Shown here: piece by piece, positions 1 through 64,000 of the stretch
Layout: the number at the start of each line of letters is the position of its first letter
How positions within the stretch are numbered: position 1 is the stretch's first letter
Origin: Sandaracinus amylolyticus
GTDB taxonomy: Bacteria; Myxococcota_A; Polyangia; Polyangiales; Sandaracinaceae
DNA length: 64,000 nt
Reading direction: 5' to 3'
Assembly (NCBI RefSeq): GCF_000737325.1
Contig: NZ_CP011125.1
Coordinates: 9,176,001-9,240,000, forward strand
Notes under the pieces: model-generated
The model's input: the letters and a program-made list of their open reading frames with translations, nothing else
What the model was told of the DNA's origin: nothing
The model's database searches: none
Position numbers and translations under genes: made by a program

Positions 1-738
1 GGGCGCCCCGCCGACGCGCCGTACGACGCGCCGTGGTTCGCATCGACGATCGCCGCGTGGATGGAGGCCGCGGGCGCGCCGCACGCGGCGATCTGCGGCC
101 ACTCGTTCGGCGGCGGCGTCGCGCTCGCGATGCTGCGCGATCACGCGGCGCGCGTGGAGCGCCTCGCGCTGATCGCGCCCGGCGGGCTCGGCCGCGAGGT
201 CACGCCGTGGCTGCGCTTCAGCGCGCTCCCGGTCGCGCGCGCGCTGCTCGGATCGATCCTCGCGCGTCGCATCGCGACGCGGCTCGCGGTGTCGCCGCTC
301 GGCCCCGCGCGGTTCGCGCGCCCGGAGCCCGAAGAGCTCGCGCGCTACGCGGTGCTCGCGGCGATGCCGGGCACCGCCGAGGCGCTGCAGCGCATCCTCG
401 ACGCGAGCCTCGACGTGAACGGACAGCGCGCGACGTTCTGGGAGGTCGTCGACGCGAAGACGACGCTCCCGCCGATCGCGGTGCTGTGGGGCATGCTCGA
501 TCCGGTGCTGCCCTTCGCGCACGCGCGGCGCGCCGCCGAGAAGCTCCTGCACGCGTCGGTGCACGCGTACGAGCGCTGCGGCCACTTCCCGCACCTCGAC
601 TGCCCGGAGCGCGTGCTCGCGGATCTCTCGGCGTTCCTCGGCGACGCGGAGCGCCCGTGCTGTCGGCTCGTCGACTGCGGCGACGACGGGACGCAGCGCG
701 CGCAGTGGCTCGACGGTCTCGCGATGGCCGCGGAGTGA
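1..738 (+). CDS. alpha/beta hydrolase, 5' end missing
   Basis: The reading frame is open from the first base, so the gene starts upstream of the window; the internal ATG at 61 is not the start. The nucleophile elbow GHSFGG (Ser) lies near the beginning of the visible part. A late Asp is offered by GMLDPVLPF and a C-terminal His by CGHFPHLDCPE, giving a complete Ser-Asp-His triad in the usual order. The oxyanion-hole segment is not visible because it lies upstream. This is an esterase/lipase-like or C-C-bond hydrolase fold; the substrate cannot be inferred. It faces a convergent gene across two hairpins. Family assignment is good, function unknown. Confidence 0.85.
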   Translation, partial: GRPADAPYDAPWFASTIAAWMEAAGAPHAAICGHSFGGGVALAMLRDHAARVERLALIAPGGLGREVTPWLRFSALPVARALLGSILARRIATRLAVSPLGPARFARPEPEELARYAVLAAMPGTAEALQRILDASLDVNGQRATFWEVVDAKTTLPPIAVLWGMLDPVLPFAHARRAAEKLLHASVHAYERCGHFPHLDCPERVLADLSAFLGDAERPCCRLVDCGDDGTQRAQWLDGLAMAAE

Positions 739-754
739 CGCGACGCGAACGACG

Positions 755-789
755 AAGGAGCTCGTGCGTCGAGCGCGCACGAGCTCCTT
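755..789. terminator. 14-bp hairpin after the hydrolase
   Basis: Arms 755-768 and 776-789 are perfectly complementary (14 bp) around a 7-nt loop, 17 nt after the hydrolase stop. There is no clear T-tract beyond TTT. It lies between convergent genes and may act in both directions. Confidence 0.6.
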
Positions 790-806
790 TCGCGTCCGAT
801 CCGACC

Positions 807-836
807 GAGGAGCTCGCGCATGCGCACGAGCTCCTC
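807..836. terminator. second hairpin sharing arm sequence with the first
   Basis: Arms 807-816 and 827-836 form a perfect 10-bp stem whose arm core (GGAGCTCG) is the same as in the hairpin at 755-789. It lies 11 nt beyond the stop of the minus-strand gene that ends at 847, so it probably serves that gene. Confidence 0.5.
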
Positions 837-846
837 TTCGTGATGA

Positions 847-1335
847 TCACGGGCTCGTGCGGCGACCGCGCACCGACGTCCTGCCCGGGCGCGCGCGCGG
901 CAGCGTGTCGGCGTCCTCGTCGACGTCGGGCTGCTCCTCGTCGGTGCCCGCAGCGGAGTCGAGCGTCGCCTGCCCGACCAGCTGGGGCACGATGCCCGCT
1001 TCCATCGCGTCGCGATCGATCTGCTCCTCGAGCGAGTCGTCGCCCTCGATGCGCCGCGACCCACCGCCCTGCGTAGCGAGCAGGATCGCCTCGCCCGCGA
1101 GCTCTTCGACGGCCTGGGGATCGGTCGGCGAGTCGATCGGCGGGCGCTCGTGTCGATGCACGTCGGCGTCGTCCTCGGAGCGCGCCTCGCGGTCGAGCAT
1201 GCGATCGACGTCCTGCTCCTCGTGGAGCGCGGTGGGATCGGTCGTCGGCTCGAACGTCTTGGGCACGCTCAGCCCCGGCTGCGTCGCCGGGTCGCTGTCG
1301 ATCGTGCGGTCCTGATCGCGTCGTCGGCGGGACAT
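847..1335 (-). CDS. hypothetical acidic protein
   Basis: A 162-residue protein if started at the ATG that gives MSRRRRDQD; a longer in-frame start exists upstream but would add a low-quality Arg-rich stretch. After a basic N-terminus the sequence is rich in Asp, Glu, Pro and Thr and looks largely disordered. A short helical stretch around AVEELAGEAILLAT is the only ordered-looking part. No family is recognised. Codon use matches the neighbours, and two hairpins sit just beyond its stop, which supports a real gene. It is divergent from the stress-protein gene starting at 1480. Confidence 0.5.
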   Translation of the reverse strand: MSRRRRDQDRTIDSDPATQPGLSVPKTFEPTTDPTALHEEQDVDRMLDREARSEDDADVHRHERPPIDSPTDPQAVEELAGEAILLATQGGGSRRIEGDDSLEEQIDRDAMEAGIVPQLVGQATLDSAAGTDEEQPDVDEDADTLPRARPGRTSVRGRRTSP

Positions 1336-1479
1336 GGCTCGATGGAACCTCCGCGCTCTCTGGGTGCAGCCGCGATGCCACGCCGAGCGACCGAGCACGC
1401 GCGCGGCCTCTCGCCTCATCCTCGCCGTGGAACGCGGGTTGCGAAGCGAGGACGCGTCTCAGCCACAGGAGAACCGCCG

Positions 1480-2010
1480 ATGGAGAAGAACGCAGAGATC
1501 GCGCGGCTGCTCGACGTCGCGCGCGACTTCCGCTTCGCGATGCTCACGACGATCGCCGAGGACAAGCACCTTCATGCGCGCCCGATGACGATCGCCGAGC
1601 TCGACGAGGAGGACGGCGCGATCTGGTTCCTCGCCGCGAAGGACCACGCCTCGATCTCGGAGATCCAGCGCGACGCGCGCGCGCTCGTCACGATGCAGGG
1701 CGACGGCTCGTACGTGCAGTGGTCGGGTCGCGCCGCGATCGTCGACGATCCGATGCGCATCCACGAAGTGTGGAAGCCGAGCTTCTCGCTCTGGTTCCCG
1801 AAGGGACCCGAGGAAGGACGCCTCGCGCTGATCCGCGTCGACATCGAGGTCGGCGAGTACTGGGATCAGAGCGGCGTGATGAAGCTGCGCACGATGCTCC
1901 GGCGCGCGAAGGACGCGATCGCCGGGCGCGATGCCGACGAGACCCCGCGCGACGAGCGCGTCCACGGCCGCGTGAGCACGCAGCAGCCGAACGGTCGCGG
2001 CGCGAGCTGA
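1480..2010 (+). CDS. pyridoxamine 5'-phosphate oxidase-like general stress protein
   Basis: A 176-residue member of the general-stress-protein-26 branch of the FMN-binding split-barrel superfamily. Visible features are RPMTIAELDEEDGAIWFLA near residues 31-49, the strand-rich core, and the typical FPKGPEEGRLALIRVDIEVGE segment around residues 107-127 that leads into EYWDQSG. Such proteins bind flavin and act as small cytoplasmic oxidoreductases or flavin reservoirs. The start was chosen because CAGGAGAA lies just upstream of this ATG; the longer open frame upstream overlaps the opposite-strand gene. The tail after residue 150 is basic and probably disordered. Confidence 0.85.
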   Translation: MEKNAEIARLLDVARDFRFAMLTTIAEDKHLHARPMTIAELDEEDGAIWFLAAKDHASISEIQRDARALVTMQGDGSYVQWSGRAAIVDDPMRIHEVWKPSFSLWFPKGPEEGRLALIRVDIEVGEYWDQSGVMKLRTMLRRAKDAIAGRDADETPRDERVHGRVSTQQPNGRGAS

Positions 2011-2040
2011 TCGATCCGACGCGATTCCGACGCGATGACG

Positions 2041-2072
2041 CGCGCCGCGCGGCTCCGAGCCCGCGCGGCGCG
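2041..2072. terminator. 12-bp GC hairpin between convergent genes
   Basis: Arms 2041-2052 and 2061-2072 are perfectly complementary (12 bp) with an 8-nt loop. It lies between the stop at 2010 and the minus-strand stop at 2087, so it is probably a bidirectional terminator without a T-tract. Confidence 0.55.
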
Positions 2073-2086
2073 CGCGCCGAATCGAC

Positions 2087-2365
2087 TCACTTCGCCGGCG
2101 CGATCTCCAGCGCGCGTCGCTCGGCCATCGCGGTGCGCTCCTGCTCGGGCGACGCGAACGGCGAGGGCTCGCCGCCCGAGAGCATCGGATCGAGCGACCC
2201 GAGCTGGTTCGTGCGCGCCGGATCGCGGCGATCACCCGGCGCGCTCGCGGGCTGATCGGTCGCGTACGAAGGCTCCCAGCGCCCATCGACGGGCGGCTGG
2301 CGCTGGACGCCGCGGTCCTGGCACCCGAGCGCGAGGAGCACGACCACCGCGGTGACGATCCTCAT
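2087..2365 (-). CDS. small lipoprotein, unknown function
   Basis: A 92-residue protein with a short lipoprotein signal: MRIVTAVVVLLALGC, with Cys15 as lipidation site. The mature part is hydrophilic, rich in Pro, Asp and Arg, with no recognised domain. Its ATG overlaps the stop of the upstream GST-like gene by 4 nt (ATGA), so the two are translationally coupled. It is the last gene of a minus-strand run that begins with the trypsin-like gene at 4319. The Cys and signal are clear; the role is unknown. Confidence 0.7.
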   Translation of the reverse strand: MRIVTAVVVLLALGCQDRGVQRQPPVDGRWEPSYATDQPASAPGDRRDPARTNQLGSLDPMLSGGEPSPFASPEQERTAMAERRALEIAPAK

Positions 2366-3204
2366 CGGCGCTCCTCGATCTGCGGCGCGCGGCGAGCGCG
2401 CGCGGTCATCGGCACGGTGCGCTCGTCGGGCACGCCCGCGTCGAGCCCGCGATCCGGACCGAACGCGTACGTGCGCTCGAGGTAGCTGCAGATCGCGGAG
2501 GCGCCGTAGAGCGTGATCCCCGCGGCGGGATCCTCGAGGCGCGGCAGCTCCATCGTGCCCTCCTCCGCGAAGTACGCGCGGCGTCGCGGGCTGTGCGGCG
2601 CGAGCGGGCGCGAGAGGTACGGCAGCTCGAGCTCGTCGAGCGTCTCGCGCACCAGGCGCGACGCCGGAGACGCCTCGTAGCCGGTGAGCTCGAGCGCGCG
2701 GCTCGGCGCGATCGAGGGGCGTCCATCCTGTCCGCGCCCCTGGCGCAGCTTCGTCGCGAGCTTCGACGTCACGTGATCGCGCAGCCGCAGCGGCACGTGC
2801 CCTCGCCCGTAGTGCTGGAAGAGGTGCGCGAGGATCGCGTCGGTGCTCGCGAGCACCACGCCCATCGCGGGATCGACCAGCACCGGGATCTCGATGTCGC
2901 CGGTGAGCGCGATCAGCTCGCGCGCGTGACGCACCGAGCCGCGCGGCACCGGCTTGATGCGCGCGTCGAGGTCGAGCATCGCGAGCGCCTCGCGCACGCG
3001 TCTCGAGAACGGGCATCCCTCGCGCTGGTAGAGGATCAACGTCTCGGCGGGCCGCGGGCCACGATCGCGGATCGTCCGCGCGCCCGCGCCCAGCCTCGCG
3101 AGCGTGGGCAACGTCGCCTCGGCGAGGCGCAGACGTTCGTCGTTCGTGCGCGCGCGCGTCCACTCGACCAGCGCGTCGAGCGCGGTGCTACCGAAGAGCT
3201 CCAT
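2362..3204 (-). CDS. tandem glutathione S-transferase N-terminal (thioredoxin-fold) protein
   Basis: A 280-residue protein with two GST-N/glutaredoxin-like domains. Domain 1 (about residues 60-140) carries REGCPFSRRVREAL, a CPxS-type active site, then IPVLVDPAMG and STDAILAHL. Domain 2 (about residues 175-260) repeats the pattern (ASPASRLVRETL, LPRLEDPAAG, GASAICSYLERT), but the Cys is lost. The protein probably binds glutathione or related thiols through domain 1 only. The ATG at 3204 was preferred over an in-frame ATG at 3222 because GAGGAAAG stands just before it. It overlaps the downstream lipoprotein gene by 4 nt. Confidence 0.8.
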   Translation of the reverse strand: MELFGSTALDALVEWTRARTNDERLRLAEATLPTLARLGAGARTIRDRGPRPAETLILYQREGCPFSRRVREALAMLDLDARIKPVPRGSVRHARELIALTGDIEIPVLVDPAMGVVLASTDAILAHLFQHYGRGHVPLRLRDHVTSKLATKLRQGRGQDGRPSIAPSRALELTGYEASPASRLVRETLDELELPYLSRPLAPHSPRRRAYFAEEGTMELPRLEDPAAGITLYGASAICSYLERTYAFGPDRGLDAGVPDERTVPMTARARRAPQIEERR

Positions 3205-3249
3205 ACCCTTTCCTCGCAGCACGCCCTACGCCATCCCACGTCGGGCGGC

Positions 3250-3555
3250 TCAGCGGCCCTCTTCGCTCTCGATGCCCACGCCGCGCTCGATGCCCTCGGG
3301 CCCGCCCACGTCGATCGAGGGACCGTGCTCCACGTCGTCCTCGCCCCGCACGTGGGTGCGCGGCTCGTCGTCACGCCCCGAGTCGGGGCTCGGTCGCTCC
3401 ACGCTGTCGTCGATCTCGGGCTCGTGCCGCTTCTTCTTCGGATCGTCCGGCATCTCGATCTCCTCGGCCCCAGGGCCCTCGGGTACCTCTGGGGCCTCGC
3501 GGCGCGAGCCGGGATCGATTTCGATCTCGGGACGGCTCGGACGATCGTCGCGCAT
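3250..3555 (-). CDS. hypothetical acidic disordered protein
   Basis: A 101-residue protein rich in Asp, Glu, Pro, Arg and Gly (for example EVPEGPGAEEIEMPDDP), with no signal peptide, hydrophobic core or recognised domain. It begins 8 nt after the stop of the trypsin-like lipoprotein gene and precedes the GST-like gene on the same strand, which supports co-transcription. Because it is low complexity, coding status rests on position and codon pattern. An unrelated overlapping frame exists on the same strand but is a shadow of the upstream gene. Confidence 0.5.
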   Translation of the reverse strand: MRDDRPSRPEIEIDPGSRREAPEVPEGPGAEEIEMPDDPKKKRHEPEIDDSVERPSPDSGRDDEPRTHVRGEDDVEHGPSIDVGGPEGIERGVGIESEEGR

Positions 3556-3563
3556 CGGTCCGC

Positions 3564-4319
3564 TCAGAACGGCGCGGCGACGCGCGAGCGCTCTCTCGCG
3601 AGCTCGAGGAAGTCGACGTTCGCGGCGACGGTCGCGAGCCCCACGCTCGTCACGCAGACCTCGTGCTCCGGGTGCACCGGGCCGAGCCGTCCTGCGGTCG
3701 TGACCCATCCGATCACGCGATCTCGCGCGCCCCGCACGAACGCGCCCGCGCCGCTGTCGCCGTGGCAGTTCGGATAGCCCTCCATCGCGACGAGCGTGGG
3801 CACGTCGGACTCGCTCTCGGGCTCGAGCCCGCACGCGGTCCAGATCTTCCGATCGCCCTCGGTGCCGCGCGCCGTCACCATGTACGTCGGCAGCTCGACG
3901 TCGCACGGCATCGCCTGCAGCGCCTCGAGCGACGCGGGCGTGACGCCTTCCACCGGACGCTCGAGCACGAGCGCGACCAGCGCGTGCCGCGGATCTTCAC
4001 CCGCCATCGGGTGCCACATCGCGGCGGCGACCGGGATCGATGGATCCCCCGCGTCGCCGACGCCGAACGAGAGCTCGTACCAGCCCTCGTCCGCGCAGTT
4101 CGACGCGGTGACGACCACGTCCGGCGCGACGAGCACGCCATGGCAGTAGGGGACGAGCGGCGAGCGCGCGTGCTCGATCCAACCACCGGCCGCGTGCGCG
4201 ACGATCGGCGCCGCCTCGGCGACCTCGGCGATCGGCGCGTCCTCCGTCGCGCATCCGCCGCACGTCACCAGCGCGATCGCGGCGATGCTCCCCACCTCCG
4301 ACTTCCGACTCGCGTTCAT
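3564..4319 (-). CDS. trypsin-fold lipoprotein with degenerate catalytic triad
   Basis: A 251-residue secreted protein. A hydrophobic N-terminus ends in VTCGGCATE, compatible with lipidation at Cys20 or Cys23. The chymotrypsin-like fold is recognisable: GVLVAPDVVVTASNC takes the place of the usual VLTAAHC, so the catalytic His is Asn; the DIALL segment reads HALVALVLERP, without the Asp; and the Ser segment is HGDSGAGAFV, retaining GDSG. Two of the three triad residues are therefore missing, suggesting a pseudoprotease with a binding or regulatory role. It is first in a minus-strand run. Fold confidence is good; loss of activity is an inference from motifs. Confidence 0.75.
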   Translation of the reverse strand: MNASRKSEVGSIAAIALVTCGGCATEDAPIAEVAEAAPIVAHAAGGWIEHARSPLVPYCHGVLVAPDVVVTASNCADEGWYELSFGVGDAGDPSIPVAAAMWHPMAGEDPRHALVALVLERPVEGVTPASLEALQAMPCDVELPTYMVTARGTEGDRKIWTACGLEPESESDVPTLVAMEGYPNCHGDSGAGAFVRGARDRVIGWVTTAGRLGPVHPEHEVCVTSVGLATVAANVDFLELARERSRVAAPF

Positions 4320-4607
4320 GGGCTTCGGCGCTCAGCAGCCCACGTGCCACGCGACCATCGATGTGCGAATCGCGAGCACGCGGCGCGACACTCGCGCGAT
4401 CGCTGCGCGTCGTCACGAGGTCGGCTGCCTCATGCGTGCAGGTCGGCGGCGCGTCGTGCCTCGTCGCGATCGCTCGATGCGCGAGACGCGGCGCGATGCG
4501 GCGAGCTGGATCGTGGGTTGCTGAGCACGTGCGAGCGCACGGACTCCCGATCGACGCCTCGCACGCGCGGCGCCGGCCGTCGGAGCGCTGCGTCCGGAGG
4601 TGCATCG

Positions 4608-5285
4608 ATGGGGGCTTCTCGCGTGCTCGCGATCGTCGGTGCCGGCGTGCTCGTCGCGTGCGCCGATCCCATGTACGTCGACACGAGCGCCGACGCGTCG
4701 ATCGAGACGCGAGAGATCATCGAGTCGGTCGAGACACCGATGATCGCGTTCCCGGGCGCGGCGTCACTTCCGAGCACGCCCGCGCCGATCGCCGCGAGCC
4801 AGCTGCACCGCACGCCGTCGGGATCGTTCTCGTGCCCGCTCACGCGTCCTGCCGGTGACTGCGATCGCTGCCCGGACCGACCGTGCCGCCAGGTGCGCCT
4901 CTCGAGCACGGTGCCGCCGAGCGAAGCGCCGTGGGTGATGTTCTGCGAGCAGGGCGACGTGCGCGAGGAAGCGCGCATCGCGTGTCTGTGCGCGGGTGGC
5001 GAGGCGCGCTACTGCGAGCGCGCGGCGAACGACGCCGCGGTCGCGCTCGCGATGATCGACGCCCTGTTCGGCGGCGCGGTGCCCGCGGTGGGCACGCGCT
5101 ACCGCGACTCGAACGGGCTGCGCGCGATCGTCGATCAGGCGACGCACGACTGGCTCGCGCGCGTCGCGAGCCCGCAGCAGGTGATGCGCTGCGACGAGCC
5201 CGACCCGATCGCCGCGACGCTGCGCTACGAGTCGCTCGCGCAGCGCGTGCGGATGAGCGGCTCGTGCGATCCGATCGAGCTCTGA
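4608..5285 (+). CDS. hypothetical lipoprotein
   Basis: A 225-residue protein with lipoprotein signal MGASRVLAIVGAGVLVACA (Cys18). The mature part has a Cys-rich segment (DCDRCPDRPCRQV, residues about 84-96), further Cys pairs (CLCAGG) and a helical middle (NDAAVALAMIDALFGGA). No known family is recognised; the even number of Cys suggests disulphides in a secreted domain. CCGGAGG lies 7 nt upstream of this ATG, deciding the start against the much longer frame that runs over the opposite gene. The 288 bp before it is a divergent promoter region shared with the trypsin-like gene. Confidence 0.7.
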   Translation: MGASRVLAIVGAGVLVACADPMYVDTSADASIETREIIESVETPMIAFPGAASLPSTPAPIAASQLHRTPSGSFSCPLTRPAGDCDRCPDRPCRQVRLSSTVPPSEAPWVMFCEQGDVREEARIACLCAGGEARYCERAANDAAVALAMIDALFGGAVPAVGTRYRDSNGLRAIVDQATHDWLARVASPQQVMRCDEPDPIAATLRYESLAQRVRMSGSCDPIEL

Positions 5286-5370
5286 AGCACGAACGCGCCT
5301 GTTTCATTGCCGTTCGTCGCGTGACTCTGGCTGGAGTGACTTGGATGCGTGCGCTTGGTAGAACCGCCGC

Positions 5371-8220
5371 ATGCGGTGGATCGTGGGAGCGCTCCTGGTG
5401 CTCGCGGGGTGCGCGAGCGAGCAGCCATCGTCGAGCCACGACGCGGGCGTGGACGTCGGCCCCGCGCGCGTCGATGGCGGCGTCGACGCGGCGCCGGTCG
5501 ACGGTCCCTGCGCGATGAGCGGCCGCGTGCCCTCGTGGATCGAGACCACCGATCGCGCGCACCACGTGATCGCGCGCGGCGCGATCCGCGACGTGCACCT
5601 CTGGGCGTTCGACGACGGCCTGCTGCGCGTGCGCTACGTCCCCGCGAGCACCGCGCCGATCGAGCGATCGTTCGCGCTGGTCACGCCTGCGAACGAGATG
5701 GCGCCCGCCGCGATCACGATCGACGCGACCGACGACGGAGCGTTCGCGACGATCTGCAGCGACACGTTCGTCGCGACGATCGAGCGCGAGGGCATGCGCG
5801 TCGTGGTGCGCGATCGCGCGGGCACGGTGCTGCTCGAGGACGCGCCCGACGTCGCGCCGAGCGCGCGCGAGGTCGTGCGCATCTCGCCGCGCGACGAGCT
5901 CTTCACCGGGCTCGGCGAGCGCACCGGTCCGTTCGATCGACGTGGACGCCGCGCGATCGTGTGGACGACCGACGCCTACGATCCCGCGCACGGAGGCTTC
6001 GCCCCCGACGCCGATCCGCTCTACCTCGCGATCCCGTTCTTCGTCGCGGTGCGCGGCGCTGCCGCGTCCGAGGCCGTCGCCTACGGCCTGTTCACCGACG
6101 TCGCGTACCGCCAGGAGTACGACCTCGCGGCGAGCGATCCCGACCGCTACGGAATTCGTAGCGCCGGCCCCGAGCTCGATCAGTGGCTGATCGCGGGCCC
6201 GCATCCGCGCGACGTGCTGCGCCGATATTCGTCGCTCACCGGTCGCACGCCGCGCCCGCCGCGCTGGTCGCTCGGCTTCCACCAGTCGCGCTGGGGCTAT
6301 CACGACGTCGCGCGCATGGACCGGCTCGCGAGCGACTTCCGCGCGAACGACGTGCCCGCCGACGCGCTGTGGCTCGACATCCAGCACATGGACGCGTTCC
6401 GCACGTTCACCTTCGATCCGCTGCGCTTCGGCGATCCCGAAGGGCTCGCGTCGCGCCTCGACGCGCGCGGCTTCTCGCTGATCGTGATCGCCGATCCCGG
6501 GTTGAAGGTCGATCCCGGCTGGAGCGTGCACGACCGCGTCGTCGCGGGCGGGCTCTACCTGCGCAATCCCGACGGCACGCCGCACGTCGCGAGCACCTGG
6601 GCGAGCGACTCGCTCTTCCTCGACTTCACGATGCCCGCGGCGCGCGCGCTGTGGAGCGAGGAGATCACGCGGCTCGCGCGGCGCGGCATCGACGGCATCT
6701 GGCTCGACGTGAACGAGCCCACGACGTTCCCGGAGAGCGGCGGCGAGAACACCGTGCCGAACGATCTGCCGATCCACGGCGACGGCATCGCGACCACGAT
6801 GGCCGAGGGCCACAACGTGTACGCGCTGCTGCAGGCGCGCGCGACGCGCGAAGGCTTGCGCGAGGCGCATCCCGATCGCCGCCCGTTCATCCTCTGTCGC
6901 GCCGGGTTCGCCGGGATCCAGCGCGAGGCCGCGGTGTGGACCGGCGATGCGCCGAGCACGTGGTGGTCGCTCGAGCAGGTGCTCCCGATGCTGCTCGGCA
7001 CGAGCATGTCGGGCGTGCCGTTCGTCGGGAGCGACGTCGGTGGGTACTCGGGCCACGCGACGCCCGAGCTCTTCGCGCGGTGGATGGCGCTGGGCTCGAT
7101 CTCGCCGTTCTTCCGCGCGCACCAGACGAACGGTCCGCCGGACGCCGAGCCGTGGAGCTTCGGGAGCGAGGTGCTCGACATCTCGCGCGCTCGCATCCGC
7201 GCGCGCTACGCGCTGACGCCGTACCTCGTGTCGCTGTTCGACGAGCACGAACGAACGGGCGCGCCGGTGCTGCGACCGATGATGTACGAGCACTTCGAGG
7301 ATCGCGCGCTGCGCGACGTCGGCGATCAGGCGATGCTCGGACCGTTCTTGCTCGTCGCGCCGATCACGCGCGAGGGCGCGACGACGCGCGAGGTGCGCCT
7401 TCCGAGCGGGCGCTGGTACGAGGTCGACTCGGGCGCGATCGTCGAAGGACCGCGCACGATCGAAGTGGGCGCGACGCTCGCTGCGCTCCCGACCTTCGTG
7501 CGCGAAGGCGCGATCCTGCCGCGCGTCTCGGGCGACGTCGCGAGCACGCGCGAGCTCGGTGGGACGCTGTTCCTCGACGTCTATCCGTCGGCGCGCGAGA
7601 GCACGTTCACGCTGGTCGAGGACGCAGGGGATGGATACGGCGCGACGTCACGCACCACGCTGACGCTGGGCCGCCACGAAGCGGGCGCGCGCCTCGTGAT
7701 CGGCGCGCGCGAGGGCGACTTCGATCCCGGCGCGCGCACGATCGAGCTGCGCGTGTGGCGCGTCGACGGCGTGGTGCGCGGCGTGCGCGTCGGCGGTGTC
7801 GAGCAGGCCTTCGTGCACGACGAGAACGAGCGCACGCTGATCGTGCGGATGGCCGATCCCGGCGCGGCGGGCGCGACGATCGAGCTCGACTACGACGTGA
7901 CGATCATCGAGCCGAGCCCGCCGCTCGACGTCGTGCTCGAGGTCGAGGTGCCCGAGAGCACGCCGGTCGGCAGCGTCGTCCACGTCGCGAGCAGCGCGAA
8001 CGGATGGACTCACGCGCCGCTCGAAGTGGTCCATCCTGGTCTGGCGCGCGGAACGCTGCGCGTCGGTCGCGGCGAGTGGTTCGAGTACAAGTACACGCGC
8101 GGCACGTGGGACACGGTCGAGAAGTGGCCGGGCTGCGTCGAGGCGACGAATCGCTACGGCCTCGGGCGCGCCGGCGTCCGTCGTGATCGCGTCTTCGAGT
8201 GGCGCGACGTCTGCGAGTGA
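5371..8220 (+). CDS. GH31 alpha-glucosidase family lipoprotein
   Basis: A 949-residue glycoside hydrolase of family 31, which retains alpha-configured exo-glucosidic cleavage of maltose-type or related glycans. The signal MRWIVGALLVLAGCASEQ shows a lipoprotein with Cys15. The N-terminal beta-sandwich is followed by the TIM barrel: WLDIQHM, then GIWLDVNEPTTF with the nucleophile Asp446, and AAVWTGDAPSTWWS with the acid/base Asp526, then FVGSDVGGYSG and FFRAHQTNG. After the C-terminal beta domains, about residues 840-949 look like a starch-binding-type beta-sandwich (SSANGWTHAPLEVV, WFEYKYTRGTW). It probably acts on alpha-glucans at the cell surface. A copy of a palindromic repeat variant lies within the coding region at 6145-6163. 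Confidence 0.92.
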   Translation: MRWIVGALLVLAGCASEQPSSSHDAGVDVGPARVDGGVDAAPVDGPCAMSGRVPSWIETTDRAHHVIARGAIRDVHLWAFDDGLLRVRYVPASTAPIERSFALVTPANEMAPAAITIDATDDGAFATICSDTFVATIEREGMRVVVRDRAGTVLLEDAPDVAPSAREVVRISPRDELFTGLGERTGPFDRRGRRAIVWTTDAYDPAHGGFAPDADPLYLAIPFFVAVRGAAASEAVAYGLFTDVAYRQEYDLAASDPDRYGIRSAGPELDQWLIAGPHPRDVLRRYSSLTGRTPRPPRWSLGFHQSRWGYHDVARMDRLASDFRANDVPADALWLDIQHMDAFRTFTFDPLRFGDPEGLASRLDARGFSLIVIADPGLKVDPGWSVHDRVVAGGLYLRNPDGTPHVASTWASDSLFLDFTMPAARALWSEEITRLARRGIDGIWLDVNEPTTFPESGGENTVPNDLPIHGDGIATTMAEGHNVYALLQARATREGLREAHPDRRPFILCRAGFAGIQREAAVWTGDAPSTWWSLEQVLPMLLGTSMSGVPFVGSDVGGYSGHATPELFARWMALGSISPFFRAHQTNGPPDAEPWSFGSEVLDISRARIRARYALTPYLVSLFDEHERTGAPVLRPMMYEHFEDRALRDVGDQAMLGPFLLVAPITREGATTREVRLPSGRWYEVDSGAIVEGPRTIEVGATLAALPTFVREGAILPRVSGDVASTRELGGTLFLDVYPSARESTFTLVEDAGDGYGATSRTTLTLGRHEAGARLVIGAREGDFDPGARTIELRVWRVDGVVRGVRVGGVEQAFVHDENERTLIVRMADPGAAGATIELDYDVTIIEPSPPLDVVLEVEVPESTPVGSVVHVASSANGWTHAPLEVVHPGLARGTLRVGRGEWFEYKYTRGTWDTVEKWPGCVEATNRYGLGRAGVRRDRVFEWRDVCE

Positions 8221-8235
8221 CGCAGACGAGCGCGC

Positions 8236-8489
8236 ATGACCACGACGTGCGAAGGCGCCTGTCACTGCGGCGCGATCGGGTACGTGCTGCGCACCGAGGT
8301 GCCGCACGACGCGATCACGCTGCGCACCTGCGGGTGCTCGTTCTGCGCGCCACGAGCATGAACCTCGTGCCCGACGCGCCGAGCGCGGAGACGTCGGCGC
8401 ACGCGATGATCGACGGCGAGGACGAGAGCGCGCGAGCGGCGCGCCGCGCGCGGAGCTGGACTCCGATCGGGCGCGGCTGGCCGCGCTGA
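8236..8489 (+). pseudogene. broken GFA/CENP-V-type zinc protein
   Basis: Translation from the ATG at 8236 gives a clear start of the glutathione-dependent formaldehyde-activating (GFA) family: EGACHCGAIGYVL and then TCGCSFC, the two zinc-binding Cys clusters. The frame stops at 8361, after only 41 residues, where the family continues for about 70-100 more. A second frame running to 8489 ends in RSWTPIGRGWP, resembling a GFA C-terminus. The most economical reading is a frameshift plus an internal deletion. It lies between the GH31 gene and a convergent gene. Whether the 41-residue remnant is expressed cannot be judged. Confidence 0.55.
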
Positions 8490-8492
8490 TCG

Positions 8493-8906
8493 TCACAACG
8501 TCTCGACCGGCCTGCCCCGCACGGGCTCGGGCACGTGCGCGCCGTCGTGCAGCTTGCTCCCGCCGTGCGCCGAGTACGCCTCGTCGCGCGTCGTGTACGG
8601 CACCTCGCGCCCGCAGCGCGGACAGCTCTCGCCGGCGCGCATCTTCGCGATGTAGGGACCGAGCGCCGCGACGAAGAGCAGAAGCGGCACGAGCGCGAGG
8701 AACATGAACGGCCCCGCGAGCACCGCCATCGTCACCGACGCGAACGCCGCGATCACGAGCGCGGGCACGCCGAGCCGCCAACCAGGGCCCGCGCGCTCGG
8801 CCAAGACCTGGCGATCGCAGTGCCAGCAAAAACGCTCCGACACGCGAGTGGCGCGCGTCGGATGGTGCGCGCGATGTTTGATCTCTTCGATGGTCTCGTG
8901 ACGCAT
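8493..8906 (-). CDS. membrane protein with two CxxC zinc-ribbon pairs
   Basis: A 137-residue protein. An N-terminal zinc knuckle (FCWHC) is followed by a hydrophobic hairpin of two membrane helices (about residues 46-85, GVPALVIAAFASVTMAVLAG and the next stretch) and by a second knuckle (CPRCGREV). The four Cys could bind one zinc across the membrane-proximal face. ATG 8906 is chosen over GTG 8909 because GGAGG lies 6 nt before it. It follows the TerB-like gene on the same strand by 65 nt. No named family is recognised. Confidence 0.7.
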   Translation of the reverse strand: MRHETIEEIKHRAHHPTRATRVSERFCWHCDRQVLAERAGPGWRLGVPALVIAAFASVTMAVLAGPFMFLALVPLLLFVAALGPYIAKMRAGESCPRCGREVPYTTRDEAYSAHGGSKLHDGAHVPEPVRGRPVETL

Positions 8907-8971
8907 CACGTGCCTCCAATGAGAGGCTATAAGCGCCAGACGAGGACCTCGAAGGGGTGCTGGTCAGACGC

Positions 8972-9316
8972 TCAGGTCTTGAGGTCCCACCACGACGCGA
9001 CCCAGTCGAGCGGCTTCTTCTCGCTCGCGGTCACGCCGTCGCTCGCCGCGACCCGCTCCAGCAGCGCGTACATCGCGCGGCGCGCCTCGGGGCGCGTGAT
9101 CGTCTTCGCGTGCTCCTTGAGCGCCGCGCGCGATCCCGCGTAGCGACGCTTCGCCTCGTCGATCGCGGCATCGAAGCGCTCGTCGCCGAGCGCGTCGCGC
9201 AGCTCGCGCATCTTCGCGCGCTCGGCGGGGCTGTAGTCGTCGTCGGCCTGGATCACCTCGCGCAGGAGGCCCATCAGGCAGACCGTCTCGTCGTTCGTGA
9301 GATCGCGGAGCTCCAT
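8972..9316 (-). CDS. TerB-like protein
   Basis: A 114-residue all-helical protein resembling the TerB/tellurite-resistance-like superfamily. Typical features are the acidic loop with [16 protein letters not shown] (about residues 22-37) and the C-terminal repeat of the same pattern ([13 protein letters not shown]). TerB folds bind divalent metal through these acidic loops and usually sit at membrane-associated stress complexes. No other ter gene is nearby, so a tellurite role should not be assumed. It lies 7 nt after the SCP2-like gene and is probably co-transcribed with it. Confidence 0.7.
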
Positions 9317-9323
9317 GCCGCGA

Positions 9324-9755
9324 TCAATACCGCTTCGGCAGCCGCGACGCGACGGCGCTCATCGCGTTGAGCAGACCGATGTTCGCCATGATCTTCAGCT
9401 TCGAGCCCTCGACCTGGTAGTCGGGCGACGCGACCGCCTGCAGCACGTTCATCTCGCCGCGATCGAGCTTGCACCACAGCGCGTACGGCGCGGTCGTCCG
9501 CGCGAACACGGTCTTCTCGATCGGCGCGGCGCGCAGCGAGCTCGAGGGCGCCTTCTCCGCGCGCCGCGTGACGCTGACCGCGCCCTTGTCGATCACGTAC
9601 GTCGCCGCGACGTCCTCGCCTTCCGGCGTGTCGAGGCAGCGGAACGTCATCGCGCCCTCGAATTTGCGCGCCGCCTTCTGGAAGTCCGCGTCGCGGCGCA
9701 GCGCTTCGACGTACTGATCGGTGTAGGCCTGGGACCAGTAGAGGGTGTCCGTCAC
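9324..9755 (-). CDS. SCP2-type sterol/lipid-carrier domain protein
   Basis: A 143-residue single-domain protein of the SCP2 sterol-binding superfamily, which shields hydrophobic ligands such as acyl chains. Visible signs are the N-terminal helix ending in [15 protein letters not shown], and the C-terminal [20 protein letters not shown], corresponding to the region where SCP2 proteins carry the ligand tunnel lid. The GTG at 9755 is the first start that leaves room for the 63-bp divergent promoter shared with the aminotransferase gene; longer upstream frames overlap that gene. It heads a three-gene minus-strand unit with the TerB-like and zinc-ribbon genes. Confidence 0.7.
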
Positions 9756-9818
9756 GGGTCGGAGGGTGACACGCGTGGAGCACTGCGCACGAGAGCCCTT
9801 CGTGCGAAGCTGGCCGCC

Positions 9819-10985
9819 GTGACGAGCACCATCTTCGACGAGCTGGATCCTCCGACGCGACTCCTGATGGGCCCGGGCCCGAGCGACGTCCCGCCGCGCG
9901 TGCTGCGCGCGCTCGCGTCGCCGACCGTCGGGCACCTCGACCCGTACTATCTGCGCGTGATGAACGAGACGCGCGAGCTCCTGAAGCGCACGTTCCGCAC
10001 CGACAACGAGCTCACGTTCCCGATCAGCGCGACCGGCATGGCGGGCATGGAGGCCGCGGTCGTGAACCTGATCGAGCCGGGCGACGAGATGATCGTCGGC
10101 GTGAACGGCGTGTTCGGCGAGCGCATGTGCGACGTCGCGGCGCGCGCGGGCGCGACGGTGCATCGCGTGGAAGCGCCGTGGGGCACGACGATCGAGCCCG
10201 ACGCGATCCGCGCCGCGCTCTCGGCGAACCCGAACGTGAAGGTCGTCGGCATCGTGCACGCGGAGACGTCGACGGGCGCGCACCAGCCGCTCGAGGAGAT
10301 CGGCAAGACGGTGCGCGAGCACGACGCGCTCTTCCTCGTCGACGCGGTCACGTCGCTCGGCGGCGCGCCGCTCGAGATCGACGCCTGGCACGTCGATGCG
10401 TGTTACTCGGGCTCGCAGAAGTGCTTGTCGTGCCCGCCGGGCCTGTCGCCGGTGACGTTCTCGCCGCGCGCGATCGAGCGCATCGAGAAGCGCACGAGCA
10501 AGGTGCAGAGCTGGTACCTCGACGTCTCGATGATCAAGTCGTACTGGGGCGGCGAGCGCGCGTACCACCACACTGCGCCGGTGAACATGACGTACGCCAT
10601 GCGCGAGGCGCTGCGCATGGTGCACGAGGAAGGGCTCGAGCAGCGCTGGGCGCGCCACGCCACGCACCACCGCGCGCTGCGCGCGGGCCTCGAGGCGCTC
10701 GGCCTGCGCTACGTGCCCGAGCGCTCGCTGCCGATGCTCAACGCGGTGCACGTGCCCGCGGGCGTCGACGACGCGGCGACGCGCAAGGCGCTGCTCGAGC
10801 AGCACGGCATCGAGATCGGCGGCGGGCTCGGCCCGTTCAAGGGCAAGGCGTGGCGCGTCGGGCTGATGGGCGCGTCGTGCACGCGCCGCCACGTGACGAC
10901 GCTGCTCGGCGCGCTGGGCTCGCTGCTGCCGAACGCGTCGGCGGGCGAGGCGCTCGCCGCGGCGGATCGCGCGTACTCGAGCTGA
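9819..10985 (+). CDS. class V aminotransferase, serine/alanine-glyoxylate type
   Basis: A 388-residue fold-type-I PLP enzyme of the alanine-glyoxylate/serine-glyoxylate aminotransferase group. [15 protein letters not shown] is the family's N-terminal substrate loop; [15 protein letters not shown] binds the PLP phosphate; [16 protein letters not shown] carries the pyridine-nitrogen Asp; [12 protein letters not shown] contains the Schiff-base Lys201. The likely reaction is transamination of glyoxylate from alanine or serine in the cytoplasm. The start is a GTG at 9819, which gives the family's usual length. A tandem palindromic repeat begins one base after the stop codon. Confidence 0.9.
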
Positions 10986-11027
10986 CGCTACGGAATCCGT
11001 AGCGCTACGGAATCCGTAGCGCTACGG
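10986..11027. repeat. two and a half palindromic 19-bp repeats
   Basis: CGCTACGGAATCCGTAGCG is present at 10986-11004 and 11003-11021, each a perfect palindrome with 9-bp arms, followed by a half copy at 11020-11027. It lies between convergent genes and includes the stop codon region of the DUF1003 gene. The same unit recurs at 11665-11708. Confidence 0.85.
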
Positions 11028-11642
11028 CCTGGGCGCGGGACCGCGGCGCGATCGCTGGCGGTGAGGACGCTGCTCCTCGTCCTCCGCGCTCGCCTCGTCG
11101 ATCGTCTCGAGCAGCTCGCGCGGGTCGACGTCGCGCTGCAGGTCCGACACGTCGGCCGGTTGGTCTCGCACGCCGAGGCGGACCGCGATGCGACAGGCGA
11201 GCGCGAGCACGCGCGTGATCTCGCGCTCCGAGAGCAGGTTGATCTGCAGGTCGAGGTCGGCGCGCTGATCGGCGAGCTGCGCCATCCGGTTCTGGCTCAC
11301 GAGCACGAAGGTCGAGAGGAAGATCGCCTCGACCGACGCGAACATCGCGAGCATCACGAACGGGTACGGATCCCAGTGGGGCACGCCCGGGATCGAGTTC
11401 CACACGAGCCACACGCCGAACAGGACCGCGTGCGCGTAGGCGAAGTACATCGTGCCCGCGAAGCGCGCGATCCGATCCGCGATGCGCTCGTGGATCGTGC
11501 GAGCGCGCTCCACCTTGCGGCGGTGCTCGAGCAGCGCGCTCAGGTTCGCGGCGACCGCGTCGTCGAGGCGGTCGTGGCTCGCGGGACCGTTCGACATCTC
11601 GCCGGGATCGCCCAGCACGTGACGTGCCCGGAGGCGCACCAT
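11022..11642 (-). CDS. DUF1003 membrane protein
   Basis: A 206-residue protein matching the DUF1003 pattern: a soluble N-terminal helix (RIADRIARFAGTMYFAYAHA), two membrane helices (about residues 65-85 and 95-115) separated by NSIPGVPHWDPYPFVML, then the conserved SQNRMAQLADQRADLDLQINLLSE-type motif and ILALAC-like region. DUF1003 proteins are inner-membrane proteins of unknown function. The true start may be Met16 (MSNGPASH). Both ends of the gene are bracketed by palindromic repeats, and its stop codon lies in one of them. The last 35 residues are basic and probably disordered. Confidence 0.85.
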   Translation of the reverse strand: MVRLRARHVLGDPGEMSNGPASHDRLDDAVAANLSALLEHRRKVERARTIHERIADRIARFAGTMYFAYAHAVLFGVWLVWNSIPGVPHWDPYPFVMLAMFASVEAIFLSTFVLVSQNRMAQLADQRADLDLQINLLSEREITRVLALACRIAVRLGVRDQPADVSDLQRDVDPRELLETIDEASAEDEEQRPHRQRSRRGPAPRP

Positions 11643-11664
11643 GAGGCAGGACGCGACGGGCGCC

Positions 11665-11708
11665 CGACCGCTACGGAATCCGTAGCGCTACGGATTTCGT
11701 AGCGGTCG
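11665..11708. repeat. paired palindromic repeats, second cluster
   Basis: A perfect CGCTACGGAATCCGTAGCG (11669-11687) is followed by an imperfect copy (11686-11704). The whole block has outer arms 11665-11675 and 11698-11708 of 11 bp. It provides the stop codon and last residues (LRNP) of the GNAT gene. Confidence 0.85.
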
Positions 11709-12236
11709 CGCCCACTCCTCGCGGAGCAGACCGAAGTCGATCCGATCGTAGGCGCGCCCGGCGCGCAGCACCGCGCGACGTCGCACGCCTTCCTGCTGGA
11801 ACCCGAGGCTGCGATAGAGCGCGATCGCGGGCTCGTTGTACGCGATCACGTCGAGCCCCACGCGCTCGAGGTTCGCCTCGGTGAACGCGTAGCGCAGCAG
11901 CAGCTGCATCCCGTCGCGCGCGTACCCCTTGCGACGGTGAGCGGGATCGCCGATGCCGATCGCGACGGTCGCGCAGCGGTTGTTCCACTCGATGCCGAAG
12001 AGCGCGACGAACCCGACGAGCGTGTCGCCTTCGAGCGTGCGCAGCCGGAATTCGAGCGAGTCCCCGGCGCGCACCGTCGCGCGTCCGAGCTCGCCGGGTG
12101 TGCGTGGCACCGCGAGATCGGTGTCGACGAGCCTCGGGTAGCGCGAGCTCTCGCTCCACGACGCGATGATCGCGGCGTCCTCGGGACGCGGCGCGGCGAG
12201 CCTCACCAGCGCGCCACGGAAGAGATCGTCGCTCAC
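11688..12236 (-). CDS. GNAT N-acetyltransferase (RimJ/RimL-like)
   Basis: A 182-residue GNAT-fold acetyltransferase that would transfer acetyl from acetyl-CoA to an amine. The fold is seen in VRLAAPRPEDAAIIASW (N-terminal strand-helix), IGIGDPAHRRKGYARD with the acetyl-CoA pyrophosphate loop RRKGYA, and NEPAIALYRSLGF, the conserved C-terminal helix. The GTG at 12236 overlaps the panC stop as GTGA, so it was preferred over the in-frame GTG at 12242. It is the third gene of panB-panC-GNAT. The link to pantothenate synthesis is positional only. The C-terminus is encoded by a palindromic repeat. Confidence 0.8.
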   Translation of the reverse strand: MSDDLFRGALVRLAAPRPEDAAIIASWSESSRYPRLVDTDLAVPRTPGELGRATVRAGDSLEFRLRTLEGDTLVGFVALFGIEWNNRCATVAIGIGDPAHRRKGYARDGMQLLLRYAFTEANLERVGLDVIAYNEPAIALYRSLGFQQEGVRRRAVLRAGRAYDRIDFGLLREEWARPLRNP

Positions 12237-13096
12237 GGGCACGCGTCCTCGCCGAGCACCGTGTTGTCGATCAGGCGCGTCTTGCCGATCTTCGCGGCGA
12301 CGGTGATCACCGCGCGCCCTTCGATCGCGCTCGGGAACGGCTCGAGCGTGTCCGCGTCCGCGACGTCGACGTAGTCGATCGAGTCGAAGCGCGGTGCGAT
12401 CTCGCTGCGCACCATCTCGGCGATCGTCGCCGCGTCGCGCTCACCCGCGCCGTACGCCGCGTGCGCGGCGCGCAGTCCGCGCGCGATGCCGAGCGCGCGC
12501 TCGCGCTCCTCGGTCGAGAGATATCGATTGCGCGAGCTCATCGCGAGGCCGTCGCTCTCGCGCACCGTGGGCATGCCGACGACGTCGATCGGCATGTCGA
12601 GATCACGCGCCATGCGCTCGATGACCTTCCACTGCTGGTAGTCCTTGCGCCCGAAGCACGCGACGCAGGGACCGGCGAGCATGAACAGCTTCGCGACGAC
12701 GGTGGTCACGCCCGTGAAGTGCCCGGGGCGGAACGCGCCCTCGAGCCGCGTCGTGAGCTTCGTGACCTGCACCTCGGACTGGAAGCCCGGCGGGTACATG
12801 CCGTCGCGCGGCGGCGCGAACACGAGGTCGACGCCGGCATCGCGACAGCGCGCGACGTCGGCCTCGAGGGTGCGCGGATACCGATCGAAGTCCTCGTTCG
12901 GACCGAACTGCAGCGGGTTGACGAAGATCGTGAGCGCGACGTGCGTCGCGCCGCGACGACGCGCCTCCGCGACGAGCGCGAGGTGCCCGTCGTGCAGCGC
13001 GCCCATCGTGGGGACGAGCCCGAGGCGACCGCCCGACGCGCGCACCGCGTCGCACGCGGCGCGCAGCTCGCTCTTCTCGTGCACGACCTTCGTCAT
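12233..13096 (-). CDS. panC: pantothenate synthetase
   Basis: A 287-residue PanC, which joins pantoate and beta-alanine with ATP hydrolysis to AMP, the last step of pantothenate synthesis in the cytoplasm. The signature motifs are all present: VPTMGALHDGHLAL with the HxGH nucleotide motif, FVNPLQFGPNEDFDRYPR, VACFGRKDYQQ, and the KMSKS-like MSSRNRYLS. Length agrees with the family. It follows panB by 14 nt and overlaps the GNAT gene by 4 nt, forming an operon on the minus strand. Confidence 0.97.
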   Translation of the reverse strand: MTKVVHEKSELRAACDAVRASGGRLGLVPTMGALHDGHLALVAEARRRGATHVALTIFVNPLQFGPNEDFDRYPRTLEADVARCRDAGVDLVFAPPRDGMYPPGFQSEVQVTKLTTRLEGAFRPGHFTGVTTVVAKLFMLAGPCVACFGRKDYQQWKVIERMARDLDMPIDVVGMPTVRESDGLAMSSRNRYLSTEERERALGIARGLRAAHAAYGAGERDAATIAEMVRSEIAPRFDSIDYVDVADADTLEPFPSAIEGRAVITVAAKIGKTRLIDNTVLGEDACP

Positions 13097-13110
13097 CCTC
13101 GCTCGCTCCT

Positions 13111-14001
13111 TCAGGCGTCGCTCGGACCGTACGCCGGCTTCTCCGGCGCGTCGCTCTTCTTGGCAGGCGCGGCGCCGAACGAGTGCTCGGGCGCGGGGAA
13201 CGCGCCGCTGCGCACCTCTTCCACGTAGCGCTCGGTCGCTGCGCGACCGTCCGCGAAGAGCTCGGCGTAGCGCTTCACGAACTTCGGCTTGAGGTCGGGC
13301 GTGAGGCCGAGCAGGTCGTAGCTCACGAGCACCTGACCGTCGCAGTGCACGCCCGCGCCGATGCCGATCGTCGGCACGTCGATCGCCGCGGTGATGCGCT
13401 GCGCGAGCTCGGTCGGAATGCCCTCGAGCACCACCGCGAACGCGCCCGCGTCGGCGACCGCGCGCGCATCGCGCAGCACGCGCTCCGCGTCGTCCTCGCC
13501 GCGGCCCTGCACCTTGAAGCCGCCCATCGCGTGCACGCTCTGCGGCGTGAGCCCGACGTGCGCCATCACCGGGATCCCGACGCTCACCACGCGCGCGATC
13601 GTCGCGGCCATCGGCTCGCCGCCCTCGAGCTTCACCGCGTGCGCGCCGCCCTCGGCGAGGAAGCGACCCGCGTTGCGCAGCGCCTCTTCGATCGAGACCT
13701 GGTAGCTCATGAACGGCATGTCGCCGACGATCAGCGCGCGCTTGGTCCCGCGCGCGACCGCGCGGCAGTGGTAGATCATCTCGTCGACGGTCACCGGCAG
13801 CGTCGTGTCGAGGCCCTGCACGACCATCCCGAGCGAGTCGCCGACGAGCAGCACGTCGGCGCCGCCCTCGTCGAGCATGCGCGCGAAGGTGGCGTCGTAC
13901 GCGGTGATCACCGCGATGCGCTCGCCGCGCGTCTTCATCCGACGGAGCTCGGGCACGGTCACGCGCGCCGGCGCGCGCGCGGAAGCACGATCGGTCGTCA
14001 T
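13111..14001 (-). CDS. panB: 3-methyl-2-oxobutanoate hydroxymethyltransferase
   Basis: A 296-residue PanB, which transfers a hydroxymethyl group from methylene-tetrahydrofolate to alpha-ketoisovalerate, giving ketopantoate. The barrel is recognised by [30 protein letters not shown] (metal-binding Asp), [29 protein letters not shown], and [18 protein letters not shown]. The ATG at 14001 gives the usual family length, with a short N-terminal extension rich in Ala and Arg. An open frame continues upstream to 14298 but overlaps the opposite lipoprotein gene. The C-terminal 30 residues after the barrel are an Ala/Pro/Lys tail. panC follows by 14 nt. Confidence 0.96.
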
Positions 14002-14182
14002 GTTGCGGTTCGCGTTCGTGGTCGCGGCCGAGCCGATTCTCGGTCCGCGCCTCTCCGGCTCTCCGAGCGCGCGATCTAGCACGCGCCCCGTCGCGACGTC
14101 AGCCGGAGTGTACGCATCCGCGGCCATTGTGAGGGGAGACGACGTGCCTAGGCACGGGCCCGAACACTGAGGAGGTGAGGGA

Positions 14183-14470
14183 ATGAGGCGGACGACTTGG
14201 GCTCTCCTGGCGACGGCGCTCTGGCTCGCGGCGTGTGGCGGCGGAGGCAGCAGCGCGGAGGAGAGCACGACCACCGAGACGACGACCGGCGGCGACACGA
14301 CGACGACCGGCGGTCAGACCGGCGACACGTCGGGAGGAATGGGCAGCGAAGAAGAAGGCATGGGCAGCGATCCCGGCGCCGACACCGGCACTGGCACCGG
14401 CGGTGGCGCGAGCGGCACCACCGGGACCAGCGGCAGCGGCGGCGGCGGCGGCGGCGGCGGCGGGATGTGA
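14183..14470 (+). CDS. low-complexity Gly/Thr-rich lipoprotein
   Basis: A 95-residue lipoprotein: signal [20 protein letters not shown] (Cys18) and then almost only Gly, Thr, Ser, Asp and Glu, ending in a run of nine Gly. A strong ribosome binding site, GAGGAGGTGAGGGA, stands immediately before the ATG. No domain can fold here; it may be a surface spacer or a short envelope lipoprotein. Gly-runs make this locus prone to length variation. It is followed by a 13-bp hairpin and a convergent gene. Confidence 0.75.
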
Positions 14471-14477
14471 CGCGGTC

Positions 14478-14514
14478 GCGGCGAGCTCGCTCCGCGGTTC
14501 TGCGAGCTCGCCGC
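14478..14514. terminator. 13-bp hairpin between convergent genes
   Basis: Arms 14478-14490 and 14502-14514 are perfectly complementary (13 bp) around an 11-nt loop. It starts 8 nt after the lipoprotein stop and ends 8 nt before the stop of the minus-strand RIC gene. Confidence 0.65.
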
Positions 14515-14521
14515 CGTCGTC

Positions 14522-15292
14522 TCAGGCGCGCCGCCGGGGCGAGCGGAACGCGGCGCGGACCTTCTGCTCGAGGCGCTCGGCGCGCGGGAAGAGCACGTTG
14601 CCCTCGAGGTGCATGTGCCGCACGAGCTCGCGCTCGTGCTCCGCGAGCGCGGCGTAGAGCGCGCGGGTCGCGTCGCTCGCGGTCGGCGGCGCGACGTAGT
14701 CGTGCGCGAGCGCCCGCAGATCGTGGAGCTGGTGATCCGCGGTCTCGTGCTCGTGGATCATCTCGGCGATCGGCTCGGTGATCGTCGCGAAGAGCGCGGC
14801 CGGCGGAGGCGTCCCGTCGAGCCCCGCGCGCTCGAGCGCGACGACGTACGGGAAGACGTGGCGCTCCTCGAACGCGAGGTGCGGGAGCAGCTCGCCGAAG
14901 TGCGTCTCGAGCAGCGCGACGATCTTCGCGAGCCGCGCGTCCGATGCGCCGTCCACCGCGACGGCGTCGCGCGCGAGCGCGACGAGCGAGGTCGCGTCGG
15001 CGCGCTCGCGCGCGTGGTGGTCGTCGACGATCTTCTTCACGAGGTCGACGAGCGGGACCGAGAGCATCTCGCGGTCACGCGGCGCCTGCGCGCCGGGCTT
15101 GCTCGCCTCGTCGATCAGCGTCGCGATCACCGCGTGGACGTCGGCGCCCGCGCGGCAACAGGCCTCCTCGAGCGCGAGCGCGCCGCCGCAGCAGTAGTCG
15201 ACGTGGTGCCGCTCGAGCGCGGTCTCCGCGCCGGCGATGTCGAGGAGGATGTCGCGCACGATCGTCGTGCGGGCGACCTCGTCGGGCTTCAT
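14522..15292 (-). CDS. RIC-type iron-sulphur cluster repair di-iron protein (ScdA/YtfE-like)
   Basis: A 256-residue protein with an N-terminal DUF542-like domain carrying VDYCCGG (Cys34, Cys35) and a C-terminal hemerythrin-like four-helix bundle. Candidate iron ligands lie in DDHHARERA, HFGELLPHLAFEERHVFP, IHEHETADHQLHDL and RHMHLEGNVLFP. Members of this family repair iron-sulphur or di-iron centres damaged by nitric oxide or oxidants in the cytoplasm. The length agrees with E. coli YtfE plus a short tail. Longer open frames upstream run over other genes and are not credible. No NO-responsive regulator is adjacent. Confidence 0.92.
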   Translation of the reverse strand: MKPDEVARTTIVRDILLDIAGAETALERHHVDYCCGGALALEEACCRAGADVHAVIATLIDEASKPGAQAPRDREMLSVPLVDLVKKIVDDHHARERADATSLVALARDAVAVDGASDARLAKIVALLETHFGELLPHLAFEERHVFPYVVALERAGLDGTPPPAALFATITEPIAEMIHEHETADHQLHDLRALAHDYVAPPTASDATRALYAALAEHERELVRHMHLEGNVLFPRAERLEQKVRAAFRSPRRRA

Positions 15293-15437
15293 CGGGGGCT
15301 TCCTCGGGTGATCACGGTGCGTCGTTCTACGACGGGGCGGGTCCGCAGCTGCGTCGCGGCGCACCGGGGCCCGAGGGTACACGGGCCGAGGAGCGCGCGC
15401 GCATCGTATCAGACGAGAAACTTGCGCCAGAGTGTCT

Positions 15438-16361
15438 ATGGAACGGCGCATGGACCGCGCAGTGATCGTCCTGTTCGTGGCGCTCGGTGTCGTGGCGTGC
15501 GGCGGCGAGAGCCGCGAAGGCGACGACGGTCGCGATGGCGGCGCCGACGCCGCCCCGCTGCCCGACGACGACGCGGGCGCGCCGCCCGACGACGACGCAG
15601 GCGTGCCGCCCGACGACGCCGGACCGGCGCCCGAGTGCACCACCGACGCCGACTGCGCGAACGACGATCTCTGCGACGGGACCGAGCGCTGCGCGGCGGG
15701 CGCGTGTGTGGCGGGGACGCCGCTGAGTTGCATCGTGGACGATACGTGCTCGCCCGAGGCGTGTGATCCCGCCACCGGATGCGAGACGCCCGCAGGCGAC
15801 CGCGACGACGACGGCGCCGACGACTGCAGCGACTGCGCGCCCGACGACCCGACGATCCATCCCGGCGCGGACGAGCTCTGCAACGAGGTCGACGACGACT
15901 GCGACGGCGCGATCGACCCCGGCGTCCGCACGTGGTTCGCGGACTGCGACGGCGACTCCCACGCGTCGCTGCGCGCGTCGTCGGCGACGAGCTGCGAAGA
16001 GCCCGCGGTCGACGGCAGCGGCTGCACCGGCGCCGATGCCGGCTGGACGGATCGGATGCCGACGCGGCGCACCGCGGACTGCGCCGACGACGACGCGCGC
16101 GTGTTCGTCGGGCAGGAGGCGTACTTCACGACGCCCGTCGAAGGGACGCTCGCCGAGGCCGACTTCGACTTCGACTGCGACGGCGAGGAGGAGCCCGAGA
16201 GCGCCGCGGCCGGCGAGTGCACGCGCGCGGGCGGCTCGTGCCGCACGAGCGTCGGATGGTCCGGCGAGGTGCCGTCGTGCGGTGAGCCCGGGACGTTCGT
16301 GGCCAGCTGCAGCGGCGCCTGCGCGCCGGTCACCGAGACGCGCGTCCAGGCCTGCCGCTGA
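15438..16361 (+). CDS. MopE-like Cys-rich metal-binding lipoprotein
   Basis: A 307-residue secreted lipoprotein; the signal peptide runs to VALGVVACGGES. After an Asp/Pro-rich spacer come Cys-rich repeats: TDADCANDDLCDGTERC, then the MopE-type putative metal-binding motif with DDDGADDCSDCAPDDP, EVDDDCDGAIDPG and DCDGD. These Asp-rich loops bind calcium or copper in related proteins. The region after residue 180 has further Cys pairs without a known domain. The ATG at 15438 is used; a later ATG at 15450 would shorten the signal peptide but remain functional. A hairpin follows the stop. Confidence 0.8.
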   Translation: MERRMDRAVIVLFVALGVVACGGESREGDDGRDGGADAAPLPDDDAGAPPDDDAGVPPDDAGPAPECTTDADCANDDLCDGTERCAAGACVAGTPLSCIVDDTCSPEACDPATGCETPAGDRDDDGADDCSDCAPDDPTIHPGADELCNEVDDDCDGAIDPGVRTWFADCDGDSHASLRASSATSCEEPAVDGSGCTGADAGWTDRMPTRRTADCADDDARVFVGQEAYFTTPVEGTLAEADFDFDCDGEEEPESAAAGECTRAGGSCRTSVGWSGEVPSCGEPGTFVASCSGACAPVTETRVQACR

Positions 16362-16370
16362 GCCCCACGT

Positions 16371-16398
16371 GACGCCGCGCTCCAGCTCACGCGGCGTC
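16371..16398 (+). terminator. 9-bp hairpin after the MopE-like gene
   Basis: Arms 16371-16379 and 16390-16398 are perfectly complementary (9 bp) around a 10-nt loop, 9 nt after the stop and followed by GTTCTT. Confidence 0.55.
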
Positions 16399-16522
16399 GT
16401 TCTTGCGAGTACCACGTCCGATTCCATGACGCGCTCGGCCGACGCCTCCTGCCCCACTCCGCGCCCGGATCCACGGAGGCGCTGCGGCGCATCCGTGAGC
16501 CGCTTCGGCGACGGAGGGTGTG

Positions 16523-18664
16523 ATGAAGCGACGCGAACCGAGGACGGCAGGCTGGAGCTCCGCAGCCTGCGCGCTGTGGATGCTCGCGGGGTGCGCGGCG
16601 TCGGGAGAGGACGTCGCGACGAGCGACGATCACGCGCCCGCAGCGCTGTCCGACCTGCCGGTGCTCGAGGTCCTCGTCGTCGAGTCGCGCGGTGACGCGC
16701 TCTCGTTCCGGCGTCTCGATCCTGCGACCTTCGACGCGGTGCGCGCCGGCGAGGTCGGCCTGCGCGAAGAGGCGCTGGTCGACATCCCGTCGGTCCGGTG
16801 CACCAGCGACAACTGCCCCGCCGGCGACTTCGTCGCGTTCTCGAACGTCGCCGGGGCCGCCCGCGCGATCACCAACGGGGCCCCGGCCGCCGGCGTCCCG
16901 CTGTGGACCGCGGCCGATGCGCCGAATTGCGGGCCCGTCCCCGCGAGCGGCACCGGCGTCTGCCGTCAGGTCCGGCTGCGCAACCTGCGGCCCGATCAGC
17001 TCGAGCGCGTGTACGCCGAGCTCGTCGAGCTCGCCCCGAGCGGCGCCACGACGTCGGTGAGCATCCCGGAGCAGCCGTGGAACGCCGAGCCCGACTTCGG
17101 GCTCGCGCCCGCGATCCCCAACGGGCTCTGGCGCTTCGGAGAGCTCGGGCGCAGCTCGCCGCCTCCGCCCGGGCTCGCCGGGCTGAGCTGGTGGGCGTTC
17201 GAGGGCACCACGCCGCCCGGCGAGGCGTTCACGTTCCGCTTCCTCGTGATGGTGCGCGGCCAGGTCGTGCGCCCCACCCAGCGCGCGAACGTCGCCGCGC
17301 CCGATCAGCCCGCGTCGGACTATCCGGTCGTCGCGAGCGGGCCGTCCATCGCGACCTCGCAGGTCGACGTGTCCGCGGACGGCCGCTACGTCGTCTTCGC
17401 GACGAGCTCCACCACGATCGGCGGCGCGGGCACGCCCGCCGAGCGCAGCAACGTGGTCCGCCACGACATGCTCACGGGCGCGAACGTCGTGGTGAACGTG
17501 GGCGCCGAGGCCTCGAGCAACTGCCGCGCGCTGAGCCCCAGCATCTCCGACGACGGCACGCGCGTCGCGTTCGAGGCGCAGCGCTGCCGGCTCGTCGCGC
17601 GCGCGGGGCACAGCAACCAGCGCAGCTACGTCCTCGTGCGCGACATCACTGCGGGCACGACGACGCTCGCGAGCGTCGCGACGAACGGCGCCTACCCGAA
17701 CGCGAGCTCGACGACGCCGCGCATCAGCGGTGACGGCTCGACGGTCGTGTTCCAGAGCCTCGCCACCGATCTCGTCGGCGGCACGCGCAGCGCGTGCAAC
17801 CGCATCTACCGCTACACCGTCGCGACGGGCGCGGTCAGCCACGTGAGCGCGACGCGCGGCACCGCGCCGAACGCCCCCGCCGGGTTCCCCGCGTGCACCG
17901 CGCTCACGCCGGCGGGCGAGGACGCGGACGTGAGCGACGACGGCTCGGTGATCGTCTTCCGATCCGACGTCGCGCTGACGACGAGCGACACCAACGGCGA
18001 GCCCGACGTCTACGTGTACCGGCAGGGCGGCACGACCGTCGACGTCTACCGCGCGAGCGTGAGCACGACCGGCGGCGCCGTGACCGGCGGCGAATTCGAT
18101 CACGCGGCGGTGTCGGGCGACGGTGCGTTCGTCGCGTTCTCGTCGACGGCCACCGGGCTCCTCGGCGCGAGCACCGGGCGTCACGTGTACCGCCGCGGAT
18201 CGGGCGCCGCGGACGCGGGAACGCTCGAGCGGGTGACGGTGCGCCCCGACGGATCGACGCCGAGCGGCACCGGCTTCGCGACGCCGTGGCCCGCGCTCTC
18301 GCAGAGCGGGCGGTTCGTGTCGTTCTGGAATTCGTTCACCGATGTCACGAATCCGGCGCGCTCGTTCCCGGGCACCCAGCTCGTCACGTGCGACATGGGC
18401 GGGCCCACCACGCCGGACGCGCTCGCGCGCTGCTTCGTGATCAGCCGCGTCCAGCTGACGCCGAGCGCGACGTTCACCGCGCTCTCGGGCACGGTGCACG
18501 CGGGCGCGCGACACGGGATGGCGTGCGACGACGAGAGCGAGGCTTGTTACACCGTGTATCAAGCGAACGGGACCGGCTGGGGCAACCTCGCGGCGACCAC
18601 GCCCCAGGTGTTCGTGAGCCCGATCGGCGATCCGCGCGATCAGATGCCCGCGCCGTCTCCTTGA
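16523..18664 (+). CDS. TolB-like beta-propeller lipoprotein
   Basis: A 713-residue protein with lipoprotein signal ending in LWMLAGCAAS. After an N-terminal region of about 250 residues with a few Cys, the rest holds repeated PD40/TolB-type blades: VDVSADGRYVVFAT, PSISDDGTRVAFEA, PRISGDGSTVVFQS, ADVSDDGSVIVFRS, AAVSGDGAFVAFSS and PALSQSGRFVSFWN. Six clear blades indicate a six-bladed propeller, a binding scaffold in the periplasm or on the surface. No Tol-Pal genes are nearby, so this is not TolB itself. The ATG at 16523 directly follows GGAGGG; an overlapping GTG lies at 16520. Confidence 0.8.
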   Translation: MKRREPRTAGWSSAACALWMLAGCAASGEDVATSDDHAPAALSDLPVLEVLVVESRGDALSFRRLDPATFDAVRAGEVGLREEALVDIPSVRCTSDNCPAGDFVAFSNVAGAARAITNGAPAAGVPLWTAADAPNCGPVPASGTGVCRQVRLRNLRPDQLERVYAELVELAPSGATTSVSIPEQPWNAEPDFGLAPAIPNGLWRFGELGRSSPPPPGLAGLSWWAFEGTTPPGEAFTFRFLVMVRGQVVRPTQRANVAAPDQPASDYPVVASGPSIATSQVDVSADGRYVVFATSSTTIGGAGTPAERSNVVRHDMLTGANVVVNVGAEASSNCRALSPSISDDGTRVAFEAQRCRLVARAGHSNQRSYVLVRDITAGTTTLASVATNGAYPNASSTTPRISGDGSTVVFQSLATDLVGGTRSACNRIYRYTVATGAVSHVSATRGTAPNAPAGFPACTALTPAGEDADVSDDGSVIVFRSDVALTTSDTNGEPDVYVYRQGGTTVDVYRASVSTTGGAVTGGEFDHAAVSGDGAFVAFSSTATGLLGASTGRHVYRRGSGAADAGTLERVTVRPDGSTPSGTGFATPWPALSQSGRFVSFWNSFTDVTNPARSFPGTQLVTCDMGGPTTPDALARCFVISRVQLTPSATFTALSGTVHAGARHGMACDDESEACYTVYQANGTGWGNLAATTPQVFVSPIGDPRDQMPAPSP

Positions 18665-18710
18665 GGCGGGTCCCCTTGAGGCGAGGCGCGACACGCGACA
18701 CAAGAGGCGC

Positions 18711-19505
18711 GTGGACGCGCCGCGCGAGGGAACGGTCGAGCGATGGGCGTGGGAGTACGTCCGCTCGACCGACCTCGCGCACAAGCTCGCGCCCCCTCCG
18801 GTGCCGCGCGTGTGGGACGAGGCACCGTGCGCGCTGCGGATCGACGCGCCGGGGCGTCCTGCCGAGCTCGTGCGCGCGGACAAGCGCGCGAAGACGCCGC
18901 GCCCCGAGGCGCTCCGCGATCCGCGCAAGCGCGCCGAGCTGCTGCACGTGTTCGCGCACCACGAGCTCCAGGCCGCGGAGCTGATGTGCCGCGCGCTCCT
19001 GCTCTTCGTGGAGCGCGACCCGGCGTTCCGGCGCGGCTTGTTGCGCATCGCGCTCGACGAGGTGCGGCACCTCGCGATGTACGACGCGCACCTGCGCGCG
19101 CTGGGCTTCCGGTTCGGGAGCTTCCCGGTGCGCGACTGGTTCTGGGAGCGCGTGCCCGCGGCGGAGAGCGCGGAGGCGTTCGTCGCGATGCTCGGCGTCG
19201 GGTTCGAGGGCGCGAACCTCGATCACACGCGGCGCTTCGCGGACGCGTTCCGCGCGGCCGGCGACGAGGAAGGCGCGCGCCTCCAGGAGGTCGTGGGCGA
19301 CGAGGAAGTGCCGCACGTGCGCTTCGCGGTGCAGTGGCTCGAGCGATGGAGCGGCGGCGCGCTCGAGCTCGACGCGTGGCGCGCCCGACTGCCCGCGCCG
19401 ATCACGCCGATCGTGATGCGCGGGCGGCCGCTCGATCGCGCGCGGCGCGCGCGGGCGGGCATGGACGACGCGTTCGTGGACGCGCTCGATCGCTGGACGC
19501 CGTGA
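18711..19505 (+). CDS. DUF455 ferritin-like protein
   Basis: A 264-residue protein with the DUF455 pattern of a ferritin-like four-helix bundle. Candidate di-iron ligands are in AHHELQAAELM, ALDEVRHLAMYDAH and VGDEEVPHVRFAVQW, the last two being ExxH motifs. Conserved surroundings such as FGSFPVRDWFWERVP fit the family. Proteins of this group are uncharacterised, distantly related to MiaE-type hydroxylases. The start is a GTG preceded by AGAGG. It ends directly against the convergent LuxR gene, with no spacer between the stops. Confidence 0.8.
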   Translation: MDAPREGTVERWAWEYVRSTDLAHKLAPPPVPRVWDEAPCALRIDAPGRPAELVRADKRAKTPRPEALRDPRKRAELLHVFAHHELQAAELMCRALLLFVERDPAFRRGLLRIALDEVRHLAMYDAHLRALGFRFGSFPVRDWFWERVPAAESAEAFVAMLGVGFEGANLDHTRRFADAFRAAGDEEGARLQEVVGDEEVPHVRFAVQWLERWSGGALELDAWRARLPAPITPIVMRGRPLDRARRARAGMDDAFVDALDRWTP

Positions 19506-20261
19506 TCAGTCGGGGCGCAGCACCGCGAGCCGCACCACGTCGGCGCGGTTCGCGGCGCCGAGACGCTTCATCACCGACGCGAGCAGGTTGCGCACCGTGT
19601 TCGGAGAGAGCTCGAGCGCGCTCGCGATCGCCGCGTTGGTGTGCCCGAGCGCGACGTGCTCCACGATCTGGCGCTGGCGCGGCGTGAGCCGGCCGTCGCT
19701 GCACACGAGGCGCGCCATCACCGCCGCGCGGGGTGCGCCGTCGAGCCGTGCGTGCAGCGCGTCGCCCGCCGCGAGCATCGGCGCGAGCGCGCGCAGCAGC
19801 GAGAGCTCGGCCTCGTCGTAGGGGCGATCACGCCACCGCACGAGCACGAGCAGCGCGACGATCCGCCCTCGGACCACGAGGTGCACGAGCGCCGTCGCGC
19901 GAGGACGGCGACCGAGCGCGGCACGCATCGCGGCGTCGAACGCGACGCGCGCGGCACCGCGCGTGGGCAGCGCCTCGCGATCGCTCGCGACCCCGCCGCG
20001 CGCCAGCGCGACGTCGCGCAGCCGGCCGAGCTCGACCGCCCACGCGTCCCAGCGAACGGTGCTCGCCGCGAGCCGCGCGGGGTCGAGGCCACGCACCGCC
20101 GCGGTCTCGAGCGGCACCCGCGGCGAGCCCGCGTGCATCATCGCCGCGTCGAACAGACCGCGCGCCGCGAGCGCGTCGAGCACGCCGTCGCGATACGTGC
20201 GCAGATCGGGCGCGCTCGCGGCGAGGAGCGCGATGCATCGTGCGAGGTCGTCCACGCGCAT
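19506..20261 (-). CDS. LuxR-family transcriptional regulator
   Basis: A 251-residue regulator. The C-terminal HTH is a clear LuxR/GerE domain: LTPRQRQIVEHVALGHTNA, then IASALELSPNTVRNLL, residues about 190-245. The N-terminal part has a GAF-like feel (RIVALLVLVRWRDRPYDEAELSLLRALAPM) typical of the last helix of GAF sensors, so a small-molecule or redox input is possible. Its ATG is embedded in a perfect dyad at 20261-20276, suggesting autoregulation. It is divergent from the dehalogenase-like gene, the obvious candidate target. Confidence 0.85.
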   Translation of the reverse strand: MRVDDLARCIALLAASAPDLRTYRDGVLDALAARGLFDAAMMHAGSPRVPLETAAVRGLDPARLAASTVRWDAWAVELGRLRDVALARGGVASDREALPTRGAARVAFDAAMRAALGRRPRATALVHLVVRGRIVALLVLVRWRDRPYDEAELSLLRALAPMLAAGDALHARLDGAPRAAVMARLVCSDGRLTPRQRQIVEHVALGHTNAAIASALELSPNTVRNLLASVMKRLGAANRADVVRLAVLRPD

Positions 20262-20276
20262 GGTACGAACGTACCA
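20261..20276. promoter_or_regulatory. perfect inverted repeat at the luxR-type start
   Basis: TGGTACGAACGTACCA: 7-bp arms with a 2-bp centre. It begins at the first base of the LuxR start codon, inside the 51-bp divergent intergenic region, a position suited to an operator for both genes. Confidence 0.55.
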
Positions 20277-20312
20277 CGGAGGCTGCGTACGGGGCCGCCC
20301 ACAGTCGTGCTC

Positions 20313-21239
20313 ATGACGACGACCTCGAGCTCTGCTTCCCTCGCACGTCGAAGCTCCTCTGCCGTGGCGCAGGCGAGCGATCTGCCGCCCTGGCTCGACC
20401 GCGCGAGCTACCCGTGGACCCCGCGCACGTTCGAGACCTCCGAGGGTCGGATGCGCTACCTCGACGAGGGCGAGGGCCCGACCGTGCTGCTCGTGCACGG
20501 GACGCCCTCGTGGTCCTTCGAGTGGCGCGAGGTCGTGCGCGCGCTCGCGCCGCGCCATCGCGTGATCGCGCCCGATCACCTCGGCTTCGGGCTCTCCGAC
20601 AAGCCCGACGCGCCCGAGATCCTCGCGCCCGCCGATCACGCGCGACGCCTGCGCGCGCTGGTGAGCGCGCTCGAGCTACGCGACGTCGTGCTCGTCGTGC
20701 ACGACTTCGGAGGCCCGATCGGGCTGCCGCTCGCGCTCGAAGAGGGCTCGCCGGTGCGCGCCGTCGTCGTGACGAACACGTGGATGTGGGCGCACGAGGA
20801 TCCCAAGGTCGCGCGCCTCTCGCGCTTCGTCGCGTCGCCGCTCGGGCGCTGGCTCTATCGTCGGCTCAACGCGTCGCCGCGATGGCTCGTGCCTGCGTCG
20901 ATGGGCGATCGCAGCAAGCTGACGCGCGACGCGCACCGCCACTACCTCGCGCCCTTCGGCTCGTGGGCGGAGCGCGCGGCGCCTTGGAAGCTCGGCGTCG
21001 AGCTCGCGGGGTCGAGCCCGTACTACGCGTCGCTGTGGGCGAAGCGGAGCGCGCTCGCGAACGTGCCGCTCGAGATCGTCTGGGGCACGCGCGATCCCGC
21101 GTTCACGACGCGCGAGCTCGAGCGCTGGCAGCAGAGCTTCGCGCACGCGCGGACGCACACGCTCGACGTCGGGCACTTCGTCGCCGAGGAGGCGCCGCAG
21201 GCGCTCGCGTCGGTGATCGCGTCGGTCGCGAGCCGCTGA
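20313..21239 (+). CDS. haloalkane dehalogenase-like alpha/beta hydrolase
   Basis: A 308-residue alpha/beta hydrolase closest in pattern to haloalkane dehalogenases. It has LLVHGTPSWSFEW (oxyanion region), APDHLGFGLSDKP, the nucleophile elbow VVHDFGG with Asp131 in place of Ser, and the catalytic His288 in DVGHFVAEEAPQ. In true dehalogenases the residue after the nucleophilic Asp is usually the halide-stabilising Trp; here it is Phe, so the substrate may differ. The candidate acid is in VWGTRDPAF. It is divergent from a LuxR regulator across a palindromic site, which suggests ligand-controlled expression. Confidence 0.82.
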   Translation: MTTTSSSASLARRSSSAVAQASDLPPWLDRASYPWTPRTFETSEGRMRYLDEGEGPTVLLVHGTPSWSFEWREVVRALAPRHRVIAPDHLGFGLSDKPDAPEILAPADHARRLRALVSALELRDVVLVVHDFGGPIGLPLALEEGSPVRAVVVTNTWMWAHEDPKVARLSRFVASPLGRWLYRRLNASPRWLVPASMGDRSKLTRDAHRHYLAPFGSWAERAAPWKLGVELAGSSPYYASLWAKRSALANVPLEIVWGTRDPAFTTRELERWQQSFAHARTHTLDVGHFVAEEAPQALASVIASVASR

Positions 21240-21258
21240 TCCTCTGCTATCTCCGTGC

Positions 21259-22119
21259 GTGGCCCGCGCGTGGGTGCTGAACCTCGACGCCGAGCACGAG
21301 CTCGAGCTCGGCCGTCGCTACACGCCGTCGCGCGAGCTGCGCGCGCGGGTGCGCGCGATCGGGACGGCCCTCGCGCGCTCGCTCGAGCACGGCGACGTGG
21401 TGATCGCGCCGGACGAGGACGTGTCGGTCGACGTCGCGTCGTTCGTGCCGCGCGCGTGGTGCCCCACGCCGCGCGCGCTCGAGGTGCTCGCGAGCGTGGG
21501 TGCGCCGATCGACGATGCGCCCTCGTTCGAGACGCTGCGCACGGTGAACGAGCGCGGCTTCGCGGCGACGCTCGCGGGCGACGAGCTGCCCGGATGTCTG
21601 CGCGCGACCGAGCTCGGCGCGATCGAAGCGCACGTCGCGCGTCCCGGCCCGAGCGGCGCGTGGCTGCTCAAGCGCGCGTTCGGCGTCGCGGGGCGTGGCC
21701 AGCGCCCGCTTCGTCCGGGCGCGATCTCGGACGCGGATCGCGCGTGGATCGTCGCGTCGTTGCGCCGCGGTGCGCTCTACGTCGAGCCGCGCGTCGAGAT
21801 CATCCGAGAGCTCTCGGTGCACGCGTGGGCGACGTGCGGCGTGCACGTGCGCTCGATCCGCGAACAACACGTGCAGGACCGCGCATGGCTGGGCAGCGAG
21901 CTCGCGCGCGATCTCCCGAGCGCGATCGAGAACCCGCTGATCGACACCACGGAGCGCGTCGGGCGCGCGCTGATCGAAGCGGGCTATCACGGCCCGTTCG
22001 GCGTCGACGCGTACCTGTGGCGCGCGTCGAGCGGTGCGATCGCGGTGCGCACGCTCGGCGAGATCAACGCGCGCTACTGCATGGGCTGGGACGCGCGCGA
22101 CGGCTGGGATCCACCCTGA
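21259..22119 (+). CDS. ATP-grasp-like protein, unknown substrate
   Basis: A 286-residue protein beginning at a GTG. The second half looks like an ATP-grasp ligase core: WLLKRAFGVAGRGQR (Lys and glycine-rich loop that hold ATP), ALYVEPRVEIIRELSVHAW (the ligand-binding strand pair) and GVDAYLWRA followed by LGEINARYCMGW, where ExNxR matches the metal-binding signature. The N-terminal half fits a Rossmann-like pre-domain (DVVIAPDEDVSVD, AWCPTPRALEVL). Such enzymes join a carboxylate to an amine or thiol. No substrate can be named. It precedes a small membrane protein by 13 nt. Confidence 0.65.
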   Translation: MARAWVLNLDAEHELELGRRYTPSRELRARVRAIGTALARSLEHGDVVIAPDEDVSVDVASFVPRAWCPTPRALEVLASVGAPIDDAPSFETLRTVNERGFAATLAGDELPGCLRATELGAIEAHVARPGPSGAWLLKRAFGVAGRGQRPLRPGAISDADRAWIVASLRRGALYVEPRVEIIRELSVHAWATCGVHVRSIREQHVQDRAWLGSELARDLPSAIENPLIDTTERVGRALIEAGYHGPFGVDAYLWRASSGAIAVRTLGEINARYCMGWDARDGWDPP

Positions 22120-22132
22120 TAGCCTGGCGCGC

Positions 22133-22510
22133 ATGATCGAAGAGCTCGTCTCGACGGTGATCTTCGGCGCGGAGACCCTCGCGCTCGTCGCGCTCGTCGT
22201 GTGGGGGCGCTGGGTCGGGAAGCAGCTCGGCGGCGGGTGGCGCGTCGCATCGTACCTGCCAATCGTCGCGATCATGCTGCAATTCGCGGGGATCTGCGGG
22301 ACGGCAGCGATGCTCGTCGGCGCGTTCGATTCGGTCGCGTCGGCCGACGCCGCGAGGCGCGCGACCGTGCTCGCGCGTGGCATCGCGGACGCGATGAACG
22401 TGACCGCGATCGCGGTGCTCGTCGCCGTCGTCCTCGCGATCGCGTCCGCGGTGCTCTTCGCGATCGGCACCGCGAAGGTGCGCGCTGCGCGCGGTCCGCG
22501 CGAGGGCTGA
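22133..22510 (+). CDS. small membrane protein, three predicted helices
   Basis: A 125-residue hydrophobic protein. Three membrane segments are visible: TVIFGAETLALVALVVW (about 8-24), SYLPIVAIMLQFAGICGTAA (about 40-59) and TAIAVLVAVVLAIASAVLF (about 91-109), joined by an Asp/Ala/Arg-rich loop. The layout with a long soluble loop between helices 2 and 3 resembles small MotA/ExbB-like proteins, but the similarity is weak. It lies 13 nt after the ATP-grasp-like gene. Function unknown. Confidence 0.65.
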   Translation: MIEELVSTVIFGAETLALVALVVWGRWVGKQLGGGWRVASYLPIVAIMLQFAGICGTAAMLVGAFDSVASADAARRATVLARGIADAMNVTAIAVLVAVVLAIASAVLFAIGTAKVRAARGPREG

Positions 22511-22533
22511 TTCTCGCGGAGCGCGCGTGTACG

Positions 22534-23061
22534 ATGCGCGCGATGCTTCGCTGTCCGAAGTGCTCTCTCGCCCTCGTCGCCACCCATCACGACGCATTCG
22601 GATGCGCCCGCTGTGGCGGGCTCTGGGTGCGCGAGGGCGCGCTCTCGTCGCTGCCGGAGTCGCTGGGCGGCACCGTCGATCCGGCGACTCGCGCGCCGAA
22701 CGACGGGCGCACCGGGCTGTGCCCCGACGGCCACGGGATCCTGCTGCGCGCGCGCATCGACGACGACGAGGGCGCGGCGTTCTACCTCGAGCGCTGCAGC
22801 GCGTGCCGCGGCGTGTGGTTCGATCCCGGCGAGTGGTCGCGCATCGCGTCGAGCGAGCTTCGCACCAAGCTCGACGCGCTCTGGGATCCGGCCGCGCGTC
22901 GCGCCGCGCTCACCGCGCGCAACGAGGCGCGCCTCGCAGAGGACCTGCGCGCGCGCCTCGGTGATGCGCTCCACGATCGTCTCGTCGATCTCGTCCGCGC
23001 GCTCGAGTCGCACCCCGATCGCGCGATGGCGCTCGCCTACCTCGACGAGCACCTGCGCTGA
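22534..23061 (+). CDS. TFIIB-type zinc-finger domain protein
   Basis: A 175-residue protein with two zinc-ribbon half-sites of the zf-TFIIB-like kind: MLRCPKCSLALVATHHDAF with CARCGGLWV (residues about 5-32), and later LERCSACRGVWFDPGEW (about 88-104). The Cys-x-x-Cys then CGGLW/CRGVWFD pattern is typical. The C-terminal part is helical and charged (ARNEARLAEDLRARLGDALHD). Such proteins are small, cytoplasmic and uncharacterised. An alternative ATG lies at 22543. The stop codon is inside a hairpin shared with the convergent serpin gene. Confidence 0.75.
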   Translation: MRAMLRCPKCSLALVATHHDAFGCARCGGLWVREGALSSLPESLGGTVDPATRAPNDGRTGLCPDGHGILLRARIDDDEGAAFYLERCSACRGVWFDPGEWSRIASSELRTKLDALWDPAARRAALTARNEARLAEDLRARLGDALHDRLVDLVRALESHPDRAMALAYLDEHLR

Positions 23062-23077
23062 CCCGCTGCGTCAGCGC
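23055..23077. terminator. hairpin holding both convergent stop codons
   Basis: Arms 23055-23062 and 23070-23077 are perfectly complementary (8 bp). The left arm contains the plus-strand stop (23059-23061) and the right arm the minus-strand stop (23071-23073). Confidence 0.5.
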
Positions 23078-24330
23078 GGATCGACGACCCGACCGGCGAA
23101 CAGGATCGCGCCGCTGCGCGTGTCGCGCAGGAAGAACAAGAACGGGTGATCCGCGTGGAAGCTCGGCGGCGGATTCGCCGGCATGCTCCGCACCGCGACG
23201 ACCACGCCGGTCGCCGCCGCGGCCTCGGTGCCCTCCTCGTTCACCTCGACGAACACGCGGTGATAGACGTCGGAGATCGCGAGCGCCTGCGCCCCGTCCG
23301 CGCTCATCCCCGAGAGGTCCGCGCGATCCGAGAACGCGATCGCCATCCCGAGCCCCTCGAGCTCGGTGCGCAGCGCGAGCGATCCCGTCTCGATGCGGAA
23401 GCGCGGGAGCCGCACGTCGACGTCGTGGCGCTCGGTGACGCGCCCCGCCCACTGCTCGACGCGCGTCGCGTCGAGCGTCTCCTCGACCGCCGCGAGCCCG
23501 TCGCGCTCGCGCGGGAGCACGATCATCATCGCGAGCTCGTCGCCGGTGTACGGCAGCTCGAGGATCTGCACGCCCTCGTCCTCGCCGTAGCGTCCGCCGC
23601 GCGCGTGCATCGTGGGCACTGCGACGCTCGCCTCGCCGCCGTTCGCGAAGAACGGCAGGTCCTCGGTCCGCGCGCGATCGAACTCGTGCTGCCAGCGCCC
23701 GTGGAAGTACACGGCGTTGACGAGGACGAGCCGGGTGAGCGGGTCGATCGACCCCGACGGGAGCAGCTCGCGGATCCGCTCGCGCGTCTGCGACGACACC
23801 CACTCGTTGATGTGCGCGCGCGAGGCCTCGGCCGCGCTCACGAAGTCGAGGCGCTCGGCCTCCGCGCCGAAGTGATCGCGCGTCGCCGCGAGGTACGCAT
23901 CGCGGAACGCGTAGGAGTCCTCGGCGAACAGCCGGTTCGCGACCGCGAGCGTGTAGGTCTCGCGCGGCGCGTTCCACGCGCGCACCAGCGCGCCGGCCGC
24001 GGGCATCGTCGCGTCGGGATCGGTCGCGAGGTGCAGCGTCCGCTGCATCGCGGTCGCGGTCTCGCCACGCGCGCCGCCGTACGTCATCGCGAGCGCGGTC
24101 GAGAGGCTCGCGGGAGAGATCGCGAGGTTCCCGGTCTCGCCGCGCGCCCGCAGCGCGCGCCACACGTCGAGCCCGAACGCGCTGGTCGCGGTCGCGAACG
24201 CGCGCGCGTCCGCGGGATCGGCGGGGGTCACCTGGGTGGCCGGCGTGGTCGAGGTGCTCGAGGAGGTCTGCGAGGGCCCCCCGCACCCGGCGAGTGCGAG
24301 CAGGAGGGCAAGGACGATGCGCTTCGTCAT
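23071..24330 (-). CDS. serpin-family lipoprotein
   Basis: A 419-residue serpin with lipoprotein signal MTKRIVLALLLALAGCGG (Cys16). Core motifs are NLAISPASLSTALAMTYGGARG, LVLVNAVYFHGRW, MMIVLPRE and the C-terminal HPFLFFLRDTRSGAILFAGRV. The hinge EEGTEAAAAT marks P17-P8, so it is of the inhibitory type; counting from the hinge places P1-P1' at Arg-Ser (VAVR-SM). That predicts inhibition of trypsin-like proteases after Arg. It probably acts at the cell surface, against the host's own secreted proteases or those of prey and competitors. The P1 assignment assumes no loop-length change. Confidence 0.93.
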   Translation of the reverse strand: MTKRIVLALLLALAGCGGPSQTSSSTSTTPATQVTPADPADARAFATATSAFGLDVWRALRARGETGNLAISPASLSTALAMTYGGARGETATAMQRTLHLATDPDATMPAAGALVRAWNAPRETYTLAVANRLFAEDSYAFRDAYLAATRDHFGAEAERLDFVSAAEASRAHINEWVSSQTRERIRELLPSGSIDPLTRLVLVNAVYFHGRWQHEFDRARTEDLPFFANGGEASVAVPTMHARGGRYGEDEGVQILELPYTGDELAMMIVLPRERDGLAAVEETLDATRVEQWAGRVTERHDVDVRLPRFRIETGSLALRTELEGLGMAIAFSDRADLSGMSADGAQALAISDVYHRVFVEVNEEGTEAAAATGVVVAVRSMPANPPPSFHADHPFLFFLRDTRSGAILFAGRVVDPR

Positions 24331-24363
24331 GCGGTCGCTAGACGTACGACCGCGCGATCCGGT

Positions 24364-25371
24364 TCACCAGCGGATCACGGCGCTGCCCCACGCGACGCCG
24401 CCGCCGAGCGCGCAGAAGAGCACGCTCTGCCCCGCCTTGATCGCGCCCTCGCGCACCGCTTCGTCGAGCGCGATCGGGATCGACGCGCTCGACGTGTTCC
24501 CGTACCGCGCGAGGTTCAGGTAGAAGCGCGTGAGCGGCACCCCGGTGCGCTCGGCGACGCCCTCGAGGATCCGCAGGTTCGCCTGGTGCGGCACGACCCA
24601 GTCGAGATCGTCCGCCGCGACCCCCGCCGCCGTGAGCGCGGCCGCGCTCGCCGACGAGAGGTTCTTCACCGCGACCTTGAAGATCTCGCGGCCGTTCATC
24701 TCGACGAAGTGTCGCTTGAGCTCGAGCGTGCGCGCGCTCGCGGGCTCGGCGCTCCCGCCGCCCGGGATGCGCAGCGCCGACGCGTAGCTTCCGTCCGCGT
24801 GGATCGCGGTGCTGAGGATCCCGCGCCCGTCGCCGCGCGACTCGCTCACCACGACCGCGCCCGCGCCGTCGCCGAAGAGCACGCACGTGCTGCGATCGCT
24901 CCAGTCGACCACGCGCGAGAGCAGCTCGACGCCGACGACCATCACGTGCTTCGCCGCGCCCGCACGCACGAACTTGTCGGCGATCGAGAGCGCGTAGCAG
25001 AAGCCCGCGCACGCCGCGGCGATGTCGAACGCCGCGCAGTCGTTGCGCGCGCCGATCTTCGCTTGCACGAACACCGCGGTCGACGGCAGCGGCATGTCGG
25101 GCGTGACCGTCGCGACGATGATCATGTCGATGTCGCGCGCGTCGAGCTCCGCCGACGCGAGCGCACGGCGCGCGGCCTCGGCCGCCATGTCGCTGGTGGC
25201 CTCGCCCTCCGCGGCGATGCGCCGCTCGCGGATCCCGGTGCGCTCGACGATCCACTGATCCGTGGTGTCGACGCGCGACTCGAGATCGCGGTTCGTCATC
25301 ACGTGCGAGGGCACGTAGTGACCCGTTCCCGAGATCCGAGATCCCGCCGTTACAGTCGTCGCGTGCCCCAT
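24364..25371 (-). CDS. fabH: 3-oxoacyl-ACP synthase III (KAS III)
   Basis: A 335-residue FabH, which condenses an acyl-CoA starter with malonyl-ACP to start fatty-acid synthesis. The catalytic triad is visible: Cys121 in IAAACAGFCYAL, His262 in VVPHQANLRI and Asn292 in RYGNTSSASIP. Other family segments are SRISGTGHYVPSHVMTN and GDGAGAVVV. It stands alone, without other fab genes, so it may supply a special starter unit or be one of several paralogues. A different starter, such as a branched acyl-CoA, cannot be read from the sequence. It follows the opposite gene-free region of 343 bp. Confidence 0.93.
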   Translation of the reverse strand: MGHATTVTAGSRISGTGHYVPSHVMTNRDLESRVDTTDQWIVERTGIRERRIAAEGEATSDMAAEAARRALASAELDARDIDMIIVATVTPDMPLPSTAVFVQAKIGARNDCAAFDIAAACAGFCYALSIADKFVRAGAAKHVMVVGVELLSRVVDWSDRSTCVLFGDGAGAVVVSESRGDGRGILSTAIHADGSYASALRIPGGGSAEPASARTLELKRHFVEMNGREIFKVAVKNLSSASAAALTAAGVAADDLDWVVPHQANLRILEGVAERTGVPLTRFYLNLARYGNTSSASIPIALDEAVREGAIKAGQSVLFCALGGGVAWGSAVIRW

Positions 25372-25714
25372 GCGGTCCCCGGCCTACTCGGTCCCTGGGC
25401 GCGCTGTCCACCCGAAAGCAGCGTCGACGGTCACGAATCGGTCACGCACGCCTCCTGACGAACCGGTCAGGTTTCGCCCTGTTTTCTCGGCGCAACTATT
25501 GTTCGCGACAACGACGAGCGCGTGCGTCGCGCGCACAGCGATGAAAAACGCGCGCTCGATCGCGCCACGAGGGGCGCGCGGCACGCGTGTGCGCTGGAAG
25601 TCGAACGTCGAGCTTCACCGTGACGCGCGATCTCGACACCGGGTCGCCCAGCAGCGGCGCGCGGCGATCTCGCGCGCGTGACGCCGCCACCGCGCGCGTG
25701 CATCCTCGCGCGCG
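25372..25714. other. gene-free divergent region
   Basis: A 343-bp stretch between divergent fabH and the MFS gene. Short open frames on both strands are of poor composition and lack start signals. It contains a locally AT-richer part (about 25470-25510, around GTTTTCTCGGCGCAACTATTG) that may hold promoters, but no confident -35/-10 pair or RNA structure is seen. Confidence 0.5.
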
Positions 25715-27073
25715 ATGACGACCAAGGAGCAGGAGGAGCGCGTCCCGCTGCGCGAGGTCCTGTCGCGGCTCGCGCGCGCGTCCCGCGGCTTCTGGCTCGT
25801 GAACTGGGTCAATTTCGGCGATGGAATCGCGTACTTCGGGTTCCTCTCGCTGCTGACGCTCTTCTTCCAGCACGACGTCGGCATGGACGCGCGCGGCGCG
25901 ACGATCGCGACGAGCACGTTCACCGGGCTCGTCACGCTCTTCATGGTGCTCGGCGCGGGCGCGCTCTCGGATCGGCTCGGCGCGCGCCGCGCGCTCACCG
26001 TCTCGATCGCGATCGTGCTCGTCGGACGCGTGCTGCTCACGCTCTCGCCCTCGCTCGGCGCAGGCACCGGCGCGGCGCTCACCGCGGCGTGGATCGCGAT
26101 CCTCGTGATGGGCTTCGCCGAGGGCGCGGTGCAGCCGGCGCTCTATGCCGGCGTGAAGCAGTACACGGACGAGCGCACGGCCTCGATGGGCTACGCGTTC
26201 CTCTACTCGATCATGAACCTCGGGATCTTCCTCGGGGAGATGGTCTCGCCCTTCGTGCGCGAGCAGTTCGCGCATCACGTCGAGGGCGTGTCGGTCGAGG
26301 ACGTGCCGACCGCGGGCATCACCGGCTCGTTCTGGTTCTTCACCGCGGTCACCGCGCTCGTGCTGCTGGTGAACGTCGTCTTCTTCACGAAGAAGGTCGA
26401 GGCGCGCGATCGCATCGCCGAGCCCGCCGCGCCCGCCGAGACGGGCTCGCTCGTCGATCGCATGAAGCGCCTGCCGATCCTCGACGCGCGCTTCCTCTTC
26501 TTCATCTTCGCGCTGCTCCCGGTGCGCACGCTCTTCGCGCACCAGTGGCTCACGATCCCCGACTACGTCACGCGCGCGTTCCCCGCCGAGGTCGGCGCGC
26601 GCGTCGAGTGGATCCAGGGCCTCAACCCGATCGTGATCGTGTTCGCGGTGCCGCTGCTCACGATGGTCACGCGGCGCATGCACGTGATCGACGTGATGAT
26701 CCTCGGCACGCTCGTCTCGGCGAGCGCGACGTTCCTGCTCTCCGCGCCGCCGTCGCTCGCGCTCCTGATCCTCTACGTCGTGATCTTCACGCTCGGCGAG
26801 GCGATCTGGTCGTCGCGCTTCCTCGAGCACGTCGCGGATCTCGCGCCGCCGGGACGGCTCGGCGTGTACATGGGCCTCGCGGGCCTGCCGTGGTTCCTCG
26901 CGAAGACGGTGACCGGCTTCTACGCGGGCTCGATGCTCGACGCGTTCCTGCCGGAGGGCAGCCCGGGCTCGCCGGGCACGATGTGGACGATCCACGGCGC
27001 CGTCGCGATGGTCTCGCCGATCCTGCTCGTGATCGGGCGCAGGTGGATGATGACGAAGGACGAGGCGCGATGA
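25715..27073 (+). CDS. major facilitator superfamily transporter
   Basis: A 452-residue polytopic membrane protein with about 11-12 helices. The MFS A-motif analogue is GAGALSDRLGARRALTVS between helices 2 and 3 (about residues 80-97). Helix 1 starts with WVNFGDGIAYFGFLSLLTLF and there is an enlarged central region with DRIAEPAAPAETG between the two halves. Patterns such as NLGIFLGEMVSPF are reminiscent of proton-dependent oligopeptide (POT/PTR) transporters, but the E-x-x-E-R signature is not seen, so the substrate stays open. The downstream yaeQ-like gene overlaps its stop by 4 nt. Confidence 0.85.
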   Translation: MTTKEQEERVPLREVLSRLARASRGFWLVNWVNFGDGIAYFGFLSLLTLFFQHDVGMDARGATIATSTFTGLVTLFMVLGAGALSDRLGARRALTVSIAIVLVGRVLLTLSPSLGAGTGAALTAAWIAILVMGFAEGAVQPALYAGVKQYTDERTASMGYAFLYSIMNLGIFLGEMVSPFVREQFAHHVEGVSVEDVPTAGITGSFWFFTAVTALVLLVNVVFFTKKVEARDRIAEPAAPAETGSLVDRMKRLPILDARFLFFIFALLPVRTLFAHQWLTIPDYVTRAFPAEVGARVEWIQGLNPIVIVFAVPLLTMVTRRMHVIDVMILGTLVSASATFLLSAPPSLALLILYVVIFTLGEAIWSSRFLEHVADLAPPGRLGVYMGLAGLPWFLAKTVTGFYAGSMLDAFLPEGSPGSPGTMWTIHGAVAMVSPILLVIGRRWMMTKDEAR

Positions 27074-27609
27074 CGCTCACGGCGACGATGCGAAGGTTCG
27101 AGATCGAGCTCGCGGACTCCGATCGCGGCGTGTACGAGACGCTCGATCTCCGCGTCGCGCAGCATCCCTCGGAGACCGATCGTTACCTCGTCGCGCGCGT
27201 GATCGCGCGCTGCCTCGAGCACGACGAGGGCGTGGACTTCACGCGCGGTCTCGCGGAGAGCGACGAGCCCGCGCTGTGGCAGCGCGACCTGCGCGGCGAT
27301 CTGCGCGCGTGGATCGAGGTGGGCTCGCCCTCCGCGGATCGGCTCCACAAGGCGAGCAAGACCGGCGCGCGCGTCGTCGTGTACGCGTGGAAGAACGTGC
27401 CGCAGCTCGCGCGCGAGATCGCGGAGCGCGGCGTCCATCGCGCGGACGAGCTCGCGCTCGTGGCGCTCGACGGCGCGTACCTCGACGCGATCGCGACGAC
27501 GCTCGACCGCGTGAACCGCTGGTCGCTCTCGGTCAGCGGCGGCGCGCTCTACCTCACGATCGGCGGGAAGCTGCTCGAGGGCGGCGTCGAGCGCGTCTCG
27601 ATCGCGTAG
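27070..27609 (+). CDS. YaeQ-family protein
   Basis: A 179-residue YaeQ-like protein. The family features are the N-terminal FEIELADSDRGVYETLDLRVAQHPSE, the segment YLVARVIARCLEHDEGVDFTRGL, WIEVGSPSADRLHKASK, and VVVYAWKN. The fold is related to PD-(D/E)xK nucleases, with candidate residues E (WIEVG) and K (HKASK), but an enzymatic activity is not established. The length is nearly identical to the enterobacterial protein. Its ATG overlaps the MFS stop (ATGA). It faces the receiver gene with one base between the stops. Confidence 0.9.
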   Translation: MTLTATMRRFEIELADSDRGVYETLDLRVAQHPSETDRYLVARVIARCLEHDEGVDFTRGLAESDEPALWQRDLRGDLRAWIEVGSPSADRLHKASKTGARVVVYAWKNVPQLAREIAERGVHRADELALVALDGAYLDAIATTLDRVNRWSLSVSGGALYLTIGGKLLEGGVERVSIA

Positions 27610-27610
27610 C

Positions 27611-28108
27611 TCAGTCCATCGCGAACCGGCGATCGACCACCTCGCGCAGCACCGCGCCGAGCGTGGTCACGTCGACGGGCTTGCGCAGGAACGTGTCGAA
27701 CATCCGCAGGAGCGGCGTCGTCGGGATCACGCTCCCGCTCGCCGCGACGATCGCGAGGCCGGCGGTGCGCTCGTCGCTGCGCAGCGTGCGCGCGAGCTCA
27801 CGGCCGCTCTGCCCGTTGAGGTTCACGTCGGTGAGCACCACGTGTGGCAGCCGCGCGACGATCGCCCGTAGCGCGTCGTCGGGGTTCTCGAAGACCCGCA
27901 CTTCCCAGCCGTCGCGCTCCAGCATCTCGCGATAGATCGCGCGCAGATCCGCGTCGTCCTCGACGACCACGACCGAGCGGGGCTCGGAGATCCGCATCCC
28001 GCTCGAGCGTCGCGCCCGGCGCGCGCGCGCTGCCGCCGCGCGCTCCGTGGGGACCAGCTCGTCGATGTCGCTCGCTCTGCCACTCCGTGCTCGTGAGCTA
28101 CCGCTCAT
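27611..28108 (-). CDS. single-domain response regulator
   Basis: A 165-residue protein with an N-terminal Arg/Ser-rich extension of about 45 residues and one receiver domain. The acidic pocket is VVVVEDDADL, the phospho-acceptor Asp is in VVLTDVNLNGQSG, the switch Thr/Ser position reads IVAASGS and the conserved Lys is in FLRKPVD. No output domain is present. The ATG at 28108 has GGGAGG just upstream; an upstream in-frame ATG at 28171 overlaps the kinase region's end. It lies 64 nt after the PAS kinase gene on the same strand and is its likely partner. Confidence 0.88.
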   Translation of the reverse strand: MSGSSRARSGRASDIDELVPTERAAAARARRARRSSGMRISEPRSVVVVEDDADLRAIYREMLERDGWEVRVFENPDDALRAIVARLPHVVLTDVNLNGQSGRELARTLRSDERTAGLAIVAASGSVIPTTPLLRMFDTFLRKPVDVTTLGAVLREVVDRRFAMD

Positions 28109-28172
28109 CACGGACCTCCCTCGTGCGCCGCTCACATCGGCGCGCGACCTCCCGTGACAAGGCCGGGACATT

Positions 28173-30449
28173 TCACGCGAGAGGCAGCACGAGCCGGAAC
28201 GTGGTGCCCTGCTCGGTGCTCGACTCGAACTCGACGGTCCCGCCGTGCGCGATCGCGATCTCGCGCACGATGAACAGCCCGAGCCCGACGCCCGCGCCGC
28301 CTCGCTGCGCGCGCTTGAACGGCTCGAACAGCGTGTCGCGGATCCCGCCCGGAATCGGCGCGCCCGCGTTCCACACCGAGAGCTCCGCGTGCCCGTCGCG
28401 CCGCACCGCCGCGACGCGCACCGGCCGCTCCGGCTCGCCGTGGTGGATCGCGTTCACGAGCAGGTTCGTGAGCGCCTGCTGCACGCGCGCCGGATCCCAT
28501 TGCCCGCGCAACGCGGCGCACTGCTCCACCTCGATCGGGGAGCGCGGATGCGCCTGCCGGGTCTCGGCGACGACCTCGTCGATCAGCGCGCAGAGCTCGA
28601 CCGGCTGCGTCGTGATCGGCACCGCGACGCCCGCACGCGCGCGCTCGTAGTCGAGCAGGTCGTGGATGAGGGCGCGCATCGAGTCCGCGCTCCGGTGGAT
28701 CCGCGCGAGCAGCGCGGTGTCGGTCCCGCCGACCGCGCCCTTTCGCTCCAGCAGGTACACCGCCGAGAGGATCGCGCCGAGCGGGTTGCGCAGATCGTGG
28801 CTCACGATGCCGACGAAGCGCTCGCGCTGCTCCGCCGCCTGCTCGCGCTCGCGCTCGAGCGCCTTGCGCGACTCGATGTCCTCCACGAGCGCGATCGCGA
28901 TCGCGCGCTCCTCGCCCTCGGCGTGGAACGCGGCGAGCACCGCGCGCACGCACACCGTGGTGCCGTCCTTGCGCACGAAGCGCGTCTCGTGCTCGGTGCT
29001 CGTGCGCGGCCCGTGCAGCACGGCGTGGAACGCGGCGCCGCACGCGCTGCGCACCGAGGCGTCCGCGAGGTCGTCGAGCACGCGCCCGCGGAGCTCGTCC
29101 TCGCCGTAGCCGGTGATCGCGCAGAGCCGCGGGTTCGATCGCGTGATCTCGCCGGTCGCGGGATCGAGCTCGGCGATGCCGATGGGCGCGAGCGCGAAGA
29201 GATCACGGAAGCGCTGCTCGCGCGCCGCGATCACCCGCTCGGTTCGCTTGCGCTCCGTGATGTCGGTCGCGATCGCCGCGGTCGCGAACGTGCGCTGCTC
29301 CGCGTCGCGCACCGGAAAGCGCGAGACCAGGAACGTCGAGCCGTCGGGCGCGACCTCCTCGCGATCGATCGCATGGTCGAGCTGCCGCACCTCGACGTCG
29401 TGCGCGTAGAGTCGGTCGCCGAGCTCGCCGCCGACGATCTCGCGATCGTCGCGCCCCACGATCGACGCACCGCTCGGCGCGAGCAGCTCGGCGAAGCGCC
29501 GGTTGGTGAGCAGGTAGCGCCCTTCGAGATCCTTCACCGCGACGAGCGCGGGCGAGTGATCGATCAGCCCCTTCAGCAGCTCGCGGCTCTTGCGGAGCTC
29601 CTGCTCGCTCCGCCAGCGCTCGGTCACGTCGCGCGTGACCTTCGAGAACCCGCAGAGCACGCCCTTCGCGTCGTGGATCGCGGTGAGCGTCACCTCGGCG
29701 AAGAAGCGCGTCCCGCCCTTGCGCATCCGCCAGCCCGCGTCCTTCGCCAACCCGTCGCGCGTGGCCGTGTCGAGCATCCGACGAGGTCGCTCCGGGCGCT
29801 GCTCGGGCGGATAGAGCACGTCGAAGCGCTGACCGAGGATCTCGTCCGCGCGGTAGCCGGTGATGCGCTCGGCGCCGACGTTCCAGGTGCGCACGTGCCC
29901 GTCGACGTCGAGCAGGATGATCGCGTGGTCCGCGACGCTCGTCACGATGCGGCGGTACGCCGCCTCGCTCTGCGCGAGCGTCGAGCGCGCTTCCTCTTCG
30001 TACGAGCGCGCCGCGACCGCCATCGCCTCGTCGATCGCGGTGTGCACGAGCTCGAACGCATCGAGCTCGGGCGTGCGATCCTGGCGATGGAGCAGCTCGA
30101 CGACCGTCGCGCGGAACACCGAGAGCTCGCGCAGGACCTCGTCGAGCGCATAGCCCTCGCGGAAGCGCTCGGCGGCGTGGGCCTCGGCGTGCGCGCCGTG
30201 CCACACGGTGCGGCCGATGTCCCCGGCGGGCGCCTGCGTGACCGCGCGTGCTTCGAGCGCCGCGACGAGGTCTGCCACCAGCCGCGGCATGTGATCGACG
30301 AGGTACGGCTGCGGCAGATCACGCGCCGGACCGGTCACCGCGTGCCCGGTGCGCACGCGTCGCGTCCACTCCTCGATCAGCCCGTCGCGCGAGCGCTCGA
30401 GCAACGCGGCGACGTCGGCGCTTCGGAGCACGAGCGACGCATTGGGCAC
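28173..30449 (-). CDS. multi-PAS sensor histidine kinase
   Basis: A 758-residue cytoplasmic kinase without membrane helices. Residues about 10-150 form an RsbRD-like N-terminal helical domain; three PAS modules follow (about 165-285, 290-405 and 415-530), each ending in a PAC-like segment such as SKVTRDVTERWRSEQEL. The HisKA H-box is VSHDLRNPLGAILS with the phospho-His; the ATPase has NLLVNAIHHG and GVGLGLFIVREIAIAHGG. The G1 box reads WNAGAPIP rather than DxGxG, a variant also present in the kinase starting at 53199. It is followed by a single receiver protein, making a two-component pair. The signal is unknown. Confidence 0.92.
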   Translation of the reverse strand: MPNASLVLRSADVAALLERSRDGLIEEWTRRVRTGHAVTGPARDLPQPYLVDHMPRLVADLVAALEARAVTQAPAGDIGRTVWHGAHAEAHAAERFREGYALDEVLRELSVFRATVVELLHRQDRTPELDAFELVHTAIDEAMAVAARSYEEEARSTLAQSEAAYRRIVTSVADHAIILLDVDGHVRTWNVGAERITGYRADEILGQRFDVLYPPEQRPERPRRMLDTATRDGLAKDAGWRMRKGGTRFFAEVTLTAIHDAKGVLCGFSKVTRDVTERWRSEQELRKSRELLKGLIDHSPALVAVKDLEGRYLLTNRRFAELLAPSGASIVGRDDREIVGGELGDRLYAHDVEVRQLDHAIDREEVAPDGSTFLVSRFPVRDAEQRTFATAAIATDITERKRTERVIAAREQRFRDLFALAPIGIAELDPATGEITRSNPRLCAITGYGEDELRGRVLDDLADASVRSACGAAFHAVLHGPRTSTEHETRFVRKDGTTVCVRAVLAAFHAEGEERAIAIALVEDIESRKALEREREQAAEQRERFVGIVSHDLRNPLGAILSAVYLLERKGAVGGTDTALLARIHRSADSMRALIHDLLDYERARAGVAVPITTQPVELCALIDEVVAETRQAHPRSPIEVEQCAALRGQWDPARVQQALTNLLVNAIHHGEPERPVRVAAVRRDGHAELSVWNAGAPIPGGIRDTLFEPFKRAQRGGAGVGLGLFIVREIAIAHGGTVEFESSTEQGTTFRLVLPLA

Positions 30450-30546
30450 GCGCCGATCGTCGCGAGCGCCGTACCAGAGCGCGCGCGAGCGCGAGGGGCG
30501 CCGCGCCCCGGATCGTCCGAGGCGCGGTGCTCGCGCGAGAGGAGGA

Positions 30547-30972
30547 TCAGCCCGCGGCGAAGAGGATCGACGCGAGGATCATCCACACGCCGACGCCGAT
30601 CGCGACCAGGCCCATCGTGCCCTGGAAGGGCGCGAGCTTCGCGATCGTCTGGTCCATCTTCGCCTGCGCGGTCGCGTCCTTGATGAACGTCTTCAGCACG
30701 CCGACGCCGAGCAGCAGACCGAGCGCGACCGAGAGCAGCGAGTCCGCGAGGAACGTGAACCAGTAGATCGGGAACGTCGTCATCCAGCCGATGTTCAGCA
30801 CGCTGCTGATGACGCCCCACACACCCCACAGCGCCGAGATGGCGCCGATCCAGCCCTGGTAGGGCGCGAGCTTCGCGATCGCGTCCTTCGCGTCGGGCCG
30901 ACGCGCGATGATCAAGCTCGCCGCACCGAGCACACCGAGCACCACGAGCCACAGACCATTCACGATTCCCAT
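30547..30972 (-). CDS. membrane protein with internal duplication
   Basis: A 141-residue protein with four predicted helices. The sequence is a tandem duplicate: IAKLAPYQGWIGAISALWGVW (first half) and IAKLAPFQGTMGLVAIGVGVW (second half) share the IAKLAPxQG core and spacing, so each half is a helix pair with a short cytoplasmic segment containing DAxAK. No named family is recognised. It starts with ATG and is preceded by GAGGAGGG in the minus-strand sense. A GC-rich hairpin-prone stretch separates it from the downstream kinase gene. Confidence 0.75.
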   Translation of the reverse strand: MGIVNGLWLVVLGVLGAASLIIARRPDAKDAIAKLAPYQGWIGAISALWGVWGVISSVLNIGWMTTFPIYWFTFLADSLLSVALGLLLGVGVLKTFIKDATAQAKMDQTIAKLAPFQGTMGLVAIGVGVWMILASILFAAG

Positions 30973-31052
30973 GTCGAGCCCTCCTCGTCAGCGCAGCGTC
31001 CTGTCTGCGCGAGCGGGCCGACTCTCCGCAAGCCCGGCGCCAGGGACAGCGC

Positions 31053-31074
31053 GCGAATTCATTGAGGAATTCGC
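31053..31074. promoter_or_regulatory. 8-bp inverted repeat with GAATTC arms
   Basis: GCGAATTC (31053-31060) and GAATTCGC (31067-31074) with a 6-nt centre, in the 170-bp gap between the aceK stop and the start of the duplicated membrane protein. It could be an operator for the latter or a weak terminator for aceK. Confidence 0.35.
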
Positions 31075-31142
31075 CGAGCAAAGTCCGCGCGGAGCGCAAG
31101 AGTTGCGCGCACGAAGGGCGCGATCGGGCCGCGAGCCGCCGA

Positions 31143-32867
31143 TCACTCGAAGCGTCGGCTGAAGCGCAGGTTCTCGGGGTACGGGAAGATGTCGGCCTGC
31201 TCGCCGCGACGACAGCGGTCCTGCGCTGCGATCCAGAACGCGGGGTCCATCAGGTCGCCGTGGAGCTCCATGAAGATCTCGCGCTGCTTCGGATCGGCGA
31301 ACAGGAACGTCGGGAACTGCTCGGGGAACACGTCGTGGGGGCCCACCGAGAACCACGGGTCCGCGCTCATCTCGTCGTCGTAGTCGCGCGCCTTCGGGAT
31401 GCGGCGGAACTTGAAGTCGGTGAGATAGCCGATCTCGTCGTAGTCGTAGAACACGACGCGCCCGAAGCGCGTGATCCCGAAGTTCTTCAGCAGCAGATCG
31501 CCCGCGAAGATGTTCGCGCTCGCGAGCTCCTTGATCGCGTTGCCGTACTCGCGGATCGCGGCGCGCGTGCGCTGCTCGTCGCTCTTCTGGAGGAACAGAT
31601 CGAGCGGGACGAGGCGCTTCTCGATGTAGAGGTGCTTCACGATCAGCTGATCGCCCTCGATGCGGATCATCGAGCTCGCGACGCTCTTCAGCTCCGCGAG
31701 CAGCTCGGGCTCGAAGCGCTCGAGCGGGAACGCGACGTGCGAGTACTCGAGCGAGTCCGCCATGCGCCCGACGCGATCGTGGTGCTTCACGAGCAGGTAG
31801 CGATCCTCGACCTTCGCGCGATCGACGTCCTTCGGGGGCGGGAACCAGTCGCGGATCACCTTGAACACGTAGGGGAACGAAGGGAGCGTGAAGACCGCCA
31901 TGACCATGCCCTTCGTGCCCGGCGCGACCGTGAAGCAGTCCGACGAGTGCTTCAGGTGCAGCATCATGTCGCGATAGAAGAGCGTCTTGCCCTGCTTCTG
32001 CAGCCCGACGAGCGTGTAGATCTCGGAGCGCGGCTTGCGCGGCAGCATCGACGAGACGAACTGCACGAACGCGGCGGGCACCTCCATGTCGACCATGCAG
32101 TACGCGCGCGCGAGCGAGAACACGCGCCCGATGTCCTGCGGCGAGAGCAGGAGCGCATCGAGGAACATCGCGCCCTGCTCGTCCTTGAGGATCGGCACGA
32201 CGAACGGGTACTCGCGGTAGCCGTTGCGCGCGCGCCCGCAGAGATACGCGGCCTTGTTGCGGTAGAAGAGTGACGAGAGCACCTGGATCTGGAAGTCGAC
32301 GTCGCTCGTCCACGGTCCGCCGAAGTGCTCGGCCACCGCGCGCTCGAGGCGATCGAGATCGCGCTCGAGGTCCTGCCACTGGCCGCGCAGCTCGTAGCTG
32401 AGCACGACGTCGCGCAGCGCGCCGCGCAGGCCCTCGCCGCGATCGTAGAACGAGCGGTAGTCGGGCTCGCCGCCGGTCAGGTACTCGGTCGAGATCGCGG
32501 GGCGCCAGAAGATGTACTCGTTGCGGTAGTAGCGACGATCGAGCACGCGACAGGCGACCGAGTTGAAGAACGTCTCGGCGCACTCGGGCTGTCGGTGCTC
32601 GTAGAGCAGCTGGAAGTAGGCCTGCTTCACGTGCGGCCAGATCAGCTCCTCGACCGTCGCGAGCGGGAAGCGATCGGAGACGAGATCCACCGCTTCGCGC
32701 ACGCGCTGATCGTAGAAGTGGATGCGCGTGCGGCCCGCCTCGCGCGACGCGGCCCAGTCGGCGCGCTCGAAGCGATCCTTCGCGGCGCTGCTGATGTCGC
32801 GGAAGATCCGGTAGTGCTTGTCGAAGCCGCGGAGGATCTCCGCGGCGATCTGCTCGGCGAGCTTCAT
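31143..32867 (-). CDS. aceK: isocitrate dehydrogenase kinase/phosphatase
   Basis: A 574-residue AceK, the bifunctional enzyme that phosphorylates and dephosphorylates isocitrate dehydrogenase and so divides carbon between the TCA cycle and the glyoxylate shunt. Length matches the E. coli enzyme. Family blocks are the N-terminal IAAEILRGFDKHYRIFRDIS, VAPGTKGMVMAVFTLPSFP (nucleotide loop), ERFEPELLAELKSVASSMI and VFYDYDEIGYLTDFKFRRIP, the last including the catalytic-centre Asp cluster. No aceA, aceB or icd gene lies beside it here. It is downstream of the macro-domain gene by 43 nt. Confidence 0.96.
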   Translation of the reverse strand: MKLAEQIAAEILRGFDKHYRIFRDISSAAKDRFERADWAASREAGRTRIHFYDQRVREAVDLVSDRFPLATVEELIWPHVKQAYFQLLYEHRQPECAETFFNSVACRVLDRRYYRNEYIFWRPAISTEYLTGGEPDYRSFYDRGEGLRGALRDVVLSYELRGQWQDLERDLDRLERAVAEHFGGPWTSDVDFQIQVLSSLFYRNKAAYLCGRARNGYREYPFVVPILKDEQGAMFLDALLLSPQDIGRVFSLARAYCMVDMEVPAAFVQFVSSMLPRKPRSEIYTLVGLQKQGKTLFYRDMMLHLKHSSDCFTVAPGTKGMVMAVFTLPSFPYVFKVIRDWFPPPKDVDRAKVEDRYLLVKHHDRVGRMADSLEYSHVAFPLERFEPELLAELKSVASSMIRIEGDQLIVKHLYIEKRLVPLDLFLQKSDEQRTRAAIREYGNAIKELASANIFAGDLLLKNFGITRFGRVVFYDYDEIGYLTDFKFRRIPKARDYDDEMSADPWFSVGPHDVFPEQFPTFLFADPKQREIFMELHGDLMDPAFWIAAQDRCRRGEQADIFPYPENLRFSRRFE

Positions 32868-32910
32868 CGGTGCCGCGGAGTGTACGTCGCGGCGAGAGCG
32901 CGTGGGCCGA

Positions 32911-33507
32911 TCAGCTGGTGCGCAGCGCGCGATGGATCGCGTGGATGCGATCGAACGACGGGATGCGCGCGGGCTCGTGCACCTGGCGGTGCGCCATGCG
33001 CATCTGCACGGCGCAGCGCTCGGGGTCCATCGCGCCGATCCCCGTGCCGAGCCCGGGACAGAGCAGCGTGTCGATCGCGCGCGAGGGCGACGCTTCGTTG
33101 TGGGCGCGCACCGCGAGCAGGATCGCGCGGAACGCGACGTAGGCGTTCACCGTGCTCGCGATGCTCTCGGGCGCGCGCATCGTCGGCGCCGCGACGAGCC
33201 ACGGCCAGCGCGCGTGGCCGGTCTCGACGATCTCGGCCTGGCCGACGTGGAGCTCACCGTGGTGTCGCTCGACGATGCGCTGCTGCAGCGCGCGCTGGAC
33301 GTCGTGCCCGAGCTGGTCGCGGATCGCGCGGTCGATCCCGCCGTCCATGATGCCGAAGCTGTTCGCGGGGCTGACCATCGCGTCGGCGTCGTGCGCGAAG
33401 AAGTCGCCCGCGGAGACGCGCACGCCCTCGACATCTTCGAAGGCGCGCTGCCACGCCTGCACGAGCGGCGCGTGATGATCGACCAGGAGGATCGTGCTCG
33501 GGAGCAT
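32911..33507 (-). CDS. macro-domain protein
   Basis: A 198-residue single macro domain, the fold that binds ADP-ribose or its derivatives. The diagnostic segment is DAMVSPANSFGIMDGGIDRAI (about residues 41-61), with the conserved Asn, the GIMDGG loop and following helix; the second phosphate-binding loop is LLCPGLGTGIGAMDPER (about 148-164). It may remove or bind ADP-ribose, or act on related nucleotides. It starts 2 nt after the stop of the Cys-rich lipoprotein gene and is followed by aceK, so co-transcription is likely. Partner reactions are not evident. Confidence 0.85.
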   Translation of the reverse strand: MLPSTILLVDHHAPLVQAWQRAFEDVEGVRVSAGDFFAHDADAMVSPANSFGIMDGGIDRAIRDQLGHDVQRALQQRIVERHHGELHVGQAEIVETGHARWPWLVAAPTMRAPESIASTVNAYVAFRAILLAVRAHNEASPSRAIDTLLCPGLGTGIGAMDPERCAVQMRMAHRQVHEPARIPSFDRIHAIHRALRTS

Positions 33508-33509
33508 CG

Positions 33510-34403
33510 TCAGGGCGCGTCGCGGCGGTTGCCGCAGGTGTCGACGCTCGGATCATCATCGCACGTCGGCGCGACGCACGTGGGCTCTCCGGCGCAGCCG
33601 GCGCCGCCGCACTGGTCGCAGCAGATCGTCCCGCCGCCGCACCGCGCGCGCTCGTGGCAGCGCTCGCCGGGGTTGCGCTCGAAGCAGCGCGTGCCGTCGA
33701 CGCAGCCGCGCAGCGAGTCGAACACCTGGGTCACGCCCGGGCAGTGGCACGCGAGCGCGGCGCACGCGAGCTCGGACTGCTCGCCGCACTGCGAGTGCAC
33801 GCAGAAGGGGCCCCACTCGCCGCCGGTCTCGGCGCAGAGCACGTCGGGCGGAAGCGGATCGACCTCGGGACAGCCCGCGATCACGCAGCCGACGCCGGGC
33901 TCGAAGCGCCGCTCGTCACCGCAGTCGCACACCGGCATGCCGCGGATGCACACCTCGGGCGGCGGGAACCCGCACTCGAAGTGCCCGCACTCCTCGGCCC
34001 ACCACAGCCACTCGCCGCCCGTCGACTCGCACAGCGCGGCATCGCACGCCGCGTGCGCGGCCTGGCACTCGCCCTGCGAACGGAAGCCGCGATCGCAGTC
34101 GGCGCCCTCACAGGTGCCGCAGTCGATCGCGAAGCACGAGTCGCCGTTCCAGTGCCAGGTCGGCAGCCCGTCGCACACGATGTCGACGCACAGCGCCTGG
34201 CGCGCGTCGGCGGGATCACACGAGACGCGCGCACCGCCGTCGAGGACCAGCGAGGCGTCGGGACCGACCTGCGCGTCGTGCAGGAGGATCGCCGCGTCGA
34301 CGGGCCCTCCATCTCGCTCGGTCGCCCCTCGCCCGTGCGAGTCCGCGCAGCCGACCAGACCGAACGCAACGAGGTGTGCCAGAGCGAGACGCGAGAAGCG
34401 CAT
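33510..34403 (-). CDS. Cys-rich lipoprotein
   Basis: A 297-residue lipoprotein with signal MRFSRLALAHLVAFGLVGCAD. The mature part carries a very high number of Cys in pairs with small loops (CDGLPTWHWNGDSC, CGTCEGADC, ECGHFECGF, CDCGDERRF, CHCPG, CGGGTICCDQCGGAGC), implying many disulphides in a secreted or surface protein. Repeats of the pattern AxCxxTGGEW occur twice (ESTGGEWLWW, AETGGEWGPF). No domain name is assigned. The ATG at 34403 with GGAGG 8 nt upstream is preferred over the ATG two codons earlier. Confidence 0.75.
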   Translation of the reverse strand: MRFSRLALAHLVAFGLVGCADSHGRGATERDGGPVDAAILLHDAQVGPDASLVLDGGARVSCDPADARQALCVDIVCDGLPTWHWNGDSCFAIDCGTCEGADCDRGFRSQGECQAAHAACDAALCESTGGEWLWWAEECGHFECGFPPPEVCIRGMPVCDCGDERRFEPGVGCVIAGCPEVDPLPPDVLCAETGGEWGPFCVHSQCGEQSELACAALACHCPGVTQVFDSLRGCVDGTRCFERNPGERCHERARCGGGTICCDQCGGAGCAGEPTCVAPTCDDDPSVDTCGNRRDAP

Positions 34404-34435
34404 GACCATCGCCTCCAGCACTCCGAGTGCCACCG

Positions 34436-34915
34436 CTACACGGTGCCGAGCCGCGGATCTTTCGGACCCTCGACCACCTGCACCTCGACGCCGTGCGTCT
34501 TGAGGTACTGCACGCCGTTCTCGCCCGCGTAGCCGCCCTCGACGATCAGCACGCGCGTGATGCCCGCGTGGTGGATCATCTTCGCGCACATCAGGCACGG
34601 CTCGCCCGTCACGATCAGCCACGCGCCGCGGCACGCGACGCCGCTCGCCGCCGCGTTGCACACGACGTTCATCTCCGCGTGATGGCAGCCGACCTCCATC
34701 CGCGTGCCCGACTTCACCTGCAGGGTGTCGCGCAGGCACTCGGTGCCGCCGCAGAGCTCTCCGCCGCCGCGCGGACCGCCGTTGTAGCCGTCCATCAAGA
34801 CGACGTTGCGCTCGGGGTCGAGGAGCAGCGCGCCGAACTTGCGGCGCGGACAGTTGCTCGCGTTCGCCAGCGCGAGGCACTGCTCGATGCGGATCCGGAT
34901 GTGCTTGTCCTTCAT
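34436..34915 (-). CDS. deoxycytidylate deaminase-family protein
   Basis: A 159-residue zinc-dependent deaminase of the dCMP/ComEB type, which would convert dCMP to dUMP. Zinc ligands and the proton shuttle are visible: His79 and Glu81 in GCHHAEMNVV, and Cys107/Cys110 in TGEPCLMCAKM. The N-terminal NCPRRKFGALLLD and DGYNGGPRG match the family, and LIVEGGYAGENGVQYL follows the typical C-terminal pattern. It lies 32 nt upstream of the Cys-rich lipoprotein gene. The starting ATG gives the usual family length. Confidence 0.92.
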   Translation of the reverse strand: MKDKHIRIRIEQCLALANASNCPRRKFGALLLDPERNVVLMDGYNGGPRGGGELCGGTECLRDTLQVKSGTRMEVGCHHAEMNVVCNAAASGVACRGAWLIVTGEPCLMCAKMIHHAGITRVLIVEGGYAGENGVQYLKTHGVEVQVVEGPKDPRLGTV

Positions 34916-35058
34916 CGCTCTCCCGGCGCCGGCACATTAGGGCGCGGTCTCGAACAAGTCGATCGCGGAAAGCGCGGGATGCAGTGGGGCGCCGGCCCGA
35001 ATCGGACGTGAGGTCGATCATTGGAGCGAGGACTGGGGCGCCAGCATCCTGCGCGGCC

Positions 35059-36306
35059 ATGCGCCGGCCGGTCTCGATTCTCCTCCTCGTGCTCGCAGGC
35101 TGCTCCACCGGCACGGACGAACCACCCGCGGTGGTCGACGGAGGCGGCACCCAGACGCCCGACGCGCGCACAACGACCATCGACGCTGGGCCCGCGGGCA
35201 CGTGCGACGAGCGCCTCGTGCCCCTCGTCTACAACGGGACGCGCGAGCCCACGGCGATGCCGCTGACGCCGGGGCAGATCCTCGCGATCGGCTCGTGGGA
35301 CGGCTGCAGCGGCACGTTCATCACCGACGAATGGGTGCTCACCGCGAGGCACTGCGGGATCCGCGTGGGGGGCTCGTTCTGCGTCGGCGCCGATCCGCGC
35401 AACCCGAACGTGTGCTTCACCGCGGCGCAGGTGCAGAACCACCCGAGCCAGGACATGACGCTGGTGCGCATGGACGCGGCCGCGTCGTCGCGCATCGCCG
35501 AGCTCGAGCCGATCGCGATCAACACGACGATGCTCGACGACACGTGGCTCGGACGCACCGCGGAGGCCGCGGGCTACGGCCAGCAGGAGGACGGATCGAG
35601 CGGCGAGCGCGAGTTCACGGCGGAGCCGATCGTCGCGTTCGAGAGCCCGCAGTTCCTGGTGATCGACGGGATGGGCGAGCGAGGCGTCTGCTTCGGCGAC
35701 TCGGGCGGTCCGGTGATGATCGTCGCGGACGACGGCAGCGTGCGCGTCGCGGGCGATCTCAGCTACGGCGATCCCAACTGCCTCGGACAGGACCGCTACT
35801 CGCGCACGGATCTCGCGGTCGAGTGGATCGAGTCGTTCACCGGGCCGACGAACGGCAGCACCGACTGCGCGACGCTCGGGAGCGAGGGGCGCTGCGTCGG
35901 CGAGACCGCCGTGTGGTGCGACGGCGAGACGCCTCGGAGCGAGCGCTGCGAGACGTGCGGCTGGGACGCCGCGGCCGAAGGTTATCGCTGCATCACCGCC
36001 GCCGATCCGTGCGAGGGCCTCGACGAGGCGGGCGCGTGCGCAGGCGTCGTCGCGCGATGGTGCGATCGCGGCGTGGTGCGCGAGCGCGACTGCGCCGCGT
36101 GCGACGACGGAACGTGCGGCCGCGTCGACGGTCGCGTGGGCTGCGTGGACGACCCCTGCGGCGGCGTCGACTACCTCGGCCGCTGCGACGGAGACGTCGC
36201 GGTGTGGTGCCACGAGGGCACGATGCTCCGCACGCGCGACTGCGCGGCGGAGGGCCTGCGCTGCGAGTACGTGAACGACCGCGTCGGCTACTTCTGCGCG
36301 CGCTGA
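35059..36306 (+). CDS. trypsin-like serine protease lipoprotein with Cys-rich tail
   Basis: A 415-residue protein with lipoprotein signal MRRPVSILLLVLAGCST (Cys15). The protease domain (about residues 50-270) has a full triad: VLTARHC (His), SQDMTLVRM (Asp) and GVCFGDSGGPV (Ser). Behind it are three Cys-rich repeats of about 45 residues, each built as CVGETAVWCDG, CAGVVARWCDRG and CDGDVAVWCHEG followed by a Cys pair. These may bind to polymers or prey surfaces. It is presumably exported and cell-surface bound. The last 19 nt overlap the convergent gene. Confidence 0.93.
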   Translation: MRRPVSILLLVLAGCSTGTDEPPAVVDGGGTQTPDARTTTIDAGPAGTCDERLVPLVYNGTREPTAMPLTPGQILAIGSWDGCSGTFITDEWVLTARHCGIRVGGSFCVGADPRNPNVCFTAAQVQNHPSQDMTLVRMDAAASSRIAELEPIAINTTMLDDTWLGRTAEAAGYGQQEDGSSGEREFTAEPIVAFESPQFLVIDGMGERGVCFGDSGGPVMIVADDGSVRVAGDLSYGDPNCLGQDRYSRTDLAVEWIESFTGPTNGSTDCATLGSEGRCVGETAVWCDGETPRSERCETCGWDAAAEGYRCITAADPCEGLDEAGACAGVVARWCDRGVVRERDCAACDDGTCGRVDGRVGCVDDPCGGVDYLGRCDGDVAVWCHEGTMLRTRDCAAEGLRCEYVNDRVGYFCAR

Positions 36307-37235
36307 CTCCGCTCGGCGCGCGCGCCCTGCGCCGCGAGGTGCGCGATCCAGCGGTTCGCGTCGGCGATGCTCGCGGCGTCGCCGACGCGCGCGGGCGTCG
36401 ACTCCACCAAGCGCTTCGCGTCCGCGAGCCCGAGCCCGGTGATCTCGCGGATCGCCTTGATCACCGCGATCTTGTTCGCGCCGGTCCACGTGAGCGTGAC
36501 CTCGACGCCCTGCCCCGGAGGCGCGTGCAGGAATTGCGGGAGCGCGCCCGGCACCGGCGCGCCGCGCACGTCGATCGCGTGCGGCGCGTCGAGCCCGGTG
36601 ATCTCCGCGCGACGCACCGCGTACGCCATCGGCACCTTCGAGTACGACGCGAGCGCGATCGAGCCGTGCCGGTACGTCGCGTCGCGCAGCGCGATCACCG
36701 AACGACCGTTCAAGAACATCGAGAGCCGGTCGCCCTCGGCGCGGACGCGCAGCTCGTTGAGCGCGCCGGGCTCGCGACGCACGGCGTCGGACGCCGCCCA
36801 CGGCACGAGCACGCGCGGCTCGGTGCCGGTGACGAGCTGCAGCGAGAACGTGCCGATCGTCGAGAGGTGCGCGGCGTAGTGACCGCTCGCGCCCTTGCGG
36901 AGCATCAGCGTCACGCGCGACGTCTCGAGATCGCCCCAGAGCAGGCGCAGCGCGATCGTCGCCTCGAAGTCGTCGAACGTGCCGTGCGACTCGAGCGACG
37001 TGAAGTACGTGTCCTCGCGCGGCTCGGTCTGGACCAGCAGCTCGTCACCCTGCTCGCGCGTGCGTGACTCGTAGACGCGCCAGCCGGCGCGCGGCGCGAG
37101 CGACGCGAGCACGTTCCGCGGTGCGAACGGGCTCGGCTGCGCGACGCGGCAGTACGCGCAGCGGACGATCGTGCCTTCGACGTGCGCGGGATCGAGCGGC
37201 GCGCTGCACGCCGCGCAGAGGAACGCCTTGCTCAT
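36288..37235 (-). CDS. zinc-ribbon / beta-sandwich / L7-L12-like fusion protein
   Basis: A 315-residue protein with three parts. Residues 1-30 form a zinc ribbon (CAACSAPL, CAYC). Residues about 50-225 form a concanavalin-like beta-sandwich of the DUF1080 kind, seen in FDDFEATIALRLLWG, YAAHLSTIGTFSLQL and LNELRVRAEGDRLSMFLNGRSV. Residues about 250-310 match the C-terminal domain of ribosomal protein L7/L12: TWTGANKIAVIKAIREITG, then GLADAKRLVESTPARV. That domain recruits translation GTPases in the ribosome, and a ribosomal role is not implied here. Its ATG overlaps the upstream hydrolase stop by 4 nt. Confidence 0.75.
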   Translation of the reverse strand: MSKAFLCAACSAPLDPAHVEGTIVRCAYCRVAQPSPFAPRNVLASLAPRAGWRVYESRTREQGDELLVQTEPREDTYFTSLESHGTFDDFEATIALRLLWGDLETSRVTLMLRKGASGHYAAHLSTIGTFSLQLVTGTEPRVLVPWAASDAVRREPGALNELRVRAEGDRLSMFLNGRSVIALRDATYRHGSIALASYSKVPMAYAVRRAEITGLDAPHAIDVRGAPVPGALPQFLHAPPGQGVEVTLTWTGANKIAVIKAIREITGLGLADAKRLVESTPARVGDAASIADANRWIAHLAAQGARAERSQRAQK

Positions 37236-39121
37236 CGCGAGAAGTCGCAGCTCCCGCCTGCGCAGCCCGCGGGCACCTCGACGCTCGCCTCGCCGGCCCA
37301 CGCGGACTGCACGAAGCCCATGATCTGCTCGCGCGCGGCGTCGGCGGCGGGCCCTTCCTCGGCGGCGAAGCCGTGGATGTCGAGCGCGTCGGTGCTCGCG
37401 ACGCGGTACTGCGTGATCGCGCTCGCGCCCGCGATCGTCGTCGCGCCCTGCAGGCCCGCGATCGGCACGATCGGCGCGCCGATCATCGTCGCCTCGAGCA
37501 CGCGGGCCGCCATCTCGCTCCCCGGGTTCGGCAGCACCGGGTCGCCGATGCTCTCCTGCAGCAGCGCGACGATCGGGTGCGGGCCCCGGATCTCGTCGAC
37601 CCACGACGCGCCGTCGCACTCGTCGAGCTGCGTCTGCGCGATCGCGACGACCAGCGGCACGTGGAGCTCGCCGCCGTTCGCGATCGAGATCAGCCCGCGG
37701 ATGTACCCGAACTGCAGCGCGTCGCGCACCCACGTGGCCCAGCCGGCGCCGCCGACGTTGAGCACCGCGTGCTGCACGTCGGAGTTCGCGGCGGTGAACA
37801 CGAGGCCCATCGTGCCGCCCAGCGATCCACCGACCCAGATGGGCACCGAGTCGTCGGGACGACGTCCGACGTGCGGGTTCGGCATGCCTCCGAGCTGCTC
37901 GGCGGAGAGCGCGTCACCGAGGATCGTGCTCGCCGCGCGACGGATCGCCGATGCGTCCGCGACCGCTTGCACGAGGCCCGCCGCCGCTGCGCTCGAGCCC
38001 TGCGCCATCTGCGCGAGATCGAGGAACGTGTCGATCACGGTCGTGTCGGTCCAGCGGTAGAACTCGATGCCGATCTTGGCGGCCCCGGCTTCGGCGATCG
38101 CGTCGTCGAAATTCCCGTCGCGCACGTTGCCGCCGGTGCCGTGCCCGTACATCAGCATGCGGTAGTCGCCCTCGCCGCGCGGGATCACGATGCGGAACGG
38201 CGCGTCCCGGGTGCCCATCGCGACCGGTGCGCCGTCGTCGTCGGCGGCCAGCCCGGTGTCGGTCAGGAAGCTCGGCAGCCCGACGAGCCGTCCCATCACC
38301 ACGCTCGCGACCGGACCTTCGTCGCGATGCTCGACCTCGTCGATCGCGACCTCGACCTCGCCGGCGTCCACCGCGGCGATCGCGGCCTCGCGCATCGCGC
38401 GCAGACGGCGCAGGGGATCCTCGGCGGAGCGCGTCGTGAAGTCCCACGTGCGCAGCACGCGCTCGGGATCGATCCCGGCCTCCGCGATCACCGCGCGCGT
38501 CGGCGCGTGATAGCCGGCGAGGTCCGCTTCGTCCTCGGTGTGCGCCGGCTCGAGCGCGAGCGCGACGCGCACGACGCGGTCCTGCTCGATCGCGGCGCCG
38601 CTGTCGTCGCGCAGGCCGTCGGTGATCACGACGACGTAGTCGGTCGCGGCGTCGAGCGGCGCGAGCGGATGCGCGATCACGAGCGACGACGTGCTCGTCT
38701 CGGGCAGGAACGTCTCGATGCGCAGCGGCACCTCGGTCGCGTCCGACGCCGCGAGGAGGTGCACCTCGCCCTCGGTGGTCGCCGGATCGACGTGCAGGGG
38801 GAAGCCCGCGACGAGCGTGCTGACGCGCGAGAACCCATCGGCCCGGGTGAGCACGCTGCCGTCGTCGCGCGGGTTCAGCTGCGACATGTCGACCGCGAGG
38901 CGCAGCCCGGTCTCGGTGCTCGGATCGGCGACCGTGAACGCGTTGCTCGGCCACGGCATCAGGCAGTGCGTCGCGTCGAGCTCGTCGCACGTGCGCGAGA
39001 GCGGCGTGCGATCGCCGAGCGCGCGATCGGGCGAGGTGAAGATCGGTGGCTCGCTCTCGCACGCAGCGAGCAACGCCATCGAGGTGGAGAAGAAGAGAGG
39101 CGAAAGAGCGAAACGACGCAT
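37232..39121 (-). CDS. alpha/beta hydrolase-fold lipoprotein
   Basis: A 629-residue secreted protein with signal MRRFALSPLFFSTSMALLAAC. The N-terminal half (to about residue 300) resembles bacterial Ig-like or lipase-prefix domains, with PMPWPSNAFTV-like CLMPWPSNAF near residue 53, a motif seen in extracellular esterase-type lipoproteins. The hydrolase part has MLMYGHGTGGNV (oxyanion region) and the nucleophile elbow PIWVGGSLGGTMG (Ser). A later Asp/His pair is less certain. It probably acts on esters or lipids outside the cell. A 4-nt overlap joins it to the downstream fusion-protein gene. Confidence 0.8.
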   Translation of the reverse strand: MRRFALSPLFFSTSMALLAACESEPPIFTSPDRALGDRTPLSRTCDELDATHCLMPWPSNAFTVADPSTETGLRLAVDMSQLNPRDDGSVLTRADGFSRVSTLVAGFPLHVDPATTEGEVHLLAASDATEVPLRIETFLPETSTSSLVIAHPLAPLDAATDYVVVITDGLRDDSGAAIEQDRVVRVALALEPAHTEDEADLAGYHAPTRAVIAEAGIDPERVLRTWDFTTRSAEDPLRRLRAMREAAIAAVDAGEVEVAIDEVEHRDEGPVASVVMGRLVGLPSFLTDTGLAADDDGAPVAMGTRDAPFRIVIPRGEGDYRMLMYGHGTGGNVRDGNFDDAIAEAGAAKIGIEFYRWTDTTVIDTFLDLAQMAQGSSAAAAGLVQAVADASAIRRAASTILGDALSAEQLGGMPNPHVGRRPDDSVPIWVGGSLGGTMGLVFTAANSDVQHAVLNVGGAGWATWVRDALQFGYIRGLISIANGGELHVPLVVAIAQTQLDECDGASWVDEIRGPHPIVALLQESIGDPVLPNPGSEMAARVLEATMIGAPIVPIAGLQGATTIAGASAITQYRVASTDALDIHGFAAEEGPAADAAREQIMGFVQSAWAGEASVEVPAGCAGGSCDFSR

Positions 39122-39391
39122 CGCGCAGCGAGGATCACCGCAGCACGACGGGGCCGTAAAGAGCCGCTCGTTCCACTCGGTGCGCGAGCACACCTCGTCC
39201 GCCATCGCGCACGAATCGGCCGATGCGGCCATAGGCGCACGCCACGACGGGCGCTCGCGCGACTCGCCCGCCGGTGCGCCCGCAGTGGAGGTGCGGGCAC
39301 CACACGCGCGCGTGATCGCGCCACGATCGTACGTCGCCGATGCGCGTCCCGTCGCGTAGGCTGCCCCATCCGGTGGATGGAGGAAGCGCGA

Positions 39392-41596
39392 ATGGGGATG
39401 CCGCCGATCGGTCGACGAAGGTTCCTGAAGACGGTGGTGGTGAGCGCGGGCGCGGTGACGCTCGCAGGTTCGCTCTCGGGATGTGGTGACGACGGCGGAG
39501 GCGACGGCGATCCCTCGGGGACGTTCCCACAGTCGGTCGCGTCGGGAGACCCGCGCACCGACTCGATCGTGCTGTGGACGCGCCTGGATCGCGCGGGCGA
39601 GACCGTCGACACGACCGTCACGCTCGAGCTCGCGCTCGACGAGGCGTTCTCGATGCGGGTCGAGCTCTCGAGCCCCGAGATCCCCGTGGAGGCCGCGCAC
39701 GACCACTGCGTGCGCGTGAAGGTCGACGGGCTCGAGGCCGGCACTCGCTACTACTACCGCTTCGTGTACGAGAGCGTTCGCTCGCGCGTCGGTCGCTTCA
39801 AGACCGCGCCGGCGCGCGACGCCGACGTGCCGGTGCGCTTCGCGATCGTGAGCTGCCAGGACTACGTCGGTCGCTTCTACAACTCGTATCTCCCGCTGCT
39901 CGACGCGGAGAACGACGAGCTCGACTTCGTCGTGCACCTCGGCGACTACATCTACGAGACGACCGGCGATCCGAGCTTCATGAGCGCGTCGGACGAGCGC
40001 GCGGTCGAGTTCACCGACACCGAGGGCGCGATCGCGCTCGAGGAGGACGGCGAGACGTTCTACGCCGCGCGCTCGCTCTCGAACTACCGCGAGCTCTACA
40101 AGACGTACCGCAGCGATCCGATCCTGCAGCGCGTGCACGAGCGCTTCCCGTTCATCGTCACGTGGGACGACCACGAGTTCGCCGACGACTCGTGGCAGGA
40201 CGTCGCGACGCGCAGCGGCGGGCGCGAGGACGAGCGCGATCCCGATCATCGCCGCAACGCCGAGCAGGTGTTCCTCGAGTTCCACCCGATCGCGCGCGAC
40301 ATCGCGGGCGAGGACGCGGCGGGCTCGCTCGTGGGCAGCGCGACCGAGAGCCTGTTCCCCGAGAACCGCATCTACCGCGACCTGCGCTTCGGGCGTCACC
40401 TGCACCTCGTCGTCGGCGACTACCGCAGCTATCGCCCCGATCATCCGATCGCCGAGAGCGCGTGGCCGGGCACGGTCGTGATGACCGAGGCGCAGGTGCG
40501 CGCGGTGCTCACGACGCGCGAGACCGAGGGCCGCCTGCCCGAGGGCCAGACCGCGGACGTCGCGTTCGAGATGGGCGGCTATCGCCCGTACGTCGATCTC
40601 GCCGACGCGGCATACGCGGACTACAAGACCGCGCTGCAGACCGCGCTGACCGGCGCGTACACGGCCGGCGGCGCGCCCGCCGAGCGCGCCGCGACGCTCG
40701 CGACGGAAGCGACCGCGGGCGCCGCGGATGCCGCGGTCGTGAACGCGACGCTGACGGCCGCGGGCGTCGCGCTCCCGCCGATCGAGATCACCGACGAGCT
40801 CCCGCGCGGGCTCTCGTACGCCTCGCTGGGCAAGAGCGGTCTCTTCGGATCGATCGGCGCGCGCTATCTCGTGGTCGCGCGTCACTACGATCTCTGGGCC
40901 GAGCACCGCGCGCCGAGCGCGCCGCATCCGCTCGGCGAGGCGCAGCTCGGGTTCATGCGCGAGGCGATCGACGCGAACGACGACGCGACGTGGACCGTGC
41001 TCGGATCGAGCGTGTCGTTCTCGCCGCTGATCCTCGACGTGACGCCCTTCGCCGCGCAGCTGCCCGAGGGCTTCCCCGCCGAGCAGTTCTATCTGAACGT
41101 CGATCACTGGGACGGCTTCCCGCTCGAGAAGGAAGCGCTGCTGCGCGACGTGCTGCGGCCGCGCAACGCGCTGGTGATCTCGGGGGACATCCACTCGGCG
41201 TTCGTCACCGATCACGACGGCGAAGGTGGACGGGCGATCGAGCTCACGACCCCGGGCATCAGCAGCGGGAACTTCCGCGAGCTGCTCTATGGGAGCGCGC
41301 AGCAGCTCCCGAGCCTCGCCGGCAGTCCCGTCGTCGAGAGCGTGCTGACCCTGCTCGACTCGCTGATGATGACCGCGCGGCCGCAGCTCAAGCACTCGCG
41401 CACCGACGTGAACGGGCTGATCGTCGCGCAGCTCGACGCGACGGGGCTCGAAGCGACGCTGATGCAGCTGCCGCCCGAGGTCGTGCGCGAGAGCTTCTAC
41501 GAGCGCGCCGAAGAGCTCGCGCCGCGGTGGCAGATCGTGCGTTATCGCGTCGCGCGCACCGCGGAAGGCAACGGCCCGATCGAGATGGTGAGCTGA
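39392..41596 (+). CDS. PhoD-family alkaline phosphatase, Tat-exported
   Basis: A 734-residue phosphatase of the PhoD type. The Tat signal shows RRRFLK and SGCG, so the protein is probably folded before export and lipidated. The metallophosphatase core includes FAIVSCQDY, DFVVHLGDYIYE (metal-binding Asp), IVTWDDHEFADDSW and VISGDIHSAFV. The N-terminal beta domain is typical of the family (QSVASGDPRTDSIVLWTRL). A long insertion (about residues 390-500, rich in Ala and Thr) lies before the C-terminal part. Function: release of phosphate from phosphodiesters or monoesters. AGGAAG before ATG 39392 decides the start over ATG 39377. Confidence 0.93.
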   Translation: MGMPPIGRRRFLKTVVVSAGAVTLAGSLSGCGDDGGGDGDPSGTFPQSVASGDPRTDSIVLWTRLDRAGETVDTTVTLELALDEAFSMRVELSSPEIPVEAAHDHCVRVKVDGLEAGTRYYYRFVYESVRSRVGRFKTAPARDADVPVRFAIVSCQDYVGRFYNSYLPLLDAENDELDFVVHLGDYIYETTGDPSFMSASDERAVEFTDTEGAIALEEDGETFYAARSLSNYRELYKTYRSDPILQRVHERFPFIVTWDDHEFADDSWQDVATRSGGREDERDPDHRRNAEQVFLEFHPIARDIAGEDAAGSLVGSATESLFPENRIYRDLRFGRHLHLVVGDYRSYRPDHPIAESAWPGTVVMTEAQVRAVLTTRETEGRLPEGQTADVAFEMGGYRPYVDLADAAYADYKTALQTALTGAYTAGGAPAERAATLATEATAGAADAAVVNATLTAAGVALPPIEITDELPRGLSYASLGKSGLFGSIGARYLVVARHYDLWAEHRAPSAPHPLGEAQLGFMREAIDANDDATWTVLGSSVSFSPLILDVTPFAAQLPEGFPAEQFYLNVDHWDGFPLEKEALLRDVLRPRNALVISGDIHSAFVTDHDGEGGRAIELTTPGISSGNFRELLYGSAQQLPSLAGSPVVESVLTLLDSLMMTARPQLKHSRTDVNGLIVAQLDATGLEATLMQLPPEVVRESFYERAEELAPRWQIVRYRVARTAEGNGPIEMVS

Positions 41597-41604
41597 GCGC
41601 TCGA

Positions 41605-41638
41605 GCGCGAGCGCGGGTCGATACGCCCGCGCTCGCGC
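41605..41638. terminator. 13-bp hairpin between convergent genes
   Basis: Arms 41605-41617 and 41626-41638 are perfectly complementary (13 bp) around an 8-nt loop, directly after the PhoD stop and 5 nt before the minus-strand stop at 41644. Probably a bidirectional terminator. Confidence 0.65.
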
Positions 41639-41643
41639 GTCGC

Positions 41644-42513
41644 TCACTCGAACGCGCGCGCGATGTCGCGCGCATCGTCTTTGCGGGTCCGCTCCGCGTA
41701 GAAGACGCTCTCGAGCGTCGTGTCGAACGAGAGCAGCATCAGCGACGTGACGTACGGCACGAACGCGTAGAGCGTCACGAGCAGCGTCGCGACGCCGCCT
41801 CGCATCCCTGCCGCGGCCACGAGGAGGAGCGGCGCGTTGGTGCTGCCGTAGATCACGACCGCGATCACCGCCCAGAGCACACGCGCGAGCGCCATCGAGC
41901 CGCGGTGGCCGCGCAGGAGCTCGACGCTGCGCGAGAGCGCGGCGACCGCGCCGCCGCGCTCGTGGAACGCGACCGGCCCCGACACGCCGAGGAACGTGCG
42001 CACCCCGATCATCCCGGCGAGCCCGGCCGCGTACGCCGCGAGCATCGCGAGCGCGATGCGCACGGCCGGGTCCATCCACCCCTCGGCCACCCACTCCAGC
42101 AGCACGAGCACGGCGCTCGCCGGCACGATCGCGACGGCCGCATCCACGACCACGCGCGCGAGCATCGCCGACGCGATCACCTCGATGCGCGCGAACCCCG
42201 CGTTGAACGCGTCGCTCGAGGAGATCGGCGCGCCCGCGCGCTCGCCCGCCACGATCGCGAGCGTCGCGCCCTGATGGATCGAGAAGATCGCGACCGTCGC
42301 GATCGCGAACACCGGCAGCACGATCGCGATCCCGATCGACGACCCACTGCCGCTGAGCAGCATCGCGGGCATGTAGACCACGATCGTCACGCAGCAGAGC
42401 ACGAGCAGCGCGAGGACCACGAAGCCGACGTTCCAGCGCAGGTGCGCGAAGAAGCTCCGGCGGAACGAGGCCAATGTCGCGCGCAAGACGTCGGCGGCGG
42501 AGATTGGTCGCAT
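41644..42513 (-). CDS. polytopic membrane protein, unknown
   Basis: A 289-residue protein with about six predicted helices: LRWNVGFVVLALLVLCCVTIV, IGIAIVLPVFAIATVAIFSI, AIVPASAVLVLLEWV, RIALAMLAAYAAGLAGMIGV, ALARVLWAVIAVVIYGS and GGVATLLVTLYAFVPYVTSLM. The arrangement resembles the membrane domain found in some glycerophosphodiester phosphodiesterases, but no catalytic part is present. The ATG at 42513 is used; a GTG lies one codon upstream. It is divergent from the four-gene V4R unit, with 173 bp between. Confidence 0.7.
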   Translation of the reverse strand: MRPISAADVLRATLASFRRSFFAHLRWNVGFVVLALLVLCCVTIVVYMPAMLLSGSGSSIGIAIVLPVFAIATVAIFSIHQGATLAIVAGERAGAPISSSDAFNAGFARIEVIASAMLARVVVDAAVAIVPASAVLVLLEWVAEGWMDPAVRIALAMLAAYAAGLAGMIGVRTFLGVSGPVAFHERGGAVAALSRSVELLRGHRGSMALARVLWAVIAVVIYGSTNAPLLLVAAAGMRGGVATLLVTLYAFVPYVTSLMLLSFDTTLESVFYAERTRKDDARDIARAFE

Positions 42514-42647
42514 CACGCGAAGCTCTCACGACCGTGCCCGCGCGTCGACGGCGACAACTGCGCGCAGTCATTCGTGAAATACGGGTATGGCGGCGCGGGT
42601 GCGCGAAGGTGGACGTGCCGGTCAGGAAACAGTCCGGAAAGAATCGA

Positions 42648-42677
42648 TTGACGGTCTAGGACTGAACTATCGATACT
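42648..42677 (+). promoter_or_regulatory. sigma70-like promoter of the four-gene unit
   Basis: TTGACG (42648-42653) and GATACT (42672-42677) are separated by 18 bp, a good vegetative promoter in otherwise very GC-rich DNA. The expected start of transcription, about 42684, lies only about 3 nt before the ATG at 42687, which implies a nearly leaderless mRNA. Confidence 0.55.
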
Positions 42678-42686
42678 GATCCACGC

Positions 42687-42899
42687 ATGGGGGTACGGCT
42701 GCAGGCCATCGTCGACCGCGTGCGGACCGAGTCCAAGGGACTCCCGAACGTGGATCTCGCGAGGCTGAACTTGAAGGTTGGACGACCCCTCTCGCGCCAG
42801 GCCGCCGAGCTGCCGGACGATCCGACGCTCGTCGCGCTGGCCGAGAGCATCGCCCGAGAGATCCTCTCGGAGAGTGGACGAGGAGGCGGACGAGGATGA
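42687..42899 (+). CDS. small hypothetical protein, first gene of V4R unit
   Basis: A 70-residue protein, amphipathic-helical at the start (GVRLQAIVDRVRTESK) and at the end (TLVALAESIAREILSESG), with a Gly/Arg tail. No family is recognised. It overlaps the next gene by 4 nt (ATGA), and a good promoter lies immediately upstream with almost no leader, so no ribosome binding site is available. The size and coupling suggest a partner of the V4R-like proteins or an adaptor. Coding status is supported by its place in the unit. Confidence 0.6.
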   Translation: MGVRLQAIVDRVRTESKGLPNVDLARLNLKVGRPLSRQAAELPDDPTLVALAESIAREILSESGRGGGRG

Positions 42900-43408
42900 G
42901 CGAGCCCGTGTTCGATCGCGAGAAGGGCACGATCGTGATCGGAGGCTCGCGCCTCGTCTTCCACTGCCATCACTACAACGTGTTCCTGCAGCGCTCGCTC
43001 GAGGACGCCCTCGGCGATCGCGCGGTGAGCATCCAGCGTCGCGCGGCGACCGAAGCGTCGCGCACGATGCTCGAGCGGCTCTTCGCCCAGGCGCCCGACG
43101 AGACGTTCGCGGCGCGCATGTCGCGCGCGGCGAGCCTCTTCGCGACGCTCGGCTTCGGTCGTGCCGACGTGAGCGAGCTGACGCCGATGGGCGGGCTCGT
43201 GACGATCTCTCCGTCGCACTACGCGGTGGGCTGGATCGCGAAGTTCGGTCCTTCGTCGCGGCCCGTCGATCACTTCGCGACGGGCTTCTTCCGCGGCGCG
43301 CTCACCGCGGCGACCGGTCTCGCGCCCGAGCGCGTCGACGCGGAGCAGCGCGCGTGCGCGAGCATGCGCGAGGGTGACGCGACCGAGATCCTCCTGAAGG
43401 TGCGTTGA
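42896..43408 (+). CDS. V4R-like small-molecule-binding domain protein (variant)
   Basis: A 170-residue protein whose pattern fits the V4R (4-vinyl-reductase) domain: an N-terminal strand GGSRLVFHCHHYNVFLQRSLE, a helical middle and a C-terminal HFATGFFRGALTAATG with CASMREGDATEILL. The canonical C-x3-6-GD-xx-C pattern has lost its second Cys here (ATE instead of RCE). V4R domains bind hydrophobic or tetrapyrrole-like ligands and usually sit in sensory proteins. No DNA-binding domain is attached. It is a diverged relative of the protein encoded at 43410. It overlaps its upstream neighbour by 4 nt and precedes the next by 1 nt. Confidence 0.6.
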   Translation: MSEPVFDREKGTIVIGGSRLVFHCHHYNVFLQRSLEDALGDRAVSIQRRAATEASRTMLERLFAQAPDETFAARMSRAASLFATLGFGRADVSELTPMGGLVTISPSHYAVGWIAKFGPSSRPVDHFATGFFRGALTAATGLAPERVDAEQRACASMREGDATEILLKVR

Positions 43409-43409
43409 G

Positions 43410-44054
43410 ATGGCGATCGACGAGAAGACGATCGTCGAGGCGGTCTCCGGCCTCGGCATCCGTGGCAACGAAGAGGGGCTGATCCCGGCGTTCGGGCTGC
43501 ACCTCACGCAGCACTTCGCGGACTACTACAACCGCATCTCGTTCGCGGTCGCGCGCGACCTCGAGGGCAGCGGGCTCGAGGAGGACGCGCGCGCGCTGCT
43601 CGTCGAGGCGGGCCACGTCTGCGCGTTCAACACGTTCGGCGGGATCATGCAGTCGGCCGAGTGGGAGGCCGTCGTCGCGCCGATGATCCAGACGCGCGAG
43701 GACTGGATCCGCGGGATGGTCGCGGTCGTGAACGCGTTCGGCTGGGGCGTGTGGCGCATCGAGGATCTCGCGCCCGGCAAGGAGCTGCGGATCTCGATCG
43801 ACAACGCGTACGAGTGCACCGGCTGGGTGCGCGACTACCCGATCGGCAAGAACGCGCGCTGCTATCTCGCGACGGGCGGCGTGTCGGGCCTGATGAACCT
43901 GCTCTACGTGGGCGACATCACGCAGCGTCCGACGCTCGACGAGGACTACTACCGCCGGCTCTTCCGCGGCAGCGATCACTTCGTCGCGGAAGAGACGAAG
44001 TGCCTCGCGCGCGGTGACGCGCGCTGCGAGATCGTCGCTCGTCGCCCGCTGTGA
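43410..44054 (+). CDS. V4R-domain protein (canonical)
   Basis: A 214-residue protein. Residues about 100-210 carry the V4R pattern: WRIEDLAPGKELRISIDNAYECTG-like strand region, a Gly/Leu-rich helix (VSGLMNLLYVG) and the C-terminal TKCLARGDARCEIVA with both Cys, the family's ligand or metal site. The N-terminal 95 residues are helical (HLTQHFADYYNRISFAVARDL). V4R proteins are known as sensors of small ligands, and one member (BchJ) is linked to chlorophyll synthesis. No such pathway is visible here. The gene lies one base after the variant V4R gene and overlaps the next by 4 nt. Confidence 0.7.
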   Translation: MAIDEKTIVEAVSGLGIRGNEEGLIPAFGLHLTQHFADYYNRISFAVARDLEGSGLEEDARALLVEAGHVCAFNTFGGIMQSAEWEAVVAPMIQTREDWIRGMVAVVNAFGWGVWRIEDLAPGKELRISIDNAYECTGWVRDYPIGKNARCYLATGGVSGLMNLLYVGDITQRPTLDEDYYRRLFRGSDHFVAEETKCLARGDARCEIVARRPL

Positions 44055-44380
44055 GCGGCGAGCTGCTCGATCGGTTCACGGTCGGCGCGCTCGACGTGCG
44101 GGTGACGCGCTCGTGCGCGCGGCGCGATCTCTACGACGTGCGCGCGCCGGGCGCGCTGCCGCTCGCGCTGCGCAGCGCGATGGTGGCGCGCGCCGAGGGC
44201 GCGACGCTCGCGGGCAACGACCTGCTCTGGGTGATCGACGTGCCGCACGTGCATCGGATCACGGTGAGCGCGGCGTCGGGGCGCATCGCGGTGCTGCCGC
44301 GCATGGAGACCGAGCGGCCGGATCAGCGCGCCGCGGTGATGGCGCTCTGCGAGTGGCTCGAGGGCGCGCTCACGGCGTGA
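44051..44380 (+). CDS. hypothetical protein, last gene of V4R unit
   Basis: A 109-residue protein starting at a GTG that overlaps the stop of the V4R gene (GTGA). Short strands alternate with one C-terminal helix (RAAVMALCEWLEGAL). Sequence features such as LLDRFTVGALDVRVTRS and GNDLLWVIDVPHVHRITV suggest a compact alpha/beta domain. No family is recognised. Its last 11 nt overlap the convergent VIT/VWA gene. The four coupled genes have a single promoter in sight. Confidence 0.6.
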   Translation: MSGELLDRFTVGALDVRVTRSCARRDLYDVRAPGALPLALRSAMVARAEGATLAGNDLLWVIDVPHVHRITVSAASGRIAVLPRMETERPDQRAAVMALCEWLEGALTA

Positions 44381-46331
44381 GCAGCACGTCGGGCGCGACC
44401 GGTGCGTCGGGCGCGATCGTGTCGAGCACCGAGGACGTGGCGTCGTCGAGCGGGAGCGCGGCGGGACGCGCGATCGCGACGGCGCGGAACGGGTAGCTCA
44501 CGTCGATCCGGCCGTCGAAGCGCGGGACCTGCAGGTCGTCGACCCCGGCGAGGATGCACGACGCGAGCGAGGCATCGACGTTCTCGCCGGACACGCGCGC
44601 GCCGAGGACCTCGCGATGCGCGAGCGAGAGATCGAGCGTGACGTGCGCGTGCCAGTCGGGGCGCCCGGCGCGCGCGCCGGCGAGACATCCGCGCACGCGC
44701 GGGCCGAGCTGACGGCGCACCATTCGACGCAGCGTCTCGGCGGAGGCGGTCGCGCGGATGCGCGCGGGCGCTGGGACGCGGAGGAGCGGGGGACGTGCGC
44801 TGCGGGCGTAGAGCCCGTGGCCGATCGGCATCGCGGTGATCCACGAGTGCACGCCGCCGATGCCGCCGGGCACCGGCGGCGGCCGACGACGAGGCCGCGT
44901 CCACTTGTCGAGGTCGCCGAGCACGCGGCGATCGAGGGCGAGCGCGTCGAACGATCCCTCCTGCGCGAGCACTGCACGCAGCGCGTCGCTCGGCGACGAC
45001 GCGCGCGACGTGCGCGTGCCGACGACGAGCCGAGCTGCGCGGCCCGGAGCGAAGAACGTGAGCGCCTCGCCGGTGGGCACCGTGGCGAGATCGATCGCGG
45101 GCTCGCCGCGGAGCTCGATGCGCGCGCGCGGCGCGGGCTCGGCGACGATCGACGCGAGGTCGAAGCCTGCGCCCGCGAAGGACGCGCCGAGCGAGAGCGT
45201 CATCGTCGACGTGGTCGCGCTCGCCGCGCGCAGCGTCACGCCGCCGAAGGGCGCGTCGGACACGTTCGCGATCACCACGCGCGCGCCTCGCGCTTCGAGC
45301 GCGGCGAGATCCGCGCGGTCGAGCCACCCGTCGCCGATCACCACGACGAGCGGCGAGCGCGCGTCGTCGAGCGCGTCCGGCGGGAGGTCGAAGAGCGTGC
45401 GCGACCCGAGCGCGCCGGGAAGCTCGCTCGCGAGCCGCGCGGCGTCGAGCGTGTCGGGCGCGCACCACGTCGACGTCTCCCAGCGCGCGCGTGCTCCGAA
45501 GCGCAGCACCCGCACGCGCGAGCCCGGCGCGAGCGACGCGAGCACCGTGCGCAGCGCCGTCTCGACGCGCTCGACCGGGACGTCGAGCATCGAAGGCGAC
45601 GCGTCGATCGCGAGGATCACGTCGTGGCGCGCGACGCGACGCGGCTCGACCAGGTGCGCGTGCGCGCAGCGCGCGCCGATGCACTCGACGTCCGCGAGCA
45701 CGCGGAGCGGTGACGCGACGCGCGCCGAGATCACGGCGTCCTCGCCCGGCGCGCCGCCCGAGACCGAGAGCGTGTCGTGACCCGGCGCGACGAGCGTGAT
45801 CGACGCAGGCACGAGGCGCGGATCGGCGTCGCGCGCGGGCAGCACCAACGACGACGTCCCGCCGCGCACGACGAGCGGCGCGGCGTAGCGGACCGCGAGC
45901 ACGAGGCGCGCGCCGTCCCCGACGGGCGCGGCGCGGATCGTGAGCGCGGAGCGGCGCCACGACGCGCTCGCGATCGGACGCGACGTGCGACCACGCGGCG
46001 CGCCGTGCAGCGCGACGGCGTAGGGATCGACGTGCGAGCCCCGCGTGATCGAGCTCGAGAGCGCGCGACATCCGCCGCCGGCGCGACAGACCTCGAGCGA
46101 GATCGCCTCGGCGCCGCGAGGCAGCGCGAGCGTGTAGCCGATCTCGGCGCGCTGCGTGCCGTCGCGCGCGAGCTCGATGCGCAGCGCGATCTCGGCCACG
46201 CCCTCGGCGAACGTGACCCGCACGTCGTGCGCGACCTCGCGCACGTCCTCGGGCGCATCGAGCGTCTGCGCGTGCGCCCGCGGCGACCACGCGACCACGA
46301 CGATCACCACGAGCGAAGCCGCGCACCGCAC
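44370..46331 (-). CDS. VIT/VWA-domain protein with AgmX/PglI-like C-terminus
   Basis: A 653-residue exported protein. The signal peptide is SLVVIVVVAWSPRAHAQT, starting at GTG 46331. Residues about 25-200 look like a VIT domain; VWA follows with the MIDAS motif ILAIDASPSM (about residue 240) and Thr/Asp at VVVIGDGW. The C-terminal 100 residues match the AgmX/PglI-type domain: VRRQLGPRVRGCLAGARAG, then a second Cys in LASCILAGV and VSYPF at the end. The layout is common in myxobacterial envelope or gliding-related proteins. It overlaps the V4R unit by 11 nt and follows the tandem repeat. Confidence 0.85.
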   Translation of the reverse strand: MRCAASLVVIVVVAWSPRAHAQTLDAPEDVREVAHDVRVTFAEGVAEIALRIELARDGTQRAEIGYTLALPRGAEAISLEVCRAGGGCRALSSSITRGSHVDPYAVALHGAPRGRTSRPIASASWRRSALTIRAAPVGDGARLVLAVRYAAPLVVRGGTSSLVLPARDADPRLVPASITLVAPGHDTLSVSGGAPGEDAVISARVASPLRVLADVECIGARCAHAHLVEPRRVARHDVILAIDASPSMLDVPVERVETALRTVLASLAPGSRVRVLRFGARARWETSTWCAPDTLDAARLASELPGALGSRTLFDLPPDALDDARSPLVVVIGDGWLDRADLAALEARGARVVIANVSDAPFGGVTLRAASATTSTMTLSLGASFAGAGFDLASIVAEPAPRARIELRGEPAIDLATVPTGEALTFFAPGRAARLVVGTRTSRASSPSDALRAVLAQEGSFDALALDRRVLGDLDKWTRPRRRPPPVPGGIGGVHSWITAMPIGHGLYARSARPPLLRVPAPARIRATASAETLRRMVRRQLGPRVRGCLAGARAGRPDWHAHVTLDLSLAHREVLGARVSGENVDASLASCILAGVDDLQVPRFDGRIDVSYPFRAVAIARPAALPLDDATSSVLDTIAPDAPVAPDVLLTP

Positions 46332-46364
46332 GTCGCGTCCGACGCCGCGCAGACCCCGAGGTTC

Positions 46365-46690
46365 CCCTCCGCTGGAGTGCTCGCCCGTGCCGAGACCGGA
46401 CGGGAGCGGGCGGAGCACGCGGACGGGAGGGCTCGGACCGGCGAGCCGATGTCGGACCCTCCGCTGGAGTGCTCGCCCGTGCCGAGACCGGACGGGAGCG
46501 GGCGGAGCACGCGGACGGAAGGGCTCGGACCGACGAGCCGATTTCGGACCCTCCGCTGGAGTGCTCGCCCGTGCCGAGCCCGGACGGGAGCGGGCGGAGC
46601 ACGCGGACGGGAGGGCTCGGACCGGCGAGCCGATGTCGGACCCTCCGCTGGAGTGCTCGCCCGTGCCGAGACCGGACGGGAGCGGGCGGA
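46365..46690. repeat. tandem repeat of 92 bp, three full copies and one partial
   Basis: Copies begin at 46365, 46457, 46549 and 46641. Copy 2 differs from copy 1 at three positions and copy 3 at one. Copy 4 matches for 50 bp, then has a 23-bp deletion and diverges. As 92 is not a multiple of three, no frame can encode a repeated peptide. It lies between the minus-strand hybrid kinase gene and the VIT/VWA gene, starting before the latter's start codon and ending 25 bp before the kinase stop codon. Confidence 0.95.
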
Positions 46691-46715
46691 CCGGGCGAGC
46701 CGGCTTGTGATTCTC

Positions 46716-49337
<2,622 letters not shown>

Positions 49338-49369
49338 ACGCCGAGCTTAACCCCCGGCGCGGCCTCCGA

Positions 49370-50143
49370 TCACGCCTTACCGCGCGCCACGATCTCTTCG
49401 GCGACGGTGCGCAGCTCGGGCGTCCAGCGCGCGAGCTCGGGGACCAGCGCCGCGACGTCGATCCCCGCGGCCGCGAACGCCGCATCGTGGGCGCCGAGCA
49501 CCGACACCAGCGCCTCGAGCGCGGCGCGACGCTCCTGCTCGAACGCGCGCATCCGCTCCTCGCCGAGCGGCGCGAGCTCACGCTCGAGCTCGGCGATCTG
49601 CGCGTCGATCTCGTCGCGCTTCGCGCGCGCGGCCGAGAGCTTCTTCTCGAGCGTCTCGCGGCGGCGCTCTTCGCCCTTCGACAGCCCCTGCGCCATCTTC
49701 GCCTCGGCGCGCGTGACCGCGTAGGCGCGGCCCTCGACCACGCGGATCGCGTCGGCGAGGTCGGGGTGATCGGCGATGGTGAGCGCGCGGCGCAGCTCGG
49801 CCTGCTTCTTCTCGAGCGCCTCGAGCTCGGCCTGGAGGCGGCGGCGATCGGAGATCGGCTCCGCGGGGACGGTACCCGGCGACGAGGTCGACTCGGCGGC
49901 CATCGCGCTCTCGGCCGTCGCGCTCTCGGTCGGCTCGGTGGTCGCGGGCGCCGCGTCGACGCGCGCCTCGGTCTCTGCGGTCTCGGTGATCTCCGCGGGC
50001 GGGGCCGCGGGCGTCTCCGCGCTCGGCGCGGCCTCGGTGGTCTCGGACGCTGTCGCGAGGCTCGCCTCGGCGCTGGTCGTCTCCGCCTTCACCGCGCGCT
50101 TGCTGCGCTTCGGCGTGTCGCTGCTCTCGTCGGTCGTGTCCAT
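49370..50143 (-). CDS. coiled-coil protein with acidic/Thr-rich N-terminus
   Basis: A 257-residue protein. Residues 1-95 are low complexity (Ala, Thr, Glu, Ser, Pro; for example ETTEAAPSAETPAAPPAE) and probably disordered; residues about 98-215 form heptad-rich helices (LQAELEALEKKQAELRRAL, ETLEKKLSAARAKRDE, IAELERELAPLGEE), consistent with a parallel coiled coil. A C-terminal helix pair follows. No domain name is recognised. It is 32 nt upstream of the hybrid kinase gene on the same strand, and may be co-transcribed. Confidence 0.7.
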   Translation of the reverse strand: MDTTDESSDTPKRSKRAVKAETTSAEASLATASETTEAAPSAETPAAPPAEITETAETEARVDAAPATTEPTESATAESAMAAESTSSPGTVPAEPISDRRRLQAELEALEKKQAELRRALTIADHPDLADAIRVVEGRAYAVTRAEAKMAQGLSKGEERRRETLEKKLSAARAKRDEIDAQIAELERELAPLGEERMRAFEQERRAALEALVSVLGAHDAAFAAAGIDVAALVPELARWTPELRTVAEEIVARGKA

Positions 50144-50314
50144 CGCTGCCTTTGGTGTGTCCTCGCACCGCGTCGCACGTCACCTCGTCTTCGCGCGAGC
50201 TCGGCACCTCGCGATGCTGGCTGCACGAAGCCGCGGCGCCGTCCGGCGCGCTGCTCGCGGGCCGACGTGGATAGGTGAACGCCCGTTCGCCTGCAAGCGA
50301 GATCACACGAGGTC

Positions 50315-51187
50315 TCACGGCTGCTGCGGGCGCAGCCGGATCAGACCCTCCTGCGCGGTCGACGCCACGAGCCGTCCGTCGCGCGTGAACACGCGCCCCC
50401 GCACCAGCCCGCGCGCGCCGTGCGCGGCCGGGCTGTCGATCACGTGGAGCAGCCAGTCGTCGACCCGGAAGTCCTGGTGGAACCACATCACGTGATCCAC
50501 CGACGCGACCTGCATGCCCGGCGTGAGCCACGTGACGCCGTGAGGCCGCAGCGACGTCGTGACGAACGAGTAGTCCGACGCGTACGCGAGCAGATAGCGA
50601 TGCAGCGCGCGATCGTCGGGCAGCTTCGCGACGGTCTTGAGCCACACCATGCGCATCGGCGGGCGCGGCGCGGGGACGAACGGATCGTCGGCCTCGTCGA
50701 CCGGACGCAGCTCGAACGGCCGCTCCGCGACCGCGCGCTCGCGCAGCCCGCGCGGCAGTCGACCGGCGTAGCTCGCGATGCGCTCCTGCTCGGTCTTCAG
50801 CGACTCGGGCGGCGGCGCTTCGGGCATCTCGTCCTGGTGCGAGAAGCCTTCTTCGACGATCTGGAACGAGGCCTGGAGGTTGAGGATCGGCTGCCCGCTC
50901 TGGATCGCGACCACGCGTCGCGTGGTGAACGAGCTGCCGTCGCGGATGCGATCGACGTCGTAGACGATCGGCTTCGAGACGTCCCCGGGGCGCAGGAAGT
51001 ACGCGTGGAGCGAGTGCGCCGCGCGATCCGCGGGCACGGTCTGCAGCGCGGCGGAGAGCGCTTGCCCGAGCACCTGCCCGCCGAACACGCGGCCCCACCC
51101 GAGATCCTGGCTCTGCCCGCGGAAGAGGTTCTCCTCGATCTTCTCGAGCGCGAGGAGCTTCACCAGCTCGTCCAGCACCTTGCTCAT
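50315..51187 (-). CDS. tesB: acyl-CoA thioesterase II (TesB family)
   Basis: A 290-residue double hot-dog thioesterase that hydrolyses acyl-CoA to fatty acid and CoA. The first hot-dog has FRGQSQDLGWGRVFGGQVLGQAL and HSLHAYFLRPGD; the second has LAYASDYSFV with the catalytic Asp, VASVDHVMWFHQDF, WLLHVIDSP, and AQEGLIR with the catalytic Gln. The Thr of the E. coli enzyme's DHxMWFH region is replaced by Ser. Length and order agree with TesB. The ATG at 51187 is the family start; an upstream open frame is spurious. Confidence 0.93.
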   Translation of the reverse strand: MSKVLDELVKLLALEKIEENLFRGQSQDLGWGRVFGGQVLGQALSAALQTVPADRAAHSLHAYFLRPGDVSKPIVYDVDRIRDGSSFTTRRVVAIQSGQPILNLQASFQIVEEGFSHQDEMPEAPPPESLKTEQERIASYAGRLPRGLRERAVAERPFELRPVDEADDPFVPAPRPPMRMVWLKTVAKLPDDRALHRYLLAYASDYSFVTTSLRPHGVTWLTPGMQVASVDHVMWFHQDFRVDDWLLHVIDSPAAHGARGLVRGRVFTRDGRLVASTAQEGLIRLRPQQP

Positions 51188-51366
51188 CGGGCGCGCACGG
51201 TACTGCAACGGACCGGCGCGCGCACCGAGGCCACCGAGCCCACGAGGGCGAGCCGGTGCACGCGAGCGACGATCCTTCGGGCCCGTACTGAACGACTCGT
51301 CCCCGTCCGGGCACGACCTCACGAGCGACACGCGCCAGCCTTTCGAGCGCGCGCTCCGGAGGATCG

Positions 51367-52173
51367 ATGACGTCCCGGGCTTCCTTCGCAGGCTCGCGCG
51401 CCGAGCACCACTACGACCTGCGCGGCACCGACGCGCTCCCCACCGATGGCCCCGATCCCGTGGTGAACATGGGGCTCTGGCGCGCGCGACCCGCGACGCT
51501 GCACGCCGCGAACCTCGCGCTCTTCGATCGCGTGATCGAGCTCGCGGAGATCCGCGGCGGCACGCGCGTGCTCGACGTGGGCTGCGGGTTCGGCACCGCT
51601 GCGATGCGCGTCGCGGAGCGCACCGATGCCGCGCAGATCGTCGGCATCAACGTGTCGACGGTGCAGCTGCGCACCGCGTACGAGCTCACGCGCGCGCGTG
51701 GCCTCGAGCAACGCGTCGCATTCGTCGCCGCGTCCGCGACCGCCCTGCCCTTCGCCGATGCGTCGGTCGATCACCTCGTGAGCATCGAAGCAGCGTTCCA
51801 CTTCGACACGCGCGACGCGTTCTTCCGCGAGGCGCATCGCGTGCTGCGCCCCGGCGGCACGCTCGCGCTCGCCGATCTCGTGATCACGCCACCACGCAAC
51901 CGCGTGCAGGAGGCGATGCTCGTGCAGCTCTCGCGCGCGCTCGCGTTCCCGCTCGGCAACGCCTACGGGCTCCCCGAGTACGCCGCGCGCGTCGCGCGCG
52001 CCGGGCTCGTCGTCGAGCACGCCGAGTCGATCGCGCACGACGTCGTGCCCGCGTTCCGCCGCTGGATGCTGCGTCACTCGTGGCGGCATCGCGCGCTCGC
52101 CGCCGATCTCGCCGCGTGGCCGTATCTCGTCTATCCGTGGGACTACGCGCTGGTGCGCGCCGTCCGTCCGTGA
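51367..52173 (+). CDS. SAM-dependent methyltransferase
   Basis: A 268-residue class I methyltransferase of the type that includes sarcosine/dimethylglycine, tocopherol and polyketide-modifying C- or O-methyltransferases. Motif I is VLDVGCGFGTAAM (about residues 69-81), the acidic motif II region VGINVSTVQ, motif post I DHLVSIEAAFHF, and motif III VLRPGGTLALADLV. The N-terminal NMGLWRARPATLHAANLALFDRV is similar to that of small-molecule methyltransferases. Substrate unknown. The last 31 nt overlap the convergent hydroquinone reductase gene. Confidence 0.88.
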   Translation: MTSRASFAGSRAEHHYDLRGTDALPTDGPDPVVNMGLWRARPATLHAANLALFDRVIELAEIRGGTRVLDVGCGFGTAAMRVAERTDAAQIVGINVSTVQLRTAYELTRARGLEQRVAFVAASATALPFADASVDHLVSIEAAFHFDTRDAFFREAHRVLRPGGTLALADLVITPPRNRVQEAMLVQLSRALAFPLGNAYGLPEYAARVARAGLVVEHAESIAHDVVPAFRRWMLRHSWRHRALAADLAAWPYLVYPWDYALVRAVRP

Positions 52174-53099
52174 GGCGCGTCGAGATCGAGCGTCGGACCG
52201 AGCGGCACGATGCGCGTCGGGTTCACCGCGTCCTGGCTCCAGTAGTAGTGCGTCTTGATCGCGTCGAGGTCGCACGTCTCGCGCACGCCGGGCGTCTGGT
52301 ACACGTCGCGCACGAAGCCCCAGAGCGCCGGGTAGTCCTGGATGCGGTGCAGGTTGCACTTGAAGTGCGCGTAGTAGACGAGGTCGAAGCGCAGCAGCGT
52401 CGTGAAGAGCGCGACGTCCGCCTCGGTCATCGCGTCGCCGCACAGGAAGCGCTGCCTCTCGAGCACCTCGTTCCAGCGATCGAGCGCCGCGAAGAGCTCG
52501 CGGCACGCGTCCTCGTACGCCTTCTGCGACTTCGCGAACCCCGCGCGATAGACGCCGTTGTTGATCGGCTCGTAGATCGCGTCGAGCACCTCGTCGATGC
52601 GCGCGCGCAGCGCGGGCGGCGCGAGCGAAGGACCGCGCGTCGCGAGCGGCTCGCACTCGACGTCGAGCATCCGCATGATCTCGCGCGACTCGTTGTTCAC
52701 GATCGTCGCGCGCTCGCGATCCCAGAGCACCGGCACCGTGACGCGCCCGGTGTAGTCGCGCTTCGCGCGCAGGTACACGTCGCGCAGGAACTGCGAGGGC
52801 CCGAGCGGGTCGGGATCGCGCGCGTCGAACGGCCAGCCGTCCGGGCCCATGTGGGGATCGACGACGGTCACCGAGATCGCGTGCTCGAGCCCGCGCAGCG
52901 CGCGCGTGATCAGCGTGCGATGCGCCCACGGGCACGCGGTCGAGACGTAGAGGTGATAGCGGCCCGCGACCGGCGCGTGATCGGTGCTCCCGTCCGCGCG
53001 GATCCAGCCGTGGAACTTGGTGCGCGGACGCTGGAAGCGCCCCTCCGCGTCGGGCGCGTACCACTCGGTGCTCCACTTCCCGTCGACGAGATGACCCAT
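52143..53099 (-). CDS. glutathionyl-hydroquinone reductase (Xi-class GST)
   Basis: A 318-residue Xi-class glutathione transferase, which reduces glutathionyl-hydroquinones. The catalytic Cys is in STACPWAHRTLITRALRG (about residue 55), and the flanks FHGWIRADGSTDHAPVAGRYHLY match the family. The C-terminal helical domain has NNGVYRAGFAKSQKAYE and DVALFTTLLRFDLVYYAHFKCN, in line with the usual two-domain build. Myxobacteria often have related enzymes for quinone handling. It overlaps the opposite methyltransferase gene by 31 nt at the 3' ends. Confidence 0.93.
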   Translation of the reverse strand: MGHLVDGKWSTEWYAPDAEGRFQRPRTKFHGWIRADGSTDHAPVAGRYHLYVSTACPWAHRTLITRALRGLEHAISVTVVDPHMGPDGWPFDARDPDPLGPSQFLRDVYLRAKRDYTGRVTVPVLWDRERATIVNNESREIMRMLDVECEPLATRGPSLAPPALRARIDEVLDAIYEPINNGVYRAGFAKSQKAYEDACRELFAALDRWNEVLERQRFLCGDAMTEADVALFTTLLRFDLVYYAHFKCNLHRIQDYPALWGFVRDVYQTPGVRETCDLDAIKTHYYWSQDAVNPTRIVPLGPTLDLDAPHGRTARTSA

Positions 53100-53198
53100 G
53101 CCCCGAAGGTAGCTCCCGAGCGCCCTCGGGGGTGTCCGGGGCCAGCCACTGGCTCACAGCCGTCGCGGGGACGATGTGCCCACGGAGCGACCTCGCTC

Positions 53199-54884
53199 AT
53201 GCCGCACGACTCCGCGCCCCGACGACGCTCGAGCACGCCGTGGATCGTGCTGGTCGCGTCGATCGCGCTGGTCACGTTCGCGGCGGTCGCGGCGGCGCAG
53301 TGGGTCGAGTCGCAGGCGAGCTTGCGCCGGGAGCGCGCGACCGCCGAGGCGGTGCGCATCGTCGAGCGCCGCATGGACGCGTACGTCGCGCTGCTCCGTG
53401 GCGTCGCCGCGCTCTTCGCGTACGACGAGCGGGTCGACGGCGAGGGGTTCGCGCGCTTCGTGGAGCACCTCCAGGTGCGCGAGTACCCGGGCATCCAGGG
53501 GCTCGGCTGGTCGGAGCGCGTCGAGCCCGAGCAGGACGGCGCGGTGCTCGCGCGCATCGACGGCGCCGCGAGCGGCTTGTGGCCCGAGCGCCCGCACGAT
53601 CGCGAGCGGCACGCGATCGTGTTCCTCGAGCCGCGCGACGTGCGCAACCGCGCCGCGATCGGCTTCGACATGCACAGCGAGGCGACGCGCCGGGAGGCGA
53701 TGGATCGCGCGCGCGACGAGGGCGTCCCTGCCGCGACCGGCGCGGTGACGCTGGTGCAGGAGATCGACGGGGACGTACAGCCCGGGTTCCTGATCTACGT
53801 GCCGGTCTACGAGGGCGGAGACGTGCCGCGCACGCTCGAGGAGCGCCGCGCGCGGTTGCGCGGGTTCGCGTACGCGCCGTTCCGCGCCGGCGATCTCTTC
53901 CGCGCGATGTTCCCCGACGGCTTCGGTGCGCACCTCACGATCCACGACGGCACCGAGGCCCACGCCGCGCGCGAGCTCTTCGAGATCGAGGCGAGCGGTC
54001 ACACCGCGTCGCCGAGCGTGCAGCGCATGGAGATCGCCGGTCGCCCGTGGACGCTCGTGGTGCGGCCGCGCGGCGATCGGGTGTCGGACGCGCGCGTCGT
54101 GGGCATCGTGATCGCGCTCGTCGGTGCGCTGCTCACGGCGCTCGCGTTCCGCTCCGCGTGGGCCGAGGCGCGGGCGCGGGAGCGCGCGGAGGAAGCGCTC
54201 GCGATCGAGGCGCGCCACGCGCAGTTCCGCGAGACGTTCCTCGGCGTGCTGGGACACGACCTGCGCAACCCACTCTCGGCGGTGCGCATGACCGCCCAGG
54301 CGTTGCAGCGCGCACCGAGCATCGACGAGACCAGCCGCCGCGCGCTCGAGCGCATCGTCCGCAGCGCCGACCGCGCGATCCGCATGGTCTCGCAGCTGCT
54401 CGACGTCACGCGCGCGCGGCTGGGCGGAGGGCTCCCGATCGAGGCGCGCACCGTCGCGCTCGCGCCGTTGCTGCGCGAGGTCGTCGACGAGCTGTGCTCG
54501 ACCCACGACGCGCGCTTCGAGCTCGACGTCGACGACCGTCTCGCGCTGCACGCCGACCCCGATCGCATCGCGCAGGTGCTCTCGAACCTCGCGGGCAACG
54601 CGCTCACGCACGGCGAGCCGCCGCTGCGGCTGAGCGCGCACGCCGAGGGCCGCATGGCGCGCGTCGAGGTCGCGAACGGCGGAGCGCCGATCCCGCCGCA
54701 CGTGCTCGCGACGCTGTTCGACCCCTTCGTGCGCGGCGCGCAGCGCGGCGGAAACCGCGAAGGGCTCGGCCTCGGGCTCTACATCTCGCAGCAGATCGCG
54801 ATCGCGCACGGCGGCTCGCTCGACGCCTCGTCGGACGCCGAGCGGGGCACGCGGTTCGTCGTGCGGCTGCCCCTCGCGGGCTGA
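53199..54884 (+). CDS. CHASE-domain sensor histidine kinase
   Basis: A 561-residue membrane kinase. Helix 1 (PWIVLVASIALVTFAAVAA) and helix 2 (VVGIVIALVGALLTALAF) flank a periplasmic CHASE-type domain with EYPGIQGLGWSERV and ARLRGFAYAPFRAGDLF. The cytoplasmic HisKA H-box is LGHDLRNPLSAVRMTA; the ATPase has NLAGNALTHG and LGLGLYISQQIAIAHGG. The G1 box reads NGGAPIPPH, as in the multi-PAS kinase encoded at 28173-30449. No receiver protein follows; the next gene is a sigma-54 activator without a receiver. The ligand is unknown; CHASE domains in general sense extracellular small molecules. Confidence 0.9.
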   Translation: MPHDSAPRRRSSTPWIVLVASIALVTFAAVAAAQWVESQASLRRERATAEAVRIVERRMDAYVALLRGVAALFAYDERVDGEGFARFVEHLQVREYPGIQGLGWSERVEPEQDGAVLARIDGAASGLWPERPHDRERHAIVFLEPRDVRNRAAIGFDMHSEATRREAMDRARDEGVPAATGAVTLVQEIDGDVQPGFLIYVPVYEGGDVPRTLEERRARLRGFAYAPFRAGDLFRAMFPDGFGAHLTIHDGTEAHAARELFEIEASGHTASPSVQRMEIAGRPWTLVVRPRGDRVSDARVVGIVIALVGALLTALAFRSAWAEARARERAEEALAIEARHAQFRETFLGVLGHDLRNPLSAVRMTAQALQRAPSIDETSRRALERIVRSADRAIRMVSQLLDVTRARLGGGLPIEARTVALAPLLREVVDELCSTHDARFELDVDDRLALHADPDRIAQVLSNLAGNALTHGEPPLRLSAHAEGRMARVEVANGGAPIPPHVLATLFDPFVRGAQRGGNREGLGLGLYISQQIAIAHGGSLDASSDAERGTRFVVRLPLAG

Positions 54885-54888
54885 GCGA

Positions 54889-54907
54889 CGTATACGCTGC
54901 GTATACG
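54889..54907. promoter_or_regulatory. paired CGTATACG operators
   Basis: Two perfect 8-bp palindromes CGTATACG at 54889-54896 and 54900-54907, 11 bp apart, with a near copy (CGTATACT) at 55013-55020, close to the start region of the sigma-54 activator gene. Same-face spacing suggests a dimeric regulator binding site. Confidence 0.5.
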
Positions 54908-55053
54908 GTTTCGTGCGGCGACCAGTTGGTCTCGTGAGCCGACCAGAGCACCCTCATCTGCGTGAGTCCCTTGATTCACATGGGGTGCGGGGGCCCTCGT
55001 CGAGCCCTCGGTCGTATACTCGGATGCATCCGAAATCGCACGGGAGCCCGGTG

Positions 55054-56079
<1,026 letters not shown>

Positions 56080-56386
56080 TCGGACACGCCGAGCAGGAGG
56101 CACGGGGACGCTCCGTCAGCACGCGACTCCGCCGCGTTCTTCGGGTCGTCAGCTCGCATGCGTGCGAGGACGCGCGCCGCGTAAACCGTCGCCGTCCCGC
56201 GCGGTCGCCGTGACGTCGACTCCCACACACGTCGCCGTCCCGCGCTCCGCGCGTGACGTCGACTCCATTCCGGCGAATGCGCAGCAGAGCCCGGCTCGCG
56301 AGCGTCGGGACCGCGGCGAAGCGCGGGCCCGTCGCGAGCCATCTCACCCCAACCGAGTGAGCCGGCAGAACCGCGGTATCGGGCGT
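56080..56386. other. gene-free stretch before the mobile element
   Basis: No credible gene. It holds a 43-bp direct duplication with a variable middle (copies start at 56187 and 56230, sharing CGTCGCCGTCCCGCGC and TGACGTCGACTCC), and a 9-bp inverted repeat 56293-56301/56332-56340 with a 30-nt centre. Confidence 0.6.
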
Positions 56387-56407
56387 GTGGGGGTGGGTCC
56401 GCCGCCC

Positions 56408-56602
56408 TCGTGCGACGGGGGCTCGCAGACTCCGACCACAGCGTGATCGAAGCATCGCGGCAGAGCGCGAAGCGCGCGCCGCGATGCGACCACCGACTCC
56501 CGACGCTCACGCCCTCTCGTACTGCAGCCCGCGAGTCGGCTGTAGGAGAGTTGGGGACGCCTCGAAGAGACAGTCGAAACTGCCGTGCAGGAGGTCGTCC
56601 CC
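56408..56602 (+). ncRNA. candidate bridge RNA region of the IS110 element
   Basis: The 195-nt leader upstream of the transposase can fold: a perfect 10-bp stem 56452-56461/56478-56487 with a 16-nt loop, and an 8-bp stem with one G-U pair around 56522-56546 (CTGCAGCC with GGCTGTAG). In IS110-group elements the upstream non-coding end is transcribed into a bridge RNA with two guide loops of similar total size. Here the guides were not identified. In IS1111-type relatives it would lie downstream instead. Confidence 0.3.
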
Positions 56603-57922
56603 GTGGCCAAGCGTACCTATCGGACCGTCGAGATCCAACACGTCGACGCGAGCAAGCTCGCCACTGCGCTCGGAGCGTGCTGCATCGTCGCGATCGACCT
56701 CGCGAAGACGAAGATGTTCGCCGGCTTCGCGAGCGCAGCGGGTCGCTGTATCGAGATCGTCCGCTTCGAGCACCCGAAGCAGACGCGCCTGTTCCTCGAG
56801 CTGCTCTGCCGTCTTCGTGAGCTCGGCGTCGCGCTCGAGGTCGCGATGGAGCCGACGGGCGTCTACGGCGACGCGCTCCGCTATCAGCTGACTCTGCGCG
56901 ACATCCCCGTGTTCCGCGTCGACGCCAAGAAGGTCCACGATGCGGCCGCGCTGCTCGACGGAGTGCCGAGCCTGCACGACGCCAAGGCGTGCACGCTGCT
57001 CGCGCATCTTCACGCGCAAGGCATCTCGAAGCGCTGGAAAGAGCGGAGCGCAGTCCAGAGGGCGATGCGCAGTCTGATCGACGAGCGCGACCTCTACGCT
57101 CGACCTTTCGAGACCGCGTACGGACGGCTCGAAGCGCTCGTCGCGCGTCACTGGCCCGAGCTCTCCCAGCACCTCGACATGGACGCCGCGTGGCACCTGC
57201 ACTTGCTCTGCGAGATGCCCGGCCCTGCCGAGGTCCGCGCCAGACGCGGCGATGCAGTCGCGCTGCTCCGACGCGTCTCGCGCGCGGCGCTCTCCTTCGA
57301 GCGCATCGAGCAGATCGTCGGCTGCGCCGTCAGCTCGCTCGGCGAGTCGATGCACGATCAGGAGCGCTCGTTCCTGCGCTCGCTCGCGCGTCACATGCTC
57401 GCGTTGCGCGAGCACATCCGCGATGTCGACAAGCGCATCGAGGCCGAGCTCGCCAATCATCGCGAGCTCCACTCGATCCGCGCCGCGTTCGGCGCCGTCA
57501 CGACCGCTGCGCTCGTCGCCGACCTCGGCAATCCCGCCGACTACGAATCGTCCGCGTCCTTCGAGAAGGCGATGGGCCTCAACCTCAGGGTCCAGAGCAG
57601 CGGCAACAACGCCGGGCAGCACACGATCCACATCACGAAGCGAGGTCCCGGACGCGCGCGTCGGTACCTCTTCCTCGCAGCGCTGCGCTTCGTGCAGAGC
57701 GACCCCGTCGCGCGTGAGTGGTACCGAGCGCGAAAGGGCTACCGCGCCGACATCAAGCTCAAGGCCGTCGTCGCGCTGATGCGAAAGCTCGCGCGCGCGA
57801 TGGTGCACGTCGCGCGAGGAGCGCCCTTCGATGCGACCAAGCTCTTCGACACGCGCTCGATGACCGCTGTGACCGCGTCGCCCTCGCGCGACGCCGGACA
57901 ATCTTCGCTCGCCGGCTCCTGA
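56603..57922 (+). CDS. IS110-family transposase
   Basis: A 439-residue transposase with an N-terminal DEDD/RuvC-like domain and a C-terminal Transposase_20 domain. Acidic residues include Asp32 in [11 protein letters not shown], Glu83 in [10 protein letters not shown] and Asp126 in [11 protein letters not shown]. The usual fourth Asp, three residues before the last, appears to be Ser123, so that position is uncertain. The C-terminal part has [22 protein letters not shown] and the Ser-containing [12 protein letters not shown], then [18 protein letters not shown] stands 9 nt before the GTG at 56603. The frame is intact, and the element may be active. Confidence 0.9.
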
Positions 57923-58338
57923 CGGCGAGCTTCGCGCTCTCTTCTCTTCGCTTCCGCTCCAAGGCGCGAAGATCGAGCGGGTGACGCTCACCTGGGGTGC
58001 TCGAGCCCGCGAGGCTGCACCGCGAGTCCCAGCGCACCCTCGAGATCGACGCGGCGGGCGAAATGCCCAACGAGGCCGACCCGACGCCGCTCACGCGGAC
58101 GTCCGACAAGACAGTTCGGGCCTATCCGTCCCGTCGCTCTCCGATCCGACCGCCTGAAGCCACCGCACACCAACCCTCGTTCGCGGCGAGCCACCTCGCG
58201 CAAGAAGGGCCCGGTGTGCGGATCAGCGGGTGCGAGACGCGCCCGATCCGGCGATCACACGCGTCCGCACTTGACTACGACAGCACCCCGGGCGGCGGAC
58301 CCACCCCCACGCGCCTCACGCCGACGCCCAGCCGATCC
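57923..58338. other. gene-free stretch after the transposase
   Basis: A 416-bp region with no credible gene. It has a perfect 8-bp stem 57930-57937/57964-57971 just after the transposase stop, and the right copy of the flanking 21-bp repeat (58289-58309). In IS1111-type elements this region would hold the guide RNA. Confidence 0.6.
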
Positions 58339-60504
58339 TCAGATCAGGATCACCGGCCGCGCCGGCACGATCACGTAGACCTCGCGCTCGTCGAGCACCG
58401 CCGTGCCCGCTCGCACCTCGATGTGCGCGATGAAGAGCTCGCTCTGCGTGCTGCCCTCGAAGAAGTCGTTCCGGAACGTCACGACGAACGTGACCTGCGT
58501 GCCCGGCACCACCGAGAAGAACGTCGACGCGTCGGTGCCCCCGACCGCGTGGTCGTGCTCGGTGCCCTCGGGCGCCTCCCAGCACGGATCGATCGCCGGC
58601 GTCGCGCGGCATCCCGGCGTGCGGCGCTTCACGAAGCGCGCCGCGTCGGCGAGCGGGTGCGGCTCCCCGCGCACGCTCGTGCTCACGTCGAACGGAACGC
58701 TCGAGCGGATCGTGTCGATCGCGGCGACGACCGTGTCGACGAACGCGTCGCGCGTCGACTCGTTCGGCAGATCGTAGACGAGCGGCCGTCCGCTCAGATC
58801 GACCGAGCGCGTCGCCTCCGCGGTGCGGCGCATGAAGTAACAGGCCGACACGCCGTTCGGCATCGTCGGACCGTCGCACGAGGCCGCGCCCGCGTTGACG
58901 CCGACGTATCGCGCGCCGCGCTCGTTCATCAGGTCGACCGCGTCCTGCCACATCGGCAGCGCCGGCGTCACGCCCGTGTACGGGTTGCAGTGCACGAGAT
59001 CCTCACCGGGCGGTCCGCCGTGCGCGCAGCGATCGGTGAAGTGCACGACGATCGGAAGCGCGTCGGTGCGGAAGCACGCCGCGCCCCAGCGCCCTCCGGT
59101 GCACGCCTCGCCGTAGCTCGGAAGCGTGTAGATCGACACGCCGCCCAGCGGACCGCGGTGCTCCCAGGTGCCGCCCACACCCGAGAAGAGCGCGTGCAGC
59201 GCGGGCACCTGCGCCTCGGGCGCGTCGATGCCGCTGTGGATCTCGATGCCGTCGATCGCGCTCTGCACGTCGGCGTCGACACCCGTCATCGTCGACGCGA
59301 GCCCGAACGTGACGTCGTCGGGCGGCGCGCCCCACGTGGAGAACGGGAGATCGTCGTGCTGTCCGCCGCCGAACCAGGTGTCGGGGATCGACGCGCGCAC
59401 GCGATCGACGATGCCGGTCGTCGGCTGCGTGACCGTGTCCTTCGCGTTCTGCAGCGTGCCGCCCATCGAGCCGGTCGTGTCGAACAGGAAGAACACGTCG
59501 GCCGAGCGGATCTCGGTGCCGAACACGAGCGTGCGCGTCACCGGCGGCGCGTTGAACGGGAGCACGACGTAGTAGTCGTCGTCGGGGATCACGCAGTCCG
59601 CGTTCACCGCGCAGTCGCAGAACTCGGCGCCCGGCGCGCTCGGTCCGTCGGGGCAGTGCACCTGCACGTACGCGCCCTCGAACGCGTCGGCGACTCCGTC
59701 GTCGTCGCTGTCGCCGTCGCACGGGTTGCTGCCGATCGCGACCTCCTGGCCGTCGGCGAGACCGTCGTCGTCGCTGTCGGTGTCGAGGAAGTCGGGCTCG
59801 CCGTCGTCGCGCACCTCGCCGGTCACGATGTCGGCCTCGACCGGGCACGCGACGGGCGCGGTCGCGACGTCGCCGTCGCCCGCCTCGTCGGCGTCGTCCA
59901 CGCCGTCGCCGTCGGAGTCGAGATCGAGGTACGCGGGCAGGCCGTCCTCGTCGCGCTCGGTCACGCCCTCGTGCTCGTCGGAGATCGTGTCGCCGTCGGA
60001 GTCGAGATCGAGCACGTCGTCGGTGCCGTCTCCGTCGGTGTCGACGGGATCGTTCGGATCCTCGCCGACCTCGACCGAGTTGCGGATCCCGTCGCCGTCG
60101 ACGTCGGCGTCGCGGAAGTCGGGCAGGCCGTCCTCGTCGAGATCGGTCGTGCCCTGCGACGCGTCGGGCACGCCGTCGCCGTTCGACTCGAGGTCGAGGT
60201 AGTCCGGCGTGCCGTCCTGGTCGGTGTCGTAGGGCAGCGACGCGCAATTCGTGTCGCCGGCCTCCGCCGAGTCCTCGATGCCGTCGCCGTCGCTGTCGTC
60301 GTCCTCGTCGTTCGGGACGTCGTCCCCGTCGGGATCGGCGCGCCCCTCGTCGACGCTCGAGATGGTGTCGCCATCACCGTCGTCGCCGGGCCCGCAGCGC
60401 GGCGGGCCGCCGTCGGGCGAGCCGCCGTCGTCGGCCCCGGGCGCGGGCTCGGTGCACGCGACCATCAGCAGCGCGAGCAGGAGCGCGCGAATCGATCTCG
60501 ACAT
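58339..60504 (-). CDS. lipoprotein with thrombospondin-3 repeats and a VWA-like domain
   Basis: A 721-residue secreted protein. The signal SIRALLLALLMVACTE carries Cys18. Residues about 35-260 are calcium-binding thrombospondin type-3 repeats, with many DxDGD loops: DGDGDTISSVDEG, DSDGDGIEDSAEAG, DVDGDGIRNSVEVG, DLDSDGDTISDEHEG, DSDDDGLADGQEVAIGSNP. A VWA-like domain follows with a DxTGS MIDAS (FLFDTTGSMGGTLQNA) and a large Cys-containing insertion region. The rest contains beta strands. It is probably on the outer surface and involved in adhesion or calcium-dependent binding. ATG 60504 is used; a GTG lies three codons upstream. Confidence 0.88.
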   Translation of the reverse strand: MSRSIRALLLALLMVACTEPAPGADDGGSPDGGPPRCGPGDDGDGDTISSVDEGRADPDGDDVPNDEDDDSDGDGIEDSAEAGDTNCASLPYDTDQDGTPDYLDLESNGDGVPDASQGTTDLDEDGLPDFRDADVDGDGIRNSVEVGEDPNDPVDTDGDGTDDVLDLDSDGDTISDEHEGVTERDEDGLPAYLDLDSDGDGVDDADEAGDGDVATAPVACPVEADIVTGEVRDDGEPDFLDTDSDDDGLADGQEVAIGSNPCDGDSDDDGVADAFEGAYVQVHCPDGPSAPGAEFCDCAVNADCVIPDDDYYVVLPFNAPPVTRTLVFGTEIRSADVFFLFDTTGSMGGTLQNAKDTVTQPTTGIVDRVRASIPDTWFGGGQHDDLPFSTWGAPPDDVTFGLASTMTGVDADVQSAIDGIEIHSGIDAPEAQVPALHALFSGVGGTWEHRGPLGGVSIYTLPSYGEACTGGRWGAACFRTDALPIVVHFTDRCAHGGPPGEDLVHCNPYTGVTPALPMWQDAVDLMNERGARYVGVNAGAASCDGPTMPNGVSACYFMRRTAEATRSVDLSGRPLVYDLPNESTRDAFVDTVVAAIDTIRSSVPFDVSTSVRGEPHPLADAARFVKRRTPGCRATPAIDPCWEAPEGTEHDHAVGGTDASTFFSVVPGTQVTFVVTFRNDFFEGSTQSELFIAHIEVRAGTAVLDEREVYVIVPARPVILI

Positions 60505-60528
60505 GACGAACACCTCTCTCGACGACGC

Positions 60529-61128
60529 TCAGCGGGGGGGCGTGGGGCAGCCCTCGGTGCCTTCACCGGGCTGGATCTTCTCGCTCGCGACCGCGCAGAT
60601 GCAGATCGCTTCCTGCTCCGTCGCGCACGCGCCGAGGCTGCTGCCGATCGGGCGCAGGCAGTACGGCGCCGACGCCGGGCAGCGCGTGTGCGCGAAGCCG
60701 CCGCAGTCGGGCGCGCGATCCACCGAGCAGAAGTCGCCCGCGCTGCCCGTGTAGCAGCGGAGGCCGGTCTGGCACTCGCCGGTCTCGGCGTCGCACGCCG
60801 CGCCGATGCCCGGAGGCGCGCACACGTCGCCGCCGCCGCCGTCGCTGCCCGCGTCGCTGTCGCCGCCCGCGTCGCTGCCCGCGTCGTCTCCGCCGCCGGA
60901 GTCGGGCTCGCTGCCCGAGTCGACCTCTTCGTCCTCGCCCGAGTCGACCTGCGTGCCCGAGTCGGTCTGCGTGCCCGAGTCCATCGACCCGGAGTCGACG
61001 CGACCGCCCGCGTCGGTCTCCGTCGCGCCGTCGTCGTCGCCGCCGCACGCCGCGAGCGCGAGCGCGAGCATCGCGACCGACCCGATCGAAAAGAACGCTC
61101 GTCCGACTTGGTGGGAATGGGCACGCAT
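60529..61128 (-). CDS. Asp/Ser/Gly-rich lipoprotein with Cys-rich C-terminus
   Basis: A 199-residue lipoprotein with signal FFSIGSVAMLALALAACGG (Cys28 or so). A spacer of about 75 residues is rich in Asp, Ser and Gly (DSGTQTDSGTQVDSGEDEE), followed by a Cys-rich globular part (CAPPGIGAACDAETGECQTGLRCYTG, CSVDRAPDCGGFAHTRCPASAPYC). The layout of signal, acidic linker and small disulphide-rich domain is shared with the neighbouring lipoproteins. The ATG at 61128 is chosen because it opens directly on the signal. It lies 24 nt upstream of the thrombospondin-repeat gene in the same direction. Confidence 0.75.
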   Translation of the reverse strand: MRAHSHQVGRAFFSIGSVAMLALALAACGGDDDGATETDAGGRVDSGSMDSGTQTDSGTQVDSGEDEEVDSGSEPDSGGGDDAGSDAGGDSDAGSDGGGGDVCAPPGIGAACDAETGECQTGLRCYTGSAGDFCSVDRAPDCGGFAHTRCPASAPYCLRPIGSSLGACATEQEAICICAVASEKIQPGEGTEGCPTPPR

Positions 61129-61211
61129 GAGCTCTCTCGCCTCCATCGCGCGGCGAGCGAGAGCACGCGTGGTGCCAATGCGCGGCATGCATCCTGCGGA
61201 GCGCCCGCGCG

Positions 61212-63407
61212 ATGCGTCCCGCTCTCGCTCGTCTCGCCTGCGCGCTCGTCGTGCTGACTGCCGCGTGCACCGTCCCGATGGATCCGCCCGACGAGGGCTG
61301 GCGCGACGCGCAGATCGACGCGCAGCCCGAGGCCGACGCCGGCCCGCCGCCCGACGACGCCGCGGTCGCGTGCGATCCCGAGGGCTCGCGGATCGGCGAG
61401 ACCTGCACCGCCGACGACGACTGCAGCGACGCGTGCTTCTGCAACGGCGCCGAGCGCTGCGTCGAGGGCGTGTGCGCCGCGGGCGACGATCCCTGCGCCG
61501 ACGGCGTGGTGCCCGACGGCGCGCCCTCGTGCGTCGTCGCCGGCTGCGTCGAGAGCGCGCGCGCCTGCGCCGCGATGCCCGATCACACGCAGTGCGACGA
61601 CGGCGAGCCCTGCAACGGCGCCGAGACCTGCAGCGCCTCGCTCGGCTGCGTCGCGGGCGAGGAGCCCTCGTGCGACGACGACGACTCGTGCACGATCGAC
61701 GCCTGCGAGGCGGGCGTCGGATGCGTCCACGATCCGCGCGATCTCGACGCCGACGGCCACCCCGACGTGCGCTGCGGCGGCGACGACTGCGACGACGATC
61801 CGCGCACCGGCGCGTCGACCTACCCGGGCGTCGGCGAGCTCTGCGCGAACCGCCGCGACGACGACTGCGACGGCGCCCTCGACTTCGAGGACGAAGACTG
61901 CGTCCCGAGCAACGACGACTGCGCGACCGCCGAGCCCCTGCCGCCGAACGACGTGACCGTCTCGGGCAGCACCCGCGGCCTCGACGGCGACCTCGATCTC
62001 TCGTGCGCGCCCGCGGGCGGCGCCGACGCCGTCTATCGCATCCAGCTCCCCGCGCACACCGACCTCCACGTCGAGGCGCGCTCGGGGAACACGACGATCT
62101 CGGTCGCGCTGCGGCCGCTCGACGAGTGCATCACCGGCCCCGATCTGCGCTGCAGCACGCGCGTCGGCCCCTCGTTCGTCGGGCGCAATCTCCCGCCCGG
62201 CGACTACGCGATCATCGTGCGCACGCCGCTGCCCGCGCCGTTCACGCTCGTCGTCGACGTCGAGCCGCCCAGCGCCCCGGCGCAGAACGAGACGTGCAGC
62301 GCGACCACCGATCGCCTCGAGAGCGGCGTGACCGTGAGCGGCCGCTTCGACGAGGTGGGCGACGACGTGCAGCCCGCGTGTCGCGAGGACGGCGGGCTCG
62401 TCGCCGACGCGGTGTACCGCCTGCGGCTCGACGCGCCGAGCGACGTCGTGATCAGCGCGTCGACCGACGGGCTCACCGGCGTGTACCTCTCGCTCGTCGA
62501 GGGCTGCGACGCGCTCACCGACTCGATCTCGTGCGTCGTCGATCGCGCCGCGATCGTGCGCCGCCGCGCGCTCCCCGCGGGCACCTACTTCGTGGTGGTC
62601 GAGCCCGAGGATCCCACCGTGATCACGTACGAATTGGTCGCGCACGTCACGCCCGCGGCGCCCGCCGCGCCGGGCGATGCGTGCGGCAGCGCGATCGACG
62701 TGCCGGTCGACGGACGCGTCGTGATCCCGGTCGCCTCGCTGCTGCAGGACGGAGGCACCTCGTGCGGCGGCGCGAGCGGCGCCGAGCGCGACGCGGTGCT
62801 GCGCCTGACGCTCACCCAGCGACGCGACGTGACGGTGACCGCGACCACGACCACCGGGCACGCCTCGTACGTCGCGCTGCGCACCGAGTGCGACGACACG
62901 TGGAGCGAGCTCGCGTGCCGCGCCCAGCCGCTCACCACCGAGGCGCTCGCCGCGGGCACCTACGCGATCGTCGTCACCACCGCCGCGACCAGCGGCGACC
63001 TCACGATCGACGTCGAGACGAGCGCGCCGAGCGAGTCGGTGCCCGGCGATCACTGCGAGGACGCGGTCGACGTCTCGGCGGGCGCGCGCATCGACGCGAC
63101 GTTCGCGGGCGCGGCCGACGACCTGCGCGCCGGCACCTGCGCGAGCTTCGGGCGCCCCGACGCGTTCTACCGGCTCTCGCTGGCGACCGAGCGGCGCGTC
63201 CTCGTGTTCGCGGAGAGCCTGGTCCCGGGCCTGGTCTCGGTGTCGCTGCACACCGGCGGCTGCGCGGGCCCCGAGCTCCTCTGCCGCACCGGCACCACCG
63301 CCGCGTTCGAGCGCGTGCTCCCGGCGGGCGAGCACTACCTCGCGGTCGAGGGCGACCAGACGACGCCGGGCGCGTACCGCCTCCGCGTGTTCGTCGAGGC
63401 CCCGTGA
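61212..63407 (+). CDS. MopE-like lipoprotein with PPC-type repeats
   Basis: A 731-residue secreted protein. The signal MRPALARLACALVVLTAACT has Cys19. Residues about 50-235 are Cys/Asp-rich with MopE-like metal-binding patterns (TADDDCSDACFCNGAERC, DDDDSCTIDAC, CDDDPRTGASTYPGVGELC, NRRDDDCDGALD). Four repeats of about 120 residues follow, each starting with a Cys-containing segment (NDDCATAEPLP, NETCSATTDRL, GDACGSAIDV, GDHCEDAVDV) and ending with the LxAGTYxxVVxT beta motif of pre-peptidase C-terminal (PPC) domains. It is likely a surface protein binding metal ions. A divergent lipoprotein gene lies 83 nt upstream. Confidence 0.85.
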   Translation: MRPALARLACALVVLTAACTVPMDPPDEGWRDAQIDAQPEADAGPPPDDAAVACDPEGSRIGETCTADDDCSDACFCNGAERCVEGVCAAGDDPCADGVVPDGAPSCVVAGCVESARACAAMPDHTQCDDGEPCNGAETCSASLGCVAGEEPSCDDDDSCTIDACEAGVGCVHDPRDLDADGHPDVRCGGDDCDDDPRTGASTYPGVGELCANRRDDDCDGALDFEDEDCVPSNDDCATAEPLPPNDVTVSGSTRGLDGDLDLSCAPAGGADAVYRIQLPAHTDLHVEARSGNTTISVALRPLDECITGPDLRCSTRVGPSFVGRNLPPGDYAIIVRTPLPAPFTLVVDVEPPSAPAQNETCSATTDRLESGVTVSGRFDEVGDDVQPACREDGGLVADAVYRLRLDAPSDVVISASTDGLTGVYLSLVEGCDALTDSISCVVDRAAIVRRRALPAGTYFVVVEPEDPTVITYELVAHVTPAAPAAPGDACGSAIDVPVDGRVVIPVASLLQDGGTSCGGASGAERDAVLRLTLTQRRDVTVTATTTTGHASYVALRTECDDTWSELACRAQPLTTEALAAGTYAIVVTTAATSGDLTIDVETSAPSESVPGDHCEDAVDVSAGARIDATFAGAADDLRAGTCASFGRPDAFYRLSLATERRVLVFAESLVPGLVSVSLHTGGCAGPELLCRTGTTAAFERVLPAGEHYLAVEGDQTTPGAYRLRVFVEAP

Positions 63408-63417
63408 CTGTCGACCG

Positions 63418-63438
63418 GGAGTCGACACTGTCGACTCC
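63418..63438 (+). terminator. first GTCGAC hairpin after the lipoprotein gene
   Basis: Arms 63418-63426 and 63430-63438 (GGAGTCGAC / GTCGACTCC) form a 9-bp stem with a 3-nt loop, 10 nt after the stop. Confidence 0.55.
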
Positions 63439-63440
63439 TG

Positions 63441-63463
63441 GGTGTCGACTCCGTGTCGACACC
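63441..63463 (+). terminator. second GTCGAC hairpin
   Basis: Arms 63441-63449 and 63455-63463 (GGTGTCGAC / GTCGACACC) form another 9-bp stem with a 5-nt loop. Together with the first hairpin there are five GTCGAC palindromes within 51 bp (63410-63460). Confidence 0.55.
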
Positions 63464-63504
63464 GGGAACGATCACCGCGCCCCGCCGTACGCTGGCCCAC
63501 CGGC

Positions 63505-64000
63505 GTGCGCCCCGCTCTCCTCACCACCGCGCTCGTGCTCGCGAGCTGCGCCTCCCATTCGCGTGTCGCGTGCACCATCCCGCCGGTGACGTGGCTGCCG
63601 GCCGCGGAGCCGCCGTCCGAGCCGCCGGCCGCGCCCGAGCCGACGCCTCCGCGCTGCCTCGGGGTCGAGCTGGCCGTCGACGTGATCGCGCCGGACGACT
63701 CGTCCCGCAGGCGCATCACGCTCCACTGCCGCGCCGACGAGGCGGTGCTCTCGGTCGTGAGCCACTGCCCCGACTGCGAATCCACTCCCTCCGAGCTCAC
63801 GCTCGACGTCGCGCAGGCGGACGCGCTCTGGGACGAGCTCGAGCCCGCGCTCGAGACCGCCGAGTGCCCCGACGACCCCGGCCGCGCGACGCTCGAGCTC
63901 CGCTCCCCCGCGCGCTCGCTGAGCTGCCACAGCGCGGACCTCCCACCCACCTGGCGCGCGCTGCGCGAGACACTCGAGCGCACGTTCCGCGCGGTGGTGG
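63505..64000 (+). CDS. hypothetical lipoprotein, 3' end missing
   Basis: An open frame from the GTG at 63505 to the end of the window without a stop. The start gives the lipoprotein signal MRPALLTTALVLASCAS (Cys15), followed by a Pro/Glu-rich linker (EPPSEPPAAPEPTPP) and a domain with pairs of Cys (HCRADEA, SHCPDCES, ECPDDPG, SCHSADLP). No family is recognised. The layout and codon use match the neighbouring lipoproteins, and the gene follows the double hairpin. It continues beyond the window. Confidence 0.65.
   Translation, partial: MRPALLTTALVLASCASHSRVACTIPPVTWLPAAEPPSEPPAAPEPTPPRCLGVELAVDVIAPDDSSRRRITLHCRADEAVLSVVSHCPDCESTPSELTLDVAQADALWDELEPALETAECPDDPGRATLELRSPARSLSCHSADLPPTWRALRETLERTFRAVV

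Follow-up and report, generated by a model that had tools for sequence, protein, structure and literature searches.

What might a unit of four small, tightly coupled genes do when two of its products resemble V4R domains? The unit lies in the window, that is, the whole 64,000-nucleotide stretch of Sandaracinus amylolyticus DNA that was analysed, and its genes are packed on one strand as a sequence-only reading had described: genes 1 and 2 overlap in an ATGA at 42896, a single base at 43409 separates genes 2 and 3, and genes 3 and 4 overlap in a GTGA at 44051 (Table 1). Genes 2, 3 and 4 are called by a codon-usage gene caller; gene 1 falls under its size limit, yet is conserved. The last 11 bases of gene 4 are shared with a convergent gene (44370-46310). 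The conserved gene order on which that reading had staked the unit was found by profile comparison of neighbourhoods: g1-g2-g3-g4 is collinear on one strand in 12 genomes (G000, G002, G032, G037, G742, G758 and G776-G781), so the order is more than chance. Identity in the three nearest genomes amounts to 57-95% for gene 2 and 73-99% for gene 3, and gene 4 is conserved in inverted orientation in G288. At a gammaproteobacterial locus (L167), a 62-aa gene 1-like open reading frame lies directly 5' of separate gene 2 and gene 3 homologs.

Table 1. Genes of the coupled unit, by position in the window.
Feature	Position	Strand	Description
Gene 1 (g1)	42687..42899	+	70 aa, no cysteine; resembles the MglB-type LC7 C-terminal tail in relatives
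Gene 2 (V4R-alpha)	42896..43408	+	170 aa; H23-C24 and H108 nearly invariant; zinc site mostly lost
Gene 3 (V4R-beta)	43410..44054	+	214 aa; C71, T75 and Y134-E135 nearly invariant; predicted zinc tetrad
Gene 4 (companion)	44051..44380	+	109 aa; conserved C22; new family, nearly always adjoins the V4R pair

The proposal that genes 2 and 3 are V4R relatives is borne out by family, profile and fold, and a complete lack of V4R matches, the outcome held against it beforehand, did not occur. Pfam V4R (PF02830) scored 22.9 bits (E 8.8e-5) with window gene 3 and 16.3 bits (E 0.011) with window gene 2, both below the gathering score (curated cut-off, 31 bits), and it matched 11 of 27 gene 3 relatives (best E 1.4e-7) and 6 of 24 gene 2 relatives (best E 1.1e-9). 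Homologs of the two genes are present in the same 14 of 57 genomes, and the suggestion that they belong to a heteromeric sensor gains support because in many relatives, giant sulfur bacteria included, they form a single fused protein. An AF2 model of one such natural fusion (pLDDT 89.8, pTM 0.91), from a relative that is 50% identical to gene 3 and from which the fold of the window proteins was judged, shows one topology in two copies. Its top Foldseek matches were MopR/PoxR (E 3e-5), with TRAPPC3/Bet3 and H-NOX weaker; in structure comparison MopR matched the second half (Z 15.8) and PoxR the first (Z 15.4), and both halves then matched MJ1460, TRAPPC3/Bet3 and H-NOX. Since each half of the fused relative matches the MopR/PoxR sensor domain, both window proteins are predicted to adopt the V4R fold. 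Profile alignment of the C-terminal V4R motifs with MopR, PoxR and MJ1460 (E 0.1-0.2) is supportive only together with the fold. One of the 24 rows of alignment A3 (gene 2 of L063), which was used for the Pfam V4R matching of gene 2 relatives, the motif alignment and the gene 2 profile, is out of frame and could only weaken matches. The genome that holds the window pair has three further V4R genes (G000:C1:9382527, 3075420 and 1545145; L142-L144), which, unlike the window pair, score above the Pfam cut-off.

The unit had been described as having no DNA-binding or enzymatic partner, and this holds for the window's class only: relatives are coupled to histidine kinases, SpoIIE phosphatases, LC7/ParA genes or cysteine desulfurases. 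With neighbouring genes identified by Pfam and NCBIfam, we distinguish the window's own class A (1-2-3-4); class B, in which 2-3-4 precedes a TIGR01977/SclA-like cysteine desulfurase and a two-repeat protein; class C (1b, fused 2+3, 4, then an IscS/DndA-like desulfurase in 3 of 4 loci); class D (response regulator/DUF4388, ParA, LC7, LC7 with tail, fused 2+3, 4); class E (hybrid histidine kinase, fused 2+3, 4); class F (fused 2+3, 4, then a histidine kinase or SpoIIE phosphatase); and class T of the Thiotrichales (a gene 4-like gene, a gene for ~130 aa, fused 2+3). The impression that histidine kinases flank most loci was discarded; because the cluster behind it mixed Ser/Thr kinases with histidine kinases, kinase linkage was counted only where the genes were tightly coupled and Pfam-supported. 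On the gene 3 tree, 9 label changes account for 10 groups, the least possible, and because classes B and C fall in different supported clades, the desulfurase linkage would have arisen twice or been repeatedly lost. The family occurs in 16 of 284 Myxococcota and in 7 of 369 genomes of the class to which L036 belongs, a patchy distribution: it is nearly absent from two other phyla sampled and widespread in giant sulfur bacteria. The records L038 (Woesearchaeota) and L055 (Bacteroidales) are possibly stray contigs, since other sampled members of these phyla have no close homolog. With regard to a BchJ/4-vinyl reductase context, no bacteriochlorophyll-synthesis gene was recognised among the neighbours read. 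The two-repeat protein coupled after the class B desulfurase (~205 aa; L061:11435-12040, also L063, L064 and L155) has repeats that end like LVHPSxxxGFxASSLxLRLPR and no Pfam match.

Gene 1 had been said to match no known family; it indeed reaches no Pfam or NCBIfam cut-off, but it resembles the tail of a Roadblock/LC7 protein. Its place in relatives is occupied by the class D upstream protein, for which 9 of 10 PDB matches are MglB or MglC (best E 0.007) and whose comparison with genuine LC7 proteins scored 31 (decoy maximum 18.5), pointing to a Roadblock/LC7 protein of the MglB type. Aligned together, gene 1 and its class C counterpart matched the C-terminal tail of this protein over 57 columns with a score of 30, the maximum among 85 decoys being 14.4; gene 1 alone scored 21 against 18.6. 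The resemblance is good but not beyond doubt, and it is limited to the tail beyond the LC7 domain: akin to MglB/MglC as the class D protein is, gene 1, unlike them, has no LC7 domain itself. The ~130-aa upstream family of the Thiotrichales found no support as a gene 1 homolog.

For gene 4 the same verdict of no known family stands as far as Pfam and NCBIfam cut-offs go (no Pfam family and no solved relative were found), but its neighbourhood makes it more than an unknown, namely a near-obligatory V4R companion. Its profile (A4) found 32 places in 184 genomes of the order, 30 of which adjoin a V4R pair; related genomes are included in these linkage counts, whose events are not independent. The remaining 2 are a stand-alone paralog that lacks the conserved cysteine (G000, G002). 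By profile comparison, homology links the class A subfamily to that of class D (score 51, decoy maximum 14), extends to the class C genes (score 35, against decoy maxima of 15 and 19.5) and is likely for the class B genes (22 vs 13.5). The assignment of the class F and Thiotrichales genes rests mainly on position and the cysteine; profile comparison alone did not support the Thiotrichales set, which is kept as probable because of its position, the common cysteine and one gammaproteobacterial sequence matched by both profiles (E 0.01 and 1e-8). Gene 4 was also considered as a Roadblock/LC7 relative, for which profile comparison gave no support; with a Roadblock/LC7 or longin fold in view, comparison with the PDB gave one match at E 1. 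With 30 of its 32 places beside the V4R pair, gene 4 founds an undescribed companion family. The stand-alone paralog (L175:6165-6533, at about 7.426 Mb of G000:C1, and L176:5890-6258) is not near V4R genes; its neighbour, ~120 bases away, is a divergent YgiQ-type radical SAM gene. The gene 4 relative of L038 is likewise followed by a YgiQ-type gene.

Conserved residues suggest where the three core proteins might act. Across 90 gene 3 homologs, C71, T75, W85, Y134 and E135 are kept nearly throughout, as are H23, C24 and H108 across 89 gene 2 homologs, and the V4R-linked gene 4 relatives displayed have a cysteine at one common motif position (window C22), so that each core protein has one nearly invariant cysteine (C24, C71 and C22, respectively). 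The exceptions are mainly subgroup D2 (L147-L151, L165), where C71 is lost in 6 of 6 and C24 in 5 of 6 members and no gene 4 profile match was found at the loci, together with a few divergent gammaproteobacterial paralogs. The zinc site is a different matter. As the sequence-only reading had it, gene 3 retains both motif cysteines (C198 and C206) and gene 2 has lost one (C154 only). Alignment with MopR and comparison with the zinc ligands of DmpR, Cys151, Glu172, Cys177 and Cys185 (PMC7264223), gives gene 3 a predicted tetrad of C151, E195, C198 and C206, with a C-x7-C spacing as in DmpR; window gene 2 has D125, Q151 and C154 only, short of the DmpR/MopR-type tetrad. The three cysteines of the site are retained in every member of classes A and B. 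Because the site is lost in several related classes (class C, most of class D and the Thiotrichales), it is dispensable in evolution.

According to published work, V4R domains probably act on hydrophobic ligands, which they would bind, and may signal either in cis or in trans (PMC2253512; PMC10933270). The explanation that we consider on balance probable is that genes 2-4 constitute an alpha/beta V4R sensor module with an obligatory companion. Genes 2 and 3 would pair as V4R-fold alpha and beta subunits, a heteromeric counterpart of the sensor-domain homodimer of MopR/PoxR/DmpR, and would form with gene 4 one small-molecule sensing unit, possibly for redox or reactive-sulfur signals. H23, C24 and H108 of gene 2, C71, T75, Y134 and E135 of gene 3 and C22 of gene 4 may line or gate one shared, cysteine/histidine-lined site for ligand binding or covalent modification, and a structural zinc ion, here in gene 3 only, would hold the pocket as in DmpR. 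Because a Roadblock/LC7 protein of relatives ends in a similar tail, gene 1 could be a docking tail by which the sensor is presented to its output; the output would be coded next door in relatives and be unlinked in the window. We count for this explanation the signalling genes next door in relatives (hybrid histidine kinase, histidine kinase, SpoIIE) and subgroup D2, which is without both the conserved motif and gene 4, and against it that the window unit has no coupled output gene and that the window proteins stay below the Pfam V4R cut-off. The gene 3 alignment shows no equivalent of the Trp of the DmpR/MopR phenol pocket, and the ligand is therefore not transferable from these regulators.

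The desulfurase linkage fits a biochemical role at least as well as a sensor. In a sulfur-transfer or cofactor-maturation complex, which we hold to be rather unlikely, the cysteines of genes 2, 3 and 4 would either carry persulfide or serve as ligands of a metal or Fe-S species, a cysteine desulfurase would deliver the persulfide and the signalling genes would read out loading. TIGR01977/SclA-like and IscS/DndA-like desulfurases (two different subfamilies) immediately downstream of gene 4, each in its own clade, a locus in which gene 4 and a desulfurase are a single 531-aa frame, the one conserved cysteine per core subunit and the spread of the module in giant sulfur bacteria all agree with this; yet no desulfurase adjoins the window genes or occurs in the Thiotrichales loci read, the other classes are linked to signalling genes, known V4R folds bind ligands rather than catalyse, and the SufS genes near class E, which are on the opposite strand, may be there by coincidence. 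We tentatively entertain a three-protein sensing or sulfur-handling machine, with C24, C71 and C22 as its functional cysteines. Such a machine would be a new bacterial receptor class, an exchangeable front end that myxobacteria and giant sulfur bacteria combine with kinases, with phosphatases, with polarity-type LC7/ParA genes or with cysteine desulfurases.

The class D operons (response regulator-DUF4388, ParA, two Roadblock/LC7-type proteins, fused V4R pair, gene 4) bring to mind a bacterial counterpart of TRAPP/Ragulator, in which the V4R pair and LC7-type partners would regulate a small GTPase or ParA-type ATPase and so position something within the cell. Bet3/TRAPPC3 probably descends from V4R (PMC2253512), Asgard archaea have V4R/TRAPPC3 with Roadblock and longin proteins (PMC10933270), and the window pair shares with these proteins the V4R-superfamily fold, which in eukaryotes forms dimers of paralogs (PMC10933270). 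We nonetheless judge this quite improbable: no small GTPase was recognised beside any V4R pair examined, the LC7/ParA linkage is limited to one clade, gene 4 has no LC7 resemblance by profile, and the window's class has only the tail-like gene 1 and no LC7 domain. The similarity to TRAPPC3/Bet3 is, moreover, lower than that to MopR/PoxR, and no longin subunit or GTPase is known for the unit. Least probable of all is that the unit carries or chaperones a hydrophobic molecule and takes no part in signalling. V4R and TRAPPC3 folds do hold hydrophobic ligands (PMC10933270, PMC2253512) and no signalling gene is coupled to the window unit, but the core is repeatedly linked to kinases, phosphatases and LC7/ParA genes in relatives.

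Read as a sensor module, the unit is closest to the sensor domain of XylR/DmpR/MopR/PoxR, with which it has in common the fold over about 175 residues per half (Z 15-16) and, in gene 3, the C-terminal zinc motif. Unlike these regulators, genes 2 and 3 end after the sensor fold and have neither an AAA+ sigma-54 interaction domain nor an HTH; the unit has two different subunits, not a homodimer, and an extra companion gene; its conserved Cys/His residues lie outside the zinc site and the pocket Trp is not seen. Stand-alone V4R proteins such as MJ1460 have the C-terminal V4R motif and fold in common with the window members, which differ in staying under the cut-off, in a longer N-terminal half with its own conserved motifs and in being two paralogs that are always paired. 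Among open-licence literature we found no paper joining V4R with cysteine desulfurase or '4-vinyl reductase' with myxobacteria, and a 2025 paper describes photoactive yellow protein fused to V4R, a different architecture (PMC12826048). The four-gene unit seems to be an undescribed sensing module, and several of the protein families described here are without a Pfam or NCBIfam entry. V4R is known mainly from single regulators, in which it senses phenols, and as the probable forebear of Bet3, a subunit of the TRAPP vesicle tether; an alpha/beta V4R pair with a companion would, if true, show the fold working heteromerically outside eukaryotes, by a mechanism that is open to direct test through the natural fusions and the small set of nearly invariant residues.

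Two features lie beyond the convergent gene. A 92-bp tandem repeat (46365-46690; 3.5 copies, 96% match) separates that gene from a gene on the minus strand (46716-49337) for an 873-aa hybrid PAS-GAF histidine kinase with a receiver domain, which lies opposite in strand to the unit, at a distance of ~2.3 kb, and is found beside the unit in G002 too.
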